From positions 70,541,001 to 70,605,000 of the forward strand of contig CP142459.1 in NCBI GenBank assembly GCA_038049695.1: DNA of 64,000 nt, in the 5' to 3' direction. The notes under the pieces are model-generated. The model did no database searches. It saw only the letters and a program-made list of their open reading frames with translations, and was not told where the DNA came from. The stretch comes from Cinnamomum chago (lineage: Eukaryota; Streptophyta; Magnoliopsida; Laurales; Lauraceae). Shown piece after piece: positions 1 to 64,000 of this stretch. Numbering within the stretch: the first letter of the stretch is position 1; every line of letters begins with the position of its first letter. The translations under genes were made by a program, and so were the position numbers.

Positions 1-390
1 AGAAATGGTAGCTATCATGTTAACACTTTTAAGTACAGATGACCGAAGATTAGAATGACATTTTTTTTTCAATAATACACCACAGAAGACATACAAATCC
101 ACTGAATGTTTTTACATTTCTCTTGTGAACTAGAATACTATTTCATTTTTTTTCAAAAATTATAGCTGATTACAGTACGTAGCCTATGGAATCATCAGGT
201 GAGCCTAAGAGCATCTAGTTGGCAACAACAACCACCAGTACTGACCCATCTTCCATGGCCTGATAATGAGTTTGGGCCCCTTTTGGTAGGGATGAAAATG
301 AATACCCAAATCAGTAAAAGGACCTAACCTATTTACATCCCCACGTTAGAGCAAAAACAATGACTTAATCCATGATCTTCATTTTCTTGA

Positions 391-393
<3 letters not shown>

Positions 394-435
<42 letters not shown>
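394..435. repeat. (CT)n microsatellite
   Basis: An almost uninterrupted run of TC dinucleotides, about 21 units, flanked by unique sequence. It is not close to a recognised gene. Confidence 0.95.
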
Positions 436-439
<4 letters not shown>

Positions 440-1766
440 CCACCGATAAAGGTCTATGTACATAGACAATTGTGAGAACTCTACAGAACCACTACGGCCC
501 ATAAAGGTCTAGCGTCAATTGTGGAACCTTCACAAAACCTGTCAAGGGACTGTTTGTAAAAGTCAAAAGTCTATTAAGTGAAAATGGTGAAGTAGACAAA
601 TATTCTATACCTTTCCAACCAAATCTCTGTTTGCATGCTCACTTCTAAAGGTACGTAGGAGATACTATCCAACGAAATATATTTTGCATGCTTACATCCT
701 AAAGTTGGAGATATTGTTTGGATAGGTGTATGACTGTGAGTCTCAAATCTTTGAGGGAGTAGTTTTGTGAGATTTAATTACTTCTATCAAATAAGAGCCA
801 TTCACCACCAGCTATCCCGGCCCCTTGAAGTGGAAATCACTCCAATTTGACACATTTACCATTAATGGTTTAACCAAGAATCTAGGGTTACAATTATCAT
901 ATCGAAGTAATATTTCAGATTGATAATAGAGATGACTATGACTGAAGATGGTTGGCTTGATTCAATGGCTACATTGCTAAATTTGTAAATTCTCCCTAGT
1001 TTTCTTTATTTGTGAATTTCCAATTTGTAAAGTCTTTTATGGAGTATTTCACTTTTCATTATCTTTAATATCATCTTCATCAAAGCCTTATCACAACTAT
1101 GTTGAACCAAATCCTCAAATTAGAAAAATCCACCAGTAATTACTGTCTGTACCTAGGCAGCCAGGTGAGAGGCTGTATTGCCAACCAACTTAGCAACCCC
1201 TCATTCTCTATTAGGGTTCGCTAATGTTTAAATTTAAATTTGAATTCATCTCTCACGAAATTTATTTCCTCTTCCTCTTCTTAATGGTTTTTTCATGGTA
1301 TCAGAGTAATGTCATCCTCGCTCTAAATTTCCTACACATCCCATATCTACTTCATGTAATTGACACTGGTAGGATTCCGACCTCTTGGAATGAATGCTCA
1401 TTTTTCACATGTTCAAACTTTTTTTATGCTACTTAGCAGTAAATATAATATATTAAGTTCTCAAAGAAAGAAGAACCGCTCCTTACCCCACTAGTAAGGA
1501 GTTGGGTTCTTCCTGGGGAGGTCTTGGAGTTCAACCCCCACCTCCCCCCATATATTTTTGCACGTGTATATGCGGGCTGCCTTTCTGGGTGTACCGGGCT
1601 TTCTTCCCACTTCAGTGGGCTTCCTTCCTAGGTGTACCGGGCTCTATATAATAAAAAAGAAAAAAAATATGGGTCCGAACCACTGAAGCTGGGGTACAAA
1701 AAAAAAAAAAAAGTTCTCAAAGAAAGAAAAGGTTAGAACTATATAAAATTTATTTAAGGTACTAGT

Positions 1767-2120
1767 GGTTAATTTTTTTTTAAATTTTATCTTTGACTTT
1801 ATTCATGTATATACTAGATTATTGGAATGGTTTGGGGGTGAAACACCTAGCCAGTGATAGCATGAATCTCAAAATTTGTTTATATTTGTGGTTAATTTTT
1901 AAGATTTTGTCTTCGTCTTATTCTTGTATATACTAGATTATTGGAATGGTGTGGGGGTGAAAAGCCTACACCAAAAGAGTGAATCTCAAATTTTATTTAT
2001 ACTTGTGGTTAATTTTTTTAAGTTTTATCTTTGTCTTTATTCATGGATATACTAGATTAATATTGGAATGGTTTGGGGGTGAAATGCTTACAGCAAGGGA
2101 TAGTGTGAATCTCACCTGCT
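1767..2120. repeat. three tandem copies of a ~120-bp unit
   Basis: Units start at 1767, 1890 and about 2007, each with GGTTAATTTTT. They share the landmarks ATATACTAGATTA, TTGGAATGGT and GGGGGTGAAA in the same order. Spacing is about 123 and 117 bp, and the copies differ by several substitutions and small indels, so the tandem is not recent. No coding potential is seen. Confidence 0.8.
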
Positions 2121-3368
2121 CTTGTAAATTTTATTGTGAAAATGAGGGGACATGATTCACATGAAGAGGTTCATGGAATCACACCCTTTTCGTATATTTT
2201 TTTCATGCAACTTTTCTGGCTCCATTTTCTGTTTGACCCCCCTTGAGTTCATAAGTTTCAGTTAATGAAGTACATTAAAGAAATCCAACTTTACCTATTT
2301 TAGCCTTAAGCTTGGCAATGGGACTAAGTCTGGGCCAGTGTGGCTCGATTATAGTGGGCTTGGCGTTTATATCTATGTAAGCCGAGTTATAAGAAAGGCC
2401 CATTAATGGCCCAGACTTGGGCCAAGATTTTAAGTTGAGGATTTCATTTATAATTATATCATTATATTTATATTTATTGTCGCATACAAGTTAATCTAAT
2501 AATTAAACTCTATAACACTTGACCTTATTGAAAGAGTTGCTCATTGGCTTGTTAAGAGCCTGAGCTTGGGCGAAACCCCATTCCTGCCTTGGGCCGGATA
2601 TGGATGGTTTTGTAAGCCCATGGCACAGGCCAGACCTTATTTTCTAGCCTGACAGTTTAGCAGACTGGATGGTAAGGGCGTATGTATTCTTGAAGGCTCA
2701 GACTGGTTGACATCTTTAACACACAAGGATGTCAACCGGCTGGTCAGGCTGGTACTACTGTGTCCAAGCCCACATCCCTTTACAATGAAGAGTAAGAGTC
2801 TAGGTCCAATACACTGAGCTCCAAGGATGACACTTTGGGAAATGGGAAAGACCAGGCCGACCCAGAAAGTCTTCCTTGAAGGAGCCAATGTAGAAAAAAA
2901 AAAAGTTTTTGAAAGGGCCACATATAAAAAATGCATATAGTTTTCAAAAAATATAAGGGCATTTCTAAAAAAATAATTGAAAACTTTAAAACTTAAAAGA
3001 GGTTTAGTTGGACTTGGATCTAGACTTTAAAGCCAAGTATGGATTTATAAAAATAATGATAAAAAAAATATGAAATATTCTTTTAGTTTATCTTTTTCTT
3101 CTTTCATATTATTTTATTGGGTATGTATATAGAATATATATACAAAATACAGAGAGATATATAAATAAAAGAAATGAGCCTAAATCGAGTCTAGTGATCC
3201 TAGGCACAGATCTGGACAGTTAAGGGCTTTTAATCTTAGACATGAGTCCAAGTCTAGATTACTGGATCTAAATGCATGTTCAGGCCCACCAAAACAAACT
3301 TAGGTCTGGTCCAGATCCAAGCCAGTTTAAAAAATGGGTCAGTTACAGGTTGGGCTATATTAAATAGG

Positions 3369-5373
3369 TAGGGATGTAAATGGGTCCCAATTCTCCAATT
3401 ACCCGGACATTCCGCCTCATTGAAAACCGGGTGTGGGACCGAATTTATTTTAACGGGTCTGAATGAGGATTCATACCTATGGATAATTAGAAAATCGGAG
3501 ACTCATTAATATACCCCTCGGCAACTCCAATAACCCTTTAAAATGGGAGACTCATTTACATGCCACTGAGCAACCCATCACTCTCTCTCTCTCAGGAACC
3601 TCTGTATTCTTGTTTTCGTAATTCATAAAGAAAAGGGGTTTGCAGTGAGGATGGGGGTTTTGACTTGTGGAGAGGGGTTTGGGTGTTTACAGATGATTTG
3701 CTGCTGCTTGAGAGTGGTTCGGTTTTCCTACTTCGGCATAGCTTACTCCCCTGCTTTGGCCTGCCATCTCTCCAAGTTTTGCTCTGGTAATTCTCCCGTG
3801 TCCCTCATTCCTTCTCTTTCCCTCTCAGCGTCCCTCTCTGTACCTTATGCTCTCTCCATTTTTTTGTCATTCTCTCTCAACTCCTCTCTCTCGTTCTCTT
3901 CCTTGTGCTTCTTTTGGAATCTCATCTAGTTTGTTTGTTGGTTTTTTTTTTTTAGTTTTAGTCATTATTCTGTTTTGGTGTTCTTTTAGAATAAAAAAGG
4001 ACCTTTTGATTCCAAAGAAAATCAAGTTGCAGAGACAGGTCTTGATATTGGAGTGAAATGCCTAATGCTCAACTCCTCTAGTTTGACTGTAGGTCTCTCA
4101 ATTCTTGATTATATGTGTTTTTCTTGTAATCTCCATGTATGACTTGTATGTGTCATGTGTATATTTTTTTTATTCTACTATTATGATGGCTTGAATGCCA
4201 AATACATGCATTTCTTCTGTATCTCCCTCTCCCTCCGATTCCCCTAACTGCTCTCCTTCTTGGTCCCTATTCCCCTTATCGGGACCCTATCCACCCTTAC
4301 TCATAGTGACAGCTCCAGAAATCCAAGTTAAGGGGTTAATAAAAGACTTATCTTTCACAAATCGAATAAATTTGATTTTACTTTTTTCAACATCTGTCAT
4401 CTACTTTTGATAATATTAGAGTTTTCTCCTTTTAATACGGGGAGAATACCGTATTTAGAGGTTAAGTTAGGGTAAATGAAGACTTACCGACAAAATGTCT
4501 AAAAAAAGAAATTTTCTTTAAAATATAAAAATTGGGCCCATTGGTTTTTTTTTTTTTTTTTAGACAAATGACCCATTAACTTAGGAATTGAGTGGGGTCA
4601 AAAGCTTCTCATAATTTCAATTCATTAAAGAGTTTTTTTTTTTAATATTTTTTCAGAACTCAGTGGGGTCAATTAATCCCACTGGGATTCATGTAGCACC
4701 GCCCATGCTCACTCATGAGCAGTCATAATTGTGGTCGAGCCCTCACCCTCACTATAAAATTGTTATTGTGCCGTTTACTATCACCAATTGGTTTTGGGGA
4801 TAAGTGGTAGCTCAATGGAGTGTGAGATCCTACAGGTGGTATCAGAGCATGGTAGGTCGGGTATTCGAGTCACGGGCTCCTGAGGAATATTTGGAATAAG
4901 TGGATCTTTTGATTTCAACTCAGTTCCGGGACTGGGTCCACCCATCCCTTTAATGGTTCCGGTTCCAATATGGATTTGGACCGGTACCGACCCGTTTACA
5001 ATCCTAGTTGCTGAGAAGGCTAGCCAAAGACGAGAGTTGTCGAAGAGATCGATTTCAGACTTCCCTCTTCTAATTTGGGCAGAGAATTGTTATCCCCCTT
5101 TCCTATTTGGCCAAAGTAGAGAAGGAAAGCCATTTGAGAAATCCCTTGAGCAGAGAAGGGAAGCAATTTGAGCAGAGAAACCTTAACCTTTTACAATATG
5201 GTATGTGTCTGGTCCGTGGGTCGGAACTGGACCCGTTTAGATCCCGGGTCTAAAAAAAGAATTCAAAACTGGTACCGTTTACTTATTAGGACTTAAATGA
5301 GGATCCACAACCGGTTTTCAACGGATCGGAACCTCTGGGTAACCGTAGAATTGGGGACCCATTTACATCCCTA
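3369..5373. mobile_element. ends of a hAT-like repeat family, composite
   Basis: Position 3369 begins TAGGGATGTAAATGGGTCC and the complement of the sequence ending at 5373 reads almost the same, with further imperfect matching for about 75 bp. The phrase at 4950-5009, ending in GTTTACAATCCTA, resembles the opposite end of the same family as seen in the copies at 14322-14699 and 20357-20712. The region is therefore probably two or more overlapping or nested copies, not one 2-kb element. No clear target duplication was found, and there is no transposase frame. Confidence 0.4.
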
Positions 5374-6720
5374 ATATCTAGTAGTGTTTCTTTGTGAAAA
5401 ACCAGATAGGCGGATGATGTAACCAAATAAATCCAATGGCCTTTAAATGGTGGGCCTACAAAACCCTTACAGATGAATACTGGGCCCCATATGAAGCGCA
5501 TATTAATCATTATCTCATAACATAAGCTGGAATAAGGACCTTAAATTGGACCAGTTACTATGTTTGCTCCTTGCCCCAGCATTAAGCCGGCCTCAGACGC
5601 AGGCATCAAAACGGATCTATCAGTAGACCTGAAAAATGATCCAGGATGTCAAACTGAAGATGAGATTGTGGAAGAGGTTGAGAAAGATTTGAATGAACTG
5701 ATCTAAGGTCAGCAATGTAATATTATTATGGACTTTAAATGGGCCTTGATATGGGCATTTTGGGACGCAACTGCGGTACAATAGTTGGACACAAACAGAC
5801 CTCTGGTGAGTGGAAGTAGACTTCATGGCCTGCATGTGGAATCAGACCTGGTTTAATTCACTGAATCCAACCTAAATGCGGGTTGTATTCTTGGCCTGCA
5901 TGTGGAATCTGATTTGGGTCTTAGATGGAATAAGTAGGCCACATCTGGGCCTTGAATATGTTTCGTAACGACCTGAACTGCTTATGGTCTTGAAATGGGC
6001 ATGAAATGGGCCTGACAGCGTACATGTTAGTTTGTAGGTATCAACAGGGTATCTTTTATTTTTTTTTAGATATGAAAGGTGATCACCAAATGCTCCTGAG
6101 GTGAGCTAGGCAGGAGATACTCTGGGTTATAAAAAAAAAAAAGTGATCGTCGAGGGTTTAGGCCCGTTTGCCCAAGCTAGGAAGATGGGTGGGTCATGTT
6201 TTTGCCGGTATAACGAGCATGAAATCTGCCCAATTTCAGAATTTTGGAATGGTAATATGAAGGATTGGCAGGGATGCAACTTGGTCGGGCCAAGCCTAGC
6301 CCCTTATGTCCCAGCATGGATGAAAATGCAATTCAGGTTGTGGTGTGACTAGATTCTGTAGCCCAAGTGAAACATGGGCTGGCCTTGGCTTGGGCCCTTA
6401 GGCGATCATGTTAAACCTTATTTACAAAATCAAGTGAGCTCTTTAGTTAAATTTGTGCATTTCGAGCCATCTTTCAAAGATTAAACCGTGCATAATCTTT
6501 TTACCCCATTTCTACATTAACCAATGATTTGATTTCTGATCATACTGTCATTATTTCTTATAATGGAGGAAAATTTTGACCATCCCTTAAACCATGGAAG
6601 ATTTTAATGTACGTGGGTGGCCTCATTGGACAATATTTAATCACAACTTTTTTATGACCTGTCCACTCCATGATGATGGAGCTAAAACTTGCACACTAAA
6701 TTTGAGCAAGGGTTTTGCTA
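5374..6720. other. no recognisable feature
   Basis: I see no coding frame with a recognisable family here. A short phrase, GGCCTGCATGTGGAATC, occurs twice about 70 bp apart near 5825 and 5895, suggesting a small old local duplication. Confidence 0.5.
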
Positions 6721-7545
6721 GTTGGTTGGGGACCTTTTTTTGCTGTAAGGGTAAATTATATTGAAAAAGAAAGGAGAAAGGGGAAATAAGAATACAAAGG
6801 TCAAAGGATGACCCCCAAAATGAAATAGCAACAAGGAAATCAAAAAACACCTCAACCAATGAAAACAGAGCACTCCAGTCTCTCAGCTAGATAGGCTCTG
6901 GAGAGATTCTCAAGGAAACGAAGAGGGCGCTGAGGTGGAGACTGACAAAAGGAGAAGTCATCTGCTTGAGGGAGAAGGAGATGGCTTCAGTTAGATGAGC
7001 CTGGATGGAGTGGAGAGAGGGCCTGCAAGCATCGAAAATTGCTTTGTTCCGGGCCTTCCATAGGTGGTAAGTAACAGTGATGAATATGGCAGCCATGAAT
7101 TTGAAGCCATTGGCATCTGAGTCTTTGGAGAAGGACGACCACAGAGAGGAAGCAGAGAAGCTGGTAGGAGGAGGAGCCTCTGCCGCTTGGAGCAACCAGG
7201 ACCAAGTTGCTTTAGCTAGATCACAATTGAAGAAGAGGTGGCCCACGGAGTCTTCTGCAGCTCTACAAAGAATGCACCTGGAGGCAAGGGAAAAACCCAA
7301 CCGCTTCAGCCAAGAGTCTGAGGGAAGTCTGTTGTGCATCAGTCGCCAGCCAAAGCAATTAACTCTGAGGGGGGAGAGAGAGTTCCATATCAACTTTGGC
7401 CAAAGGAGAAGAGGAGCTCTGTGCCTGATTCTCTGCCACGCTGAGCTCAAGGAAAGCTTTCCATCTGGAGTGTCTCTCCAACTGAGGGAATCTCTGATGG
7501 CTGGGATCTGAATCCCTGATTCTCTGCCACGTTGGTTGGGGACCT
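6721..7545 (-). mobile_element. 5'-truncated L1-type LINE with target-site duplication
   Basis: A 15-bp direct repeat, GTTGGTTGGGGACCT, lies at 6721-6735 and 7531-7545 and encloses about 795 bp. On the minus strand the insert carries the end of a LINE ORF2 (7530 down to a stop at 6887), a ~145-bp 3' untranslated region, and an oligo-A of about seven bases abutting the duplication. The encoded peptide holds the zinc finger found at the C-end of plant L1 reverse transcriptases (zf-RVT): Cys-x2-Cys-x8-His-x4-Cys in CILCRAAEDSVGHLFFNC, preceded by FGWRLMHNRLPSDSWL. The endonuclease and catalytic reverse transcriptase are absent, so the copy is dead on arrival. The perfect duplication suggests a fairly young insertion. 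Confidence 0.92.
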
Positions 7546-7851
7546 CGTTTCTTATATTTCTACTTAAGGGACCTATCCATGGGTCATGTCCGTGTGGTGT
7601 AGTTTCTCTCACTTTTCTCAGTGGGGCCTTTGATGGGTCCCAATTAATCCCCTTGACTGCGTACCAAAGCAAGAAGAAAAAATGGTTTGGATCTTTACAA
7701 GGTGGGCTAAATTCACTTCACCTCATAAATAAGATTAACTTGATGCAATACTTTTCATACATACGTTTATGCGTATAATATCATCCAAAATTAGGCTTAG
7801 GTTCTTGCTCAAATTAGTTTGGGCAAATAAAAGGTCTATGATGGCTGGTAA

Positions 7852-7920
7852 CTACTTTTTTTTTTTTTTTTGAACAGTAACAAAGATTCATTAAGAAAAA
7901 TGGGAATACTTACAAGGATC
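7852..7920 (-). mobile_element. short LINE 3'-tail remnant
   Basis: A run of T followed by GAACAGTAACAAAGATTCAT reads on the minus strand as the end of a plant L1 3' untranslated region plus its poly-A tail. Phrases GGCTGGTAACTACTTT (left) and GGTTGGTGCCTACTTT (right) may be a worn target duplication. The assignment rests on the tail and these flanks only. Confidence 0.35.
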
Positions 7921-10050
7921 AAATTGGTTGGTGCCTACTTTAGTGACACCAATTGAGCTACAAGTGGATTGGCTTAGGTTCCTTCAAAATTACATAATTT
8001 TGATGGTCGGTGCCTACTTTGTTGTCACCATCTTAAGGTGGGGCATAGTGTACTGTCATCATTAGATGGTGGGGCCCACTTATAGTGGACGAAAGGGGCC
8101 ATGGCTCACTCTTGCGCGGCAGCCTCACTCCTAGTTCCGCCCTGCCTACCTCTGCATCATTTTTCACAAGGTGGCGCCACATGGATTAATTGTACCTGAT
8201 TCACACATTCTACAACTCTTGAGGATTTTTTTCTTACGCACTCAAAGGCTATTGGGGTTTTTTTTTTTTTTTTTTCAATCATTCACATATGTAAATGATG
8301 TATATAGTTAATAGTTATGGATGGTCTTAGATGTAGAAATAAGGTATGAAAACAGTGTGCAAATGAAGTCATTTTCATGTAAAAATTTATACATATGAAA
8401 AGGCCTAAATGTGGACAAGTTTCATCGTTGATTGTGGCTTTAAACTTATCACAACTTTTATTTCCTTCAAATCCTACGGGCTCCAAATTATATTTAATCT
8501 GAATCGTTTGAATTGTTTATTTTCCTTCAAAACCCTAAATTGTTCGATTTCATGTCTTAAGTATTCAAAGGTTTTTTTTTAGTATATGATGATCTTACCT
8601 ATGTAATTCGAACCGTTTGGTGTTTGTTCATCTAACATGATATTGTGTTTCGTGTGTGTAAACTTTACAAATGAAATTACATTTTTACATCACATGTGTG
8701 AAAGACACACCAACCCTTACTCGCCTAGAAATCTTGTGCTTGGTAATCAGACTTCATCAAAGAAGCCATGTGATGCTTTTTAGTTTTTTCAAGAGTAGGA
8801 CTTTTGATGTTGAAATGCTGAAAGATAAGGTATGTTTAGAGAAAGTAACCCACGAATAAGAATGACATCATTCCATGAAATTTGCTCGCCCCCTTTTAGA
8901 TTTCACCTTTTCAATTATATGATTTATGTACTGGATAGTCGTTGTAGGTGGTGTCATCTACATTGCTTGTCTGGTGGGACTTGGTGTGGTTGAGGGATGT
9001 AACCAAGTGCAAAATGATCATAGAAGGTCTTCTACGTTTCAATCGATTGCCTCGTCACATCTGACCATGGATTGTGTCATATCAACTTGGATACTCGCTG
9101 ACTCATTTTCTATTCTTATGGAGATTTGATTAACTGGGTTTGATACTACGATCAGTTGTGGTTATTTCCATGGTTGGAAAATTGGGTGGGTGGGTGGGTG
9201 GGCTTTTAACTCTACCAAAGCACCTCATTTTGATGAAAGACCGAATAAAATATAGAGCAAATGTTGCAGAGTCAAATATTAGCAACTAATGATTTTGGTT
9301 TGGAGTTAGCAGTTTAAAAAAAATTGATTAAAGTGTAATAAGTTTATTAATTTGAATTTATTATTATTAATATATGTATATCTAAATTTTATAAGCATTT
9401 GACCTATTTCTAAATATTTTAAAGTAAACATAACTCTCAAGCCATTGAGTTGACTCTATCCGAGTCAAATATTTTAGAGCTAAATGAGTTGAGTGTGAAT
9501 CACGAGCTTTCTAACCTTGGGTTGTTTTATGGTTGGTTTGCAAATGGATGGTTAAAAAAGAAAAAATAGCGTGGTTCATACTTTCAGAGTATGAAATCTC
9601 CACCACTCAGATGTCCTGGATAGTTTGATAGAGAGATTTTTATTTCGTGGCACATTCAATGCTAGCTCCCAACAGATTTGATGAACAGTCCAGAAGGCCA
9701 ATTTTGCTGGTGGAGCCATGTTCAGTTAGGGCCCATTTAGATGCAGAGAAAGGGCAAAGAAGATTTAGGTGGATATTGTTTGCAGTTTTCTCCATTTATT
9801 TTCTCTACCTGTCTTGTCCATATCCAAATATTCTCAAAGTTGGAAGGAGTGGAGTGGACTCTATAGTAGGACTTGATTATACATTTCTTAGAAATTGGCT
9901 TTTATCATTTACTCTGAAATTTTACCCCTTGAGAATATGATTAGCACAATTTTATATATTATTCATCATATGTATTAATTACATTTTGAATCACATGATC
10001 AATCTAATATAATGGTGCGAATGAAAAGGGTGTTCATTTTAATTGACTCC

Positions 10051-10119
<69 letters not shown>

Positions 10120-12240
10120 ACGCCACGGAGTTCAACTCTAGCGGCTGAATGAGGGAGACATTGAGGGGATCTGGACTCCAAATGTGTTTGATACTGAAAT
10201 GATGTCAGCACCGACCAACTTGTTTTTTTTTTTTTTTTGGTAGGACTTTTCAGCACATGTCATGAGCAAGACAAGAATGACTAGTACCCCAATACAAATG
10301 TGCATATAATACATTATACAAATGTCCATATAATATGAAATTCTACTGGCTTACCTAGTTAGCACTAGATTAACATGTGCTCGTTGAGAATGTTTCATTT
10401 TTCCCAATATACTAGAAGGCCATATCCTTTTCCTAGAGGGCCCTAGTTGAAAGGCAGCACCCAAAGTAGAAGGAAGAAGGCGAGTGGAAGGAATACATTA
10501 TCTGATTGTATGACTATCAAGGTATGACCCTTCTCTTCTGCAAGGTCACAAGTGAACGGTCGAGATCTTTCCTTGTGCATGCGTGAGACCAGGACAGAGA
10601 GTCAAAGGGCAAAAGCATGTGTCTTGACAATGGATCACTGAATACTCTACTTTTTTTCAAAAAAATTTAATGAGTCCAAGAAGGAGACTGAGGACCTCAA
10701 GCTTTGAGAAAAGGGTTGGTTGAGGTTCTCTACTAAAGTATTTTCCTACTTCAAATGACACTAAACAAATTTGTGACCTAAATTGGCGGATTACACAATT
10801 ATACACATTTATACAGTTAAGGTAGGGTGCAGGCTCAAAACATGTAAAATAGAAATGAGTGCATTAGAGATGTTCTTTAAATTTAAATGTATTGCTTTTT
10901 TTTTCTCTTTAATTTGATAACTTTATGGTCTTCTCTTTGCTTGCTTCTAAGTTTTCACATAAGTTTAATGTATAAAATTCATGATAATCTCCTCCAACTT
11001 CTCAGCTGATTAGAGATATGGTGTACTGTGTGCACATACACAATTGTGAAAGTTCAAATCTCTTTAAGAAAAAAAGGATAATCAAAGTTTATATAAATGA
11101 ATATAATGAGGTTAAAGCGAAGCATCTAGTATGATGACATGTTGCTTCGGATGGTCAATTTTAAAGTAGGTGCATGGGTAATCTCTTCCTAGTTAAGCAC
11201 CAACGGCATTAGAGAGGGGTTGGCATGGGCATGGCCCCCCAAAATTTAAAAAAAAAATTATGTTTTAGAAAATTTTATAATTTTTTACGAATGGCCCCCA
11301 AAAAATTAAAAAAAAAACCTATATAAATTGAGAATTGTATGCACTTTTTTATATGTGGCCCTCTCATGATTTTATTTCTATGTAGTGCCCCCCGGAGGTG
11401 ACATTAATTTGGAGCCTAGGTCCCCTTCTTCTTAGGGGCATTGAAATAGATAGGTACAGACATGGATCAGGGTTACCCATGATATTCGTCCATTCAAATA
11501 ATCTAAAACATAGTTTTGGGTTCTTAAAGCTTCAACTATGGGACTATAGACACGATTTTTTTTTAATTCACTATTAATGGGCCATTGGATAGAAAGAATC
11601 GATTGAAAACCCTATAAATTCAACGTCAATTAGACAAGTGGGACCAAGACAAACAGTCGGAGAAAATCCTACTTGAGATTCATGAATTAAACAAATGGGA
11701 CTAAAGGCAAACGAGCAAAGAAAATCCTAGCTACTTGAGATTCGTGATGAATAAAGTCTTTGTTTTAATAATAAGTCTGTCACAACGACAAAAAGTTGTT
11801 CTAACATTTTTCACATTCCCTCCCTGATGGGTCAACAAAAGCAAACACATAGAAGAAGCAATTAGCAATGGGCCTATCTCCATGGATATAAGTTACATTA
11901 CAATGTATAAGTTTTTTTCTCTTAAAAAGCTCAGTCTAATTATTATAATACTTCCCAACCCAAATTTAGTCGTGATTCAATGGACCAACCCAGTTAACCT
12001 GAAATATAAGACATAAAACACCTCCAATAAACCAGATGATCATCCAACAAGTGCCATTTTTTGAGGTATGGCCCATCCCCTACCAAACCCCCATGGTTCA
12101 TATCTTGCCACATGCATGGAAATAAAGAAGTCCAATAACTGAAGAAAAAAAAATCCATCACCAATTCATCATTCCATAATCCTTTTCTTCATTCAGTATC
12201 TGCCATTCCTTATATTAACCTTATCCTTTGCCTAATTCAG
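7921..12240. other. gene-free AT-rich DNA
   Basis: No coding frame I recognise. There is a GGGT-repeat run near 9185-9200 and a long AT microsatellite at 10056-10116. At 11220-11420 GGCCCCC-rich phrases alternate with A-runs, as in worn hAT-type elements, but I could not fix ends or duplications. Confidence 0.5.
10056..10116. repeat. (TA)n microsatellite
   Basis: About 30 uninterrupted TA units. Such tracts are highly variable in length between individuals. No gene is nearby. Confidence 0.95.
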
Positions 12241-12410
12241 TATCTTATAAAGAATGAAGATATGATCAAGCCCATTTAGAGCAGCACTGTCAAAATCCAA
12301 AATCAGCCCATAAAGAATGAAGATATGACCGGGTCATATCTTCATTCTTTACATATCTTCATTCTTTATGGGCTGATTCTGGATTTTGGGTCGTATCTTC
12401 ATTCTTTATA
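12241..12410. promoter_or_regulatory. inverted-repeat cluster in the F6'H-like promoter
   Basis: A 17-18 bp phrase, TAAAGAATGAAGATATGA, occurs twice forwards (about 12247-12264 and 12310-12327) and three times in reverse complement (about 12333-12350, 12353-12369, 12393-12410). The central pair forms a near-perfect hairpin whose outer part extends to CCAAAATCAGCCCA and its complement (12291-12330 against 12332-12388). The cluster ends about 15 bp before the TATA box and about 110 bp before the start codon. A protein-binding array or a structure-forming element is possible; function is inference. Confidence 0.7.
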
Positions 12411-12424
12411 CATCTCTCATTCCT

Positions 12425-12432
12425 TATATATA
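12425..12432 (+). promoter_or_regulatory. TATA box of the F6'H-like gene
   Basis: TATATATA lies 90 bp before the chosen start codon at 12523, a normal plant distance that allows a leader of about 60 nt. It is the last feature before the gene and directly follows the inverted-repeat cluster. Confidence 0.6.
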
Positions 12433-12522
12433 GATATTAATGAGAAGAACATACAAACTGCAAGCCGCCTATTGAGCTCTTCTCTAATTCCTAGCAATTG
12501 CAATAGACTATCCCATCCGATC

Positions 12523-15500
12523 ATGGGTGCCTCTACCAACTCACTTGAACTAAATCCAGGTCCTGTAGTCGACGAGTCTCATCTGTTCGATTTCGTTGTG
12601 AAGCAAGGCAATGGAGTGAAGGGGTTGGCCGACTCAGGGCTAATGAGTCTACCTCGTCGTTACGTCCACCCACCCGGCGAGCGGATCGACCCAAAACAGG
12701 TCATAGACGCATCTCCTTATCTGGGTGCGCCTATCGACCTGTCCATGTTAGAAGAGGAGAAGAACAAGGAGAAGGTGATGAGGGAGCTGTGTGGGGCTGC
12801 AGAGAAGCTGGGTTTCTTTCATGTGGTGAACCATGGAGTGTCATTGGAGGTGCTTGAACGTGTGAAGGAGGCAGTTCATGGCTTCTTCAATCTGCCACCT
12901 GAGAAGAAGGCTGGGTATTTGAAAGGAAGGACTCCATGTCCAAATGTTTTTTATGGGACCAGCTTTTCTCCCGAGAATGAGGAATCGCTTGAGTGGAAGG
13001 ACTATCTGAGCCTCAGATATATGAATGATGATGAAGCCATGCAGTTCTGGCCTCTTGAGTGCCGGTTTGTCCTACTTTGACTACCTTCTTCTACATCATC
13101 ATCATCTTCTTCTTCTAGTTGTTGTTGATGTTATTATTGTCAGGGGAGTTGACATATCAATCCCTCCAAAGTCTCCAATTTCATGACTCAAACGTCACCC
13201 AGAGTCATTTGACTCATGGTACAATTTTTTATTTTTATTTTTTTTTGAAAGCTTGTACATTAAAAAACTTAGAAAGTCTTCTTATTTAGACCTAGATCAG
13301 ATGATATCATGAGTTTTTAAACACTCGTAATATCATGGGATTCAGGACAGATAAGCAAAAAAAGAAAAATAGACCAGAGTCAAACAACTCTGGCGACATT
13401 AATATGTCTTTAGTCATGAAATTGAGAGAATATGATTTAAGGGGAATTAATATGTCAAATCTCCTCATTATTATTATTATATGAATACAAATAGTTGCTA
13501 GCTGCGTTTGGAGGGTTCTGCTAAGTGATTCTTGAATTGGGGTTGGTAATCAATGGCGGTCCCAAGTTTTTTATTGGAGGGCAGTAGACCCAAATAAGTA
13601 GTTGGATATTGTGGACAAACTCAAGATTTCCATATGAATTCTGGGGGCGGATCTAAAATTTTCATTTGAGGCAGGCCCAAAATTTTCATTTGAGTTGTGG
13701 CTTTTTGGGGGGGGGGGGCGGGGGGAGGGGGCGCCGTATGCCTGATGCTCTCTATTCAATTTCAAGGTCTCACCCAAGTATGCGGTAAAAAGCTTGTACA
13801 CTATAAAATCATATAACAAGTGTCATCATCGGGGGATAACAAGTGTCATCATCGGGGGGGCAGGGGCAGTATGCCTGATGCTCTCTATTCAATTTCAAGG
13901 TCTCACCCAAGTATGCGGTAAAAAGCTTGTACACTATAAAATCATATAACAAGTGTCATCATCAGAACTAGTATCCGTCGCTATCCTTATAGGATCTGAC
14001 ACATTTGCATCATTATCTTGGAACCGGATCCCCTGTTTGGACACCCCTGTTTGGTCCAAATAGGGGATCCAAACAGGGGCCTCCACATGGGGGGCGGAGG
14101 GAAGAAAAAGTTAGATTCTCTTTCCTCCGCCCCCCCGCCCCCCATGTGGAGACCCGTGTTTGGACCAAACAGGGGATCCTTATCCCATTATCTTGATTAT
14201 TCTTGGGGCTCATCAGTTTTAAGTTTGTGGAACGCTTGTATGCATGACCAATATTTTGTTGAAATATTCTTTTGGTTTTTGGGTCGTCGTCTTCTCCCAT
14301 TACACGGCCAAGGGACTCATGTAGGGATGTAAATGGATACCTGATTATCTGAGGGTTTCAACCTATTAAAAACAAGGTCGGATCCTTATTTAGGCTTCAA
14401 TAAGTAAATGAGTTTGGGTCCGGTTCTACCTTGATTCGGACCCGTGGACTCAGGACCCGACATATTATCTCAATTTTTTAAAATCTCTCATAAAAATCAT
14501 ATTTTTTAAATATCATTCTCTACCTAGACCGGGACCCAAATCTAGACCCATCTCATATATGGTTCTGGTTTTGATTCCAGAGTCAAGAAATCAATTTTGA
14601 AACGGTTCCGGGTTCGTATCCGGTTTCACCTTCTCCTTAACGGTTCCAGTTCCAAGTCCACCATTAATCCGATCCTAAACCGACCTGTTTACAACCCTAG
14701 AATTTTGGGTGAGAAGCGATGCCCAGAGCCACTTGGGCTTCAAACCCTTCTTCCCTGAGCCTGGCTTAGACAACACATATCTGTGAGAGACAGGTCCATT
14801 GGATTAAGTCCTAGTAGATACTGCTGATCATCCCATTTGATTAGAATCGGCGAATTTGAAATGTATAACCCAATTTTTCAAAAAAAAAATCTCAAAACCT
14901 ATGTATGAAAAAAGGGTGTGCAAATAACAGAATAGGGACACAAAGGTGAGTTAATCGGGTGCCTATCCCACCTGTTATTGTTGCGCTCATGTTAGGTATC
15001 TATATAGAGTTTGAATCAGGTCGGGTTGAGATAGGTTCGAGTTTTGGTTGCCCGGACCTATCTAGTATGTGACTCGGGCTGTAGCTCAGATGATGAGGTC
15101 GGGTGTTGACTCAACGCTAGCTTGACCAAATTTTGAACTGGCACAAATGAAACCCGATCATACCGGACCCGAAATATGCCCTGCCCAAGTTCATGATGGG
15201 TTAATCCAACGGGGCTCTTGCCAGATAGAGTACCCAAGTTTTTTCCCCAATTCTGAAAGGGTATATGTAGGAAGCATATCTACTTAGAACATAAACTATG
15301 TATTATACACATATTATATTAAATATGGAGGCCTTATCAGGGGCATGACTCATTCACTGGGCATGAGTGCATACCTGTATATGGGGCACGCTTGGGGTTG
15401 GGACCTCAGGGGATTTGAAGATCACCCTGTACCCCTTATCTCTGGAAAAAATCAGTCCCAACCGATCACCGTATCATCTTCGATCATCCTTATGCTATTA

Positions 15501-16342
15501 GTTAACATGCACTTCAATTGCTCAAATTCATGATTTTGCAGAGATGCAGCCCTCGAATATCTCAAGTCAGCAAACAAGATGATCCATTTAATCCTTAGTA
15601 CACTTCTGCAAGGTCTAGGTGAGGAGGTAGACACATCTGCAGTGAATCTCTACGAGGAAGCTAAAACTGTGAACATGAACTTTTATCCCATCTGCCCCAA
15701 CCCTGAGCTCACAGTGGGTGTGGGAAGGCATTCTGATCTCACTGCCATAACCGTCCTCTTGCAAGATGACATTGGAGGCCTATTTGTGAAGGTGGAAGAC
15801 AAGGGTTGGATAGAGATCCCACCTGTCCAAGGCGCGCTTGTAATCAACATTGGCGATACTCTAGAGGTCAGTTTTTTTAAGTGCAAGTTTGAATAAGACA
15901 TGTCAAGCATATTACTTAGCTGACGAGGGATGTGGGACTTCTCAACATTTTCACCCAACAAAGATACGATGAATTTTACTCAAATTTAGTTTCTCGACTT
16001 CTACGGCTTTCATACACATTGCCTTGATGCTCATGTTCTATTAGTCTAAAATCTGGCAAGGCTACATGTTATTGAACAATTAGATCCATTTTGCAGATAT
16101 TAAGCAATGGAAGGTACAAGAGCGCGGAGCATAGAGCGATTGCCAGCAGCACCAAAGATCGCGTTTCTGTCCCTATATTTGTGACCCCGGGCCCCTTCAC
16201 CATGATTGGGCCCTTGCCTGGGCTACCAGAGAAGGATGGCAAGGCTGTAATTTATAGACAGCTTCTCTTTGGAGAGTACAGTAACAACTTCCTTGGAGCT
16301 AGTCACCAAGGGAAAAAGTCTCTAGACTTTGCCAAAATCTGA
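12523..16342 (+). CDS. F6'H1-like: 2-oxoglutarate/Fe(II) dioxygenase, feruloyl-CoA 6'-hydroxylase type
   Basis: Exons 12523-13064, 15542-15866 and 16097-16342 join in frame with GT-AG introns to give 370 residues, close to Arabidopsis F6'H1. These enzymes ortho-hydroxylate feruloyl-CoA (some also coumaroyl-CoA), the committed step to scopoletin and related coumarins; relatives include scopoletin 8-hydroxylase. The N-terminal DIOX_N part shows GFFHVVNHGVSLEVL, then FYGTSFSPENEESLEWKDYL, a phrase typical of this subfamily. The catalytic domain has NFYPICPNPELTVGVGRHSD with iron ligands His244 and Asp246, the third ligand His301 in SAEHR, and the 2-oxoglutarate-binding Arg311-x-Ser313. The start was chosen at MGASTNS because an upstream in-frame extension runs through the TATA box. 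Intron 1 (2477 bp) is full of small transposons; intron 2 is 230 bp. Family certain, exact substrate not. Nothing suggests it is broken. Confidence 0.9.
13141..13466. mobile_element. foldback element in intron 1 of the F6'H-like gene
   Basis: The left end CAGGGGAGTTGACATATC and the complement of the right end, GAGGAGATTTGACATAT, match imperfectly over about 80 bp, including CAATTTCATGACT and AGAGT-TTTGACTC blocks. Flanking 8-mers ATTATTGT and ATTATTAT may be a hAT-sized target duplication, but the flanks are simple sequence. It is non-coding and about 326 bp. Confidence 0.5.
13704..13969. repeat. tandem duplication of a ~133-bp segment
   Basis: The segment carrying TATGCCTGATGCTCTC through ATAACAAGTGTCATCATC occurs at about 13737-13832 and again at 13870-13962, nearly identical, 133 bp apart. 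Between them, ATAACAAGTGTCATCATCGG is itself repeated, and runs of G border the copies (about 13709-13729 and 13852-13860). The near identity points to a recent event, probably slippage or unequal exchange at the G runs. It lies within intron 1. Confidence 0.85.
14011..14195. mobile_element. 165-bp palindromic MITE with 10-bp target duplication
   Basis: CATTATCTTG occurs at 14011-14020 and 14186-14195, exactly flanking a palindrome. The inner ends are GGATCCCCTGTTTGG at the left and its complement at the right, and the middle pairs CCACATGGGGGGCGGAGG with its complement. A 9-10 bp perfect duplication suggests a Mutator-type miniature element. It is non-coding, and the intact duplication suggests a recent insertion into intron 1 of the dioxygenase gene. 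Confidence 0.8.
14322..14699. mobile_element. hAT-like miniature element, TAGGGATGTAAATG family
   Basis: It begins TAGGGATGTAAATGG and ends GTTTACAACCCTA, whose complement is TAGGGTTGTAAAC, so the ends are short inverted repeats. The interior is made of GGTTCC/GGACCC phrases and matches the 20357-20712 copy along its length, for example CCGTGGAC and AACGGTTC. The flanking octamers GACTCATG and GAATTTTG match poorly. Non-coding. Confidence 0.6.
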
Positions 16343-16420
16343 AACCAAGTAACTAGTTATATTTGCATGGAAAGAAAATGATGGGGTACTTGCATGTAAT
16401 GTTGCTACTAAAGTAGAAGA

Positions 16421-16426
16421 AATAAA
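16421..16426 (+). terminator. likely poly-A signal of the F6'H-like gene
   Basis: AATAAA lies 79 nt after the stop codon. A second AATAAA at 16534-16539 lies 192 nt after it. Either could direct cleavage; plant signals are loose. Confidence 0.35.
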
Positions 16427-16615
16427 GATGGTGAAGCCCATGCCTCTTTATATGTTCTTAAATTGGTGCATGTATGTTACAACTACGTTCTTATATAATC
16501 TAGTGTTGAACTGTAACAGATGAGAAGAGGGAAAATAAATTCATGCAGTTCAGATTTAAACATGTACCAGTTTTCTTCAGATCCTGTGTTTTTTTGTTTC
16601 GCTTCATGGAAATGA

Positions 16616-17019
16616 CTTCTAACTAGGGGTGCTCATGGGTCTGGCCAGCCCAGGCCCGACCCAAGCCCCGCCTGCTTTGAGAAGGCCTTGGGTTTAGTGC
16701 TTAGGCCAGGCCTGAATTTAAAATTTGGGTCAGGCTTGGATTAATTGATAGAAAGTCCAAAACCAAGCCCGGTCCAGCTGGCCCAAATATGTAATGCTAA
16801 TAGTTTACTGACTAATTTGCAAAAACAAGTGGTAACAAGCCCAAAAAGGTTATAGAAAGCCTGGCCCGATTGACTAAACCGGCAGGTTTGGGCCTGGTAT
16901 GATTGAGGTGGGCCTGGGTTGGGCTTATGCCGGGCCTGTGTTTCTAAAATTGACTGGGATGAATCATGAATATGCCTTAGCCAGGCCCGAACCGGCCCAT
17001 GAACGCCCCTGCCTCTAAC
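16616..17019. mobile_element. 388-bp hAT-type MITE just downstream of the F6'H-like gene
   Basis: The element 16624-17011 begins TAGGGGTGCTCATGGG and its right end reads in complement CAGGGGCGTTCATGGG. It is flanked by CTTCTAAC and CCTCTAAC, an 8-bp duplication with one difference. Inside are repeated GGCCCGGCC-like phrases and no open frame. The YAGGG end plus 8-bp duplication is the hAT signature. Confidence 0.8.
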
Positions 17020-17782
17020 AAGGAAACTGCTAGGAAAAGTTCACAGCTGCATTTCGGATGGAAATGATGGCATCAGAAGAACATATAATAGAATTATGTG
17101 CATTTACAGTTAATACATGGTTTGGGAATTTTGAGAGTAAGTTGAATAATCACATAGGAAGACACAATAATTAAGCTTAGTGATTGTTAAAATGAAAATC
17201 TAATTGCCAAGGTCAGTTCAGGAACACTAGATAGAATTTCTAAATTTGTTCGTGAATATATAGTCTAATTTAAGGTAGTGGTTTGGAGATGAAGGTTTTG
17301 ATTGCACTGGGTCGTCACTTTCAGAGCCAAGAAAATTCTTTCCTAAATTTTGAGAATTGTAATTAGTAGAACAACTAAAAGTGGAAATCAATACCAAACC
17401 ATTTTGCCAAAAAACCATTTAAAACCTTTAAAACATACGGGTTAAAGTTATCGCTGACTCTAGCACATCACCAGAGGAATTGTGCTGGTGACAAACTGAC
17501 AATTACTAAATTAGGATATATTTAGGAATATTTCTTCCTTAAGTTCTCTTTATATGAGTTGCTTAGGAGATTTAGTTTCCTTGTCTTAGTAGGATTATTT
17601 GTTCTTTTCTAAGTAGGATTACCAGTCTATAAAAAGGTGCTCCTAGCAGAGGATAAACACATTGAGATTTGTCAGATTCAAGATCAATTAAGTGAGTGGA
17701 ATCTCCCTTTTGTCTCTTTTCCTCTTGTCTTTCCCAAAACAAACTGAATCAGTGTGGATGAATTTTATCCTTTCATTTATGT

Positions 17783-17825
<43 letters not shown>

Positions 17826-18989
17826 TTTTTCTACAGTTTTTAGTCAAGTCCACAGAAGGCCATCTGACCAAGTACTTGGCTGGGCTCACCAATTTAGTTG
17901 GGCCGGCGACCAATGTAACTGTGGGCCCAAGTCCAGTTGCTGGTCACTTTCAGTGCTTTTTATTTATGGAGGGCTCCCCACATCCAAGCAAATGAGTGCA
18001 ACTTTTTTGGGAGTGAGGCCCAGCACATGCTGGAGATAAGACCTGCTGCAGCTACAGACACAAAAGGAAGGGAGAGAACTATTTCATTATTGTTTTTCTA
18101 GACAGTAAAATCTATATATTCTGTCTCTTAACTGCAATCTTGAGATGGATTTTTCACTGCTATCTCAAAATTGATATTGAAGGAGAGGAGGATAGAAGAA
18201 GCCCTTATCAGAAATGACATGAATAAAGAGAACCAATGAATGGTATAAATATGTTGGACACAAGAAAAGATTCAAGCCAGGAGATTTGTATGGTTCTCTA
18301 AGATGCATGGACTTTTGCAACTTCACCAAGGAAAGTGACTTAAAAGAAAAAAAAATCCAACAGTTGGTGGACCCAAACTACTCCTTGATGAGATGTATTG
18401 TCTTGCTAAACTGGCAACCACAACTTGTTTAATGTTTTGTTGGGAGCTGTTTGACAAAGTCCCACATGTTTGATACCCTTTGCATCAGCCTTCCCTAGTC
18501 TAACCACCCCTCCCAAAACAAAGATTTTTTCTTTATTTGTTTCAACTGCCATCATCTTGGATTCCCTGTGGCATGAAATTGTTATACCAACTTTGTCAAG
18601 GTAGCAACTGGGCCAGGTTGGACTAGGCCAGGATAACGACATTCCGCACTTGGGAGAACAGTCCAAGACCCATCCCAGTCTGACCCCACATGCCTAATGT
18701 TGTGGTTGAATCATTCATTTTAATGAATGCAGCCATAGCTAGATCACCCTGTTGGACATTTTGGAGACAAATTGGCCTGAACCCAATCTGAAGGATTTCT
18801 GGGTTTGAATCTTATGCCACAGCCAAGGTTGCAAGCCATGTAGAATAAGCCAAAATCTGGCCTGATCCGGGCCGGATCCAAGCAATTCGGGTGCAATATC
18901 AATATGCATCTTCTCAACGATCCGGGCATCTTAATCAGTATTATCATCCTGTTTATCATCCTATCAATGTCATGGCTTAGTACATAGCT
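17020..18989. other. gene-free DNA
   Basis: No recognisable coding frame. A TA microsatellite lies at 17788-17822. At about 17540-17720 there is a promoter-like phrase with TATAAAAAGG that recalls a retrotransposon terminal repeat, but I found no ends or partner, so it is not called. Confidence 0.45.
17788..17822. repeat. (TA)n microsatellite
   Basis: About 17 uninterrupted TA units. Confidence 0.95.
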
Positions 18990-19228
18990 AGATCCATTTT
19001 GGCTTTTGGACTTCTGGCACGTCGATCTATGTGGGCCCCACACGTGTGGCAACAAGGTAAGGGGATGGGCACCAGGAGACCATAGCCAAAGAAGCTTAGC
19101 TAGTCCCACGGGAATAGGAGCTAAGGGATTGAACCGTAAGTAAAAGCCTTGTCTCACAAGTAGAAGAACCCAGGATTGAACCAGGGTGGATAGGTGAGAA
19201 AAAGGGTATCCAACCAATTGGGGTTAAG
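18990..19228 (-). mobile_element. tRNA-derived SINE-like copy
   Basis: On the minus strand, near 19228, TTAACCCCAATTGGTTGGAT resembles an internal A box, and about 35 bp further CCTGGTTCAATCCTGGG is a canonical B box. The rest is non-coding. The 3' end and duplications were not identified, so the extent is approximate. Confidence 0.4.
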
Positions 19229-20348
19229 CCTTATTTTATACTCTTGCTATTTGTCTGTAATACAACATATGAATTGAATACATAAGTTTTATGTGGTAAA
19301 TGGTGAAAAATGAAGACCAAAGGTGGAAAAATGAGTTTTAAATAAGTTCTTCTTTTATTGAAATAGATTTAAAGGAAGATGTAAAATGTTTAACTAAGGA
19401 TCATGGCTGGTTATCCATCTTCCACTTTTTTGTTGATTTTATTTCCATGAAAGAAAAGGTTATTTGATGCTTATTTATTAAAATCTACCTTTTGTCTTAA
19501 TTTTTAACTAATTATAGCATAAATATTATACATTCAATTGCTATGTATTTTGACGCAAACAAACAGACCCTTAGGGTCTATTTGTTTCTTAATTATAATT
19601 AAATCTCTAAGAATTCTTATAAGAAGTTGAAAATAAAGAATCAAAGCCGAAAAGGGATGATGAAAAATGAATACCCACCCATCACCTTAGTAATTTAATT
19701 CACAAGGAAGTCAAAATCTTATCTACATTGCTGCCTTATAACCATCATCTTCACTCTTCACCTTTAATAAAAATACATCTTCACTCTTCACCTTTAATAA
19801 AAATACAGAGCTCATTTTACCATGAATTTCTATGTATTTACTTCTCATATATTCTATCCAAACAAACGGGGCCTGATGAATGTAGAGAGAACTCAAGAAA
19901 TGCTCTGGTAGGTGTTGAATCAGATTTGCAAAGACATTACTCTCGCACTCCTCATTTTACTTGCCCCTGGTTGTTGTATGACACCAGTCAGTCAGAGATG
20001 AGAATAGCAACATTGATCAGTGGGAATGTGTCCCTTAGTGTAAGATTAGTGTGCACGCCCAAACAGAAAATAATACACACCTTATCAGCCTTCCCATTTC
20101 TGCAAGCTCATGAATGGACACTTCTTCCCACTTTAGTCCACCACCATTGGAGCAGGTATGGGTGGAGGAGAGGTCATTTTCATGCGCTCTCTTTCAAATA
20201 CTTCTTGGCAACAAAATCAGATGTAAAGAACCAAAAGCTTTCTTCTATGCTGTTTTGGAGAATAAAACAATGCCGTGATTAGCGCACATGTGGACTAAAT
20301 TCCTGTAGAAAATTCTCCCTATAGAGTGGCAACTTACCATAATTTTAG
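19229..20348. other. gene-free DNA with back-to-back repeat ends
   Basis: An open frame at 19728-20282 has no family resemblance and begins with a small repeat (CATCTTCACTCTTCACC twice), so I do not call it. At 19556-19590 AAACAAACAGACCCT and AGGGTCTATTTGTTT form a 30-bp palindrome, which may be two abutting transposon ends. A GGCCCCGTTTGTTT-like partner lies in reverse at about 19858-19873. Confidence 0.4.
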
Positions 20349-20720
20349 GATGCCAATAGAGATGTAAATGATCCTGATTCTTCGGCCTGTTAGGGTCTTT
20401 ATTTAGGTTCCGATAAGTAAACAGGTCCAGATCTGGATCCATTTTTTGGACCCGTGACATAAATGAGTCCCGGTCCGGTTTCATCTGGGTTTTGACCCGT
20501 GGACCCGGGCCGAACATATTACATCAAGTTTCGGAAAAATTCTCCTAAAAATTGGTTTTTTTTAAATCATTTAACTAGTTTTTTCTAAATAATTCTCAAC
20601 TGGACCCAGACTCGTCCCATCATTGGGTCTGGTTGCATATTCTCATTAACGGTTCTAGTTCCATCGTCTCAAAAATGAGTCTGGGACTGGAACCGGCCTA
20701 TTTACAACCCTAGATGGCAA
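20349..20720. mobile_element. 356-bp hAT-like MITE, TAGGGATGTAAATG family
   Basis: The element 20357-20712 begins TAGAGATGTAAATG and ends TTTACAACCCTA. It is flanked by GATGCCAA and GATGGCAA, an 8-bp duplication with one difference. It is the best-bounded copy of the family also seen at 14322-14699, around 3369-5373 and at 62133-62552. Non-coding. Confidence 0.75.
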
Positions 20721-21171
20721 AAGATGCATTAGATTTATGAAAAAGAAACTGGATCTCTTCCATCGTGGGACCCCATTGAGCCCTTGGGTGAGGTAAGAGA
20801 ACCCTCCGGTGAGGTAAAGAGCCTCGAGTGAGGAAATGTGACATACGTTGAGAGGTGAGAATTGAGACATTTTACAGTAGGGTAAGGTGCCCTTCGCATT
20901 CAGGGCATATTGGTTTATCATAAAGACGTTTAAAAAGGGCCCAACATTTAGATATCTCTAAAAAATAATATACGTATATTGGACATTCCTAACTTCTTGA
21001 TTCAATGCCATGAAAATGTACATGAAATCAAACAATTATACACTTGAATCGGGTAGGCCCAATGACTGGCACCACAAATTATCATGTCTTCTTTACGAAC
21101 ATTGAAATAAAGAAAATAAATTCTACTAACAGAGTCAAGTGAATTAAAATTAATTTTAAAGAAAGAATAAA

Positions 21172-21308
21172 GAGGAATTTACCAAATAAATCCCTGTAGG
21201 TCCCTATACCACTCATGGGGTCCCAAAAAAATAGTATTATTGGATTAGGTCCTCAAGGGCTGTATTTGTATTTTTTTTAGTATTTTGGCTCTATGGCCGA
21301 TATCGGCC
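21172..21308. repeat. left terminal inverted repeat of the MULE
   Basis: It starts GAGGAATTTACCAAATAAAT. The first 54 bp are identical to the complement of the right end; overall there are about eight substitutions and one indel over the ~137 bp. It ends in the palindrome GGCCGATATCGGCC (21295-21308), and a second copy follows at 21339-21352. Terminal repeats of this superfamily usually carry the transposase-binding site and the promoter, which fits the PMD-C48 start about 210 bp further in. Confidence 0.93.
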
Positions 21309-21520
21309 ATTGTATTTTTTTTTGTAATTTGGCTATATGGCCGATATCGGCCATTGACAGTTACCCCACTCACGCGCGCTGTGGCCCCTTTTTCATTTCG
21401 TTCGACCCTCACTCCCCCCATTCCCTTTCGTTTCTCTCTGTCAACAGTCTCCCCCCTTTCCAGTGGTCCCAAGCAGGTGGTCCCAAGCACTTTGGCGCCA
21501 AATTTTCGAAGGTGGCTGGC

Positions 21521-24500
21521 ATGGAGGTACGTTTCTTCCTCATTTCAACCATTTTTCTTTGTGCCTTGGATTTTGAATGAAGACGTGTTGTTCTAGGGTT
21601 TGGTTTGATGGCTGTTATTCTCTACTTCTTCTCCTCATCTTCCCATCTTCTTCTCATCTTCATTACCCATTGTGCAGACGTGATTTCTAGATTTCCAACT
21701 TTCAATTTGACATATTGAATTGTATATGGCCGATATCGGCTATATTTTATAAATCTCCCCCAACTGAGGCAGTTTATGAATAGCATCTTCCCTGTTGATG
21801 CGCGTGACCTGTAGAATAATGGAGTTGTCATGGAATCTATCGTGACGCACAAATCGATTATTAAAGACCATTTTTGAGTTCCAGAAAGATATAAGCATCA
21901 AGTAAAATGATTAAAAGCTTACAATTATGAACAAATATGAAGTAAGAGTCACAATCAGTTTGAATGCTTTAAGCACTATAATTGTTATTGTTCCATAAGG
22001 TCTGGAGCAGTGTAACATACCTTCTAAAGGATGTTCTCATTGGTGATGTTACATTGGTGATTATACCATTAGGTCTGGAGCAGGAATGAGAACATCCTCT
22101 GGTGATGTTTACCTCTGGTAAACAAACTTCTAAAGGATGTTCTCATTCTTGGTGTCAGCTGTGACGGTTGTTATGCTAGTAAGCTTAGTATTGAATAATA
22201 TCATGAGTAATTCATTCTACTGATTGATACACAACAAAAAACCATGATGTTAACTGGCAAATGGCCACTCCTAAAAACGGTTCTAAATTTGATTTGTCAA
22301 AAGTAAGCCCACCTATATAAGGAATTCTACTGATTGGTAAGTAGGCTACTCGAGATGTCAAAGGGCCAGACTAGGCCGGGGGGCCATGGTTGTCCAATCC
22401 CTACTCTCAATATATGTAGGTGTCGGGCTCAAGGTGGCCCAAAGCACTTGGAGGTCCTGCACAATTTAGGCAAGTATTTACTATGCAAGAGAAAGTATTT
22501 GATAGTATTGGTGAACCTTATTTTTGAACTCACCAATTTAGACTTTGATAGATAGCATTGCATTAGATTCTTATAAAGCTAAATTCTGAACAAACGAGTG
22601 AATCATATATATTATAAAAAGACAAAAACGTCTCTTAATTTGTTCTACAGCATGCTATTGAGACTATGTAGCTCGCTATTTCTAGGTTGTGGCCCATCCA
22701 AGAGAAGGCCGAGAAGGCTAGGCAGGGTGGTAAAGGCTTGCAAAAATCTAGTGCGAATCCGACCTTGGGATCATACGAAAAAGAAAAGCTCTCACTTTAC
22801 GGTCTTTTTAAAAGCCAAGTCCAGTTGGACACCCTCATGGGGGAGGCCCAATTGGTACCCCCACATTCATAACAGAAGAACCATCCCAAAAATATGGTTT
22901 TGGATCATTAAGGGCCATGACTTAGCATCCAAATCAACAATCATTAATGCCCAATTGAGCTTGAAGGTTTTCTCCCTTTTGCTCATCCACTAGAAAATTT
23001 TGGAGAGTACTAATTGACAAGAGAACAGTGAATGTGATGGGCCAGGTGGGTGCTAAAGGGTGTGTTGTTTCCAATTAAAACCTTCCATGATTGGAAAGTT
23101 TGCTTGTTCTGAATTGGAATCACCAAAAGAGCGAGGAAAAAAAAAGTATCTATGTTTAAAATATAGAGAGGAGCATGTGGGGGGTGGGGGAAGAAAACAA
23201 AATCCAGGAGGCCATGTCCATTAGGAGGGGGGAGGGAGTGTGTGGTGGTGGGGGGGGTGTGGAAAGAGAAATCGGAGGAAAAATGGGATTCGTTTTTCCT
23301 TGGTATTTTATTTATAGTGGTTGGGTTTTTGAAAGCCTCCGTCAAAATTTGTAAGACTCATCAGTCATCTCCCTCTCTCTTTCTCTCTCTTCATGGCTTG
23401 TAAATAGAAGACAAAGCGATGTATGAGCTTTTTTTAAATGATAATTGGTCGCGGAAACTACTGTATTCCACAGGTTTATGTGATACAATTTTTGTGACTG
23501 TCTTCCACTTTTGTTTGGTTGTTTATTTTAGTGTTCTTTTACTTATTCTGTCTTAGTATAAGGATTTAGGACTTCATCAATGTACATGATCAGTGTCCTA
23601 TTTAGAGTCTCACATGGTAGATGGTGGAATCTTGAATAGAGTTTGATATTCTTTTGTAGGAACGTGAAGGACAAGCCCCCAAGTCTCCGAATGTTCTACT
23701 ATACAACCAATGCCTTCATGTGTCGGAGGGAATTCGGCAAGGAGAGGTATATTGTATTACACGATATCAATTACACATTTCAAAGTATCGATGCAAATTG
23801 TTATTTGATATATTCGTTTTGTACTTGCTAACCACATTTGGTAATTGTTACGTTGCTAGGATTTTGGGCGGCTTAGATGCATACCAACCAATCCGGACCG
23901 AAACATATGGCAGCTAACAAAACAACAAAAGGCATACGTGAGGCAGACGGGCCTCCATTACTTAGCAGAAATCGATCGCATGGTCATTGATCACGCGCTA
24001 ATAACCGGTCTAGTCGAAAGGTGGCGCCCGGAGACAAATACTTTCCACTTTCCGTCGGGTGAAGCAACTGTCACCTTGGAAGATGTTGCATACATCTACG
24101 GCCTACCCGTAGATGGCCCACCTGTGGCCGGACGAACTTTCCCGGGGAAGTTCGTCGCGTCGGTGTGCGAGGAGGTTCTTGGCATCCGACCGGATAAGCG
24201 TGACTACCATGGTATAACGTGAAGTTCAAGTGGCTTGAAGACAATTTTGCAGCTGCCGAACTTGAGAAAAAAAAGAAACATAAAAAATACAAGGATTACG
24301 AGATCCGGGCAACGCGAGCCTATCTCTTCTTTCTAGTGTCCGGTCAGATCGTTTCGCAGACTACTGGTGCCCGTGGACCGGCCTACATACTAGAGCTGTT
24401 CAAAGAATTTAAACCGTATGCATGGGCACCGGCTTGTCTCGCGAATCTATATAGGATGTTGACCAATGCCTCTCGATGGGGTCCGGAGAAGTTAGTTGCT

Positions 24501-27032
24501 GTGGAAGAGGGGAAAGATAAGCAAGGTGAGCTTGAAGGGCACCTGTGCAGGACGCCAACCGGGCCTCTACAGCTATTACAGGTCTTTATTCTCATAGTGA
24601 CTGTTAGTTTGAATTTTTTATTTAATTCGAACTAACTCTTTATTGTGATGTAATCTGGTGCAGATATGGGCTTATACAAGGATGTCAATCGGAAGGTGTC
24701 CTAAGCCAAAAGAATCGTGGAAGGGGGACATACAATTCCCACTGTGCAAGACATGGATGAAGAGGTTGCCTAAAAATCCACCACTCACCTCAGTCAAGGA
24801 GGTGAGAGGACAGTTAAACAATTTGAAAGTTGACGAGGTAAAACAAGAAATTGACTCGCTCCTTAGTTCGGTGTTCGATTATATGCATTCTATTTTGCTG
24901 AGATACTGGACTAACTGTTTCGTTGCTGATGTGTATTGCAGTTCATATGGCAACCATATGAAGGGTTTAGATCAAAGTTTTTTTCAAAAGTATCTAAAGT
25001 AGATCGCACTCTCCTACATTCGTCCACTGTTTTGATATGGTATTGGATTGTCGAGCGCCACAACACTTGGCGTGTTATGAAACAATTCGGGCTCAAACAA
25101 ATAGTCCCACCGCCTTTTACAATGCCCATCTTAAGACGAGAAAGGACATTCAGGTCTGTTGTCGATTATGCGGCAACGATGGATAAGGATGTCGTGTCGA
25201 CGTGGGGAGCAAGAGCCACTCTTGGACTTCAAGGTGAGGCTTGTGCTGCAGCTGCGCAGTCCGAAGAGTACATGGAATGGTATACGAAGAATACGTTGAT
25301 GTTTATTGGTAGAGGAGAGGCAACGGAGCAGCCTGCGTCCGATGTCCCTGCATCTGATGTCCCCACGGCTGAGCCCACCATCCCACAGAAGCATGTATAT
25401 CAATTACACCCTATAATGGACTGTTAGACTAGTTCCTTGATTTCTTTTTTCAAACTGTCGCTAATTCAATTACTTCTTTGATCAACAGGCTCAAGACATG
25501 GTCGCACGCATCGAACGGAGCCTCGAACGTTCTGCACGCAGGAAAACGCCAATCGACAAGCTATCCATGTCAATTTCGAAAAAGCTAGCTAAGTTTAAGT
25601 CGGGTTTTGGGACGAATTGGGAGAACTTCTCATTCGATGGATGCAACAGCTCGGCGTCTGATAATGACGCCACGGAGAAGAAAATGTTGATCACATTTAA
25701 GCATACCAAGAGGCCTGCGCAAAAAAGCCCGGCTAAAAAGACTAAATCTGCTAAAAGAAAATCCACGGTCGAGGAACCGAACCTCGTGAACATAAATGCC
25801 GAGGGATCAGGTAGCAGCAGGGAACATCCCATGACTGAGCCAGCACCCTTAACTATTGTTCAGACCCCACCAGTCAGCAGGAATTTGTTTGCATCCCCAT
25901 TTACAGTCTCCAGTGAATCTGCTATGGTGGTTACAGCGCCATTGGCCACCCTTGAGTCATTGGTATGGAGGATCAAACGGTTGCCCCGAATGCGCAAGAT
26001 ACCGTTGAAGTTTGAAGACTACACGCATGATATCGTTCGGAGCGACTATGTGCTGTCTGAACCCGACAAATTCTTCCTCAAAGGTTTTCTAGAATACTAC
26101 GATGACAGGTATGTTGGTTTAGTGTTGATCATGTTAATTTGTTTGATTGAAGTGCTTACGTGTGTTTGGACATATTCACTGTTACAGGAAAGATGAGCTT
26201 GGTGATGTTTGCACATTGATCAAGGCAGATGATTTGAAGAATGTCCTTGATGAGGGAACTTGGATGGACACTAACATCATTTATTATTACTTTGAGATAT
26301 TGAGAATTGGGTGTGATTCATGCTTCATTGCCGACCCAAGTGTCTGTGTAAGTACAAACTAAACAATGGTTGGGTAAATCCTTTATTATATGTATATTGG
26401 AACATTGTACCCACATTGATCAATTCAATGTATTCAGAGTTGGTGGCGCGATAGTGGTGACACAGCCGTCGAGGCAGTCTTTGGGAAGTACGGGCACAGG
26501 GTGTTGGACGCGAGGGAAGCGCGAACGCTGATATTCATTGTCTATCAGAGGTCACATTTCACATTATTGGTCGGACTGGTTGATGAGAAGAGATGGGAGT
26601 TTTACAATAGCATGGAGGGCGATCGCCGATCATTTAAACATGCGCAGAAGTTTGTAAGTTTTTCTTCCTTCATGCCAATAGTCAGTTTATCTCGAACGCG
26701 TATTTCAAATTCTTCTGTCCATTGCTGACATTTAGACCCGATGTTTTATGTAGATGGGATGGTTGGCCGAATGGTATAGCCATTTTGGGTGGAGCGACCC
26801 ATTTCTATGGCCACTAGTTGAAAAGACGGACATCCCTCGACAGAACAATACGAGTGATTGTGGAGTATTTGCAATGGCCTTTGCCACTCACTGTGTCCAC
26901 CGGCTTCCCATCGCCTTTACGCAATCAGACATGCGTTACTTTCGAAGCAAAATAGTCGTGGAAATCTTCAAGCGGAGTTGGCAATTGAACGCTAATAGAC
27001 TGGGCTTGACCCACTTGGCATCACTCCCATGA
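21521..27032 (+). CDS. transposon-borne PMD-C48 (Ulp1-like protease) fusion, one frameshift
   Basis: Nine exons: 21521-21526, 23660-23746, 23860-24581, 24664-24837, 24942-25394, 25489-26108, 26188-26347, 26438-26653 and 26754-27032, all GT-AG and in phase, about 905 residues. Residues ~40-390 form a plant mobile domain, as found in MAIN/MAIL1 and in transposons: MVIDHALITGLVERWRPET, VTLEDVAYIYGLPVDG, IWAYTRMSIGR, FIWQPYEG. A Lys/Ser-rich linker follows (about 482-600). The C-end is a C48 (Ulp1/SENP-like) peptidase: His781 in RSHFTLLVGL, Gln843 and Cys849 in PRQNNTSDCGVF. The usual Asp is Asn798 (FYNSM). One apparent 1-base deletion near 24212-24219 shifts the frame between YHGI and VKFKWLEDNF, so this copy is probably non-functional without correction. 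Role unknown; a helper in transposition or in modifying SUMO-like targets is speculation. Confidence 0.85.
23178..23262 (+). other. G-rich tract with G-quadruplex potential
   Basis: Within intron 1 of the PMD-C48 gene the plus (coding) strand carries several runs of three or more G, including GGGGGGTGGGGG, AGGAGGGGGGAGGGAG and GGTGGGGGGGGTG. Spacing allows a four-run G-quadruplex in DNA or pre-mRNA. No effect is known; this is a structural prediction only. Confidence 0.55.
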
Positions 27033-27387
27033 AGAATACGATCAGCCGGGAACTTTGAAAGTGGATTAACCTGCATGTTATCAAATGTGAATCACTTCAT
27101 AACTCAGATTGTATAGAAAGATTGGTGGTTGTGGTGTTCATGATGATTTGTATAGAATTTGACATTCAAAATGTTCTAAATGGGTTGTATTTAGACAGGC
27201 TGTATAGAATTTTCATTTGTATAGAATTTCATGGTTGTCTGTGTTTCTTGATGTCGATTAGTTGAAAACTCACTGACTACAGCCTGTGTTTCTTGATGTT
27301 CAAAATGTTCTAAATTTTCTTGATGTTTCTTGATGTTCAAGATTTGTACAGGCTTCTCTGTGTTTCTTGATCTTTCTTCCAAACTCA

Positions 27388-28350
27388 GCTTCCCTTAACT
27401 GAGGCTATAAAAAAAAGGACATGTACAGAATGGCCGATATCGGTCACAATATAGACCGATATCGGCCAAAATATCAGTCTCAGGCACCCTTAACTGAGAG
27501 TATGAAAAAACAGGACCTGCAGACAATGGCCGATATCGGTCAATATTATGACCGATATCGGCCAAAATATCAGTCTCAGGCACCCTTAACTGAGAGTATG
27601 AAAAAACAGGACCTGCAGACAATGGCCGATATCGGTCATAATATCGACCGATATCGGCCAAAATATCAGTCTCAGGCACCCTTAACTGAGACTATGAAAA
27701 AACAGGACCTGCAGACAATGGCCGATATCGGTCAATATTATGACCGATATCGGCCAAAATATCAGTCTCAGGCACCCTTAACTGAGAGTATGAAAAAACA
27801 GGACCTGCAGACAATGGCCGATATCGGTCATAATATCGACCGATATCGGCCAAAATATCAGTCTCAACCACCCTTAACTGAGAGTATGAAAAAACAGGAC
27901 TGCACAGAACGACCGATATCGGTCATAATATCGACCGATATCGGCCATTCTGTACATGTCTGTTTTTTTTATAGCCTCAGTTAAGGGAGTCTGAGTTTGG
28001 AATTATAGCCGATATCGGTCGATTTTACGACCGATATCGGCCATTCTATTAATAATGCATCACCTGTATTTTTACAGTCTCAGTTAAGGGTGCCTGAGTC
28101 TGGTTTTTTGGCCGATAGTGTTTCTGATAGGCTCAGTTCAGTGAGCCTGAGTTTGGAATTATGGCCGATATCGGCGATAGTTATACATGACCTGTTTTTT
28201 TCAGCCTCAGTTAAGGTACTGCTACTGTGGCGAACTCAATGGAGTCAGCTATAACGATCCTGTAGCCGATATCGGCCATAATTTCATACTCAGGCTCATT
28301 TGACTGAGACTATAAAAAACAGGTCATGTAGAGTAGAATGGCCGATATCC
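27388..28350. repeat. array of CCGATATCGG dyads between the convergent MULE genes
   Basis: Five or six direct units of 96 bp start at 27431, 27527, 27623, 27719, 27815 and about 27910. Each unit has two copies of the palindrome CCGATATCGG about 30 bp apart, then a small hairpin CTCAGGCACCCTTAACTGAG and an A-run. Further dyads at 28009, 28031, 28165 and 28266 make about 16 in all. The phrase CTATAAAAAAAAGGACATGT before the array (about 27404-27424) recurs in reverse after it at 27945-27985, so the block is partly a giant inverted repeat. It occupies the ~1.9 kb between the stop codons of the two genes. The same palindrome is found twice near each MULE end. It may bind the transposase, end both transcription units, or both. 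Confidence 0.9.
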
Positions 28351-28888
28351 TTGCTCTCCCTCAATGCATACTTGGTTTCCATAGAAAGATTGGAAATTTT
28401 TTTTTTTTTTTTTTTGTTAAAACTGTGGTTGTTACCTGAAAGATTTATGTAGGTGAGATTTGTGCTGAGGTAATTATCTTCCTGAGATCCAAGATGTCCA
28501 TTCATTATGTTCACTTGAAGAGGTTCAACAAGCAGATACAGATTCGATGTTCACATAAAGCGTGCACAATTAAAAAAGGATCACATATCATTTATGAAAA
28601 ACAGTAATACAAGACTCCCAAAATACACAATTACAGTCCACATTTGCATATATCTAGGCATCATCAATGGAAGTGTATGCATCATCAAAGTACTCGCCAC
28701 GCAGCTGCAGCACCTGTTGTTACAGGAACTGGGAGTGTCGTGGTATGCGTACTGTGATGAAATAAAAACTCCCTTGATTAATACATCCTAAGGACAGCTA
28801 TCTGTATACATCATTAAGGGTCTTCTTTAAAAAACTGCAACCAGAATACATGCCAAAATGAATATACATTCTATGCTGTTCTAATTCG

Positions 28889-31347
28889 TCAACTGAGCAC
28901 GGGAGGATTGCGACAACTTCCACGGTTGTGGCCTCTCCCCTTGCAATTTGAGCACGTTACTGCCCTTCGAACACGACCAATATCTTCAGTCCGAATCCTG
29001 TTCTTTTTCGGGCGTCCGGGCTGTTTACTGGACATTGGTGGAATAACTCTCAATTCGGCTGTGTGCTCCCATTGCTTGCTGTCACGGGTAGCATGAATCA
29101 CTTCACTGTACGTTGTACGATACGTGCTCGCAAAATACCAATGCTCACAGAATTCGTATGGATCGTAGTTTCTCATTTTCATTGCAGCGATAGCATGGCA
29201 ACACGGGATACCCAATATCTCCCATTTCCGACATGTGCAGGATTTCCGTTCGAGATCAACAACATCAACATACTCCGCAGACTGAACCTGAAATTCTACG
29301 ATGCCAGCCACACGAACATGCAATCGGCGAGCTTCATCCATTTCTTGACTGAGAACTTTCTCCGCATACGGGGTAAGACGAGTTGTTATGCTTTCAGACT
29401 GAAGATGCCGCTTTTGATAGAAGTCCATTAACTTTCCTCGTATCTCCTCAACTTGTTTCGTAATGGGCAGGACTCGCGTGTCTTTTAGGAGACTATTAGT
29501 GCACTCGGCTGCATTGCTAGTTAGCATGTCGTACCGACGGCCTTCTATGTATGCATTTGCCCACCGTTGCCGCCCAATTGCATCAATGTAATTGAAAGCC
29601 TCCTGGCTAACTGCACGGATATCTGTCATATAAGCCTCGTACTCGCATGGTCTGTATGACGTTGTTGCACGCCAAAATTTCATCACGATTGCCCCGTCAC
29701 TGAAAGCAGCTTTGATGTTCTCAGCAATGTGACGGCAGCAGTAACAGTGCATTGCATGCGGTATGGTGTTCTTTAACGCTGGAATGAGACCCTTCTGCCG
29801 GTCTGAAACAATAGTAAGGTTAGTTGGCTCTCCTAGAGATATGGACAAGTTCGCAAGGAACCACTCCCAGCTATCGCGCCGCTCGGCTTCAGCAAAGGCA
29901 AAGGCGATGGGAAGTAGCTTATGGTTGGCATCATGCGTCACGGCAACAAGCAACACACCTGGATACTTGCCTCGAAGGTGTGAACCGTCTACAGCAATCA
30001 CTGGTCTCAACGAAGACGTGTAAGATCTTATGCACGGTCCGAACGCCCAAAAAAATCTTCTGAAACGGTCATCCGAAGTAGTATCTATGTTTGTCACAGT
30101 GCCAGGGTTAGTCAACTCAAGTTCCTTACAATAACGGGGTAGCAGCTGGAAGGACTCTTCATATGATCCTCGCACAATACAAAGTGCCATCTCCTTTGCT
30201 ATATAAGCCTTTCTGTAACTAATTATTGAACCAAACTCCATCTGATAGTCATTCATGATCTCCTTCGGTTTCAAATTCACATTTTGCCTGACCCGTTCCA
30301 TGATGAACTCTCTAATAAGCGCTGAGGTTGCCTGTTGATGTGCCATGCCCATCAGTGGCTTTGAGCATCGATGGTTAGGATTGTACGTCCTAACTTTAAA
30401 TTGTGGTCCTGATTCGACAATCGAAGCATGAATACGCCATGGACAATCCTGATCTTTGCATCGTGCAGTCACTTTGGTCATGTTGGTCTTCAAATGTTTA
30501 AGAGTGAAGTTACCGTATATTGCAAACTTCGCCAACGTATTCCGGAACATCTGTCGATCAGGAAAAACACGGCTAATCCACATCTCTCGTGCGGAGTTGT
30601 TACCAAATTCCATTTCCATGTCATCAGGCTCCATTTTATCATCAAATTCAACTTTTGGAATTTCATTAGACCGTAGATCGGTATTGGTTTGATTGACTTC
30701 ATCCCTGCAACATTCGGCCTTGAAGATTGGTTTTGAATAAAGCTGTCCATTAGAGGGATGTCGGTTAAGATGGATATCATCAGCACGCATCATCCCAAGG
30801 TCGATATGACCATCTAACGCCTCATTGCATACATCATCATCATCCTGCACAGATGGATATTGCATGTCTGTGTCATCGCGGAGATCAGCGGTGGGTTGTT
30901 CTCGAGGACTTGTTGATAACTTCACTTGTTCCCTCTTCAAACTGGCTGACGACCTCCTTGGCATTTTTGGACTCTTAAATCCTACTGCGGTCCTTCGTAA
31001 CCTACAATGAATCGGGGCATAAATAAGCAAGTGCTAACATAAATAATTAATTTCGCATTTAAAATTTAGTGAGACAATTAGTAGGCATACCTGTCCTCTC
31101 CCCCTATACTTTCATTGTTGTTCGGACTATTAGAGACGTACAAATATATCCCATTCATTTCATTTCCGGATGCTTTGAACATAAGACGAACATCATTATC
31201 ATCGTCAATGCTTGCCATTGAGAATGCCCGTCCGTTGTGATGAAGGTATTGCATGCTTAAATTCTGGATGGCTGTATCCCAATTGGATGATTCCATTGCT
31301 TCGTTAGCCAGGCATTGATAAGAGATGTCTGACGATAAATATTTCAT
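28889..31347 (-). CDS. MULE transposase (MuDR family)
   Basis: Exons 31347-31091 and 31001-28889 join across an 89-bp GT-AG intron to give 789 residues. Order: an N-terminal MULE region (DVRLMFKASG, GIYLYV), a Mut-type zinc-containing DNA-binding domain at about 225-300 (FPDRQMFRNTLAKFAI, DCPWRIHA, NPNHRC), and the DDE catalytic core with Asp424 (VIAVDGSHLRG), Asp486 (IVSDRQKGL), the Cys508-x-Arg-His510 motif and Glu585 (SNAAECTNSLL). A SWIM zinc finger (Cys674, Cys676, Cys686, His688), a Lys-rich PGRPKK patch and a CCHC knuckle (Cys769, Cys772, His777, Cys782) complete it. All catalytic residues are present. In-frame coding sequence continues upstream to an ATG at 31438-31440 but is interrupted by TAA at 31351-31353, so the original N-end was about 31 residues longer. 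It acts in the nucleus on the terminal repeats. Confidence 0.95.
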
Positions 31348-31353
31348 TTTTTA

Positions 31354-32326
31354 TTTTCCTCCACTGTACACCGGACGGCTGATGTCAAATTGAAAGTCAC
31401 CGTCATAGTGGAATATGAACAACACCTCTCTGTCTGACATGCTATCATTAAATCACAGGAAAATTATGAAGATATCAGTAAAATGTAGGCAGATTCAGGA
31501 TGACAATTACAACAGATTGGTATTAGACTCATTTCATTTGTCCCTAGCTGCTATTCAAAAAATATTTAGACCGTATTCCACCTATTCTCCTATTGTTCAT
31601 CAATCAGCAAGACAACCAACTCCAATTGGATGAGATACTGGCGTTGAAGTATCCATGTTTGCAAGATCAATATAGAACAATATACAAACATACAAACTAG
31701 ACAATAACATTTATGGATTTACTGATGCACACTAAACATAAATAAAATGGAATGCACGACCCACCATAGCTCCAGCTGCTGGATTGAACAGAACCCTGAA
31801 AACGACTACACAGAATGTTTCAAAATGACGCTCTCTCAAACAGTTCTAGGGTATTCATGATGAGTGTGGATTTTCGACAGTTCTAGGGTTAACAAGAATG
31901 AAATAAAGGAGAATGGGTACTCGATTGATGAAAGTGGGTTTTTTACAAACCCTTCAAACAGAAAGTTCTTCTATAAGCATTAAAGAAAGCCTGGTTTAGA
32001 GACCGGGTACTCTAATGATGACAGAGGATTTTACAGAGATCTAGGGTTAACAAGAATGCATTAATGGAGATAAATCAATGTTACGATGTCACATTAGAGA
32101 AGATAGTGCATTAAGATGTGTGTTTAATGTACAAACCTACCTCTTAATGAAGTCCAACAACCGATTCACAGAAGTTTTTTTACATGGTTTCTGAAAGGGA
32201 AAAAATCGCCATACAACAGTCGAGGAGAGGAATAGGGATGTCGCATCAACGAGAGTTGTGAGCAAAACACAATCGGGACGAGAGAAATAGGGATGTCGCA
32301 TAACGGCCGATATCGGCCAATATTAC
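31354..32326 (-). other. leader region of the transposase gene
   Basis: On the minus strand this runs from the right terminal repeat to the transposase. Codons from 31440 to 31354 still read MSDREVLFIFHYDGDFQFD and onwards to SGGK, which looks like the lost transposase N-terminus. The remainder is non-coding and A/T-rich; it carries one inner copy of GGCCGATATCGGCC at 32305-32318. Confidence 0.6.
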
Positions 32327-32464
32327 GGCCGATATCGGCCATAGAGCCAAAACACAAAAAAAAAATATAAATACAGACCTTGAGGACCTAATCCGATAAT
32401 ACGGTTTTCTTGGGACCCCATGAGTGGTATAGGGACCTACAGGGATTTATTTGGTAAATTCCTC
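32327..32464. repeat. right terminal inverted repeat of the MULE
   Basis: Complement of the left repeat. It starts internally with GGCCGATATCGGCC (32327-32340), at the same distance from the end (~123 bp) as its left-hand partner, and finishes CAGGGATTTATTTGGTAAAT followed by TCCTC at the duplication. Confidence 0.93.
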
Positions 32465-32473
32465 AAGAATAAA

Positions 32474-34142
32474 ATATACGTAGGTTATAATGGTATTTTA
32501 TTTTTAGTTGTTTGTTATGATTTATTTTTTTTTACTTTTTATATGGGAAAGTAGAGATTTTTTGTATTTTAGTTGATAAACGTGACTGCTTTTTTACTTT
32601 TTAAAAAAAAAGATGGAATGAGCTTTGAATTAAAGTGCTTTTGATGTGACATTTTATTTGAAAAGTAAAGACTTTACTTGACTTTTACTATGTTAGTAAA
32701 GTGTCAAACTAGCCCTAAGAGGCTGATTTTGATAAAGGAATGAGCTACACATGGCATGTAAGTGAATCACTTATCTTGCCGTATAAAAGAGGGTTGACAT
32801 ACTGTATAAACTTGGACATTGATTATGCTGAATGCAATCAAAGGCAATAATTTTAAGTATCAAAGTAGGGTGGGGAAGTAATTTATGAAAGTTTTGAATT
32901 TTAACTGTGGGTCCACTTAACAGTGCAAACATACAAGTGGAGAAGAAGAGGGAGGGGTATGTTGAGTAAATCTTTTACAAACTAAGTATGACAATGCAAA
33001 CCAAAAGCCCAACTGTATTGATGAAATCGATGCTTAATAACTGTAATTAAGAAGACGTCTCGTAACTTGAGAATAAACTTAAGTTCGGTCCTTCAAAGGA
33101 ATCTAAAACTTTTTACTTTTGTTCTGCACTGTAACATTGTTTTCACTGTTCAAGCTTCCCACCATTTAGCCTAATTTTTTTATTACTAACAAGGTTATAT
33201 AAGGTCCATGTTTCTAAGGTTACTATTTTTTGTGCAATCTTCTTTCTTTAAACTTTTGGATGATCATAATCTAATCAAAAGATTTTGATTATGTTCATGT
33301 GACCTGACTAAGATGTTGGCAATGATGGAAACGACGGAATGGAACTTGGAGTGAAATTCCGTGGCAATGTTGGATTAACTTGGTTTTCATGAATTCTCGA
33401 TTTTCTTAGTGTTTAAGTTACTAGGGTGATGGTTGGATATTCATTTTACATTTTCTTTCGATTCTTTTTTATTACTTATCTTGCAGTGGAGTATTGAATA
33501 TATAAATACAAGTAACAACAATTGATTTATAAGTAAATTAGGCCCACATGCATCAATGTATTGGTGTTAATTTATGTAACCACCTTTAGAAAAATAACTT
33601 TTCCACCGTTTTCTGTAAATGCTTTCTTATGAGAAAACTATAAATTAGTGTGATTTTTGGTTTCAATGGAACTATGGAAGGCTGGGAAAAAATCTCAGGC
33701 CAAAGTGATACCATAGTGCCCATGCCGACACTACTGACCTAAGATTGTGGTAGGTCTGTAGTCAACTTTGTGTAAGTTCAGGTGCAATTTATTAGATTTC
33801 ACACATGTAGACCCCCACATGCTCATATGCCAACAAATATTTGGCTTTGATTTAACACAATTTCTTGTTTGTTTTGGTACTTCCAAGTGAACCCTAGATA
33901 GCATGGAAATAATCCTACATTGCCACAACTCGGGGTACCCCTTCCTCTCATGAGAGACACTTGGAGACCCTTTTTCAGGCATTTGGGACCCTTGATCAAT
34001 CCAACCCATTTGCCCCTCAAGCTCACTATTTCAATGCCTTTTAAAATCTTTAAAATTGAGGATCATGATAAAGGGGTTTCGCAATCCTAAGCCATTGAAA
34101 TTTTGTATGCATGTAGATGTCATTCAGATCTTTCAAACTCCT
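32474..34142. other. gene-free DNA
   Basis: AT-rich sequence without a recognisable coding frame or bounded repeat. Confidence 0.5.
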
Positions 34143-34250
34143 CATCATCATGATTATCGTATCATCATCATCATTATTATTAAAGCATTGTCCCAACTAT
34201 GTTGTGGTCAGCTACACTAGAAGAATTTTGTTTCTCAATTCTAATCTATC
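34143..34250 (-). mobile_element. 3' end of an RTE-type LINE
   Basis: Read on the minus strand, GTAGCTGACCACAACATAGT TGGGACAATGCTTT is followed by a run of AAT/GATGAT triplets. Plant RTE-clade LINEs finish with this phrase and a short tandem repeat in place of poly-A. The better copy at 47566-47776 has the same ending. 5' part missing. Confidence 0.6.
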
Positions 34251-34345
34251 TCCACTAAGTTGTTTCTCCATTGATATCTTTCAAACCCATCCGAGTCAAG
34301 CATTTAAAAAGAGGATAAAAACTTTCAATCCCCACCTTCCTTCCA

Positions 34346-35296
34346 ATGATTGGCAGGGCTGGCTCAAGACAATTTGAGGCCTAAAGTGATAATCCTAAAT
34401 AAGGCTTTTTCTATGTTTTAATATTACTATAAATATTTTATTTAAAATTTATTTTTCTTGATTTTTTTTGTGATACAAAATTACTAATTAAGTTTTGATA
34501 TTCAAGTTTTACTAACCTATCTTAAGTCCACCTCCAAAACCCACATAAAAATTCTAGGCCCATCCCCAAAACTCACATGAAAATCTGGGGTCACAAAATC
34601 CGACTACCTATTTAGCTCCACCCCCCATAAACAAAAATCTTTAATCTGCCACTGTATTGCTTGGAGCATTTTCACTTGCTCACGGTGCTCACATGCACCA
34701 TGAGTCAAGACCATCGATGATGGACTTCAGAGATGTGCCCCACGTATTGAATGTTCTAGATGCACGGTGTTCATATGCATTGTGGGCAAGTGAATAAATT
34801 CCGGCGGATGCCCATTGTTTATCTTAAAATTTAAGATCTATTATTAGGGCTGAAATCCCAAACTATTGATCTATTACAACAACATCATGGATCAGATCTT
34901 AATGGGCCCCTTTTGAAATAGGATACACAAAAATAATGAGAAAAGCTTGTGAAGTACGTTCATGACTGAATGCATGGTTGAGATTTGATACAAATAGATT
35001 GCTGGAAATATAATGATGTGCTAAAATCAATTAGACTCCTAGCCACAGAAATATAATGGGCAGATTAAGCCATAAATGACACTTTAAGGCCTCATGAAAA
35101 TCTTGATGGAAAGAGAGTTATTATGGGCCTTAGAGTTTGGGGAGAAAAAAAAAAGGGATAGCAGTTGTTAAGTTTTGTTTTTTGGAATTTTAAAAGATGT
35201 CCGCTGTTATTTTGGGGTCTTTTTTTATTGTTTTATTTTTTGGGCCTAAAGCAATTGCTTTGATGGCTTTATAGTAAAGCCAGCCCTGATGATTGG
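34346..35296. mobile_element. 935-bp non-autonomous hAT element
   Basis: The element 34354-35288 begins CAGGGCTGGCTCAAG and ends AAAGCCAGCCCTG, an inverted repeat with the CAGGG end typical of hAT. It is flanked by ATGATTGG on both sides, a perfect 8-bp duplication. There is no transposase frame. An inner inverted repeat near 34665-34795 (TTTTCACTTGCTCACGGTGC against the complement of TGTGGGCAAGTGAATAAA) may be a second small element nested in it. Confidence 0.85.
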
Positions 35297-37292
35297 TTTA
35301 CCCCAAGTGGGCTCCACAAAGGTGTAATAAAAGGCACTATGGAGATATAAGAAGGTTAGCAAAGCCTGATCATTTTGATATTAAAATGGCCGTAGACTTG
35401 TTGTAAATTATTGTTATATCCCACTTACATTGATATTTTATATTGTTAACAGCCTACATTCCTAAACTACCCTGTACCGAAAATTAAACCCTAGGCCCAA
35501 CCAAATGTCAGCATGAATTTTGTATCTCCCGACCACCAACTAATCTCCCAAACTTGTGCTTGAAGTAATTTAAGTAATTGGATTGTTCATCCAGTTAGCC
35601 CTGTTTCACGTGCCAGCTACACCACTAACTCATTCAATTGGACAACCATAATTGTGGGTCAGGAGTCCTCTGATTTTATTTGATTTGTTTATAGCTTTCT
35701 GAAGTGAATGCATTCAACCAAGATGAACAGAATACAAAATGGATGATCTTAATCTTCCAATGAGGATCTTTAAAAATAGGCGGTTCAAATAGTTTGATTC
35801 AACCATCCATTTATGGGCTCCAAAGTTGATGGTTTTGATCGTTTTATCATGACATAGTCTAAGTAATATGCAAATCACCTTGCTAATTATTCATTTGCCT
35901 TGCATGTGGGTACAAGAGTTGCATTGTATTTTATGCAACGTTGCACTTGACTATTCATCATCCGTGCAGCTTGTTCATTAAATATCAAATTCCTCGTGAA
36001 AGTGTCCAGATAGAAATTGAGAGTGCATTTGGCATAGTGACATTCGAATATTTTTATGCTCCCACTAGATAAGATTGTGAAAAACATGTTTGGTAAGCAT
36101 AAATCATTATTTTAATTTTTTATCTCATTGGAAAGAATTCCAAAATCTTAACCCCCTGCCTCAGCCTCAGGAAAGTTCAAAATTTTAATTTTTTCCAAGA
36201 AACTAACTAATTAATACAATTATTTCATATTTATCTCTTGCCTTCTAAAAAAGCCCATTTAACATCTTAAATGTAGGTCCCATGTTCACAATCTCAAAAA
36301 AAGGCTTTTACATATGACACATTATTTTATTTAATAATACAATGTTATTATTATTAAATAAAGAGGTTTTTATATATTCCCTTGATGAAGTCTTCACATT
36401 AGTTTCAGTGGTGATGGATAAGCAATAAAAAGGATAGAGATTTGAGTCCTCTTTAATGCAAGATGTCAAAGGCACAAAGTTCCCATTCAAAGGATCCCAC
36501 CAAGTGGGTCATATTAATTGGCTCAAATGCCCACTCAGAAGGCCATGGTCATTGGAACCCACCAAATTGGAGACATTGATAAAGAGTCCGGATCCTCGTA
36601 CCCACCAGTTGGAAGGAGTGCAACTGCATGGCGGGGCCAAACCCCCATTAAAATCACAATATGTTTAAAAATAACAACCTCTCAATCATGAGATATCTCT
36701 AAATTTTATTCTAATAAAAATTGATCTCAACATAATATTAACCTTTTTAATAAAAAAACGTGATTGTATTTTGATTTATGTCAATCAAATGATCCATCGT
36801 ATTCGTTTCAAACCATGGGATTATCAAATTGTATTGAAACAAGATTTGGAGATACGGCACACATGCGGAATGAAAGAGGGTCCTTCGTGATTGCTCTCAA
36901 AGTGTCCTTGTATAAGGAGAGGAATATATAATACGGAGAGATAGCGCATTTGGCTAAGACCACGCCCGAAGTCTTAGAGATTGCCATTTGGAACTCACTC
37001 ATGCTCTCTCTCTCTCTCTCTCTAGGGCCACTTGGGGAATAAAATGTTTTTTTAAATAAAAATGATTTAAATTTTCCATGAAGGGGATGAAAAACAGAGA
37101 AGATCCGGACTCCTCAGTGGGCCCAAAAGATATGCCACGTGTGTTTTTATCCAAACTGTCCAAAGAGGGGGCATTTCGGGTATTACATATATTTTCGTTT
37201 CTATATCTTTCCTTGTGCTCCCACCCACCATTTCTACTGCTGTCTGCTTCTGTCATTTGCAGAGAAACAGAGAGAGGGAGAGGGAGAGGGAG
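35297..37292. other. intergenic DNA upstream of the O-fucosyltransferase gene
   Basis: No gene seen up to 36990. The last few hundred bases must include the promoter of the downstream gene; a CT run at 37003-37023 and pyrimidine- or purine-rich tracts at 37260-37290 are typical of plant core promoters and leaders. No clear TATA box was identified. Confidence 0.4.
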
Positions 37293-37382
37293 ATGGAGAA
37301 ACCTTGTTCATCTTCTTCTTCTTCTAACACAACTACTTCCAATCTCATTTTCTCTCTTTCTCTTTCTCTTTCTTCCATCTGA
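37293..37382 (+). other. upstream ORF in the O-fucosyltransferase leader
   Basis: ATGGAGAAACCTTG opens a 29-codon frame, rich in Ser and Leu, that stops at 37380-37382, 57 bp before the main start codon. If the transcript begins upstream of it, it could lower translation of the main frame. The transcription start is not known. Confidence 0.4.
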
Positions 37383-37439
37383 AATTCAAGTTCAAATCCA
37401 AACAGTTGCTTTCTTGTCTTTGAAAATACACGGAAAAGA

Positions 37440-37871
37440 ATGAGAGGAAAGAGGAAGTATCTCACGACCGTGGATTCCCAATTCCACAGAGGGCGGCGCC
37501 ACCATCACCACCACCTCCACCGCTTCCTGATTCCGGCCATCTCCACCATCTCCGGCATCTCAGCAGCCGCGCTCGTCTTCTTCTCTCTTCTCTCCTTCCT
37601 CTCCCCAACTCCCGTCGACATCCCCTCCCTCTCTGTAACTCACTTCGTATTCTCTATTCTTCTTCTTCTTCCTCGTCTTTTTCTTCTTCTTATCTTGCTC
37701 GTTCTGATTCATGTGTTTGTGTTTGGTGATTTGACAGTTGAGGAATGATCGAACTAATCCCTTTGATGATGTGTCCTTCCGCGTTCCGGTGCAGATTCTT
37801 CTTCTTTTACTTCTTTGATTGATTTTTGGATCCAGTTGTGGTGGATTTTGATGATTTTGATCGGATCTTCT

Positions 37872-37918
<47 letters not shown>

Positions 37919-40900
37919 GTTTTTGATGAAATAGAGGGGAGGAGGAAGTGCGAGACACGATCTTTGGAGCTCGAAATCGTCGAAATTCTACTACGGATGC
38001 AGTAATTCAAGTAACAGATTTGCAGGTTTGTCTTTATTTTTCTTCTGCTTCCTATTTCTTTATCTGATTGTTTGTTTGTTTGTTTGTTTTTAGTATTAGC
38101 TGAAGTCTGGTCATTGGTTGGTTAGAGTTGGATAGGAGAAGTGTTGAAGATGATTCTAGATTGATTGGATTAGGTTTAATAGTGGTTCTCTGAATGTGGA
38201 CTTGAGCAGATTTGTTATGGTTGGATTGATTCAGATTTGCTTCTTGTTGTAGAATCTAGGGTTTTGGTGCTGTTTTGAAATGTTGTTTTCTACTTATTGC
38301 TTATGGAGAAAGAATAGAATAACATATTTGGCTATTGAGGCATTTGTGTCTTCTGTGATTTTGTTGTTATTTTTTTTCCAATTGAATGTTTATTTGTGTT
38401 TCATTTGGGACCATGAGTTTAAAGTGAATTGCTAGTCAAGTGCATGCAACATATTTCTTTGTCCAAGTTTTAAACTATTTGTTAACTAATATGAGCTACA
38501 TTTTTCCAATATTCAGCAGCAAAAGCAGTAACACATCCTAACCGCTACTTAATGATTGCAACCAGTGGAGGATTAAATCAACAAAGGACGGGAGTATGAC
38601 TCTCAAACCCGATAATCATGTTATTTATATATTTGTTTTTTTTTTATATTATTATCATTATTATTAATTTTGAACGTAAGATATGTTGATATGATTACTT
38701 GGCTGCTTGATTATCTTTGAGCTCTGTTTAGCATGTAAGATTGAAAATTTTGGAACTCTGTTTGTGGTTACGAGGGCTTTGGTTTTGAGTTGGCACTAGC
38801 TCTTGTGGGATTTCATCGATCCCCAGTTAGCAATTAAGTAATCAATAAGTAACATAATCACCTTAAAATTAACATTCACAAAAACCCTTTTTTTTATATC
38901 ATAATATAAGTTTTTTAAGCTTGTTTTTTAAGTATGGTTTTGGGGGGGAAAAACATTTAAGATGTTGCTTCATGTTTAGAGAAGCAAAATACAAAGTAGC
39001 GCATGTTCAGACAAAACACCATAGGATTGTACAGTATAATGAATGCCCAATATGTCACAATAACAGAGATTGATACTTCTATCAATTTCTTTTCTTTTCT
39101 TTTCTTTTTCTAATCAGCGCTCCTACGTTTGATATTAAGGATGCAAAAATGTGTAAGCAGCTGCAACCACTTTTTCTCATTGTCATCTTTGTTAAGCTGA
39201 TAGTCTCAAACCTCAGTCGTGACTGTGAAAATGTACATCATCCATGTACCAATCAATATACTCAAAGTTTTTAAACTAACTACCAATTTTAAATTGTATT
39301 TATTTCCTTATTTGTTAGCTTCATGAGTGGTGTAGTCAATGTTGTGATAATGTTGGAGACTTTATTTTATTTTCTAGTGCTTAGGATACCAGGATGGATT
39401 CATGACATTGTAGGTTTCTGGGGAAAAAAAGATACAGTGGCCCCTGGAATTATTCTATCCACATCTTTTTTCCCTTTATTTCCTTGTCACATTAGTGGAA
39501 GGGTGAAAGCTCATTGAACGGTGGATAGATTCCTGTCCAGACAAAGTCCACTTACTGACTCCTGTTTCCATATTTTTTGTGCTCTTTTACTTGTGAGAAC
39601 CAAAGATTCATTCAGAATGTTAAGAGTTTGTCGCTTTCATTTATACTCTACAGTCTACACTTCTATTTCTACTGAATTTTTATTTTTGATTGGTTAATGA
39701 TTGTGTATCAATATGTTTGTCGAATGCATGCAATCCAAGTGTGCTACTGAAATTAGCTTCTGATTCCAGGGAATCTTGATATGATACATGGAATTCTTAT
39801 CGTACCTAATCTTTTCCAGATAACAGATGCTGTTGTTGCTGCTCGCATTTTGAATGCAACCCTTGTCATTCCGAAGCTTGATCAGAAATCTTTCTGGAAG
39901 GATTCTAGGTAGGTTTTCAGAAATTTTCACTTTAGTTGATTGGTGCAGTTATGATTATTGCGGGTTCTACTTGTTGTTTTAGTATGGATGAAGATTTTAT
40001 GCTCTGATTCACAATACTGCTTTGCAGCGATTTCTCAGAAATTTTTGATGTGGATCATTTCATTTCATTTCTTTCAAAAGATGTTAATATCATAAAACAG
40101 CTCCCTAGGAAGGGACGAAAACCTGTTGGGACTCCATACACCATGCGTGTTCCAAGGAAGTGTACCCCAAGATGCTATCAGATTCGTGTCTTACCAAATC
40201 TTCTGAAAAGGCATGTAAGTGATGATTTCTTTCGCATTATGTTTTATTTTTCTTAGTCAGTTTTCTTGTATCAATTATGCACAAGTTCTTTGTAGTTACA
40301 TCATTCCATGTCTCTGTGTCTTTATTATGCATGGCATCACCGCATTTTTAAAGCCTACCATGGCATAAATCTCATCCCTTGTTCATGATTCTAAATTAGC
40401 ATGGTCACATTTACATCATATCCAACTAGTAGTGCAAAATTCAGTGAGTGTTAATTAAAGGACAGCCCCTTCATCCAAATACATTCTGTTCAGCACTATG
40501 AAGGCCCCTCGGATTTCCCACTTTTTATGATCTACTTTAGTACTCCACCATGCCTCAGCATGTGTCTATCCCAAGCTGATGAGATATCAACGATTTAGAT
40601 ATTAGATGAAATGGTAGTTCCAACTGTATTAATGAAACAATTCCAAAGTATTGAACATGACAGGATCACAGCCTAACTCAATACCTCCTCTGGCCCTTTT
40701 TGTGCTCAACACCCAACTCTAGCTAAAATAATATATTTAATGGGAGTTGGGACTATGAATTCCTTGGAACTCTATATGACTAGGCAAATGGGACCTAAAA
40801 GTCCATTTCATTCTGTGTGGAATTTGATGTTCATTTAGAATATGACATGTGGGGTTCTATGATGACACAGGTTGTTCAACTCACCAAGTTCGATTACAGG

Positions 40901-42700
40901 CTTTCAAATAAACTCGAAACAGATCTGCAAAAGCTGAGATGCAGAGTTAATTATCATGCTTTGAAATTCGCAGACCCTATCGTTGATATGGGTAGAAAAT
41001 TAACCAACAGAATGAGAGAGAAAAGCAAGCATTTCATTGCCCTGCATCTGAGGTAAGTAATGTTTGTTACTCATCTGACGTAGATAAGTTTAAAACCTTC
41101 TCCTGTTGTTTGCTTGATAATCTTTTGACTTTCTTTGGAGTAATAGAATTGAACTAAACCACTTGAAATTAAATGTGAAGACATCCTGATGGGTGCAACT
41201 ATTTTGTCTTGCTAGGTTTGAACCTGATATGCTTGCATTTTCTGGATGCTATTATGGCGGTGGAGAAAAGGAAAGAAGGGAACTGGGAGCTATTCGCAAG
41301 AGGTGGAAAACTCTACATGTAGGGCTCCCAATGCACATGTTTGAAGAAAGCATATGTGATTGCTCAGCTCCTAGTGGAACAATAAGCATCCCTAATATTC
41401 CTTTCAAATTCAAATGTTTGTGCAGACAAGAAACCCAGATAAGGAAAGGAGGCATGGAAAATGTCCACTCACTCCTGAAGAAGTTGGTCTTATGCTGCGA
41501 GCATTGGGCTTTGGCAATGACGTTCACATTTATGTGGCATCTGGGGAGGTTTATGGTGGCGAAGAGACATTAGCACCCCTCAAAGCACTCTTTCCTAATT
41601 TTCATTCAAAAGAAACCTTAGCAAGCAAGGAGGAGTTATCTTCATTCTCATCATTTTCATCTCGCATGGCTGCACTTGATTTCATTGTTTGTGATGAGAG
41701 TGATGTATTTGTGACCAACAACAACGGTAACATGGCTAGAATGTTGGCTGGTCGAAGGTACTATTGCCATTTACTCCTATACATCCTACACCATATTAAA
41801 AGAAAATCCATTTATTTCTGAAGGAATATGACGATAAATGCGCAAATGCACATCTGCTGTACATATGGCTTACAAAAGTATATCTACCCAAAATGTCCAA
41901 ATGACCTGTTCTACTGTACATGGGGCATGACTCCAAATAAAAATGATCGGAGAATTATAACTTCTAGGGGCACTTGTGTGCTTGATTGTACATACAGTCC
42001 TTTTCCACTGTACATAGTCTTTTCCCATTCTGCTGCCCATTCATTGGCCATTGACGGAACAGCTGAGATCATTTATTTCATCATGATTTTTCCGTTTAAG
42101 TTAGGGGCCAGGATTTGAAGAGGTTTGAATTGGGTCATGCAAAAGTTGGATGTCATGTGTGTGTATGGATTGTCATATTTTGGCAGAGTTAAATCTCTCT
42201 TGAACTGAAAAGTGGTACATGGTGACTAACAATACAGCTATGGTTTTTTTTTTACCCCTTCCAGGAGATACTTTGGACATAGGCGGACAATTCGCCCCAA
42301 TGCGAAAAAACTATACTCTGTGTTTCTGAACCGTGAGAACATGACCTGGGAAGCATTTGCCTCCAAGGTGCGTACAAATCAGATAGGCTTCATGGGAGAG
42401 CCAAATGAAGTAAGACCAGGTAGAGGTGAATTTCATGAGAACCCATCAACCTGTATTTGTGAAAATCCAAGGGCTAAGGCATTCGATTCAGGCGTGCTAG
42501 AGGCAGGAACTAAAAGTGGAACGGGTGATACAGGCAAAGGTATCAGTGAATCCACATATCATCTTACTGATGAGCAAGACTCATCTGAATTGGATTATGG
42601 AGAGCTTGAAGAGAAGGTATTGTCGAATAAAACAGGTTCTGAATATGATCTATTTATCAAGTCTGAGGATCCAGAGTTGGAAGAGATTCTTTCAGACTAG
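37440..42700 (+). CDS. O-fucosyltransferase family protein (plant GT65/GT106-like)
   Basis: Ten exons (37440-37634, 37738-37788, 37935-38025, 38517-38593, 39820-39908, 40028-40214, 40871-41052, 41216-41318, 41426-41757, 42265-42700) join in frame to 580 residues. It is a type II membrane protein: a basic His-rich tail (residues 1-28, with HHHHH) then one hydrophobic anchor at about 29-54, fitting the Golgi. The luminal catalytic domain has RYLMIATSGGLNQQRTG, DAVVAARILNATLVIPKLDQ, HLRFEPDMLAFSGCYYGG and SSRMAALDFIVCDESDVFVT, all standard in this plant family. The C-end is acidic (after about 500). Related Arabidopsis enzymes transfer fucose or related sugars to proteins or cell-wall glycans; the acceptor here is unknown. 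All motifs are intact. The gene converges on ESV1. Confidence 0.93.
37874..37917. repeat. (GT)22 microsatellite in intron 2
   Basis: An unbroken 44-bp GT run fills nearly a third of the 146-bp second intron of the O-fucosyltransferase gene and ends 17 bp before the splice acceptor, within the branch-point/polypyrimidine zone. Length variation could affect splicing efficiency. Confidence 0.95.
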
Positions 42701-43834
42701 TGAAGTTAGCTGATAAGTTGCAATTTTGACCAATTCTTTTGTCAAATTCTTTCAGCCCTTCCTCGTCCTTCACGTTGATGATTTGCATAATTGCATCAGC
42801 GGAGAACCTTTTTTACCATCTATTGCTGGCCCCCTTAAACCTTCTGTACATAATGAGCTCAGGCCACCTAACTGTACAGTTTTTCTTTATTTATTTTTGG
42901 GCAACTCCAATGTGATCTGTTTGTGTGATTGTCGAACTTTTATTGCTGCATGTCATTCAACCATGTTGAAAGCTTTATTATTTGAATATCACACATTTTG
43001 TGGAGGAAGGAAAAAGGGTAGGGTTCGTTGTAATATTGGTGGAATGTGTTGACAGAGAAATGTTGTGTGCTGGAAGTTGAAGGAAACATAAATGGTTGTA
43101 GAAGGGAGTCCTCATTTGAGCTGGCTTCAAGGCTTCAATAATTTGGATCGATATAATTTTCAAGTCCTTTCTTGTGAACTTGTGCTGCGTGACCTACCAT
43201 TTAAGAGAGTGTAGGGTTGATCGCTCCCACTGGATGATGATGGGTTTTTATACATTAGGCATCTGTTGGAATCTGACCCACAGTTCATGATTAGTCATCC
43301 AATAAGATTACGATCACTGCTTTTGATTCTATGGATCAAAATCAACATAAAATAACCCTCCCATAAGATCAACTGACTTATTTTTTCCTTTTTTTTTTCT
43401 TTCTGTAGCCGTCTTATGCTGCCGTTGGTGTTCGCACCCTATCTAAGTGAAGTTAAGATCGATGCTGGCACCAAACGCAATATGATATCATTCAATGTGT
43501 GGGCTCACCTTTGTTTGATCTAAGTTAAACATTACACGCATCCATTATAGTTATGTGGCCACTTCATAGAAGACCCATACCATTTGAGAGGATTTTATCA
43601 GCAAAGGTGGGGTGGGCCCATATAGGTTAAATGAGGTAAAAAGCTGCCCCGGGGGGTGCAGGTGATCATTTGCAGTAAACACGTGCTCATCTTGAGGAAT
43701 TACACACCCTCGGCCAGAGAATGTACTTACGATGTTGAATGAATACATACAAGTGGTGCCTATGACCTGATACAATTCCAATAAATGATCAACATCCCCA
43801 AGGATTGGCTCATTGCAAGTCTTCAGGTCAACAT

Positions 43835-43872
<38 letters not shown>

Positions 43873-44461
43873 AGTCAAGCATCAAATGCTCCTCACCCCA
43901 CTGACCCGTGTCTTGAAAAATGGAGGCTGCTCTGACATAACCAAAGTGTTCACTGGATCTCTATATGCAGTTATCTGTCACAAAGAAACTGATCTTGGAC
44001 ATCTTCGTCATACAAATTTATACTCAGTCGATGGAATCTAGGGAACTGGATACGGTGCATCAGATAAGCTGAGCAAAATAGCTTTTCACATTTGCTGCTT
44101 TCTAATTACATGGAGATGCATAAAATTCATACTCTAACGCAGCAGCCAACTTAAGATGTGGGTTGCCTCCATAATAATCTTATTAGTTATTCAAGAGTAA
44201 AGCCTGGCTTTTTAAAGCAATCACCCAAGCCATAATTTCTATGATTGGCTAAGGTCAGTAAAAACATGACAGTAATTAAAACTAATAAAGAGGCCAAGAA
44301 GACCAAGTGCCAAAATCCAAAGAATGAAAAAATTGAAACGCGATGATTCAAGAATTTCTGCTAAAGAATCTCCTAAAATTAATTTTTTTTGAAAAAATGG
44401 AGTCCAATCAAATATTTGAGACTAGACCTGTAAGAATGAAGAGAGTACAAGGAACAGCTCT
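42701..44461. other. intergenic region between two convergent genes
   Basis: It holds the 3' ends of the O-fucosyltransferase (+) and ESV1 (-) transcripts. A (GA)17 run lies at 43837-43870. No other gene or bounded transposon is seen. Confidence 0.5.
43837..43870. repeat. (GA)n microsatellite
   Basis: About 17 uninterrupted GA units. Confidence 0.95.
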
Positions 44462-47400
44462 TTATTCTGATGATGGCGGCGTGTCCAACGGGTCGTCGTC
44501 TTGAGGTGCTGGTCCAGATGATCCAAAATCAAGACTTGGGTAGACACCAGGCGGCCTTTCTCGTGGCTGGATTGATAGTAATTGGCTTGAGTTGCCCACG
44601 ACGTCAGCCCATCCATAATGAGGTTCAGCCCTTCCATGAGAAATTTTAAGTGCTTAGTTCTTTATTGACACTAAATTAATTGGAATACAAGTACTCTATA
44701 AATGATAATAACACATTTTCATTCATTAGCGACGGATAATATCCATGATCTGAGCCATTCCAAGACGCTAACAAGTTTTGTGTGACAAACCTCTCCACAA
44801 ATAAAAGCCCACCTGGTAACCTATGCTTTTCATCCAAATGACCCCATCATGGGAGGCGGATACTTCAAAATTGGCAATGCATCATGTTGTATTGTATCCT
44901 ATACTTCACGTTTTGTGTGAAAAATTCTCATGGAATGTCCCTGACATATTCATGCCATATCTGGACATCATAGCATGATATTGATACCTCTATCAAAGCG
45001 CATAAGCGCTATATCATGGGTGGCTTGCAAGTGGATGACTACAGCCAAGGGCCCAGATAAGAGCAAAAAAATTAATGATTGTGATAGTCCTTGCGAAACT
45101 CCCATCCACTGCAGGCTATCATATGAAAATTTTGGACGCACAGAAGAGGGGACCGCGTCTAAATTTTGTAGGGTCAGCAAATGGTATGAGTATGACCAAG
45201 CATTGTAACTTCTGCCCCACAGGCCGTCAGCATTGTTTGGGTCCTAACATGCGAACATGGTAGTGCATATGATAAATGAGCACATTTAAATAAATAAATG
45301 GAATGTATTCTTACTCATAATAGGTTTCCTCATCAACAACAATATCCCAGCTCTCTCCTGTTGTGCTCTTGCCATATTTGTGGACTTTCCTGTTACACAA
45401 AAAATACGCATGTCAATCAGGACATGCAGGTAAAGCAAGTAAAGCATAGAAGATTAATGTCCATGTACCCATCTATGGTATTGCAAACAACAAAGATGAA
45501 AGGAAAGAATAAAGGTATCTGATGTTGATATAGCCTGTTATGTGACACTATGACTTCACATCTCATTACACTAAAAAACAAAGCAGAAAGACTGAAGACT
45601 CTACCACCTTGATCTTTTTCATATTCTGGCAAAATGGAGACATGTAAGAGGTTTGTGCAGCTCAATTCTGATTGGCGTCAGTTGTTAGCAAGTATAATAC
45701 AATAAAGACAGGGCAGCAAGCACTGGGAGCTGATGGCTCTCCCAAGTTGAATCCACTTTTACCCAAAGGTTTTTAAAATCCAACTCCAAGGACGACTCGG
45801 TCCCCATCAAGTAGAGTTGACTAAACTAAGTAGCATGCAACTAGCCAACTCGGATTGAGTCACACTCTGTTGGAAAACATGGTGAAAATCTAGAACTTGA
45901 AAAATGATCATCCTATAAATATAGAATTTTAAGACATCATAGTTTACGTGGTAGGATAAAATTTTAAGTATAAATAGGTGTTTTCATTTGTTTCTCACTC
46001 AATCGGATGAACACCACATCCAAGGTATGAATGCGTAGATCTTCCACAAAATGTAGCATTATTCTTCCAAAATCAGAGTAAAAGGTCCCCAAAAGCCTTC
46101 CGAAGCTTCTTCCAACAGGAAAATAGGAAGAAAATCATGTGTTCAAGGCCTTTTCTATAGGAATCGATTAGAAAGGAGACTTAGTAGGTGCCGAGTCTGA
46201 GTCAACTTGGGCAAGTTTTAAAACCATGCTTTTACCATTCTACAGAATAAATACACTCAAGAATTATTTAATGATCATACCCATTTGTTCCAGGGCTTCG
46301 AAGACAATTACTAATGAAAATGTGTACACTTACAAGGTAACGCAAAGTGAGTTGGCTCAAATAGTTCGCTAATCTTGATGTATGATTTAACAGTCTCCAA
46401 GAGTAGTGAGTTGGCTAAATTAGTTGGATAGTCTTGAGTTATGATTTTGCCGTCTTCAAATCCTAAGAGATATTGAATAACTAGTGTTTCTCGAATAGAA
46501 GAAAATCTATCTACTTTCTTTCCAATTAGTGAAGAGTTCATCATCACTATCATCAATCAAAGCACCATTTCATCAATCTGTCATTGGCTTAGAGAGTTTT
46601 ATCAATTATGTCATAAACAAATAATGCACTTTCCTATGTGTGAATGATTACAAATCAAAATAACCTTTTGCAAGCTACATGGGTAACCTCTCCAACTATG
46701 TAGTAAACATTGATCATGTTAACCTCAGACTAGTCAAGTTGGTGTCCATCATGGGATCAACATCGCCAACATTGCAGCCTCATGTTGTCCATTTAGGATT
46801 GCTTTTGAATTTTGCATTCACACCATCTCTTGATTCATACACCAACACTATATCATCTGCAAACAACATATACCAAGGTACCTCCTCTTGGATATGAGCA
46901 GTTAACTCATCCATAATCAGTGCAAAGAGATAAAGACTTAGGGCTAACCCCTCATGCAAACCTATGGTCATTGGGAACTCATTTGTCTCTCCACAGGTAA
47001 TTCTCACACTCATTACCACTCCTTCATATCAGATAAAATTTTATGATTAACTTCTTTCTTTCTTTTTTTATTCAGTTTTTATGGTTAACTTCTTTCCTTT
47101 TTATTCAGTTTTATGATTAACTTCTTAATAACCATTTTATGCAACACAGTGGATGATGATGACATATAGAGATCGTAAGAAAACTGCAAAAACCTCCATA
47201 AATAGGACCTGATTTTCTCAACAACATAGGAAATAGGAACAACAACTTAACAAGCATCCACATTCCACATACAAATAGTCAAATAATTTCCATTTAAAAT
47301 CTGAGTTCAGTAGTTTATGGCCAAATGGACAAGTGATTACCCATTTCCAAAGTGTTCTTCTCCCCATGTCCTTGACCAGCCTAAAAAAATGAAAAGAAGG

Positions 47401-47726
47401 TATTAGTGATTCTTAGACCATATGAATAATGAATTTATTGCACAATAAAACAAGCAGGCAAACAACTGACAGCATCCGTAGGGCAGACTGTTTAACTAGA
47501 GATACTGGAATACGAATAGTGTGGATTACATTTATCATATTGGACATTTAATACTTTTCAACTCCGCCGGTTTTTACTGCCAGTCCCAAGCCCGGGTAAA
47601 GTTGAGGGTTGTGTTAGGTATCCACAACCAGTGTAAAATTTTGTCACAACCATACATGAATTCTGAGATAAAGATGGAGAAACAAAATTCATGTAGGCGA
47701 CCCCAACATAGTTGGGACAATGCTTT

Positions 47727-47776
<50 letters not shown>

Positions 47777-50700
47777 CATTTAAAACTTTTCACCGATTAT
47801 ATACCTCCTATATCAACATTATGAGGCAGAATTGTGAGATAGCTGAAAGGCTCGCAACTCGAACAGCATAATCAGCTAGAGGGTAGATTTGTGAGCTCAT
47901 GTCTCAATTTTTTGTAACTACTTCACATGTTCTTAGAAGATGGATTGAGATGTTTAAAGCTCCTGTAGTAGAATGAATACTGTGTCTTAAAATTAAATTT
48001 TGATGGTCGTTTAACAAGGGGAAATACACGTCCAGCAGTGCAGGTGGAATATTTAGGTGTCAGAGATAAAGTTTTTTACAAGCCCAGCTGGAATGAATGG
48101 TGCGTAATGCAGATGCAATGAAAAAGGAGAGAGCAGATGCTTAAGGAAATATGGATTGTCCAGTTGTGAAGTGATTTATTGTGTCAATAGATGGTCAGTT
48201 CCTCCAGATCCTTCCCTTGTGTCTGTTCAGTGAATATTACTGAGGCAAGAGAGACATGCCAAGGCTGCAATGCATTTTTTCTTTTTGTTTTTTCCATGTT
48301 TGGAGAGATATTAACAGTGATGTGGATAGTTTTGCTAGGGAAGGGATAGTCCAATACTCTGGTTAAGTGATATCTTCCCAAAGTTTTCTGCTTTGTTTTT
48401 ATCTAGGATTTATATAGGCTTAGCTTCCTCCTAGGTTTTTGGTCTCTCTCGAAGGCAAAAAAGGAAGAAAAAAAACTTCAGGTTGACTTGAAGACTATGG
48501 CGGTTTTCTTTGCAATATATCGTTATAGGTTGGAAGCAATGCTCAGTAGACTTTCAATGAAACTGGTATGAGAGAGAGAGAGAGAGATAAAACTCATGTT
48601 CTCCAGGTTGGCTTGCAAAAGTTGTAACTGGTAACGATGCATATGTACTACAATGGTGACCAACATGACCAAGGAAATGGAAGAATATTATCAAAATGCA
48701 ATATAATTGTAAAACCATGAGGGAATGCATGTGATCAAGAATACTGCTGCAAAGCAATATAAACAAAGGAATAAGGCATGGGAACTCAAGAGAATTCATG
48801 GACCCTATTTTTTTTTGGGGATTTTGGAATGGTTTCCCGGATTAGTTTCATGATTGTAATATATATAGTCCAGGAGTTGATAAGAAAAGGGAAAAAAGAT
48901 ACAAATTTTGTTTGGATGCAAAGATAGACCAGTCGACATTCACAAAATTTCTAAAGAGTTCAGTTCTCAAATTTCAGTTTTCATTGCAATAATAATGAAA
49001 TCTTATGAATTGAACACTGTTTTATTTATTTTTTTAAATTGTTAAGTTGGATTACTTTGAAAATAAGGGAAAGAACATACGGTCTCCGATGGGTGACACA
49101 TGCCATGTCTCCCCTTGACGGGAACCTATGCCAGCAAAGAATTTCTCTTCCCACTTGTCTCCCCATTTGGTTCCTAGTTCTGTCTCAGCCCATTTATCTG
49201 TCCTGAAAAACAACAGGGAAAAGTTTAACAAGAGTTTCTGTATGCAGCTACTAGCTACTATCCATCAAGAATATAATTAGGATAAAAAAAAGAGCTGAAT
49301 TTTGGGAAAATAACTTTGCAGAAATTATACATCATAGTAGTTAAAAGGGCCACAAATCTACAATATCATCAACAAAGAAAGGGGTTATAAATCGAATCTT
49401 ATCAAATCCAAGTTGTTCGGCAATTTCAACTTTCTGATTTTTTCCTTCAGCACATTCATTAGTTCCATACTGTAAAGCCTCAATTCTCTTTATAGGGAGA
49501 TGTCCAAGAGACTTTGACAGTGAATAGCAACTTAAGTTCTCTTCTGAAGTGAATAAAAAATAAAAAATTCATGTGAAGTGACATGACCTAAGTGCAGAGA
49601 CAATGGAAGCAAGACGTAGGGATGTTGGCAAGCACAACAATTCCACAGAAACTGATATCCAGTAAAATACTTTAGATAAGGATGTATAACAAATTTTCTG
49701 AAAATCTTGCTTTCAAGGGCTTCTTTTCTTAAATGTATTTTTTGGGAACCTATTTTCTAAGTCCTTGTAATCCGTCTTTCTCCTGACAAAAGACGTCAGT
49801 TCATCCAAGTCATCGATTTAAAGAGGTTATAAAGAGGTTACTTCTGATCGCCTATGATTCAGAGTCACTACAATCGGTATCCTAGCCATTTCATTTTTTG
49901 GTTAGGAAAACAGAGTTTAATGAAATAGACCAAATTCTTAAGCATTTCAATCATGTACATTTATCAGTTTGTTTATACAACTTGGCCCATAAAGTGTGGG
50001 ATTCACCAGATGGATGGCCCTTACTGAAAAATTGGTTGACCACAGGCAAAATGCTATTCTTATCCGATAAAATTATGAGACAACATTAAACATATTCTTC
50101 AACTTTTTTTAATGTTAAACTTTCATTAATAGTAAGGGCATGGTTCTTAAACCTTCCTTTTAGAAAATTTATTTTAAACATTATACTTCTTAATCTTCAT
50201 AATGAAATGTTTTAAGCACCAAGGGAAATTAATTACTAGTAAACTAAATTTAATGACCATGCTTCGCACTTAGATTCTTAAGAAAGAATATGCAAGAGAC
50301 AGAGAACTTTGAAAGAACACCATTTCACGACGGATCCTCTTCCATCATAATGCTCTCCCCACTTCTCCCACCATGACTGCTCATTCAATCTACCATACTT
50401 GTGTGCCCCTTTCTCAGTCCAACCTTTTGCATCATATTTCTCCCACCTAGCAGACACAATAGACAAACAATTAGTATTAAACTGCACCATGAACAGGAGT
50501 ATGAGCAACATAGCAAAATGACATCGTGATAAGTTCTCTTAAAATCCCTCACCATTTTTCATACCACCCAGCATTTTCAGTGCCAGATTTTGCTTGTTTT
50601 TGAGCACTCCTCTCTATCCTTGCCAAGTTACTGCAATTTAAATCAAAGTGATGAATACAGGCCCAGAATAATCAAACATTAAACCAATAAAAAATAAAAA

Positions 50701-53700
50701 ATAAAAATCAACATTAAGCACTTGAATATAGAAAGGGACAAGGGGGAGGACAGGAAATGTACTTGACACAGAAATGACTATCCAAACACCACTTACTTTT
50801 GTATTACCCTAAAATAAGGTGCATTTCATGGTAATTGAAATAACCCAACACAGTCTTTGTTCTGACTATATTTTGTATACTTAAATCTTCACATCACCTG
50901 ACACTTTGATGTCAGGTTCACAACAGATGCCGTTAGATGCATGTTTAACAATAGCCTATATTATTTAGTGGTCTGTAGAATAGACCATGAAAGACTAGTG
51001 TCCATGATCATAAAAACAACTAAGGCTAACTATTGCACATTGTGATTGATTCAACCGAGGGTCAAAAAGCTGTTGCGGATAGTGTATCATACAAGAATAT
51101 AAAACAGATTAACTCAAACATTAGACAATATATTTTGAATAAATAGAAACTCCCTTTAAAAATCGTAATTGGCAAAGGAGTGTCTACATCAACTTCCTTG
51201 TACACACAAATGAAGCGCCCTAATGTGTTGCAATTAACTTGATTTTGTTTTACCCATTAAAAAAAACTTCTGAAGTGCATTTCAAATACCTTGAACCCAT
51301 CTTGACTGAATTATGTGTCCCTTGAGCATAAAGGGACCACAGATTTGGTTTAACAAGCCCTCTTTAACAGCAAGAACCTCCACTTGGTCAGAGCCTCTAT
51401 GACTAAAGTGTTGGCATTTTCATGCTATCATATCCATTACTAAAAGGCAATGATTTTCAAGGTATGTCACATATTAATGTCATTCACATTTTGATATGGT
51501 AAATTCATATGAGGGCCACATTTGCAAGAAAGAACCTTCAAAGGTACAGTTACTAAATATTTAAAAAAAAATCCATTAGATCAGACCTCCACTCATCTTG
51601 ATGAAGAACTTCCTGCCATGTTTCCCACCATGAATCACCTTCAGCATTTTTTCCAGATTTCTCCACACCTTTGGGAAAGCAAAATTTAATCACTTACCGT
51701 TAACAAGGGAAACTAAAATCAATGAATATGAGTAGGTATAAAGATGAAGGTAATGGTTGGCACCGTGACCAAACAAATGTCAAGCACTATATATTACATC
51801 ATCTCAATCTACCAAGCTGTCTCTAAATTCCATGAGAGCAGCAGTAAAAGTAAGGAAAGCACAATGGAAACATCCATATAAAATAATTGCATAACATATG
51901 ATGTATAGAATTATAGATTAATATATGCACATGTCTTTATGCATTGTATCATGATTTTTTATTTTTTAATAGAAATTTTCATTAGATGGATAGAGTCAGT
52001 AAAATAGAGCTATACTGATGGCATACCTCAAACCAAAAACAGGCTGGGAGAAAAAAAAAAAAAACAGAGCATTGTAACATGATACACAATTTTCAGAACG
52101 TCCAGGATATATTCAGCTTAGGATCGATCCAAGCCGGAGATCCCAACCACCCCCTCCTCTTCCAACCACCACCCGAACACGCGTGCATGCCAAAAAAAAA
52201 ACAATGATTTCTGCAGAATGTATAAGGCATAAGGCTTTTATTCAGTGATTTCCTTTTCTACTCCCTTCATCATCTTCTTCAAAGCCTTATTACATACACC
52301 TGAAGTTCTTTCCCACTCGTTTGAGGTACTTTTATTAATGGATGTTTTTGTTGTATTCTTTCTTTGGTTTAAATACTATTTTTTTCATAAAAGAAGGTTT
52401 TCCAAAGGAAGCCTTGAACCCATTTGGATCAACAGTTGAAGACAGAGCCCGTGGCACTGCAGAAGGTGCTCTCTATTACAACCTTAAGGTTGTGGGTTAC
52501 AGTCATCTTACCAATCAAGAATAATAAAAAATTGAAAATAAAAGAAAGGAAGTACTATTACATGCTAACAGAAATAATATATTTCATTATAAACTCATGA
52601 TTAAAAGGTCAAGTGAACTAGCAGAACCACAATATCAAGATAATCATGAATGCCTCAGCATGGATGTTTTAAGCAACAACCTAAATTTTTCATGACAAGA
52701 GGCCATAGAACAGTTGGGAGGTGCCCATCATCACAACCATGAGTTGCAGATTCAATCTGCAAGTCAAATTACTTATTTTAAAAATTAAACGTTTTTCATG
52801 AAAAGACATGTAGGAACTAGTACAAAAGTTACTCGCATAACTTAGCAAAAATGATAGTGAATGAAATACCTAGCTCTTTGTATCCAGTCCAGTCGCTCTT
52901 TTCCCACCACTGTCGAGGAGATCAAGAAAGCATATTAAATGAACATACTTAAAGCACTTTAAATGAATTAAAAATAGATCATACTTATTGGCATTACAGA
53001 AACAGCATAAGCACAGTGGTCAAAATGTTTAGCACTGAAGTTAATATTTTCAAGAAAAGAGGGAAACTTGCATATTATAAATGAAAATGAGGTTTACAAA
53101 ATAATGAAATAATGGGTGTATAAAAACCATGTGGTAATTATTATTATTGTTATTATTACTATTATTGTTGTTATAATTGTTTTTTTCAGTGTATTTTCTT
53201 AATTTAACAAAGTCTTTAAAAGAAAACTTTGACAAGACTAAGAAGAATTAAGCTATGAATAAATCAGATATAAGAGAAACAAATCTATAAAGATCATGAC
53301 TGGCAACACAGAATAATTCAAAAAATAAACAACAGCATAGTCGGATGAGTGGGAAGTAAAAGTATACTTAATCAGTAGGAGAGAAGCTCGGACGTAGATA
53401 TGCTTCAGTGATTGGTCCGATTCACAGTTATGATAATGTAGTAACTGTTATGTAGAATATGTGTACTGATCTTTTCACTCTTTCAAATATTTAGGGAAAA
53501 AAAAAAGTCTATTTGTAGCTTAACTGGTTAGGGACACCAAATGCCCCTTTAGGGAGCAAGTGTGCATGAGTTTGAGTCCTTCACATAGCAAAAACAAAAC
53601 AGTGAAAATATATTCTTTGCCACTCCATTGACCGGTCTAGTACGCATTGTGGATCAAAGATGCTCATCCAGACCTGTTTGGATGTACTACAAATTGGACC

Positions 53701-56628
53701 TAATTCGCCAATTAGGTGCAATTTATGAATACAAGAGAAAAGGGAAATTATACTATATATAATTCTTTCATCTAAAGTTCGGTCTTTACCCTATTCCAGT
53801 GGCTTCAAGGTCAAACTTTCAATGTTGAGCTTACCTATAAAAAAAAGGGTCTGTCTAATTAGATCTGTGGGTACATAGACACTAAAATAAATATGTGTGA
53901 ACCTTTGGACGTAAAATTCAGCAAAATTACATGGCAAATACAGGATGCACTTCTCTGAGTTTAAAAAAAATAAAATCAGAAGCAAAAGCATTAGATCATT
54001 AAAGCTATTAAAGTGGTTACTATATTTGGGTATAGACATATCACGTCACTAAATCCATGTTATTTCTCATGTACTCATTTGATAAAAACATTAATATCAC
54101 ATGATTGAAAAAAAAATAAGAAGAATAAAAGTGAAAGCAGTTTATAGTAAACAATAGCACACCGTTTCTTGCCACTCTGATAAAGAATCTTGAGATTGAC
54201 CTCCCATTCTAGTCCAGCGGCATCTGTACCCATTCTCCCCAAGTTCCTCTCCACTTTCACGGTACCAAGTACTACCATCTTCATTAGTGCCAGACTCATT
54301 GACAGTTTCATTTAATAAGCTGATCTCCCAATCCTTCTCGCTAGCAATGCCAGTGTCTACAAGGGAGAAGATAATGTATTATATGGAAGAAAACAAATGC
54401 AAGGCATAAACCATCAGCTAAACAAGGAAGCTGGAGAAAGAATCATTTCAATTAGGAAAATAAGGAACAAAGAAAACATAGCTCCCTCAGAAACTGATTA
54501 CTACAAATACTAATGCATATAGCATTAATAACTACTGCAGCAAACTTGACAATATTAACCAGCAGCTAAATTAGCTTACAGCTGTGCAATACCTCTTTTT
54601 GGTGGCGTGTCACGACACTGTGGACCAGAGTTTTTGGGAGTGCAGCGAGGATAGAACTCATTTTGTTTAAAAGCATCGCGAAGGCTGCAACAATAACAAG
54701 AAGAGCATAGGATTCATATTTTATGGTATACTGTACCAAGACAAACTTCAGCAATCCAACTAGAATTCCATTAATAAAGGTAGCGGTGTACATGATTAAG
54801 TCAAACTACTTAATGACTGAATAATTCGTCTGTAAGGCAAAGATCCATATAAGGGTTGAGCTCCTTTCGTACTTTGAAACATTCCGCCAGGCCCTTCAAC
54901 AGACAGGTTTCACTTAGAGAGCACATGATCGTGCCTCGCTCAGACAAGACAAATCTGAGAGTATTTTGCTTGTCATTGTGGACAATCTCTCATTTGTTGG
55001 AAGTGATGTTTTTGACATCATTAGTCCACAGCATGTTGAGTTCAGGCTTTAGAAGGGACCCATGGCCTTTTTAATGGGGTTCAAGATCTTCACAAGATTC
55101 ATGTCCCCTGCCCTGAACACAACTAGTAAGAAAGCTGATACAGCTTTGGCGCTAAATGTGACGTAATCCAAGAAATATTGAAAATCATATGTAGATAAAA
55201 TTTTATATGTTCAATAAGGAGACAGTCCAATATGGTTTACTGCATTAAATGCGTAGTTATTTTGTTGTGACCAGAGACAGCCATATTCTTCTTCTTAATA
55301 AGCTTAGTTACCATGCTTCTGATCATTCTATAACTGGAGGATGTTCAAGACAGATGATGCCTTTTTTTAATTCATCTCTTGGTAAAGTTGATTAAAACCA
55401 TTGATCGTAGCAGAGCTAAGTGTCCTGGTTACGGCAATCAAAAACTAAATTCCGAAATTTTGTGAAAATAACTTCAACGGTGAAGAAAGAATTAGAACAG
55501 CAATTTTTACCCCTTTGGAGTGAGGATATTATACAGTTATGTGTGTTACCCAATAAGAGGGGAGCTTCCTTTCTACTGCAATTTCTCTTTATGATGATTC
55601 ACGCAGTGCAATCAAAAGCAATTTAAACAAAAGTTATTGAGGTTGATTGTAATGATGTCCAAGACAAAATCTTCCCCGGGTCTACCTCACTTCCACAAGA
55701 CCTCAAATGAAATTGGATGACTTTTTTTGCTAAGGCTTACTAATTGCTAATCAAATTGTTAATAACAACGCGGAACTCATTGATTCAAGGGCATTAGATA
55801 TCTTGGTGCCAAGAATACACAACAAACAAATAAGCCATTACACATGAGCAAAACCATTCAATCAGTGTCCCATAACCCAAAAATCACACTGATCAAATAG
55901 ATCTGATAATCCTACCTTTCTTCAAATCACTTCCCCCTAAAAAAAAAAAAAAAACTCCACCACCAATCATCCCTTCAAGTACCACTCCATCTACACCGGG
56001 CCCATTGGCGCAGCAGATGCAGATTCACATGGCCCACCTAGTTTTCCTATTCAATCTTTTCCCAACTTCTTATTATAAACAAAAAAAAGTGTAAACCGAA
56101 TCATTTCACTCTCATTTCCATAATTCCCACTGATAACTTGCTTTAAATTAAAGTCACTTTTTTGGTTTCAGAATCAAAGTCATTAACTTTCCAGATCAAA
56201 ATCAAAGTATCAAAGTATCAAAGTTAGTAACTTTCCTAATCAACTATCTTTTTAAACACTCCCTACTTTCCAATACCATCCAACAACTAAATTACAGACG
56301 AAAAACCGATCCAAACTGCAAATATCAAAACTTACCGCGGCGAGGAGAAAGGCTTCGGCGGCATAGCTTGGATTCTACTCCTCCGATGGCTCTTCTTCTG
56401 CTCGAACCTCCATTCCTCGATCTTCTCCACCTTCTTCCCCGTCGCCGGCGCCAACTTCCTAAATTCAGTCTCCGAGCAGCAGCACCGTACTCCGCTCCTC
56501 CACCGCTCAAATCGATCAGCCCGCCGCCCGAAATCCAGCCGCCGATGGAGAGGAAAAGCTCCAAATCTGCGGATTTTGAGATCGAAAGCAGCAGAAAAGC
56601 CTCTTGAACTGGTAGCATCCATTTCCAC
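44462..56628 (-). CDS. ESV1: ESV1 (EARLY STARVATION 1), starch-granule-binding protein
   Basis: Eleven exons, in transcript order 56628-56336, 54684-54593, 54356-54163, 52909-52870, 51668-51587, 50630-50553, 50446-50321, 49202-49081, 47380-47341, 45389-45315, 44630-44462, join in frame to 436 residues (Arabidopsis ESV1 about 426). ESV1 binds starch glucans in plastids and, with LESV, controls granule organisation and night-time turnover. The first ~60 residues are Ser/Arg-rich with few acids, as in a plastid transit peptide. After LRDAFKQNEFYPRCTPKN the rest is a run of Trp- and acid-rich segments (WWEKSDWTGYKEL, WWETWQEVLHQDEW, WYEKWWEKYDAKGW, WWEKWGEHYDGRG, RWSRTWGEEHFGNG), about 27 Trp in ~300 residues. 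The C-tail is Pro/Asp-rich. All splice junctions are GT-AG. Introns total over 10 kb and hold transposon debris. No breaks seen. Confidence 0.95.
45756..46236. mobile_element. 465-bp MITE-like element in ESV1 intron 9
   Basis: The element 45764-46228 begins CAAAGGTTTTTAAAATCC and its right end reads in complement CATGGTTTTAAAACTTGCCC. GACTCGG phrases occur near both ends in inverted order. CTTTTACC flanks it on both sides, a perfect 8-bp duplication of the hAT size, although the flank is of low complexity. Non-coding. Confidence 0.55.
46780..47019 (-). mobile_element. RTE-type LINE reverse transcriptase fragment
   Basis: An 80-codon minus-strand frame reads FPMTIGLHEGLALSLYLFAL, then MDELTAHIQEEVPWYMLFAD and DIVLVYESRDGVNAK. 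This is the palm region of a LINE reverse transcriptase with the FADD active-site motif, closest in style to plant RTE-clade elements. It is a small fragment in intron 9 of ESV1, in the same orientation as the gene, and has no ends or tail nearby. Confidence 0.8.
47566..47776 (+). mobile_element. 3' end of an RTE-type LINE with (GATGAC)n tail
   Basis: The phrases CAAGCCCGGGTAAAGTTGAG and TAGGCGACCCCAACATAGTT, then GGGACAATGCTTTGATGA, are standard in the 3' region of plant RTE LINEs. The sequence ends in about eight copies of GATGAC (47727-47776), the tandem-repeat tail that this clade uses in place of poly-A. The copy is 5'-truncated and lies in ESV1 intron 8, opposite to the gene. Confidence 0.75.
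52440..52780. mobile_element. possible SINE fragments in ESV1 intron 4
   Basis: Two short stretches have a tRNA-like look. Near 52487-52503 AGGTTGTGGGTTACAGTC resembles a B box. Near 52707-52765 TAGAACAGTTGGGAGG and GCAGATTCAATCTGC resemble worn A and B boxes at a suitable spacing. No duplications were found, so this is a weak call. Confidence 0.25.
53505..53605 (+). mobile_element. tRNA-derived SINE-like fragment
   Basis: TAGCTTAACTGGTTAGGG fits an RNA polymerase III A box and GAGTTTGAGTCCTTC a B box, about 35 bp apart, followed by an A-rich stretch. It does not fold as a complete tRNA, so a SINE or tRNA pseudogene is likely. It lies in ESV1 intron 3. Confidence 0.4.
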
Positions 56629-56929
56629 TTGATTATTTACAGAAATGACATTGGTGATAAACCCTAGAAAGATGAAGAAGAATCCGTTTTTCCTTCTTCT
56701 GCAACTTTCGGATGGATTGGGGGGAGAGAGAGATTTGGAGATTTGAGAGAGAGTCTTTAATAGCGGAGAAACAAGTTCAAATGGAGTCGTTTGCTTTTCT
56801 CTTCTGTTTTGAGGGCTTAAAAAAAAGTTCGGGCATGTTTCACGAGAGCGACGGATGGGATGGGGTTTTGGGGGTTTTTGCGGGCAGGGATGGGGAAATC
56901 CTGGCCATACATTCCTGTAAGGGAGTGGG

Positions 56930-57060
56930 GCCCACGTGGGCCATGGGATGATGGCATGGGATATCCGTTAAGGGAGAGGCGCCTTGGTGCCACGCGGCAC
57001 TGGTTTTGGCCGTTTGTGTTGGCAGTCGATTGATTGGTGGGCCCGGGGACTGACACGTGG
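56930..57060 (-). promoter_or_regulatory. two G-boxes upstream of ESV1
   Basis: CACGTG occurs at 56933-56938 (in GGGCCCACGTGGGCC) and at 57054-57059 (in GACACGTGGGG), about 305 and 425 bp before the ESV1 start codon. G-boxes bind bHLH and bZIP factors and are common in light-, clock- and ABA-controlled genes. Their use here is inference. Confidence 0.45.
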
Positions 57061-57282
57061 GGCCGAGTTGGAATGCTGGTGGGTAGGGGATTTTATCCGG
57101 CTCGTGAGAAAGTAAAAGTAATCTCGTGGGGTTTTCTCGTGTGACCAGATGGGTTTTTTTTTTTTTTTTAACTCGACGCGGGGTGGGGCCCACGTCAGAT
57201 TTTGATTAGATAAATTTTTGGTCCCTCAGTAAGATTAAACATATAATTGATGCTTTTGTTGTGGGACTGAATCTCATCAAAG

Positions 57283-57502
57283 TAAAATTAGAGGACAATT
57301 TTTTTTTATTTTTTTTATTTTTTTTTTGTTATTGGAGGGTTCCAATATTTTGGGTTGAACTAATCCCTCTAGGTCCAAACGGAAAGCTAGATAAACTCTC
57401 ATATAGTCTCAACATAGTAGTGCAGTTTCGAACCCACAACCTCCATATGCAAATCGTAGTCTTAGGCCAACTGAACTACCCCTTAGAATTAAAATTTGAG
57501 GA
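57283..57502 (-). mobile_element. tRNA-derived SINE, copy 1
   Basis: On the minus strand it begins about 57482 with GTAGTTCAGTTGGCC (A box), then GTGGGTTCGAAACTGC (B box), a ~120-bp body with GGACCTAGAGGGATTAGTTC, and an A-rich tail broken by T. TAAAATTAGAGGA (57283-57295) and TAAAATTTGAGGA (57490-57502) flank it, a 13-bp duplication with one difference. Its body matches the copy at 58405-58594. Confidence 0.8.
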
Positions 57503-58386
57503 TATGGGAAAGGAGGGATGGCCATCAATTTGACCATCAGTAGGTGGGTCGCATGTTATACATGTGTGCAATGGGAAGTTAATAATTAAACCACTTGGGG
57601 GATCCAGACTCATCTATGAAAACAAATGGGCCCTAACGAAAATTAGGGTTTCTTAATGTTGCTAAATGTTTAATATGCTGTCACAAGGATATAGAAATTA
57701 AAACCGGTATAGATGAGACAAATCCAATATTTATTGAACATAACTTCTGCAATGATTAAAGACTAAATTAGTAAGTAGTCCCACTAGTAATATGACCACA
57801 AGCCCTCTTTCAAGGTGTAATACAAATAAAGGATATGTGCAAAGGGCCAAATTCGGGCCTTGTACACTTTTCAAGGTTTAAGTTGGGCCTTTAGTTTAGG
57901 TTTGGGTTTGACACTTATTTATTAGGAGGTATTTCTTATAAAAAATTTTAAGTGTGGGGATGTCAGGCATTTGAAATTTTATATTTGAATGTTGGTTGGA
58001 ATCCTAAAAATTAACATATTAAAAGTTTACTTCTAAGATTTGGAGTTTTTGGAATTTCAGCTTCTTACCTGTTACATTACACTTGAGCATTTGGAAAATT
58101 ACTTATTAAGGACAGCATTTGAGAAATTCATAATTCTTTTCCAACAAGAACTTTCTTAACCTAACCAAACAGTCCCAGGCCATTAGGCCATTGGTGTAAT
58201 CTAGATCTTACCAAAACTAACTTATTTTAATCCCTAAATGATTAACTTACTCTTACATTGGATTCTCTAATAAGAGATTGCTTAGTTAAAGATTTAAAAT
58301 TTGAATTCTAATGGAGATAATGATGGAGATAAAGAATGCAATGAAAATGATAATGGTAATAACAGTCTTAACTACCCCAAAAATAT

Positions 58387-58612
58387 ATTATCACTATGTT
58401 ATTTTATTTTTATTTTTTATTTTTTGATAACGTAGGGTTTTTAGCCTTTTGGGCTAGATTAATCCCTACGAACCCATGAGAGAAAGTCGGATAAAATTTT
58501 CCTATAACCCCAATATAATAGTATAATTTTGAACCTACAGTCTCAAAATGCAAACCGTAATTGCCCTAGTCCAACTGACATATCCTTTAAAGTCATTATC
58601 ACTGTATTATTT
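58387..58612 (-). mobile_element. tRNA-derived SINE, copy 2
   Basis: Same family and strand as the copy 1 kb away: GTCAGTTGGACTAGGG (A box region), ACTGTAGGTTCAAAATT (worn B box), TCGTAGGGATTAATCTAGCC, and an A-rich tail. ATTATCACTATGTTATTT (58387-58404) and ATTATCACTGTATTATTT (58595-58612) flank it, an 18-bp duplication with two differences. Confidence 0.8.
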
Positions 58613-59160
58613 AGGAGGCCAAATGATAAATGAAACTTCTCATGAACATCACCAAGACACCAACATCACTATCACCATCCACCAGGAACCAAGGAAATGG
58701 ATAACATGGTGATGTGTCCCCCACTACATTATCCAGGACATTGTCTACCCATGAATTGTAATCATTAAAAATTATAAAAGTTTATCGTCCGTTGTCAATC
58801 ACTAGATTTGGAAATTAATGATCTGGCCATCCACTAATTTTTATTTATTTCATCCATCCACTTAGATTGGTTAGGTCAGATGGCTACTGATAACCAATCA
58901 CTAGCTTATGCTTGATGTCTAATCGAAGAATCATCCTTTTATCTGAAGAGGCCACGTAGCTACTTTTGACAGGTGTATGTTCTTCAGGCAGTCATCTTAG
59001 TTGAATAATTCACTGAGAAATTACCGTAAAATAAAACTAGAAAGGCAGTGGTTGTGGAAAGGGTAAAAATGCTTTTTGATGAAGTAAAAATGATTTTTGT
59101 AATTTAAAATAAATAACAACAAGTGGTAAAAAATGGAGTGGAATATTTTTATCAAAAAGT

Positions 59161-59295
59161 CTACACACCCCGGGATTTATACCCCGACTGGGATCCCGGG
59201 GTGCATATGGACCGTTGGATCCCAGCCACCCCTGGGAACCAACGGTCCATATGCACTCCGGGATCCAGTCGGGGTATGGATCCCGGGGTGCGTAG
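59161..59295. repeat. 135-bp near-perfect palindrome
   Basis: Arms of about 60 bp (59161-59220 and 59237-59295) pair with roughly 88-90 percent identity. They share CACCCCGGGAT, ATACCCCGACTGG, GCATATGGACCGTTGG and their complements. The 16-bp centre CCCAGCCACCCCTGGG pairs with itself, so the hairpin closes almost to the tip. It is GC-rich in an AT-rich surround. It could be a foldback-type MITE, but I found no target duplication. Confidence 0.85.
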
Positions 59296-62132
59296 CACGG
59301 CTCTTTTTTTATGGCTAATAAAGTAAAAGTAGAAAGAAAGTTTGGACCCACTTTGCATTTCCACTTGTTGTGACCACCAAAATAAGTACACTTTCTGCTC
59401 TCATATTCATTATACTATTGGCCAAGTGTTAAGCTCATTACCCATGCACAATGCATTTTGGGAATGAACGACTAGGATCTTTTAAGATGATATGATTTCT
59501 TCTATTAAAAAGATGTTAGCTATCAAACCATAAAATAAAGCAAAACAACGGTAGTGTGAGATTTTCGATTTTCGTCTTTATTTCAAGAGTCCCAATTAGT
59601 GGACAGTGGGATTGGGAATCTTACACCGTCCTTGTTTAGATTCTTGTAGGTGAAAAAATTGCCTAGTTGTTATTTTCTTCTTTTGTATTACTTATAATGT
59701 TTTGTATTACATTTTTATGTTTATATATTATTGCATTTAGATTTCCAAAAGCATTAAATTTGACTATTCTTTATTTTTTTAATGGAACAAGCTCATGTGT
59801 TGAATCAATATTCTATTGAGCTGCCCAATTTTCCAAACAATGATTTTTATATATTTTTACAACTTGACACATGCTTATTAACTATTTTCTTATTATTATA
59901 CCCCAACCTAGGGGCTGAGACCCAAAGGAGCCCAAAATACGGAAAAAGGGAGCCCACAAAGGTGGAAAGTGTGGTGTACCTAGAGATTAATCTTGACAAG
60001 TTGTGTGAGATGCAAGGTTGTCAACCAAGCAAGCAACCCCTTGTTCTTAACTATTTTATTGTTATTTGTTATTTACTCCCACAACATTTCCCCTTAATAA
60101 TGGAAGAAAAGCACATTTTTAACCACTCAAAAAAAAAAAAAAAGGAGAGAGAGAGAGAGAGAAGCACATTTTTAAATCTTTTATAATAATATAGTGATAT
60201 TTTCATCATTGAACTATCAAAATTATTTGCAATAATCATTTGAACTGCTTTATTCTATATGTATCGAAATGCATCTATTGTAATAAGATAAAAGGGGGAA
60301 ATTAGATTTGCCTCAGGGCAAGAAATCTTAAGAAAGACTTCTATACTTTCAAGTCATAGATGACCTATTTTCAGCTAAATAAATAACTCTATGAGTCTTA
60401 TTTTTGTTATACCATTTCCCCTCTATGAATTTGATGGAATCTTCTTTCTTCTCAATGTAGAAGAGGTTAGTAAAATTCCCATAGAACTATACATTTCTTT
60501 ATTAGTACAACTCTTCAATAAGTAGAGCATCACACACACAAAGGGTTGAGTACCTCTGCGCCCTTCATATATACACATGTGTGCACTTTGGTGGGGCCTG
60601 ATTAAGGGTGTCTGATGTAGGACTGAAAGATTTGAATGACCTACTTTTATATAAAATCTTAGGCTCATCGGATCATTCTAACCTTTCGAGGCACACAAGT
60701 TAACAATTTTATGACTTAAAAATTGAGATTTCAACTGTTGATCCAATGGCTAGTCTACTTGGATCAATGTAAATCTATGATTTCGATGAGATTATAAGAG
60801 ATAATTGTATGTAGTCAATCGACTAAAAGGTGAGGTGGGCTCGCCAGGACTTGTACATCGGCTCTTTCAACGTTTTTTTCTTTTTTACTCGGCTCAATGG
60901 CTAAGTAGGAGAGGAGTAAAGCCACCCAACATGAATCGATTCTTAATGGGTGGGACGAGAATAACAGCCTTTACCACTAGATCATCCTTAAAATCCCAGC
61001 TCTTTCAACCTTGTATAATGTATGTATGCAATCTTTCCAATTTTCTTACACTAACATGATAGCAGGCCAATGTATGTTTAAGAACTTTACATATAGAATG
61101 GAGTGAAGTAAAGCCTCAAATAGTAAAGAAATAAAGTATAAGTGGGTTGCAATGATATTTTGTATTTAGTTGTTCGGTAGGAATTCTTTTTTTAGTTTTA
61201 TTTAAAAAGTGGGTATTTTTTAATTTTTTAGTGGAGATAAGTGGTTGATTTTTATTTTTATTTTATTTTTCTTTTAAGGAAAGAAGAGAATTTTTAAAAT
61301 GTACTTCACTTTCGAAGCTGGCAGAAAGTCCTGTAACTTGATCTCCAAGCGGATAAGGGACAGCGGCTTGTCGTTTCTCATTTTTCTCCAAGCTGACTCA
61401 TCTCCACCTCGCCCTCGCCACGTGTCAGCACCCAACAGCGCCAAACACAGTTTTGATGACGAAGCCGCCAGCAATCGAAGTCGTGAGATTCGGATAAGAA
61501 TTAAAGTCCGAGGTGGGCAGTACACGTGGAAGAAAACTAAGAATAGTCACGTCATCTTGTAATGGATTCTGACATGTAGGACGACTTCATTTCGAGCACG
61601 ACTGTGTTTTTTGGGTATTGGACCATTGACGAGGAGGCCAAGTGGGTTGTGGTTGCCTCATGCCTGGCTCAGGCTGGTATGCGTTTTGGTTTTATAGCCG
61701 CTGGCGCTTATTGATGTGTTTGTAAGTTGTTTTCTTTTCTTTTCTGGTGTGGACGACACATTTCAGATAAGCTTGGCATCACATCAAAATACCTTTTTGG
61801 ACTATAGAGCCCCGGATTCATGGGAGAAACGTGGAGAGATCATTGGCCTTGATTTTCGTTTTTGTTTTTTGGGCCAGTCATCATTGCAAGTAGGACTGAT
61901 ATCAATCACCATTTTTAAATTTTCTTCAATCATACAAGAGCCACAGTTCTTTAATTTCTTGGATTCACTACCAGTGGCTGTAATACATTTGGGAGCTTTT
62001 TGCTTGTCCAGCGGCAAGCATTACAGTTCGTGTGTGTCGGTATCTTTATTTTGAGCTTGTTTGTTGGCTCACTCATTTTTATATGTGCTATGTCCTTCAT
62101 TTCGAGTGATACCTCTGACGTAACCCTGACCA
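59296..62132. other. gene-free DNA
   Basis: No gene recognised. A short GA run lies at about 60148-60162. A 300-bp patch at 61300-61560 is richer in CG than its surroundings and carries open frames on both strands, but neither resembles a known family. Confidence 0.45.
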
Positions 62133-62552
62133 TAGAAAGTAAATGGATCCCAGTTCTCTGATTAGGTCGAAATTTTAATCCGTTGAATACTAGATTTAGA
62201 TCCTAATAGGTAAATGGATTCGGACCGGTGTCCCTTTTCGACCCATGACTTACATGGATTCGGATCCACTTGATTTGGACCTATAGACTCACATATTAGT
62301 TCAATTTTTTTTAAAAATCCCTCCTAAAATTTAGTGTTTTTTTTTTTCTCATGTCTTTTTCTATCTAAATCCGAAACGGTTCCTTAAACAAAATCGGTTC
62401 CGATTTCGATTCCATCTTTTTATTAACGGTTCCGGTTCCGGACTAAGAAATCAATTTCAAACTCGTTCCGATCTCATTTTTTCGTTAACAGTTTCGGTTC
62501 TGGATCCACTATGATCCGAACCGAACCTGACCCCACTGGCATTCCTACCTAA
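62133..62552. mobile_element. worn copy of the TAGGGATGTAAATG hAT-like family
   Basis: It starts near AAAGTAAATGGATCCCAGTT and ends near CTGGCATTCCTACC, with family phrases between, such as ACATATTAGTTCAATTTTTT and ATTAACGGTTCCGG. Ends are degraded and no duplication was found. Non-coding. Confidence 0.45.
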
Positions 62553-64000
62553 CCAGATGAGCATGATAGGACAAATAATATCATAATTATGAGCTCTACT
62601 CATTGCTGCATCTAAAACTCCATTTGGATCCATCTAAATCTAGCTAACACTCAGGCTATGGATTTGAAAATTCTGGGACGTGGGGCTAGCCATGATTTCA
62701 TGGTTGATTTAAAGAGGAGACATTCGAATCTTTCTCGCAAGATTGTGTGTGGCGACTGGTGAGAAATCCACCCTAAGTTTTTTATACGGATGACACCTGA
62801 TTACATCTAATCATTAAACTTGTTTCACACACTGAAAATAACATCCCCCAAATTGATAACAATTCCATTAGTTGCAACAATGATTGTGTTGTGGGGCGTG
62901 TTAGGGGACGGGGTGGTTGTGATGGACAATTTTTATTAAGACCCATCATGGCTACATAACTTTCTGTATGAGAACTTCATCATTTCACTTTTGAACCAGT
63001 CACTAGTATAGTTGCAAGGCTGACATAAATATTCTGGGCACGTTTATACACAGTTGTTTCTCTTCCTGGAAAGTAAGCGTGCGAGAAATTTTCATGTTTA
63101 GCAAGCCACTTCTTAATAAGAAAAAGTGAAAATTTCCTGCAATTCCATGTAAAATCGTTTCCGATACAGTAGGTTAAAAAAACCTTTGAAATGAGCTCCA
63201 AAGATGGAAATTTATGGTGAAGCAAGTTTAATAAAAAAGTAATAAAGAGAGAATTGGTGGAAAGAGGAGATGTAGAGGAGTCGTAGACTGATTGTTGATG
63301 GCTGAGTATTCATTTCTTATTTAGAATTTTTCCGTAATTCAATTTTCATCTTCCCTTTATTCAATTTACTTTAAAGGGGATGGAGAGCTTAATTATTTGG
63401 TAGTATATCTTTTGATATTCACCTTTAATTTTTTATTTTTAAACCACAGATAAAACATGAATGAACCAAACCATTCAATTATATGAAACAAATGCACCCC
63501 ACAACATATTTGCACAGGATTAACATCCTAAAATACATATTAAAGAGATGGGCATATATTAGCTAAGCCAATGGGATCTTATTTTCCTCCGAGCTAGCCT
63601 ATGTAAGCTCAATGGTAAGGCACATTCCTTCCACCCTTCCACAAAAACAATATGTGATTGATCCCTCGCAGTAGAGTTAATGGTTATGAACGAACTTTGG
63701 TAAGTGGTGTGGGTTTATTTATTTTTCATCAAAAGAAATGTTATTTGACGGTCAATTTTTTTTAATGAGTAATGCTACAAAACTCCCCGGGCATTTAAAA
63801 AAAAAGCTTATTTTTTAACTATTGAAAGTGTGACACGTGTCATTAATGGTACGCTTATCCATTATCTCTCCTAAAACTATGAATATTTTATAGATTCTCT
63901 TAAATCATTGGGACAGAAATTCCTCTTTTGAAATAGGGGAGTTTTTTTTAAAAATTCTCTTTTAATATTCACCTTTCATACTTCATGTTAACTGCTAACA
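62553..64000. other. gene-free DNA with a SINE-like fragment
   Basis: No gene recognised. At about 63593-63735 TAAGCTCAATGGTAAGGC and GTGATTGATCCCTCG resemble A and B boxes of a tRNA-derived SINE on the plus strand, without clear ends. Confidence 0.4.

Follow-up and report, generated by a model that had tools for sequence, protein, structure and literature searches.

We describe a 10-bp palindrome, CCGATATCGG, that in the 64-kb window (the whole stretch of DNA analysed here) is confined to a single MULE, where it clusters in noncoding DNA at both ends and between two convergent genes and keeps its exact sequence within repeats that otherwise diverge. We put forward the reading, to which we assign a probability of roughly 0.4, that these palindromes constitute a cis-acting address for a protein encoded by the element, with the PMD-Ulp1 accessory protein as its likeliest reader and protection from silencing as its possible effect.

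Results

Structure and gene content of the element

The MULE spans positions 21172-32464 (11,293 bp) and is the only element of the window that holds CCGATATCGG. It is flanked on both sides by an identical 9-bp target site duplication and bounded by terminal inverted repeats (TIRs) whose outer 107 bp are 94% matched between the two ends, as expected of MuDR-type MULEs. VANDAL elements are characterized by degenerate or absent TIRs, and the TIR found here measures ~145 bp; this distinction is not strict, since TIRs 46-174 bp long are recorded for VANDAL-group members in the accessible part of a MULE survey (PMC6446971).

21163..21171, no strand: 9-bp target site duplication on the left flank, AAGAATAAA
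21172..21316, + strand: left terminal inverted repeat, ~145 bp, containing the outermost palindrome
23660..27032, + strand: accessory gene with several predicted exons; plant mobile domain (PMD, PF10536), then the end of an Ulp1/C48 protease (PF02902)
28889..31030, - strand: main exon of the transposase, a 714-codon open frame from stop to stop with DBD_Tnp_Mut, MULE and SWIM domains
31078..31350, - strand: open frame, possibly an upstream exon of the transposase gene
32319..32464, - strand: right terminal inverted repeat
32465..32473, no strand: target site duplication on the right flank, AAGAATAAA

The transposase matches three Pfam families (PF10551, 1.9e-18; PF03108, 1.2e-13; PF04434, 6.7e-10), as expected of a MuDR-type MULE, and the 31078..31350 open frame has no Pfam match above cut-off. 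An AlphaFold model of the transposase, computed from the single sequence without an alignment, was unusable (mean pLDDT 32.9, pTM 0.22), and the one match returned by a PDB sequence search (E 0.46) was taken as chance. The accessory gene lies on the strand opposite to the transposase, an arrangement known from PMD-bearing MULEs, and PF10536 is matched by four consecutive pieces of it (6.3e-26, 1.1e-11, 0.00044 and 4.6e-13), the match at 0.00044 scoring 20 bits, under the cut-off of 34.9. The PMD frame is apparently broken once in this copy, near 24204-24222. The last piece matches PF02902 (1.6e-9) over profile positions 155-211 of 217 and the penultimate one shows only Peptidase_C57 at 0.05, below cut-off; by these domain matches the element counts among Ulp1-bearing MULEs. 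A Pfam scan of eight accessory pieces (23860 to 27029) returned neither DUF1985 nor DUF287 up to an E-value of 0.1.

Distribution of the palindrome

All 21 exact copies of CCGATATCGG in the window lie within the MULE and none in the 52.7 kb beyond it, as the first-pass annotation had proposed from about 21 copies; its expectation of less than one chance occurrence per 64 kb likewise holds, 100 dinucleotide shuffles of the window yielding a mean of 0.00 copies and a maximum of 0. Allowing one mismatch in the window retrieved the same 21 matches, every one perfect, and no other 10-bp palindrome occurs more than three times there, two TA-run 10-mers excepted. The left and the right end hold two copies each, the left leader has one, and the remaining 16 lie between the convergent genes, at positions that agree to within 1 bp with those first reported, including 21730 and the 16 intergenic copies. 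None of the 21 falls within the assumed gene spans (23660-27032 and 28889-31350).

21297..21306, + strand: outer left copy of the palindrome core, at 125 bp from the left end
21341..21350, + strand: palindrome core, inner left site, 44 bp inward of the outer site and 169 bp from the end
21730..21739, + strand: lone palindrome core in the left leader, followed directly by AACTGAG, as in the array unit
27377..28350, no strand: central array of 16 cores with a ~96-bp unit, lying between the 3' ends of the two convergent genes
32307..32316, + strand: palindrome core, inner right site, 148 bp from the right end
32329..32338, + strand: outer right copy of the palindrome core, at 126 bp from the right end and 22 bp from the inner site

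The matched distances from the ends that had been claimed for the terminal copies apply to the outer sites and fail for the inner ones. The inner left core is part of a 44-bp tandem duplication (93%). The outer palindrome belongs to the inverted repeat, so that finding it at both ends amounts to one observation rather than two. What ends and array have in common, moreover, is the 10-bp CCGATATCGG; the 14-bp form, GGCCGATATCGGCC, that headed the first-pass annotation is restricted to the four terminal sites and absent from all 16 array copies. The core at 21730 is perhaps inside an intron of the accessory gene.

The central array

Fourteen of the 16 array cores, which extend over 27434-28275, form seven pairs 22 bp apart. 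Array units occur in both orientations and share a second repeated word, CCCTTAACTGAG. Most sites are GGCCGATATCGGTC / GACCGATATCGGCC pairs, and since their arms mirror each other, each pair makes up a larger dyad. Not every site has been kept, as two have decayed (28112, with 3 mismatches, and 28342, with 2) and the cores at 28165 and 28266 have no partner at 22 bp. Helical phasing of the array sites beyond the fixed 22-bp pair is not supported: the mean resultant is 0.165 at 10.5 bp per turn, and the best of five periods tried gives 0.402 (at 10.75). We also considered the array as coding sequence. A 193-codon open frame runs through it, but 3321 of 5000 shuffled 96-mers stay open as well, and the gaps of 93, 94, 95 and 97 bp found beside 96 bp in other genomic clusters would break the frame; we rejected this option on both counts.

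Conservation of the core

In four comparisons between repeat arms, none of the mismatches (0/20, 0/23, 0/31 and 0/31) falls in the core, which makes up 40 of the 133-135 columns compared. The corresponding hypergeometric P values (4e-4, 1e-4, 2e-6 and 2e-6) are not independent, as one arm is common to all four comparisons, their search began at exact seeds and so leans towards stretches that have been kept, and recombination may have homogenized the repeats. Three shorter comparisons that include core columns (I17, I8 and I18) also lack core mismatches, at non-significant P values of 0.06, 0.15 and 0.28. The core holds two CpGs, and the ratio of observed to expected CpG is 0.35 in the core-stripped array and 0.35-0.58 in three other noncoding parts without end cores; despite these low values nearby, the window contains no core with a single change.

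Clusters elsewhere in the genome

A search of the 1.06-Gb genome for two cores spaced 22 bp apart gave 565 places, against one for the reversed control. The first-pass annotation had stated that its idea would fail if the motif were common outside the family, and this count of pairs bears on that condition in part; the 50 of the 565 places that were listed all fall in six clusters of similar build. Each of the six combines a lone pair with an array of ~96-bp period 4.3-7.8 kb away (none lacks either component), and 28 of the 38 gaps within these arrays measure 93-97 bp. The spacers of the seven pairs described here form an ordered subsequence of the nine in the cluster at C1:20557200, and the distance from array to end pair is nearly the same in both (4298 and 4294 bp, respectively), which suggests that array copy number differs between sister copies, as it does with VANC targets. 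The pair pattern has no match in IMG/VR, a search that is uninformative for a plant element, and of 31 papers that contain CCGATATCGG or the longer string, the 20 whose titles were listed include no work on plant MULEs.

Discussion

Candidate readers of the palindrome

Confinement of the motif to the element in the window, its exact preservation amid divergence and its repetition in clusters of lone pair and array together form the trace expected of a specific DNA-binding protein. The first-pass annotation had arrived at such a protein and had named the transposase as the simplest candidate; the evidence favours the protein, for which the transposase is one candidate beside the PMD-Ulp1 product. 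Its further suggestions of end pairing and copy counting find no support in these data. In the mechanism we propose, the palindromes are putative binding sites, mostly paired, for a sequence-specific and probably dimeric protein encoded by the element, and the address occupies the noncoding DNA of either end and of the interval that separates the convergent genes. Binding would keep the element, together with sister copies bearing the same address, out of silencing by DNA methylation, as VANC does for VANDAL. The likeliest reader would be the PMD-Ulp1 accessory protein, the transposase being a serious rival. In the available part of a review, some VANC proteins include an Ulp1 domain and target motifs within noncoding DNA (PMC13317346), and genetic evidence in the accessible literature connects the host PMD proteins MAIN and MAIL1 with a promoter motif as well as with the silencing of transposons. 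PMC9899485 describes the contact of the MAIN/MAIL1 complex with chromatin as unknown, which counts against the reading we favour.

The accessory gene itself has features that weigh against its product as the reader: its frame looks broken in this copy, and its pieces show PMD and C48 instead of the VANC domains DUF1985 and DUF287. A transposase site, in addition, is expected in the TIR, and it is there that the outermost sites are found. The occurrence of units in both orientations, unlike the VANC21 motifs, and the decayed and unpaired array sites count against our reading as well.

It is possible, if somewhat doubtful, that the transposase reads the palindrome, the paired end sites then serving as transpososome sites and the central array titrating the transposase or repressing the genes. 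The element has a MuDR-type DNA-binding domain, its outermost site lies inside the TIR at a matched depth of 125 and 126 bp, and each end carries two sites, acquired on the left through the 44-bp tandem duplication and on the right as an array-like 22-bp pair, as if two were needed. The portions of the maize literature available state that the TIRs of all mobile Mu elements carry a conserved MURA site and that MURA also causes TIR hypomethylation, so one protein could do both. Recognition of the ends, however, needs no sites such as the 16 of 21 that lie ~4-6 kb from any end, and an array accompanies the lone pair in all six clusters listed (50 of 565 places). The literature matches listed include no case of a MULE whose transposase sites form an internal array, which is not proof of absence. 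A transcription barrier, in which the array halts polymerases between the convergent 3' ends as an RNA hairpin or a protein roadblock and so prevents double-stranded RNA from the two genes, would suit the location of the array and its folding, but we consider it unlikely. The predicted RNA fold of the array region reaches -495.6 kcal/mol, against -244.8 (sd 8.5) in 20 shuffles, and DNA folding of two pairs yields stems 15 and 14 bp long; partial accounts in the literature have MuDR antisense RNA arising from failed termination between its two genes and TNPA blocking polymerase on Spm ends. Such a barrier leaves unexplained why the sequence recurs at 21730 and at the two ends, and a structural role would tolerate compensatory substitutions within the stems, yet the compared arms show no variation in the core; a long hairpin might, moreover, itself feed small-RNA silencing.

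More improbable still is a host factor site, that is, an enhancer bound by a plant transcription factor and multiplied by the element. A palindromic 10-mer would fit a dimeric host factor, and the placement of sites on the outer side of both genes could suit an enhancer, but none of the 21 sites lies in the 52.7 kb outside the element, and all 50 listed pairs (of 565) fall in similar clusters, a weak argument in that pairs rather than single cores were counted. We give the least credence to a functionless tandem duplication that spread with the transposon and whose cores stayed alike through recombination between repeats. Array length does vary from copy to copy (7 and 9 pairs), decay has reached two of the array sites and self-complementary repeats may recombine. 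Against this, the core recurs beyond the array, at both ends and at 21730, four overlapping comparisons show mismatches elsewhere in the units that contain it but none in the core itself, and the window is devoid of one-mismatch cores.

A more specific version of the accessory-protein address, which we hold to be rather doubtful, is that TIR-MULEs with PMD-Ulp1 evolved an anti-silencing system of their own, independently of the DUF1985 VANCs. A captured PMD related to MAIN/MAIL1 would read the palindrome and Ulp1 would strip the silencing proteins present at the array of a SUMO-like mark; as the palindrome contains two CpGs, binding may itself depend on methylation.

PMD genes are found beside the transposase in several MULE groups of plants, and the accessible parts of the literature cited do not agree on a role for them there. 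A palindrome confined to the element in the window, present in its ends and centre and in clusters elsewhere, offers a handle on that role, by way of which element protein binds it. Should the PMD-Ulp1 protein bind and demethylate, sequence-addressed anti-silencing would no longer be limited to the VANC proteins known to date, and methylation editing could use the array as a target tag. Should the transposase bind, an internal array of its sites would represent an unusual form of MULE self-regulation.

Comparison with known systems

MuDR of maize, with its transposase MURA, resembles the element in having two convergent genes, a MuDR-type transposase and a TIR with the expected transposase site; the second gene is PMD-Ulp1 here instead of mudrB, and the part of PMC3440606 available does not mention a central array. 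The En/Spm protein TNPA is likewise an element-encoded DNA-binding protein, acting in a CACTA element on repeated direct and inverted motifs, some of them capable of stem-loops, but it belongs to another superfamily and its repeats are subterminal, with no central array mentioned in the accessible text (PMC2613891); TNPA has also been linked to demethylation in the portion available of PMC10398659. A PMD beside the transposase is recorded for MULE groups 45 (VANDAL, with PMD and/or DUF in half of the members) and 46-50, and is antisense to the transposase sometimes (47, 48), often (49) or mostly (50), in the available text of PMC6446971, which differs from the present case in that a motif array goes unmentioned and the term Ulp1 has 0 occurrences.

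KIU and Kaonashi MULEs, whose Ulp1-bearing VANC shares an Ulp1-type domain with the accessory gene, are described as non-TIR MULEs, whereas the element here has TIRs and a plant mobile domain; motif-specific hypomethylation in noncoding DNA is reported for them (accessible part of PMC13317346). The closest case known from experiments is VANDAL21 of Arabidopsis, in which the accessory protein VANC binds short motifs that cluster in noncoding DNA at the ends, in introns and between genes (PMC5735166, as far as its available text goes). By comparison, the motif here is a 10-bp palindrome with two CpGs, mostly paired 22 bp apart, its units occur in both orientations whereas VANC21 motifs are arrayed in one (same excerpt), the TIR is ~145 bp, and the accessory gene encodes PMD and Ulp1, the VANC domains DUF1985/DUF287 (same excerpt) not being found in the pieces scanned. 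By the portions available of PMC5735166 and PMC10398659, VANDAL21 with VANC21 is also a MULE with an accessory gene beside the transposase and a short motif dense in noncoding DNA, its tandem arrays varying in copy number between sister copies (PMC5735166), and a short tandem-repeated motif dense in noncoding DNA is what we find here, with arrays in all six of the clusters listed.

Anatomy of the element and placement of the palindrome

The window contains a single whole MULE with both ends present (11,293 bp), which is flanked by identical copies of a 9-bp duplication, AAGAATAAA, and carries an inverted repeat of ~145 bp at its two limits. Its two genes are convergent, with an array in the intergenic region between them:

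21172-32464, whole MULE
23660-27032, plus strand, span taken for the accessory (PMD-Ulp1) gene
27377-28350, units in both orientations, central array of ~96-bp units
28889-31350, minus strand, span taken for the transposase gene

The transposase frame is open throughout (714 codons, stop to stop) and contains MuDR DNA-binding, MULE and SWIM domains (Pfam). The accessory gene was recovered in pieces, with the plant mobile domain (PMD) spread across four, one scoring under the Pfam cut-off, followed by the end of a Ulp1/C48 protease. PMD pieces one and two overlap in different frames near 24204-24222, leaving no room for an ordinary intron, so this gene copy may be disrupted there. Elsewhere in the window, a minus-strand frame of 276 codons (6887-7717) looks by eye like the terminal part of a LINE reverse transcriptase, and a plus-strand frame of 266 codons (12280-13080) has a similar by-eye likeness to a plant 2-oxoglutarate oxygenase exon.

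The first-pass annotation had confined the 10-bp palindromic core, CCGATATCGG, to this element, and all 21 copies in the window indeed lie inside it, distributed as it had described: the left and right ends have two each, the left leader has one, and the remaining 16 lie between the genes. None falls within the two gene spans, and 100 shuffles of the window yielded zero copies. Other 10-bp palindromes reach at most three copies each, two TA-run 10-mers excepted. Since the start of the accessory gene is not established, the lone core at 21730, which has AACTGAG 3' of it at 21762, may lie inside an intron of that gene. The leaders also carry direct repeats, short in the left (38 and 34 bp; 21977-22155) and of 56 bp at 158-bp spacing and 82% in the right (31857-32070).

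Array cores comprise seven pairs at 22 bp, two singles and two decayed sites. A second repeated word, CCCTTAACTGAG, occurs alongside them in both orientations and may belong to the same address. A 193-codon open frame through the array (27403-27984) is very probably not a gene, its openness stemming from the 96-bp period.

Terminal sites

The 14-bp extended form of the palindrome, GGCCGATATCGGCC, is confined to the four terminal sites, all of which have it. Of the matched end distances proposed earlier, those of the outer cores hold (125 and 126 bp), whereas the inner cores are unequally placed (169 and 148 bp); the outer cores lie within the inverted repeat, and their match is therefore inherited along with it. 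Left-end cores are 44 bp apart through a 44-bp tandem duplication, and right-end cores 22 bp apart in a stretch resembling an array pair. Given these different structures, the ends may have acquired their second site in different ways, a hint that having two sites per end is useful.

Conservation and genome-wide distribution

Array arms running in opposite orientation were compared in four pairings, which contained 20, 23, 31 and 31 mismatches, with zero in the core columns (40 of 133-135); the corresponding hypergeometric P values (4e-4, 1e-4, 2e-6 and 2e-6) are neither independent nor unbiased, because the comparisons share one arm and originate from exact seeds. Core mismatches are likewise absent from three shorter comparisons that include core columns, at non-significant P values (0.06, 0.15 and 0.28), and two further ones contain no whole core. 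The decayed sites, at 28112 (3 mismatches) and 28342 (2 mismatches), count against full constraint. CpG observed/expected is 0.35 in the array after removal of the cores, whose intact CpGs are given beforehand by their selection through exact match; it is 0.37 in the remaining intergenic region, 0.35 and 0.58 in the left and right leaders, 0.59 and 1.09 at the two ends (cores included), 0.90 and 0.92 in the two genes and 0.42 in the window beyond the element. The telling point on conservation is the absence of single-change cores anywhere in the window.

Across 1.06 Gb of genome, two cores spaced 22 bp apart are present at 565 places, versus 1 for a reversed control; the pattern is its own complement, and forward and reverse counts cover identical places. 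Among the 50 places listed, every one on contig C1, all fall within six clusters; in each of these a lone pair and a group of 6-9 pairs stand 4.3-7.8 kb apart, and of the 38 gaps inside the groups, 28 measure 93-97 bp. The element's seven array spacers all recur, in the same order, among the nine of cluster C1:20557200, and the last array pair lies 4298 bp from the end pair in the element, versus 4294 bp in that cluster. We infer that the six clusters are putative sister elements.

Interpretation and comparison with known systems

Our best reading is that the palindromes constitute a putative docking address for an element-encoded protein, which would be, in the first place, the PMD-Ulp1 protein; we assign this statement as a whole a probability of about 0.4. 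The PMD-Ulp1 protein is placed first on the following precedents. In Arabidopsis VANDAL21, which illustrates how such an address can operate, VANC21 binds YAGTATTAY, a motif concentrated in the terminal regions, introns and intergenic DNA; the arrays differ from copy to copy, and the element loses methylation (PMC5735166). Ulp1 is reported in some VANC proteins (PMC13317346), and host PMD proteins have been linked both with silencing and with a motif in promoters, their contact with chromatin being unproven (PMC7156037, PMC9899485). The transposase, which the first-pass annotation had taken as the simplest binder, ranks second, as a serious rival of only somewhat lower probability. In third place, the array might form a barrier between the convergent genes, in line with RNA folding of the array far beyond 20 shuffles and with accounts of maize MuDR, which makes antisense RNA through failed termination between its genes.

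The element is a MuDR-type MULE with a PMD gene antisense to the transposase and a Ulp1 end. Antisense-PMD MULEs, Ulp1 capture and motif arrays are already known kinds; a palindromic address of paired sites in a PMD-Ulp1 MULE with TIRs did not turn up among the titles and passages of the literature searched, which covered few subscription papers. Two marks set the element apart from VANDAL/VANC systems: the eight accessory-gene pieces scanned contain no DUF1985/DUF287 (Pfam), and its TIRs are ~145 bp. The latter mark is not strict, since one survey reports PMD and/or DUF genes, as well as TIRs 46-174 bp long, for members of its VANDAL group (PMC6446971). The element may function as VANC systems do and yet not belong among them.
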